This document shows, in pieces, positions 1 to 10,178 of a stretch of 10,178 bases of DNA (position 1 is its first letter; every line of letters starts with the position of its first letter). This DNA is from Firmicutes bacterium UBA1047 (GTDB lineage Bacteria; Bacillota; Clostridia; Tissierellales; Sedimentibacteraceae): NCBI GenBank assembly GCA_002316585.1, contig DCDU01000159.1, forward strand, positions 1 to 10,178. The letters are read 5' to 3'. The position numbers and the translations under genes were made by a program. The notes below the pieces were generated by a model, which worked only from the letters and a program-made list of their open reading frames with translations, ran no database searches and was not told the DNA's origin.

Positions 1-726
1 ATAAAACCATATGGCGACACATTAAATGACGGAATGGTTCAAATGAGTTTCACACTGCCTGTTCCTTACGGTGATGAAGCAAGTGAAGCAGCAAAGCAAT
101 TAGCGGAAAAAATGGGATTTGAAGACCCGGCGGTTGTATTTTCCAAGGACTTGGGGGTTGGCTACACATATTTTGTAATGTATGGAAAATGCACTCACAC
201 AGTTGATTATACAAATATTGAGGTTCCTAAGGTTGATATTGAATTCATGGAAAGAGAAGAAGTTGAAGAATATATCAAAGAAAATATTAAAAGAGATGTA
301 GTGATTGTAGGAGCATGTACAGGTACGGATGCCCACACTGTCGGAATAGATGCAATCATGAATATGAAGGGTTTTGACGGTCACTACGGGCTTGAAAGAT
401 ATAAGGGAATTGAAGCCATTAATATGGGCAGCCAGGTACCGAACGAAGAACTTATTGCAAAAGCAATTGAAGTAAAAGCAGATGCAATATTGGTATCCCA
501 GGTAGTTACACAAAAAGATGTTCATATTGCCAACCTGACACAATTGGTTGAAATGATGGAAGCAGAGGGACTGAGAGACAAAATGATTTTGATTTGCGGA
601 GGTCCTCGACTAAACCACGAGCTTGCACAGGAATTAGGATACGATGCAGGTTTTGGTGCGGGAAGCTATGCAAATCATGTTGCAACATTTGTTGTAAAAA
701 AAGTTGTTGAAAGAAATTTAATTTAA
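1..726 (+). CDS. kamE: Lysine 5,6-aminomutase beta subunit (KamE), 5'-truncated by window edge
   Basis: This is the cobalamin-binding subunit of lysine 5,6-aminomutase, which uses adenosylcobalamin and PLP to move the terminal amino group of L-beta-lysine or D-lysine from C6 to C5 in lysine fermentation. The frame is open from base 1 and begins IKPYGDTLNDG, a conserved N-terminal stretch of KamE, so the ATG at 34 is internal and roughly 20 residues are missing. The motif DAHTVG holds the His that ligates cobalt (visible codon 112, bases 334-336). The Lys of NMKG, 11 residues later (codon 123), matches the PLP Schiff-base lysine, and the spacing equals the known His133/Lys144 pair. The C-terminal half has the B12-binding Rossmann features (DAILVSQ, ILICGGPR). 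KamD should lie just upstream. The much longer OraE is a related alternative, but the local length and wording fit KamE better. The gene ends TAA and is followed by a repeat doublet. Confidence 0.93.
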   Translation: MKPYGDTLNDGMVQMSFTLPVPYGDEASEAAKQLAEKMGFEDPAVVFSKDLGVGYTYFVMYGKCTHTVDYTNIEVPKVDIEFMEREEVEEYIKENIKRDVVIVGACTGTDAHTVGIDAIMNMKGFDGHYGLERYKGIEAINMGSQVPNEELIAKAIEVKADAILVSQVVTQKDVHIANLTQLVEMMEAEGLRDKMILICGGPRLNHELAQELGYDAGFGAGSYANHVATFVVKKVVERNLI

Positions 727-739
727 TAGTATGAGACAT

Positions 740-809
740 GAGATTCTTCGCCTGCGGCTCAGAATGACACGCTGCTTTGCAGCTTATCCTGAGCAATGCG
801 AAGAATTTC
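740..809. repeat. Head-to-head REP-like repeat doublet, probable kam terminator
   Basis: Two copies of the window's repeat core face opposite ways around a small hairpin. Core A (740-768, minus strand) has outer stem ATTCT/AGAAT, a GA/GA mismatch, inner stem GCC/GGC and loop GCA. The centre (771-783) is the perfect hairpin GCTGC-TTT-GCAGC. Core B (about 784-809, plus strand) has ATCCT/AGAAT, GA/GA, inner stem GC/GC and loop AAT. The two cores are also complementary to each other, so the whole unit can form one long hairpin. It is followed on the plus strand by a T-rich tract (806-828), as expected of a Rho-independent terminator 14 bases after the kamE stop. The terminator role is inference. 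Confidence 0.8.
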
Positions 810-838
810 TTTCTCTTTTTATATTTATTAAAATATCA

Positions 839-866
839 TTGCATAAGCATGAATATATGGTAAAAT
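839..866 (+). promoter_or_regulatory. Putative sigma-A promoter before the kinase/ABC region
   Basis: TTGCAT (839-844), a 16-base spacer and TAAAAT (861-866) make a reasonable vegetative promoter just after the kam terminator region. Transcription would begin near 873 and give a leader of at least 150 bases before the kinase frame. It is a pattern match only. Confidence 0.45.
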
Positions 867-884
867 GTACTAAATAGGTAGTAG

Positions 885-953
885 CAGGGGTGAAGCTAAT
901 AGTAGCATTAGTTAAAAGACAAAAATAATTACCCTGTTCACGGCAGGGTAATT
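885..953 (+). promoter_or_regulatory. Structured leader with mutually exclusive pairings
   Basis: A perfect 10-bp hairpin (927-936 with 944-953, loop 937-943) contains CCCTG at 932-936 paired with CAGGG at 944-948. A second CAGGG lies upstream at 885-889 and could pair with the same CCCTG, so two alternative folds are possible, as in attenuators. A small hairpin CTAAT/ATTAG lies between them. Downstream, 976-991 (GTC-A-GC, TATA, GC-C-GAC) is followed by a T-rich run to 1010, which resembles a terminator; the same bases are also open in the kinase frame and would encode a membrane helix. No known riboswitch class was recognised. Apart from this, the repeat doublet and the promoter, I see nothing in the gene-free stretch 727-1062. 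Confidence 0.3.
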
Positions 954-1062
954 AACAATTAAAAGTTTTCAATTCGTCAGCTATAGCCGACTTATTTTTA
1001 TACTTTTTTTAGTTGGTAATATAGCTAAATATTATATAAAAACTCAAAACAAACTTTTCATA

Positions 1063-2034
1063 TTGTTTCTTATTGATACCGCTCTTATTTATATAATTGA
1101 GTCCAATTCGCGTCTGTTAATAAATTACTTTTTCCATTCTTTTTATATGATAATTTTCCTCGAAGCATCTCTTACACTGCAGCTTAAAAAAGGAATTGCA
1201 ATCGGAATTATTACGGTAATCATATCAATGATAAAGTACGTATATTTAATTTATTATAAATTTAATTTATCCAATGTATCACAAATGTTTTTCTTTCTTA
1301 TGGTTAATATATTGATTCTGATAATTGCGGCATTTGCCCGAAAGACAAAAGAAGAAAAAGAAAAAAAGGATATTTTGTACAGAGAGCTTTTGGATACTCA
1401 TAAAAAGCTCAAAGAATATACCGATGAGTTGAACAGGCTTTCTGTAATAGAAGAAAGAACTAAAATCGCACGAGACATACACGATACCTTAGGTCACAAT
1501 ATGACAGCTTTGATTATGCAGCTGTAGATGGCAGAGCATTATGCAAAAACCGATATGGAAAAATCAGCCGAAATGCTTAATAATTCTCTAAAAACAGCAA
1601 GAGACAGCCTGTTTGCAATAAGAGAGGTTGTTGAAACATTGAGAGGAAAAGAATCAATTTCGCCGGAAATAAAAATAAAAGCTTTAATTGAACAATTTTC
1701 CGAAAAAACCGGCGCAGAAATAGACTTAAAAATAAGCGGTGAAATTACAGGTGACAATCCGGCAGACTCAGCAATATACCACATATTGCAGGAAGGAATG
1801 ACAAATGCCATAAGGCATGGCAATGCATCTAAAATCCGGATTAACCTTATATATTCCAAGGAATGTATAAAATTTAACATAAAGGATAACGGAGCCGGGG
1901 CATTGGTTTTTGTCGAAGGCTTTGGCATGAAGGGAATAAGGGAAAGGGTGGACTCCTTTGGGGGCAAAGTTGAATTTAAATCACAAGAAGGATTTATTAT
2001 AGACGGAATGATAAAATTGCAGTTGGGAGGATAA
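1063..2034 (+). pseudogene. NarL-family sensor histidine kinase, interrupted by in-frame TAG
   Basis: This is a membrane sensor kinase of the HisKA_3/HATPase_c type that normally phosphorylates a LuxR-type response regulator. One reading frame covers the whole gene but is split by TAG at 1525-1527. The first part (154 codons) has hydrophobic helices, a coiled-coil-like linker (residues 90-127) and the phosphoacceptor box ARDIHDTLGH with His140 (codon 1480-1482). The second part (168 codons from 1528) has the rest of the dimerisation helices, the N box QEGMTNAIRHG (Asn at 1804-1806), the G1 box DNGAG (from 1885) and the G2 box GFGMKG, all intact. The only start candidate is TTG at 1063, without a Shine-Dalgarno. 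The frame stays open upstream to 952 and reads hydrophobic (SRLIFILFLVG), so the true N-terminus seems lost. A response regulator gene, normally adjacent, is missing. TAG is an ordinary stop for three neighbouring genes, so a nonsense mutation is likelier than recoding. The C-terminal part alone has no evident ribosome binding site. Confidence 0.8.
1525..1527 (+). other. In-frame amber codon inside the kinase
   Basis: The protein reads TALIMQL-stop-MAEHYAKTD without a frame change, inside the dimerisation/phosphotransfer domain and 15 codons after the phosphoacceptor His codon. Related kinases tend to have a polar residue such as Glu or Gln here, so a single change GAG or CAG to TAG would explain it. 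Confidence 0.9.
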
Positions 2035-2088
2035 GAAAATTAATATGGAATATTAATATCTTATTAATAAAAAATCGGAGGAATCAGA

Positions 2089-3069
2089 ATGAAAAGAAAA
2101 ATAGCATTGATATTATCACTGCTGCTTATATTATTGACAGTCTGCAATACAAATAATCTTTTAGAATACAAAAAGGCAGCGGAAAAAAGAGAGCAAATTA
2201 CAAAAGGTCAGACCTCAGGGGCATTTACAGTGATTACGGAAATTAACCGGGACGGGTTGACGGCAGAAGAAATAAAAGAGCTTAATTATATTAAAGATAT
2301 GCAGGGCAGCTACAGTGTTGTTTTCGATGAGGATGAAGAAAAAATAATCATCAGAAATTACATGAATTTAGGAGGATTGGGATATGATTTAGAAGTTTAT
2401 ATTAACGGGGAAGAAATGTCCATGAAGCTGCCTGTTGTCGGGAAGTATTTAAAAATAGACAAAGAAATTATCTCAGTCGATGAAGAAGCTTTCGAAAAAG
2501 AAAATCAAGTTATTTCAGAAAAGACTATTAAAGAACTTACTGAAAAGTGGCTCGGCTTAATGAATGAAGAAGATGTTTTCAGAGGAAAAGGCATTATACT
2601 TACAACTCCCGACGGTGAAGTTAAAACAACGGAATATACGATTAAGCTAAATAATGAACAAATAAAATCACTGCTTAAGGATTGTGCCGGAATATTGCCT
2701 GAAGATGAAAATTTAAAAGCATTTTATGAAAAAAACATTCGTGCAAATGCAGAATTTCTACAAATTAAAACCTTTGAAGAATTCATTAATGATATTATAA
2801 AAGCTGCCGAAGAATTTTATGTTGAAAAATTCAATTATACGGCATATGTTGATATTGACGGATATATCGTAAATGAAATTATTGAAATATCGATAAAGGC
2901 AATTGATTCCGAAAAGGAGGGAGTAGTAGGAATGGATTACAATTTAGATATAAAAAGCTGGGATATTAACAAAGAGCAAAAATTTGACTTCCCGGTTCTT
3001 ACGGATGAAAATACTTTAAAAATAGAAGACTTGGACGTGGATATGCCTAATGCCTTCATAAATAATTAG
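2089..3069 (+). CDS. Predicted lipoprotein or membrane-anchored protein of unknown function
   Basis: I do not recognise a named family. The protein is 326 residues, with a basic start (MKRK) and a hydrophobic stretch at residues 5-18 followed by Cys19. The sequence before the Cys is LLTVC; Val at -1 is unusual for a lipobox, so it may be a lipoprotein or may simply stay anchored by an uncleaved signal. The rest is hydrophilic and acidic with alternating beta-like segments (SYSVVFDEDEEKIIIRNY, YDLEVYINGEEMSMKL, YVDIDGYIVNEIIEI), reminiscent of LolA/LppX-like lipoprotein folds; that is an impression, not a match. The start is set by GGAGG nine bases upstream. It lies 9 bases before the ABC ATPase gene, so it is probably co-transcribed and may be an extracytoplasmic partner or sensor for the exporter. 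It occupies the place where a response regulator gene would be expected. Confidence 0.8.
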   Translation: MKRKIALILSLLLILLTVCNTNNLLEYKKAAEKREQITKGQTSGAFTVITEINRDGLTAEEIKELNYIKDMQGSYSVVFDEDEEKIIIRNYMNLGGLGYDLEVYINGEEMSMKLPVVGKYLKIDKEIISVDEEAFEKENQVISEKTIKELTEKWLGLMNEEDVFRGKGIILTTPDGEVKTTEYTIKLNNEQIKSLLKDCAGILPEDENLKAFYEKNIRANAEFLQIKTFEEFINDIIKAAEEFYVEKFNYTAYVDIDGYIVNEIIEISIKAIDSEKEGVVGMDYNLDIKSWDINKEQKFDFPVLTDENTLKIEDLDVDMPNAFINN

Positions 3070-3078
3070 GGGTGACGT

Positions 3079-4008
3079 ATGTTAAAAATTGAAAATTTAT
3101 GTAAAAGCTTCGGCAGTATAAAAGCAGTGGATGACATTAGCTTTGAGGTTAAAAGAGGCGAAGTCTTTGGGCTCTTGGGACCCAACGGTGCGGGAAAATC
3201 AACTACAATTTCTATAATATCCACTCTTCTGCCTCCTACAAGCGGTGAAATACTGTTTGAAGATAACAGTATTTTTAAGAATCCTAAAAATATAAGGCAG
3301 AAATTGGGCGTTGTACCTCAGGATATTGCCCTTTATCCCACACTTACAGGCTATGAAAATTTAAAATTCTGGGGGAATATATACGGGCTTAAGGGTACGG
3401 AGCTTAAAAAAAGAATATCCGAAGTAGCAGATATCATAGGTTTGAACGGGCGATTAAAAGACAGGGTTGAAAAATACTCCGGAGGGATGAAAAGAAGGCT
3501 GAACATAGGCTCGGCGCTTCTTCACAAACCGGAGCTTCTCATTATGGATGAGCCTACCGTGGGAATCGATCCTCAGTCCAGATCACACATTTTGGATACG
3601 GTATTAGGATTAAATGCCCAAGGAATTACAATAATATATACCAGCCACTACATGGAGGAGGTTGAGAATATTTGCAGCCGAATCTGCATAATGGATGAAG
3701 GAAAAATAATCGCATCGGGAACCCAACAGGAATTAGTGGAATTGGTAAAAGAGAAAACACAGATAAATATTAAGTTAGACAATATAAACGAGGATTTGTT
3801 AAACGGCTTTAAATCAATAAACGGAGTTTTTGATGCAAAAATTTTTGAGGACATGATTACGCTTTACGGTGAAAACGGAGATACCATGCTTGCTGAAATT
3901 ATTTCGAAGGTATCAGAGCAAAAAAGCAAAATTCAGTCAATAGATGTTCAAAAGCCCAACTTGGAGGCAGTATTTCTGCATCTTACAGGTAAAGCTTTAA
4001 GAGATTAA
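3079..4008 (+). CDS. ABC exporter ATP-binding protein (DrrA/LnrL-like)
   Basis: This is the cytoplasmic ATPase subunit of an ABC-2-type exporter. All core motifs are present: Walker A GPNGAGKST (residues 34-42), Q-loop Gln81 (VVPQD), signature YSGGM (133-137), Walker B LLIMDE (153-158) and H-loop His190 (YTSHYMEE). At 309 residues it has the usual length of drug, antibiotic or Na+ exporters of the DrrA/NatA/CcmA group, including about 80 residues after the nucleotide-binding domain. AGGGGTGA, starting at the previous stop codon, is the ribosome binding site. Two permease genes follow with 10 bases and then an overlap. Together with the upstream NarL-type kinase this layout resembles LnrLMN of Bacillus subtilis (linearmycin resistance). 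The substrate cannot be read from sequence; export of an antimicrobial or lipid-like compound is an inference from the layout. Confidence 0.93.
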   Translation: MLKIENLCKSFGSIKAVDDISFEVKRGEVFGLLGPNGAGKSTTISIISTLLPPTSGEILFEDNSIFKNPKNIRQKLGVVPQDIALYPTLTGYENLKFWGNIYGLKGTELKKRISEVADIIGLNGRLKDRVEKYSGGMKRRLNIGSALLHKPELLIMDEPTVGIDPQSRSHILDTVLGLNAQGITIIYTSHYMEEVENICSRICIMDEGKIIASGTQQELVELVKEKTQINIKLDNINEDLLNGFKSINGVFDAKIFEDMITLYGENGDTMLAEIISKVSEQKSKIQSIDVQKPNLEAVFLHLTGKALRD

Positions 4009-4018
4009 GGAGACTATT

Positions 4019-5368
4019 ATGAAGGTAATAAGTATTATCATAAAAGATTTGAAAACCGTACTTAGTGATAAACAGGCGATAATAGTCACCATGCTCATGC
4101 CATTGATTTTAATGACTATTTTAAGTGTTGCTTTAAAAGGCTCATTCATTGACAGCGGCGATAATGAAACAGAAAACGTAAATATAGCTGTTGTAAAACT
4201 TTATGATGAAGCAGCGGATTCTCAAATGTTTAAAACAACATTGGAGGAAAGATTAAATATTAATCTTTCGGGAGATGAAGTGCGGCCGGAGGAAATATTC
4301 TTTGAGGATTTTTTAGGAAGCGAAGAAGTTTTGAAGCTGATAAATTACAGAGTTGAAGAAGAAAACACGGCTATGGAGCTGTTAAATGCAGGAGAAATTT
4401 CCGCAGTGATAATCCTTCCCGAAAGATATATTTATGACATGAAAGTTAATCTTCTGACACCATTCAGGAACAATGTGAATGTTAAGGTTCTTACTCATCC
4501 GGACAAAAATATTGCCGGCGAAATAGTAAAATCCGTAATGGAGGCATACACCAACACCATGTCATCAATTATAATAGGCAAGAATGTGCTGATTGAATCA
4601 ATAGGAGCCAATGACCTTGGAGAAGGCGGATATGAAAATATTGATAAAGTAATGGAAGGCATGACATCCATGATGGAAGAAGTAAGCATCAATATTGAGG
4701 ATGTTACGGTTGAAGGAAGAAAAAATATAACAAGTGCGGAATATTATTCGGTGGCAATGATGACCATGTTTATTCTCTATGCGGCAGGACAGGGAGGCAG
4801 GATGCTTTTGGAAGAAAAGGATAATCAAACTTTTCAAAGAATGGTCATTGCCGATATTTCCAAAACTCACATTTTAGCGGGAAAGTTTATGACTGTATTT
4901 TTGCTGGCATCCATACAAATAACGGTAATGATGATTTTTTCATATTTTGCGTTAAAGGTTAAGTGGAGAGACATAAACTCCATTGTTGCGCTTAGCTTCT
5001 CAACTGTTTTTGCGGTAGCAGGATTGGGAGTTTTTATTGCTTCCCTAACCTACCGTACAGAAAACTATAGAATAGCAAATATGTTTGAAAATATTATCGT
5101 ACAGGTGATGGCACTTTTGGGCGGAAACTTCTTCCCAATTGATGTGATGCCGAAATTAATTCAGAAGTTAAGCTTTTTTTCCCTTAACGGCGTAGCCCTT
5201 AATTCATATTTGAAAATTATTCTTGGCTACGGTCTTGCTGATATTTTAAACAATGTTCTCATACTTTCAGCCATAGGAGTTCTGTTCACTGTTATGGGAG
5301 TTGTAATATTCAATAAGGAGGTGTCTGATGATGCTAAGCATAATAAAATTAAGACTGCTAAGGCTTAG
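4019..5368 (+). CDS. ABC-2 type permease with large external domain (LnrM-like position)
   Basis: This is a membrane subunit of the exporter. One N-terminal helix (about residues 20-39) is followed by roughly 200 residues that should lie outside the cell, then about five C-terminal helices (near 242-258, 285-312, 321-343, 359-378 and 408-431). This is the classic ABC2_membrane_3 layout. The segment ALLGGNFFPIDVMP matches the conserved region before the last helices of this family. At 449 residues it is somewhat longer than a typical 380-400, mostly in the external loop. AAGGAG ahead of ATG 4019 sets the start. The 3' end overlaps the next permease gene by 41 bases, suggesting translational coupling and assembly as a heterodimer with it. 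Confidence 0.9.
   Translation: MKVISIIIKDLKTVLSDKQAIIVTMLMPLILMTILSVALKGSFIDSGDNETENVNIAVVKLYDEAADSQMFKTTLEERLNINLSGDEVRPEEIFFEDFLGSEEVLKLINYRVEEENTAMELLNAGEISAVIILPERYIYDMKVNLLTPFRNNVNVKVLTHPDKNIAGEIVKSVMEAYTNTMSSIIIGKNVLIESIGANDLGEGGYENIDKVMEGMTSMMEEVSINIEDVTVEGRKNITSAEYYSVAMMTMFILYAAGQGGRMLLEEKDNQTFQRMVIADISKTHILAGKFMTVFLLASIQITVMMIFSYFALKVKWRDINSIVALSFSTVFAVAGLGVFIASLTYRTENYRIANMFENIIVQVMALLGGNFFPIDVMPKLIQKLSFFSLNGVALNSYLKIILGYGLADILNNVLILSAIGVLFTVMGVVIFNKEVSDDAKHNKIKTAKA
5315..5323 (+). promoter_or_regulatory. Strong Shine-Dalgarno inside the upstream permease gene
   Basis: AAGGAGGTG is a nearly perfect anti-16S match lying inside the last codons of the first permease gene. It serves ATG 5328, or the adjacent ATG 5331, which has slightly better spacing. 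It explains how the overlapping second permease is efficiently translated. Confidence 0.8.
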
Positions 5369-6500
5369 AGATGATTATATGGTATTTTTAGTTATGACGG
5401 CAATGGCAATGGTCTTTACCGCGGTATTCGGATTTTCCTTCAACAGCTACAGACCATCCGTAATAATAGTTGATAAAGACAAAACCCCATATTCGGAGGA
5501 ATTCGTTAATGAGCTGAAATTAAGCAATATTTTTAAATTTACCGATTCAGATATAGACAGTGCTTCCCTGCAGGTGGAAGAAGGAGATGCATTGGTTGCA
5601 TTAATAATAAATGAAGGTTTTCATAACAGTATTGAAAATGGCAATAAAATAATTATAGGGCAAATTAAGATAAAGGATGACACTTATATTTTTACATTGC
5701 AGGAAACCGTAAGGAGTATAATTGCGAAAATGGCAGGCAGCGAAAGAATTGCAGAAGCTGCTGCGGATTTTATTTCTTTTCAAAAACCAACTGCTGACAG
5801 AGAAGAAGCAAAAGCATCGGCTTACAAAGCCGTAAAGGAATCCTGGAAATATAAAAACCCCTTGAAAATTACCTCAACAGTAGCTAATACAAATATTCAG
5901 TCCGGTTATGACGGTCTTAAGCATTCAATGATTGGATTCACCATATTTTTTTCAACATATACCATGGTTTTTTCAATAGGAACAATACTTAGTGATAAAA
6001 GATATAAAACATGGGAAAGGATGCTTATATCTCCCGTATCAATGTCCTCCATATTAGGCGGTACGATGGCAGTTTCCTGCCTGGTAGGATTTATTCAAAT
6101 GGCGGTATTAATTTTCGGAGGCAGATATTTATTCGGAATGGATTGGGGTGACAGCATGGCAGGAATTATTACGGTATCAACTGCCTTTGTGTTTACCGTA
6201 ACAGCAATGGGACTTATGATGTCCGGCATTGTAAAAACCCAGGCTCAGCTTGGTGCGGTAGCACCTGTTGTTTTAACCAGCTCCGCAATGCTTGGAGGCT
6301 GTATGTGGCCCCTTGAAATTGTAAACAACAAAGCGTTGTTATTTTTGGCGGAGCTCACACCTCACAAATGGGCAATACAGGGGATGGAATCTATCGCAGC
6401 AAGGGGCATGGGCTTTGAAGCAGCAATAATGCCAACAATGGTACTGTTGATAATGGGAATAATTTTCTTTGTAATTGGAGTAAAAACGGTGAAACAATAG
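5328..6500 (+). CDS. ABC-2 type permease, second subunit (LnrN-like position)
   Basis: This is the second membrane subunit of the exporter, 390 residues. It has one N-terminal helix (about 16-37), an external region to about residue 200, then helices near 201-221, 241-264, 280-302, 308-328 and 365-386. The segment SAMLGGCMWPLEIV, followed by LTPHKWAIQGM, is typical of the ABC2_membrane_3 group. Its distinct sequence from the first permease suggests a heterodimer with the ATPase encoded at 3079. It is the last gene of the operon, ends TAG and converges on cinA, with a hairpin between them. Confidence 0.9.
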   Translation: MMLSIIKLRLLRLRDDYMVFLVMTAMAMVFTAVFGFSFNSYRPSVIIVDKDKTPYSEEFVNELKLSNIFKFTDSDIDSASLQVEEGDALVALIINEGFHNSIENGNKIIIGQIKIKDDTYIFTLQETVRSIIAKMAGSERIAEAAADFISFQKPTADREEAKASAYKAVKESWKYKNPLKITSTVANTNIQSGYDGLKHSMIGFTIFFSTYTMVFSIGTILSDKRYKTWERMLISPVSMSSILGGTMAVSCLVGFIQMAVLIFGGRYLFGMDWGDSMAGIITVSTAFVFTVTAMGLMMSGIVKTQAQLGAVAPVVLTSSAMLGGCMWPLEIVNNKALLFLAELTPHKWAIQGMESIAARGMGFEAAIMPTMVLLIMGIIFFVIGVKTVKQ

Positions 6501-6563
6501 TATAAAGTAAAAAAATTGAATTTAACAAATGAAAATAAGCTTGATAGTGATGAAATGAATACT

Positions 6564-6620
6564 GACGGGGACATTCCTTCTATACGCAAAGACTCCCTAT
6601 GGTAAAGGTGTGTCCCTGTC
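6564..6620. repeat. Inverted repeat between convergent genes, possible terminator
   Basis: GACGGGGACA (6564-6573) and TGTCCCTGTC (6611-6620) are inverted copies with one G-T wobble. CCTT (6576-6579) and AAGG (6605-6608) extend the stem after a 2x2 internal loop. The unit lies between the permease stop at 6500 and the cinA stop at 6628, so it could terminate both transcripts, although neither side has a strong T run. The locally higher GC and terminal symmetry would also fit a short mobile repeat. No target-site duplication was clear. Confidence 0.55.
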
Positions 6621-6627
6621 TATTTGT

Positions 6628-7878
6628 TTATCTTTCAATACACTTTCTCAACAAATCCAAAACCGTATTAGCCGACCTCTCCCTGATAGTGTCCCGTGTT
6701 CCGGTGGCATGAATATTTTTCACCTCATATTTTCCATCATAATAGACACATACATATACCAAGCCTACGGGCTTTTCTTTGCTTCCTCCGTCGGGACCCG
6801 CAATACCGGTGGTAGATACACCTATATCACTGCCTGAAACCAAAGCTGCGCCGTATGCCATTTCCTTGGCAGTCTGCTCACTGACTGCTCCGTATTTTTC
6901 TATGGTTTCTTTTTTTACACTTAATGTTCTGATTTTCGATTCATTGCTGTATGCAACAAAGCCCTCCAAGAAAGATTTGGAAATACCCGGATAACCTATG
7001 AGCTTTGAAGCAACAAGACCTCCTGTCAGAGACTCTGCGACAGAAACGGTCAGATTTTTGTTCAGCAGCAATTGAGCAACTTTATCTTCAATCTTACCGC
7101 TGTCAACAATATAAGCATTTTCTTTTCCGAAGCGCCTGATTAATTCTTCCGTTACCGGCTCAATAAGTGCTTTGCACTTTTCCTTATTCTCAGCCTTTGC
7201 GGTAATTCTGAAAATTACCTTGCCTGCGCTGGCAAATGTTGCAATCGTAGGATTCACTTGATTTTTTATAATATCAAGAACCATTTCCTCGGCGGCAGAT
7301 TCGCCTATATTTACGACAATTAATTTTTCGCCGTAAACAACCCAATTTGAAAATTGTTTTAGATAAGGTATTACCTCGGAGTCCATAAGAGGCTCCATTT
7401 CCTTTGGAGGTCCGGGCAGCAATATTCCTATTTTGTAATTTCCTTCACTGTCCTTTCCTCTGTAAATACATGCATTGGCAGTTCCGTTCGGGTTGTTCAG
7501 CACTATAGAGCCCTTTGGAAAAAAGGCTTGCCTCATATTGTTTTGAGGAATGTTTTTCCTAAATCGCGTATACATTTCTATTACATGTTGATAACTATTT
7601 TCGTCATAAACCATTTCAACTCCGAAATATTCAGCCAATGCCTCCTTTGTTATATCATCCTGAGTAGGTCCGAGACCTCCCGTGCATATAACAATATCTG
7701 CCCTTGAAAAGCAAATTCCAAAGGCATTCTTCATTCTTTCCGTATTGTCGCCAACAACGGTTTGATAATGCACATCAATGGCTATTTCAGCCAACTTTTT
7801 GGAAATATATTGTGCATTTGTATTGACAATATCTCCATGCAAAAGCTCACTACCTATACAAAGAATTTCAGCATTCAT
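6628..7878 (-). CDS. cinA: CinA family protein (MoCF-like domain plus nicotinamide-nucleotide amidase)
   Basis: The protein is 416 residues, the full length for CinA. The N-terminal COG1058/MoCF-like domain shows CIGSELLHGDIVNTNAQYIS (7-26), TGGLGPTQDD (66-75), NPNGTA (129-134) and LLPGPPKEM (153-161). The C-terminal PncC/CinA-C domain shows AESLTGG (281-287) with Ser283 as the likely catalytic residue, and TTGIAGPDGG (356-365). PncC-type enzymes convert NMN to nicotinate mononucleotide and ammonia in pyridine nucleotide salvage. The N-terminal domain in other bacteria acts as a pyrophosphatase, and the name comes from competence in streptococci. The frame is open 27 codons further, but that part reads through the upstream repeat, while GGAGG six bases before ATG 7878 marks the true start. 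The peptidase gene lies upstream on the same strand, so co-transcription is likely. Confidence 0.95.
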   Translation of the reverse strand: MNAEILCIGSELLHGDIVNTNAQYISKKLAEIAIDVHYQTVVGDNTERMKNAFGICFSRADIVICTGGLGPTQDDITKEALAEYFGVEMVYDENSYQHVIEMYTRFRKNIPQNNMRQAFFPKGSIVLNNPNGTANACIYRGKDSEGNYKIGILLPGPPKEMEPLMDSEVIPYLKQFSNWVVYGEKLIVVNIGESAAEEMVLDIIKNQVNPTIATFASAGKVIFRITAKAENKEKCKALIEPVTEELIRRFGKENAYIVDSGKIEDKVAQLLLNKNLTVSVAESLTGGLVASKLIGYPGISKSFLEGFVAYSNESKIRTLSVKKETIEKYGAVSEQTAKEMAYGAALVSGSDIGVSTTGIAGPDGGSKEKPVGLVYVCVYYDGKYEVKNIHATGTRDTIRERSANTVLDLLRKCIER

Positions 7879-7884
7879 TTTATT

Positions 7885-7889
7885 CCTCC
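7885..7889 (-). promoter_or_regulatory. Ribosome binding site fixing the cinA start
   Basis: GGAGG on the minus strand, six bases before ATG 7878. It excludes the longer frame to 7959, whose extra 27 codons come from repeat DNA. Confidence 0.85.
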
Positions 7890-7911
7890 AAATTGTAAAT
7901 ATAGTTATATC

Positions 7912-7957
7912 GAGGGTCACGCCCTCGTCATTCTGAGAGCGCAGCTCGAAGAATCTC
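7912..7957. repeat. REP-like repeat, core plus hairpin module
   Basis: A small hairpin (7912-7926, GAGGG/CCCTC) abuts a 31-base core (7927-7957). The core folds as outer stem ATTCT/AGAAT, GA/GA mismatch, inner stem GAGC/GCTC and loop GCA. This copy has the longest inner stem, four pairs against two or three elsewhere. It fills most of the gap between the peptidase and cinA genes, and its last two bases are part of the peptidase TGA stop codon. Confidence 0.85.
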
Positions 7958-8981
7958 ACTCCGTCAAAGCAGCGTATTTTTTCGCATCACCCTTAACCTC
8001 ATTATAAACCTCTATTGCCTTTTCTGCAAAAAATAATCCTGTACTTTTTCCATGCTGCCATACCAACTCTTCAAACATATAATCCGGATGCTGCTTTCCT
8101 CCTTCGACAAAGGGCGATAATTCCACACAAAATGCAGGTCTTCTCATCCTTTTTCTAAACCAGTTTTCAAAACCGCAGCCATAAATTTTCGGGTCGGCAC
8201 TCACTTTAGTCTTTCTGTAAATAAACCTTTCATTCAGCTCATCCATTATTTTTTCATCCAGACCGTTAAACATATGATGTGTTCCGCTGTCGGCCCAAAA
8301 AGTACAATTCCCTGAGCAGTGATAAGAAACCATCAAAGAAAAACTATTTTTATTGCAAAAATTAACCAATGCTTTAGTTTCCGGCTCGCTGTTTGCCTCA
8401 TAACCCTTAAATCTTTCGGAACAAGGCACACCTGTTCCCGGTACACAAGCTCGTATATCCCAGTTTCCGTCATCAAAGTTTTTATTTAAATCAACTCCGT
8501 TTGCATTTGCCTTCCAATATGTATTATCCTCGCCCCATATTTTCATATCCCTTAATTTATCATAATTGGAGGATGCTTTTATTCCGTTATGAACAATATT
8601 AAGACCGTCCGGATTTGCGGCAGGAACAAAATACATATCTGCATTGTTAATTATATTCATAACATCAAAGCAATCAAGTATTTTACCTTCATTATAATAA
8701 TAACAATATTGCTCAATCATTTTCATACACAGCATAACGGAAAAATCTTCCCGTGCATGTATTCCTCCCACAAATAAAATTAGGGGTTTTTTGTCATTCT
8801 GAGCGCAGCGAAGAATCTCCTCCCTTTCCCCCGAAATCTTCAATGCAACAATATCCCTTCCTTCAACCGACTTGCCTATAACCTTTTTACTCAGAATACT
8901 ATCGTATCTCACACAAAGCTTATCCATATCCTCATATATTTTATCTAAAAAATAAGTATCGGAAGTATCAACTATAAACAT
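7956..8981 (-). CDS. M14 family zinc carboxypeptidase carrying a repeat in frame
   Basis: This is a 341-residue metallopeptidase without signal peptide, so probably cytoplasmic. It may cleave peptides or cell-wall peptides; the substrate is unknown. Zinc ligands are His75 and Glu78 (GGIHARED) and His221 (SYHCSG). The general base is Glu288 (FCVELSP). Also conserved are VPAANPDG (119-126) and NGVDLNKNFD (161-170); Lys167 stands where carboxypeptidases usually have the Arg that holds the substrate carboxylate. Residues 53-62 (REEILRCAQN) are translated from a repeat core inserted between two strands. The C-terminus ends against another repeat. ATG 8981 is chosen because GAGGG lies five bases before it and the likely promoter would put the transcript start near 9003; the ATGs at 8996 and 8993 have no ribosome binding site. 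It is probably co-transcribed with cinA. Confidence 0.9.
   Translation of the reverse strand: MFIVDTSDTYFLDKIYEDMDKLCVRYDSILSKKVIGKSVEGRDIVALKISGEREEILRCAQNDKKPLILFVGGIHAREDFSVMLCMKMIEQYCYYYNEGKILDCFDVMNIINNADMYFVPAANPDGLNIVHNGIKASSNYDKLRDMKIWGEDNTYWKANANGVDLNKNFDDGNWDIRACVPGTGVPCSERFKGYEANSEPETKALVNFCNKNSFSLMVSYHCSGNCTFWADSGTHHMFNGLDEKIMDELNERFIYRKTKVSADPKIYGCGFENWFRKRMRRPAFCVELSPFVEGGKQHPDYMFEELVWQHGKSTGLFFAEKAIEVYNEVKGDAKKYAALTE
8793..8819. repeat. REP-like repeat core inside the peptidase gene
   Basis: A 27-base core without the side hairpin, with outer stem ATTCT/AGAAT, GA/GA mismatch, inner stem GC/GC and loop GCA. Its length is exactly nine codons and it is read in frame on the minus strand as part of EILRCAQND. 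It falls in a loop between two predicted strands of the M14 fold, ahead of the zinc motif. Confidence 0.88.
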
Positions 8982-9009
8982 ATTCGCCCTCATCATTTGT
9001 AATATGTTT

Positions 9010-9039
9010 ATTATAATATAATAGCTTTCAATTATTCAA
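9010..9039 (-). promoter_or_regulatory. Putative promoter of the peptidase-cinA unit
   Basis: On the minus strand, TTGAAT (9039-9034), an 18-base spacer and a perfect TATAAT (9015-9010). Transcription would start near 9003, about 22 bases ahead of ATG 8981. This supports that start over 8996, which would be nearly leaderless. Confidence 0.6.
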
Positions 9040-9060
9040 CAATTTTGTCATAATAAGTCG

Positions 9061-9091
9061 AGGCATATCGCCTGATAAAGCAGTTTTTGCT
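9061..9091. other. Two small hairpins between divergent promoters
   Basis: AGGC-atatc-GCCT (9061-9073) and AGCA-gtttt-TGCT (9079-9091). The first resembles the GAGGG/CCCTC hairpin module at 7912 and an AAAGCAG string follows in both places, so this may be a decayed repeat relic. It could equally be a regulatory site for one of the flanking promoters. Confidence 0.3.
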
Positions 9092-9119
9092 CTAACATAG
9101 CTTAAACCCCATTTTTTTA

Positions 9120-9148
9120 TTGCTTACAAATTTTATTAATGCTATAAT
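9120..9148 (+). promoter_or_regulatory. Putative promoter of the DUF308-like gene
   Basis: TTGCTT (9120-9125), a 17-base spacer and a perfect TATAAT (9143-9148). Transcription would start near 9155, leaving a short leader with AAGGGGA before ATG 9178. Confidence 0.6.
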
Positions 9149-9177
9149 AAAATCAGCAAACAAAAGGGGATGGTTTC

Positions 9178-9735
9178 ATGCTTTCGAATCTGAATATTCA
9201 ATCAAAAACATTGAAAATACTAAGCTTGATTCTTACGATAACAGGAATCATATTTATTTTGGCATCAAAGCATATCGGAAGTATAGCCATTCGTTTATCA
9301 ATGATTCTGCTTTTAATATTCTGCATTATAAATTTTAAAATAACATACAAATATTTATCAATGAAAGAAAAAATAACTCACTTAACAGCTGCGACAGCAG
9401 CTGTCATAGGCATTTACAAACCTGAATTAACCATTCTGATTTTAGGGATATTCCTGCTGTACCTAAGCCTTCCGGCATATATTAAGTCAATTAAAAATAA
9501 GGATTATTCAGATATATTAACACTGATTATATCCGGGACAGGCATATTATTTGCCGTTCTTTGTATCCTAAACTCCAAAGCAGCCCTTCAAACAATAATA
9601 ATTATAATAGGAATAGCTTTAACCATACTTGGCTGTATATCCCTCTATCAGGTATTGACTTCAGACAAAAGCAACATATCCGATTATAATACGGAAGATA
9701 ACAACTTCACAATTGAAGATAACAAGTCATCCTAA
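9178..9735 (+). CDS. HdeD/DUF308-like integral membrane protein
   Basis: A 185-residue protein with about six hydrophobic helices (near 11-29, 33-53, 66-80, 83-101, 113-131 and 136-157) arranged as three pairs, and a short acidic, Asn/Asp-rich tail (162-185) that is probably cytoplasmic. The pair layout and the last helix (QTIIIIIGIALTILGCISLYQ region) resemble the HdeD/DUF308 family, known in enterobacteria as an acid-stress inner-membrane protein; no function is established for clostridial members. AAGGGGA precedes ATG 9178, and a promoter of its own is visible. It is divergent from the peptidase gene and appears monocistronic, with a repeat 15 bases after its stop. An overlapping frame from 9120 lacks a ribosome binding site and is a shadow. 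Confidence 0.8.
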   Translation: MLSNLNIQSKTLKILSLILTITGIIFILASKHIGSIAIRLSMILLLIFCIINFKITYKYLSMKEKITHLTAATAAVIGIYKPELTILILGIFLLYLSLPAYIKSIKNKDYSDILTLIISGTGILFAVLCILNSKAALQTIIIIIGIALTILGCISLYQVLTSDKSNISDYNTEDNNFTIEDNKSS

Positions 9736-9750
9736 AGTGAAACCTATTAA

Positions 9751-9792
9751 GGGCGCAGCCCGTGTCATTATGAACCGAAGGTGAAGAATTTC
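9751..9792. repeat. REP-like repeat, diverged core plus hairpin module
   Basis: The hairpin GGGC-GCA-GCCC (9751-9761) is followed by GT and a 29-base core (9764-9792). The core keeps the fold with different bases: inner stem ACC/GGT and loop GAA, GA/GA mismatch, and outer stem ATTAT/AGAAT with one mismatch. It lies 15 bases after the stop at 9735 and is followed by TTATTATTG, so it may act as that gene's 3' end. Confidence 0.8.
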
Positions 9793-9871
9793 TTATTATT
9801 GTCATCTCTTATCTCACCCCCAACCCTATTCGCCACAACACTCAGCAGCAATCTATAAATAGATACAAACC

Positions 9872-9966
9872 TGTAATATTAATGTAATATTAGTCCTATT
9901 AACTTGTGGTATATTATAACTATAGCACGTTGGCATTCATTCTGTGATTATTACAAAAACATTACA
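9872..9966. promoter_or_regulatory. Paired tandem repeats, candidate operator
   Basis: TGTAAT-N5-TGTAAT (9872-9888) and, 61 bases on, its reverse complement ATTACA-N5-ATTACA (9950-9966). Both have an 11-bp period. Such 11-bp direct repeats are typical of OmpR/PhoB/PhoP-type regulator boxes. The right pair ends 15 bases before the -35 box of the next promoter, a place for activation. Between 9793 and 9871 I see nothing but AT-rich DNA with a C-rich patch. Confidence 0.45.
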
Positions 9967-9981
9967 ATCAAACTTGAAATG

Positions 9982-10010
9982 TTGACTACATAATATCACG
10001 GTGTTATAAT
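9982..10010 (+). promoter_or_regulatory. Near-consensus sigma-A promoter of the secreted protein gene
   Basis: TTGACT (9982-9987), a spacer of exactly 17 bases and TATAAT (10005-10010). Only one base of the two boxes departs from consensus. Transcription should start near 10017, giving a leader of about 73 bases. Confidence 0.8.
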
Positions 10011-10020
10011 GTTTTAGTCG

Positions 10021-10059
10021 TTGTGCTAACACAATGAAGGTATTGGGGACCTAAATACC
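10021..10059 (+). promoter_or_regulatory. Two hairpins in the leader mRNA
   Basis: TTGTG-ctaa-CACAA (10021-10034) and GGTATT/AATACC (10039-10044 with 10054-10059, 9-base loop). The first would sit within a few bases of the transcript 5' end, a layout known to stabilise abundant mRNAs. The ribosome binding site AGGAGG (10078-10083) stays outside both stems. Confidence 0.5.
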
Positions 10060-10089
10060 CACAAAAACAAATTTCATAGGAGGAATAGA

Positions 10090-10178
10090 ATGAAAAAAGT
10101 ATTATCACTTGTCTTGGTAATCGCAATGGTATTATCAAGCTTCAGTTTTGCTTTTGCAGCAAAATTCGAAGACATAGC
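10090..10178 (+). CDS. N-terminus of a secreted protein, probably S-layer (SLH), cut by window edge
   Basis: Only 29 codons are visible. MKK, a hydrophobic core (residues 4-22) and FAFAA give a clear Sec signal peptide with cleavage expected near residues 23-24. The mature part begins KFEDI, the way the first SLH domain starts in many clostridial S-layer proteins, where it would bind cell-wall polymer. The SLH call rests on that short stretch and on context: a near-consensus promoter, a long leader with hairpins and a strong AGGAGG six bases before the ATG, all fitting a highly expressed surface protein. Another SLH-anchored enzyme or lipoprotein-like surface protein is possible. Confidence 0.75.
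   Translation, partial: MKKVLSLVLVIAMVLSSFSFAFAAKFEDI

Follow-up and report, generated by a model that had tools for sequence, protein, structure and literature searches.

A Tagged Hairpin Repeat with a G-A-Split Stem, Apparently a New Offshoot of a Described Class of Mobile Palindromic Repeats

Results

The window, a 10,178-nucleotide stretch of DNA from Firmicutes bacterium UBA1047 (contig DCDU01000159.1), contains a short palindromic repeat at four loci, three of which lie just 3' of genes (Table 1). The pattern GTCAT-N(11-21)-GAAGAAT found four clean copies, and a fifth, decayed copy accompanies them; 200 dinucleotide shuffles of the window gave 0.03 matches on average and one at most. 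Copy 1 lies 16 bp past the stop of an open reading frame (ORF) at 1-726 and forms an inverted pair with copy 2. The tail of copy 3 adjoins the stop codon (7956-7958) of a peptidase-like ORF on the minus strand (7956-8996), and copy 5 starts 28 bp past the stop of an ORF at 9178-9735. Copy 4 lies in frame within the peptidase-like ORF and is translated there as EILRCAQND.

Table 1. Repeat copies and adjoining small hairpins in the window
Feature	Position	Strand	Elements, 5' to 3'	Remark
Repeat copy 1	743..768	-	GTCATTCTGA GCC GCA GGC GAAGAAT	Tag at 768; pattern match and fold
Small hairpin	771..783	-	GCTGC-AAA-GCAGC	5' of copy 1 tag; tip between copies 1 and 2
Repeat copy 2, decayed	about 783-806	+	CTTATCCTGA GC AAT GC GAAGAAT	From sequence
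Small hairpin	7912..7926	+	GAGGG-TCACG-CCCTC	Immediately 5' of copy 3 tag
Repeat copy 3	7927..7954	+	GTCATTCTGA GAGC GCA GCTC GAAGAAT	Pattern match
Repeat copy 4	8793..8816	+	GTCATTCTGA GC GCA GC GAAGAAT	Pattern match
Small hairpin	9751..9761	+	GGGC-GCA-GCCC	2 nt 5' of copy 5 tag
Repeat copy 5	9764..9789	+	GTCATTATGA ACC GAA GGT GAAGAAT	Pattern match

The initial annotation described five cores with GTCAT at one end and GAAGAAT at the other. This description fits four of them; copy 2 is without GTCAT, has a C-A mismatch in its outer stem, and its tagged strand, folded singly, gives no family hairpin. The inner stems and loops of the four clean copies could be read from the sequence just as annotated, with a tandem GA/GA mismatch between inner and outer stem in each. 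Copy 5 has one A-G mismatch in its outer stem (ATTAT/AGAAT) and folds poorly on its own. The annotation overlooked the small hairpins just 5' of the tag, which are frequent in this genome: a hairpin of at least 4 bp occupies the 24 nt 5' of the tag in 8 of the 10 own-genome copies examined (6 of them G+C-rich). In other genomes of the genus such hairpins precede 6 of 31 copies, against 7 of 31 at a control position. As a general feature of the family the 5' hairpin was rejected, since its frequency among 332 copies (15.7%) falls inside the 10.5-18.7% found at other positions. With E values up to 5 allowed, Rfam covariance models matched the window once, short of the cut-off and away from the copies. 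The matches listed by a literature search with the repeat sequence are, by their titles, primer or chance matches.

The repeat is abundant in the genus. Across 25 genomes we counted 561 strict copies, with none for a reversed-pattern control, and a looser pattern, GTCATTCT-N(8-20)-AGAAT, matched 697 places, against 27 for its reversed control. The same core occurs in 120 stretches whose titles name more than 20 phylum-level groups, and within a phylum its presence is patchy (4 of 299 genomes). One centre variant accounts for 11 of the 37 copies in 20 pieces of genome G018, where it stands at different loci. Among M14-like orthologues, 3 of 12 contain a copy and 9 do not, which points to insertion. 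What is seen throughout is presence or absence of copies between species; no movement was observed.

We then asked how firmly the pairing is maintained. At least two nested pairs form in the inner stem of 83% of 327 copies, as opposed to 13.5% with shuffled letters and 58% with dealt halves. For 82 distinct cores, 93.9% of cells are paired, against 82.6% after shuffling and at most 50.3% in slid versions, and 72 cells are changed on both sides, against 16.9. The outer triplet behaves alike: of 196 copies that differ on both sides, 165 remain fully paired, whereas the dealt control reached a mean of 80 and a maximum of 92 in 1000 rounds. Covariation was judged by pair counts, on a set gathered with GA, GTCAT and AT fixed, so that these positions lie outside what this set can test. 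One viral match (centre GGAGCGCCATTTACAC), with identical flanks in 16 contigs, was taken as one phage plus a chance match. It was left out of the same-direction-gap, outer-triplet, tip and mismatch counts and kept, deduplicated by flank, in those of inner pairing, GA/GA modules and tip strand, and replication strand.

The GA/GA mismatch had been called constant and the centres always paired. In the genus, about 80-84% of copies retain GA/GA (561 of the 697 looser-pattern places have GA on both sides), and a G018 subfamily, represented by six listed copies that end in ACGTAAGAAT, is without GA/GA and without clear pairing in its inner stem. Because of this subfamily, both generalizations have exceptions, which form a minority. 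Conversely, a second, nested GA/GA occurs in 49 of 335 copies, in 42 of which the inner stem has 2 bp or more. The tips are almost confined to the tagged strand: seven-base centres carry GNA in 142 of 165 cases and TNC in none. Three-nucleotide GNA tips are commonest (228), followed by four-nucleotide GNNA (71); CTTG occurs sometimes. The base before GTC, itself fixed by the pattern, is T in 81% of 148 copies from genome contigs and in 87% of 149 viral copies.

With both stems covarying, GA/GA modular and GNA tips strand-specific, the annotated selection for a single-stranded fold is, at the level of sequence comparison, well supported. We favor a DNA over an RNA fold because the GNNA tips ignore the RNA rule of GNRA (59 of 71 are GNYA, 12 GNRA) and G-T mismatches show no clear excess over A-C (22 and 17 over copies; 13 and 18 on the 82 distinct cores). 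From these loop and mismatch types the hairpin would appear to act as single-stranded DNA. Against this, predicted energies of single hairpins are small, and with DNA parameters the complement is nearly equal (-1.9 versus -1.7).

Genomic position bears on an alternative, in which the hairpins serve as transcript terminators or 3'-end stabilizers and pairing is selected in RNA. Besides the three window loci behind genes, convergent gaps are enriched: they hold 17 of 36 copies in G018 (50% of intergenic copies versus 17% of random positions) and 37% of intergenic copies in genome contigs versus 21% of random positions, matches within 300 nt of locus ends being left out. Copies 1 and 2 jointly (727-835) have a strong RNA fold (z -6.05), with a T-rich stretch behind it. 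Where neighboring genes in G018 run the same way, the tag in the gap is sense in 9 cases and antisense in 3, which would suit a role in RNA and speak against single-stranded DNA, but the other sets are even (25/23 in genome contigs, 34/32 in viral contigs). The mismatches lack a clear excess of G-T, the tips do not keep to GNRA, and neutral avoidance of genes and promoters would equally place copies after genes. No copy was found among 18 terminator-like sites, in a scan whose loop-size limits would miss the long hairpin of a pair. All this considered, a role in RNA seems unlikely to us.

For single-stranded DNA, a lagging-strand mechanism might predict a replication-strand bias of solitary copies. 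We found none in genome contigs (13 versus 11, with 52 of 76 too weak to call), in G018 (7 versus 3) or in genus loci, which counts against such a mechanism; viral contigs do have a bias (16 versus 51).

Copies less than 200 bp apart are arranged head-to-head in 59 of 92, 13 of 21 and 32 of 61 cases in three sets. In relatives, head-to-head pairs sit inside MITE-like shells at terminator hairpins. In G018, 14 of 35 such pairs are flanked by inverted arms above the 99% shuffle level; among genus loci, 4 of 12 are. The G018 pairs lie, by eye, in at least three types of arm. A shell with the end GGTTTGTCAATAGTCT gave 90 matches in G018 and 41 in G003 and carries either the hairpin pair or other palindromes as cargo; target duplications accompany 5 of 7 measured shells. 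In the own genome, one pair (C51) lies between perfect 16-nt inverted arms, and another copy adjoins, by eye, a shell-like end with three mismatches at a terminator.

These carriers raise the question of whether the pair needs an enzyme of its own. It could instead be passive cargo, a stable single-stranded or cruciform module that is copied by transposing MITEs and spread between carriers by recombination, its stems and GA/GA being kept since unstable palindromes are removed or carriers need the fold. The variety of arms and the exchangeable cargo of the shell agree with this. Pairs with arms are nevertheless a minority, if above the chance level of 1%: genome contigs have them at 7 of 43 head-to-head pairs, viral contigs at 7 of 27. 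The window copies have by eye no such arms or duplications, and the core recurs in many phyla. We regard passive carriage as doubtful. An ISL3 transposase, looked for in the genus as a candidate mobilizer of the shell, was rejected: G018, G003, G007, G022 and G010 have none. The autonomous element of the shell in G007 was traced only as far as contig ends, and plasmid and genus searches gave no identification.

The initial annotation proposed the repeat as target of a REP-type Y1 transposase, whose gene should be flanked by the repeat in the same genome. Mobilization by a Y1 tyrosine (RAYT/IS200-like) transposase would fit the layout of a tag 5' of the hairpin foot with inverted pairs, which is that of GTAG REPs and REPINs (PMC6006769; PMC3116915), and Y1 genes do exist in 18 of the 25 genus genomes. 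The proposal nevertheless fared badly. A PF01797 search of the own assembly, which is 62% complete, gave no match, and around 20 Y1 loci (of 41 listed places) in the genus, covered to about 1.5 kb or to the contig end, there is no copy. Copy number does not track Y1 either: G001, with 60 copies, lacks Y1, while G024 has five Y1 matches and no strict copies. CGTC repeats, too, are described without transposase association by Di Nocera et al. (PMC3733652). In the assembly and loci searched, a Y1 mobilizer has no support and seems improbable, and the annotation's remark that such repeats have no settled function stands.

Discussion

The family appears to be a new offshoot of an already described class of mobile palindromic repeats. 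As a whole, we give roughly even chances to the explanation that it is a CGTC/TGTC-type REP forming a single-stranded DNA hairpin, processed by an enzyme acting in trans, with the pair as unit and with MITE-like shells that take it as cargo. The tagged strand, when single-stranded, would expose an unpaired (T)GTC tag, followed by a 5-bp outer stem, the tandem G-A mismatch, an inner stem of mostly 2-5 bp and a GNA, GNNA or sometimes CTTG tip. A putative enzyme that processes single-stranded DNA would most likely depend on the sequence of the tag, the lower stem and the G-A module, but in the inner stem on shape alone. Such an enzyme was not found among the Y1 genes searched for in the own assembly and the genus. 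The excess of head-to-head pairs suggests that, as in REPINs, the pair is probably the replicating unit; in relatives, pairs may in addition be multiplied by shells that carry them and insert at terminator hairpins. The single copies and the decayed inverted pair in the window would then be leftovers, tolerated after genes and once in frame within a gene.

To explain a near-identical sequence that recurs in many phyla yet is patchy inside a phylum, one needs either repeated transfer or a host factor in common. It is conceivable, if again unlikely, that one hairpin grammar is read across phyla by a widespread protein that binds or cuts single-stranded DNA and that, not being a Y1 transposase, would have been overlooked for that reason. 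The grammar in that case would comprise the TGTC tag, the lower stem, a single or double tandem G-A module, an inner stem recognized by shape, and a GNA or CTTG cap like those of Streptomyces telomeres. With its covarying hairpin, modular G-A pairs and DNA-type caps, the repeat offers oligonucleotides that could fish for a binding protein. Annotation should also take into account that short repeats of this type place peptides such as EILRCAQND in genuine reading frames.

Comparison with Known Repeats

The closest described relatives are CGTC-tagged REPs, which include Neisseria dRS3 and Rickettsia RPE-4 and RPE-6 and for which no mobilizer was known when they were defined (Di Nocera, De Gregorio and Rocco 2013, PMC3733652). 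Both have an unpaired CGTC tag, often TGTC, adjoining a stem that starts A-T, T-A, a fit that our search pattern had fixed for the present family. Shared too are a short unpaired tail, a predominance of head-to-head pairs, intragenic copies, pairs within larger palindromes (in some species) and the absence of an associated transposase, as judged here by Y1 genes and, for the shells in the genus, ISL3. CGTC REPs have stems of 8-9 bp, loops of 4-5 nt and tails that are mostly CCA, and are described as four families in five phyla, Firmicutes not among them. The present family has instead a stem split by G-A (5 bp, the G-A module, then mostly 2-5 bp), an optional second G-A module, mostly GNA or GNNA tips, of which the commonest, with 3 nt, falls short of that loop size and the 4-nt GNNA would fit, and a CT(C) tail; it occurs in Bacillota and many more phyla. 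By description it is set apart from the four CGTC families, and it may equal one of them.

GTAG REPs and REPINs with their RAYT (PMC3116915; PMC6006769) likewise combine a tag 5' of the hairpin foot with inverted pairs as the likely unit, patchy high copy number and intergenic position, but our tag is TGTC rather than GTAG or GTGG and no Y1 gene adjoins copies in the loci examined. The telomere hairpins of Streptomyces (PMC7205883) have GCA, GGA, GNA or CTTG caps and sheared G-A pairs. These are terminal palindromes of chromosome ends, whereas the present family is dispersed, and the likeness lies in the tips. Like Rickettsia palindromic elements (cited in PMC3733652), the present family is a short palindromic repeat that can lie in frame within protein genes; RPE-4 and RPE-6 are CGTC repeats according to that paper.

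Copies in the Window

The repeat is a hairpin with an unpaired (T)GTC tag, a 5-bp outer stem, tandem GA/GA, an inner stem, and mostly a GNA or GNNA tip. Of the five cores listed in the initial annotation, a sequence-pattern search recovered four as clean copies, a number reached in none of 200 dinucleotide shuffles (0.03 expected by chance); the fifth is decayed.

Copies of the repeat in the window
Copy	Position	Strand	Remark
1	743-768	-	clean pattern match
2	~783-806	+	decayed, without GTCAT tag, C-A mismatch; seen in the sequence
3	7927-7954	+	clean pattern match
4	8793-8816	+	clean pattern match
5	9764-9789	+	clean pattern match

Folding with DNA and RNA parameters returned the outer stem, GA/GA, the inner stem, and a GCA tip for the copies at 743, 7927, and 8793; for the copies at 784 and 9764, the tagged strand alone did not give the family fold. 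With DNA parameters, the complements of the window copies score nearly equal to the tagged strands. Together, copies 1 and 2 make up an inverted pair whose RNA fold is much stronger than that of shuffled sequence (z -6.05).

In the window's own assembly (G000), 6 of 10 copies are preceded by another small hairpin, rich in G+C and 0-3 nt upstream of the tag; four of these six have a GNA or GNNA tip, and the hairpins have stem variants of their own (GGGC/GCCC, GCTGC/GCAGC, GAGGGC/GCCCTC). Any stem of at least 4 bp at this place was found in 8 of 10 G000 copies versus 6 of 31 from other genomes of the genus. Small 5' hairpins lie at 7912-7926, 9751-9761, and 771-783 in the window, and at loci L001, L004, and L507 elsewhere in G000.

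Two further features of the window were recorded. A frame at 1063-2034, which we read as histidine-kinase-like, is interrupted at 1525-1527 by an in-frame TAG, giving ORFs 1063-1527 and 1528-2034, and would be either a pseudogene or a sequence error. An imperfect palindrome at ~6565-6622 (GACGGGGACATTCCTT...AAGGTGTGTCCCTGTC) resembles a string, AAGGTGTGTCCCC, beside a repeat copy in locus L508, and therefore likely belongs to a further repeat family.

Abundance and Distribution

Of the 25 genomes of the window's genus, 21 contain the strict core, GTCATTCTGA-N(4-16)-GAAGAAT, with 561 copies in total (0 to 90 per genome), and the reversed pattern gave 0 matches in these 25 genomes. G000 holds 8 copies by the strict pattern and 12 places by a looser one (reversed control 2), counts that refer to an assembly of 238 contigs and 62% completeness. 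Outside the genus, the distribution is patchy: the strict core was found in 6 of 36 other relatives, and a stricter pattern in 4 of 299 genomes sampled across the phylum, the window's own included.

A scan of named genomes found the core in at least 120 stretches, checked one by one in part. By our sorting of record titles, they cover over 20 phylum-level groups, among them Bacillota (Clostridia and others), Bacteroidetes, Chloroflexi, Cyanobacteria, Acidobacteria, Nitrospirae, Nitrospinae, Planctomycetes, Elusimicrobia, Omnitrophota, Armatimonadota, Zixiibacteriota, several CPR groups, Helicobacter, and delta-, beta-, and alphaproteobacteria. Many are metagenome bins; isolates with the core include Pedobacter, Mucilaginibacter, Helicobacter marmotae, Calothrix, and Sedimentibacter hydroxybenzoicus. 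The titles of the matches listed name no archaea, which is only a hint of archaeal absence.

Stem Covariation

The compensatory changes that the initial annotation noted in the inner stem are borne out, and the outer stem covaries as well. At least two nested inner pairs form in 83% of 327 deduplicated copies from G000 and genus, genome-contig, and viral loci, compared with 13.5% after shuffling letters and 58% after dealing the halves anew. For the outer stem, we collected 616 copies with the triplet left free and GTCAT, GA/GA, and AT fixed. The triplet is fully Watson-Crick in 563 copies, which represent 12 of the 55 distinct combinations (TCT/AGA 398, CCT/AGG 118, GTT/AAC 18, GCT/AGC 8, TCC/GGA 8, ACT/AGT 6). 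Where it is altered on both sides, 165 of 196 copies still pair, versus at most 92 in 1000 dealings. Variants recur across genome-contig loci (GCT/AGC 5, TCC/GGA 4, CCT/AGG 27).

Among 82 distinct cores with a 7-nt centre, our pair counter scored 93.9% of cells as paired versus 82.6% (sd 0.7) after shuffling, and at most 50.3% in slid alignments; 72 cells are altered on both sides versus 16.9 in shuffles, where cells are counted per sequence and not per event. Five pairs show any two-sided change in these cores, an unremarkable number (185 of 500 shuffles). RNAalifold returned the same structure as pair counting.

Tip Sequences

Seven-base centres have a GNA tip in 142 of 165 cases and TNC in none, and therefore the folding strand is the tagged strand. 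The GNA triloops noted initially thus stand, but GNNA occurs too, as does C-TT-G in the genus. Over all copies, the tips are GNA 228, TNC 3, and GNNA 71; the GNNA tips divide into GNYA 59 and GNRA 12, contrary to the RNA tetraloop rule. In 126 genus tips, a sample weighted to genome G018, we counted C-TT-G 16, GNNA 40, and GNA 36. Single non-Watson-Crick pairs (G-T 22 and A-C 17 in all copies; 13 and 18 in the 82 distinct cores) do not clearly point to tolerance of RNA-type wobble pairs, at low power. Hairpins of the type d(GCGNAGC) are unusually stable. Streptomyces telomeres are reported to bear caps with GCA, GGA, GNA, and CTTG loops, whose pairing is described as resistant to single-strand nucleases (PMC7205883).

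The Tandem GA/GA Module

The GA/GA mismatch, initially described as constant, is strongly favoured but not invariant. This follows from its retention in 561 of 697 genus places with these positions left free (27 of the 697 expected by the reversed control) and in 79 of 120 viral places, and from its loss in a G018 subfamily. Many of the viral exceptions look like background, and four carry GA/TC; two of these four read GAACTTGTTTC, which we take to resemble the fully paired CGTC type. The G018 subfamily, GTCATTCTGAGG...ACGTAAGAAT (e.g. L387), with at least 6 copies among the matches listed, lacks both GA/GA and a clear inner stem. The one copy viewed with its flanks has the customary partner half of a pair after it.

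GA/GA is also modular, which is a new point of this analysis: 49 of 335 copies contain a second tandem GA/GA one stem segment inward (for example, centres GGAGCGAAGCGAC and GGGAGTGAAGCGACC), with at least 2 bp above it in 42 of the 49.

Arrangement and Carriers

Copies less than 200 bp apart are mostly head-to-head with tags outward, often with spacers of ~20 nt (59 of 92 in genome contigs, 13 of 21 in the genus, 32 of 61 in viral contigs). In G018, from pieces picked around copies, convergent gaps hold 17 of 36 copies, and 1 or 2 of 36, by two counts, lie within an ORF. In same-direction gaps, the tag is sense versus antisense in 25 vs 23 cases in genome contigs, 34 vs 32 in viral contigs, and 9 vs 3 in G018. 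Among solitary copies in viral contigs (L158-L277), 67 have a clear skew (52 others are weak), and in 51 of these the C-rich strand carries the tag; this bias is absent in genome contigs, and gene orientation does not explain it.

Many G018 pairs lie inside longer MITE-like units, or shells, whose inverted arms fall by eye into at least three kinds. The arms exceed the 99% shuffle level for 14 of 35 G018 pairs; the corresponding counts are 4 of 12 for genus loci, 7 of 43 for genome contigs, and 7 of 27 for viral contigs. The shell end GGTTTGTCAATAGTCT (up to 2 mismatches) is matched 90 times in G018, 41 times in G003, 32 times in G022, and 28 times in G010 (reversed controls, 0 to 4). By eye, this shell usually sits directly before an intrinsic terminator hairpin, and that hairpin is often repeated on the opposite flank (CCGCTGATTTCTCAGCGGTTAG, AACCCCCTAGCAATAGGGGGTT). 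Shells with ends TTGATGACAAA / TTTGTCAATAGTC lie at intrinsic terminators in G018 and G003 (L371-L390, L421-L455; e.g. L389 at 16089, L452). In seven measured shells (124-127 bp in six, 174 in one), the duplicated stretches are 9 to 22 nt long, five of seven beyond the 1% control. These shells seemingly duplicate the terminator hairpin; one narrow literature query on such duplication found nothing, and this use of terminators is new to us. The interior of the GGTTTGTCAATAGTCT shell is the repeat pair or other palindromes; shell interiors are interchangeable palindromic repeats.

G000 has one pair between perfect 16-nt arms and, by eye, another copy that adjoins a similar end at a terminator; exact-type shell ends are at control level there (1 match). 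A high-copy element of G007 (L458-L460 and other places) combines a related end with the subterminal hairpin CCCGCTAAAAATTAGCGGG and a frame starting MKNQS; it matches 13 G007 places nearly in full, and at least 10 of these lie at contig ends.

Insertions in Coding Sequence

Copy 4 lies in frame within an ORF that we read, from its GGIHARE motif, as a putative M14-type zinc carboxypeptidase. Matches to this ORF occur in 14 of the 25 genus genomes; two weak ones (30% and 28% identity) were set aside, leaving 12 orthologues, G000 included. Nine have no insert at the copy 4 site. The G000 orthologue has one copy, read as EILRCAQND, and those of G007 and G018 apparently contain, in our reading, several decayed copies in the same loop with the frame open. 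At the stop-codon end of the gene lie copy 3 in G000 and, in G008, a decayed copy. These inserts would reflect either repeated gains where they are tolerated or a single old gain followed by losses. In genome contigs, 39 of 139 copies (e.g. L060, L074, L127) fall within crude ORF calls, some long (958-1271 aa), which suggests further in-frame insertions.

Relation to Known Repeats

Di Nocera et al. 2013 (PMC3733652) describe REPs tagged by CGTC or its variant TGTC, which form head-to-head pairs, also occur inside genes, and have no transposase assigned to them. Our repeat resembles them in tag, in pair layout, and in lacking, at the loci covered, an associated Y1 transposase, the partner that the initial annotation had proposed. 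In contrast, the stem and loop definitions in that text, as distinct from its figure consensuses, do not fit our repeat because of its G-A module and triloops. Among the papers found for the core and for CGTC repeats since 2013, none describes the core, judged by titles and abstract openings; RepRanger 2025 is a broad REP survey. We therefore place the repeat with the CGTC-tagged REPs, as a form set apart from their published stem and loop definitions by its G-A module and triloops; it may equal one of their families.
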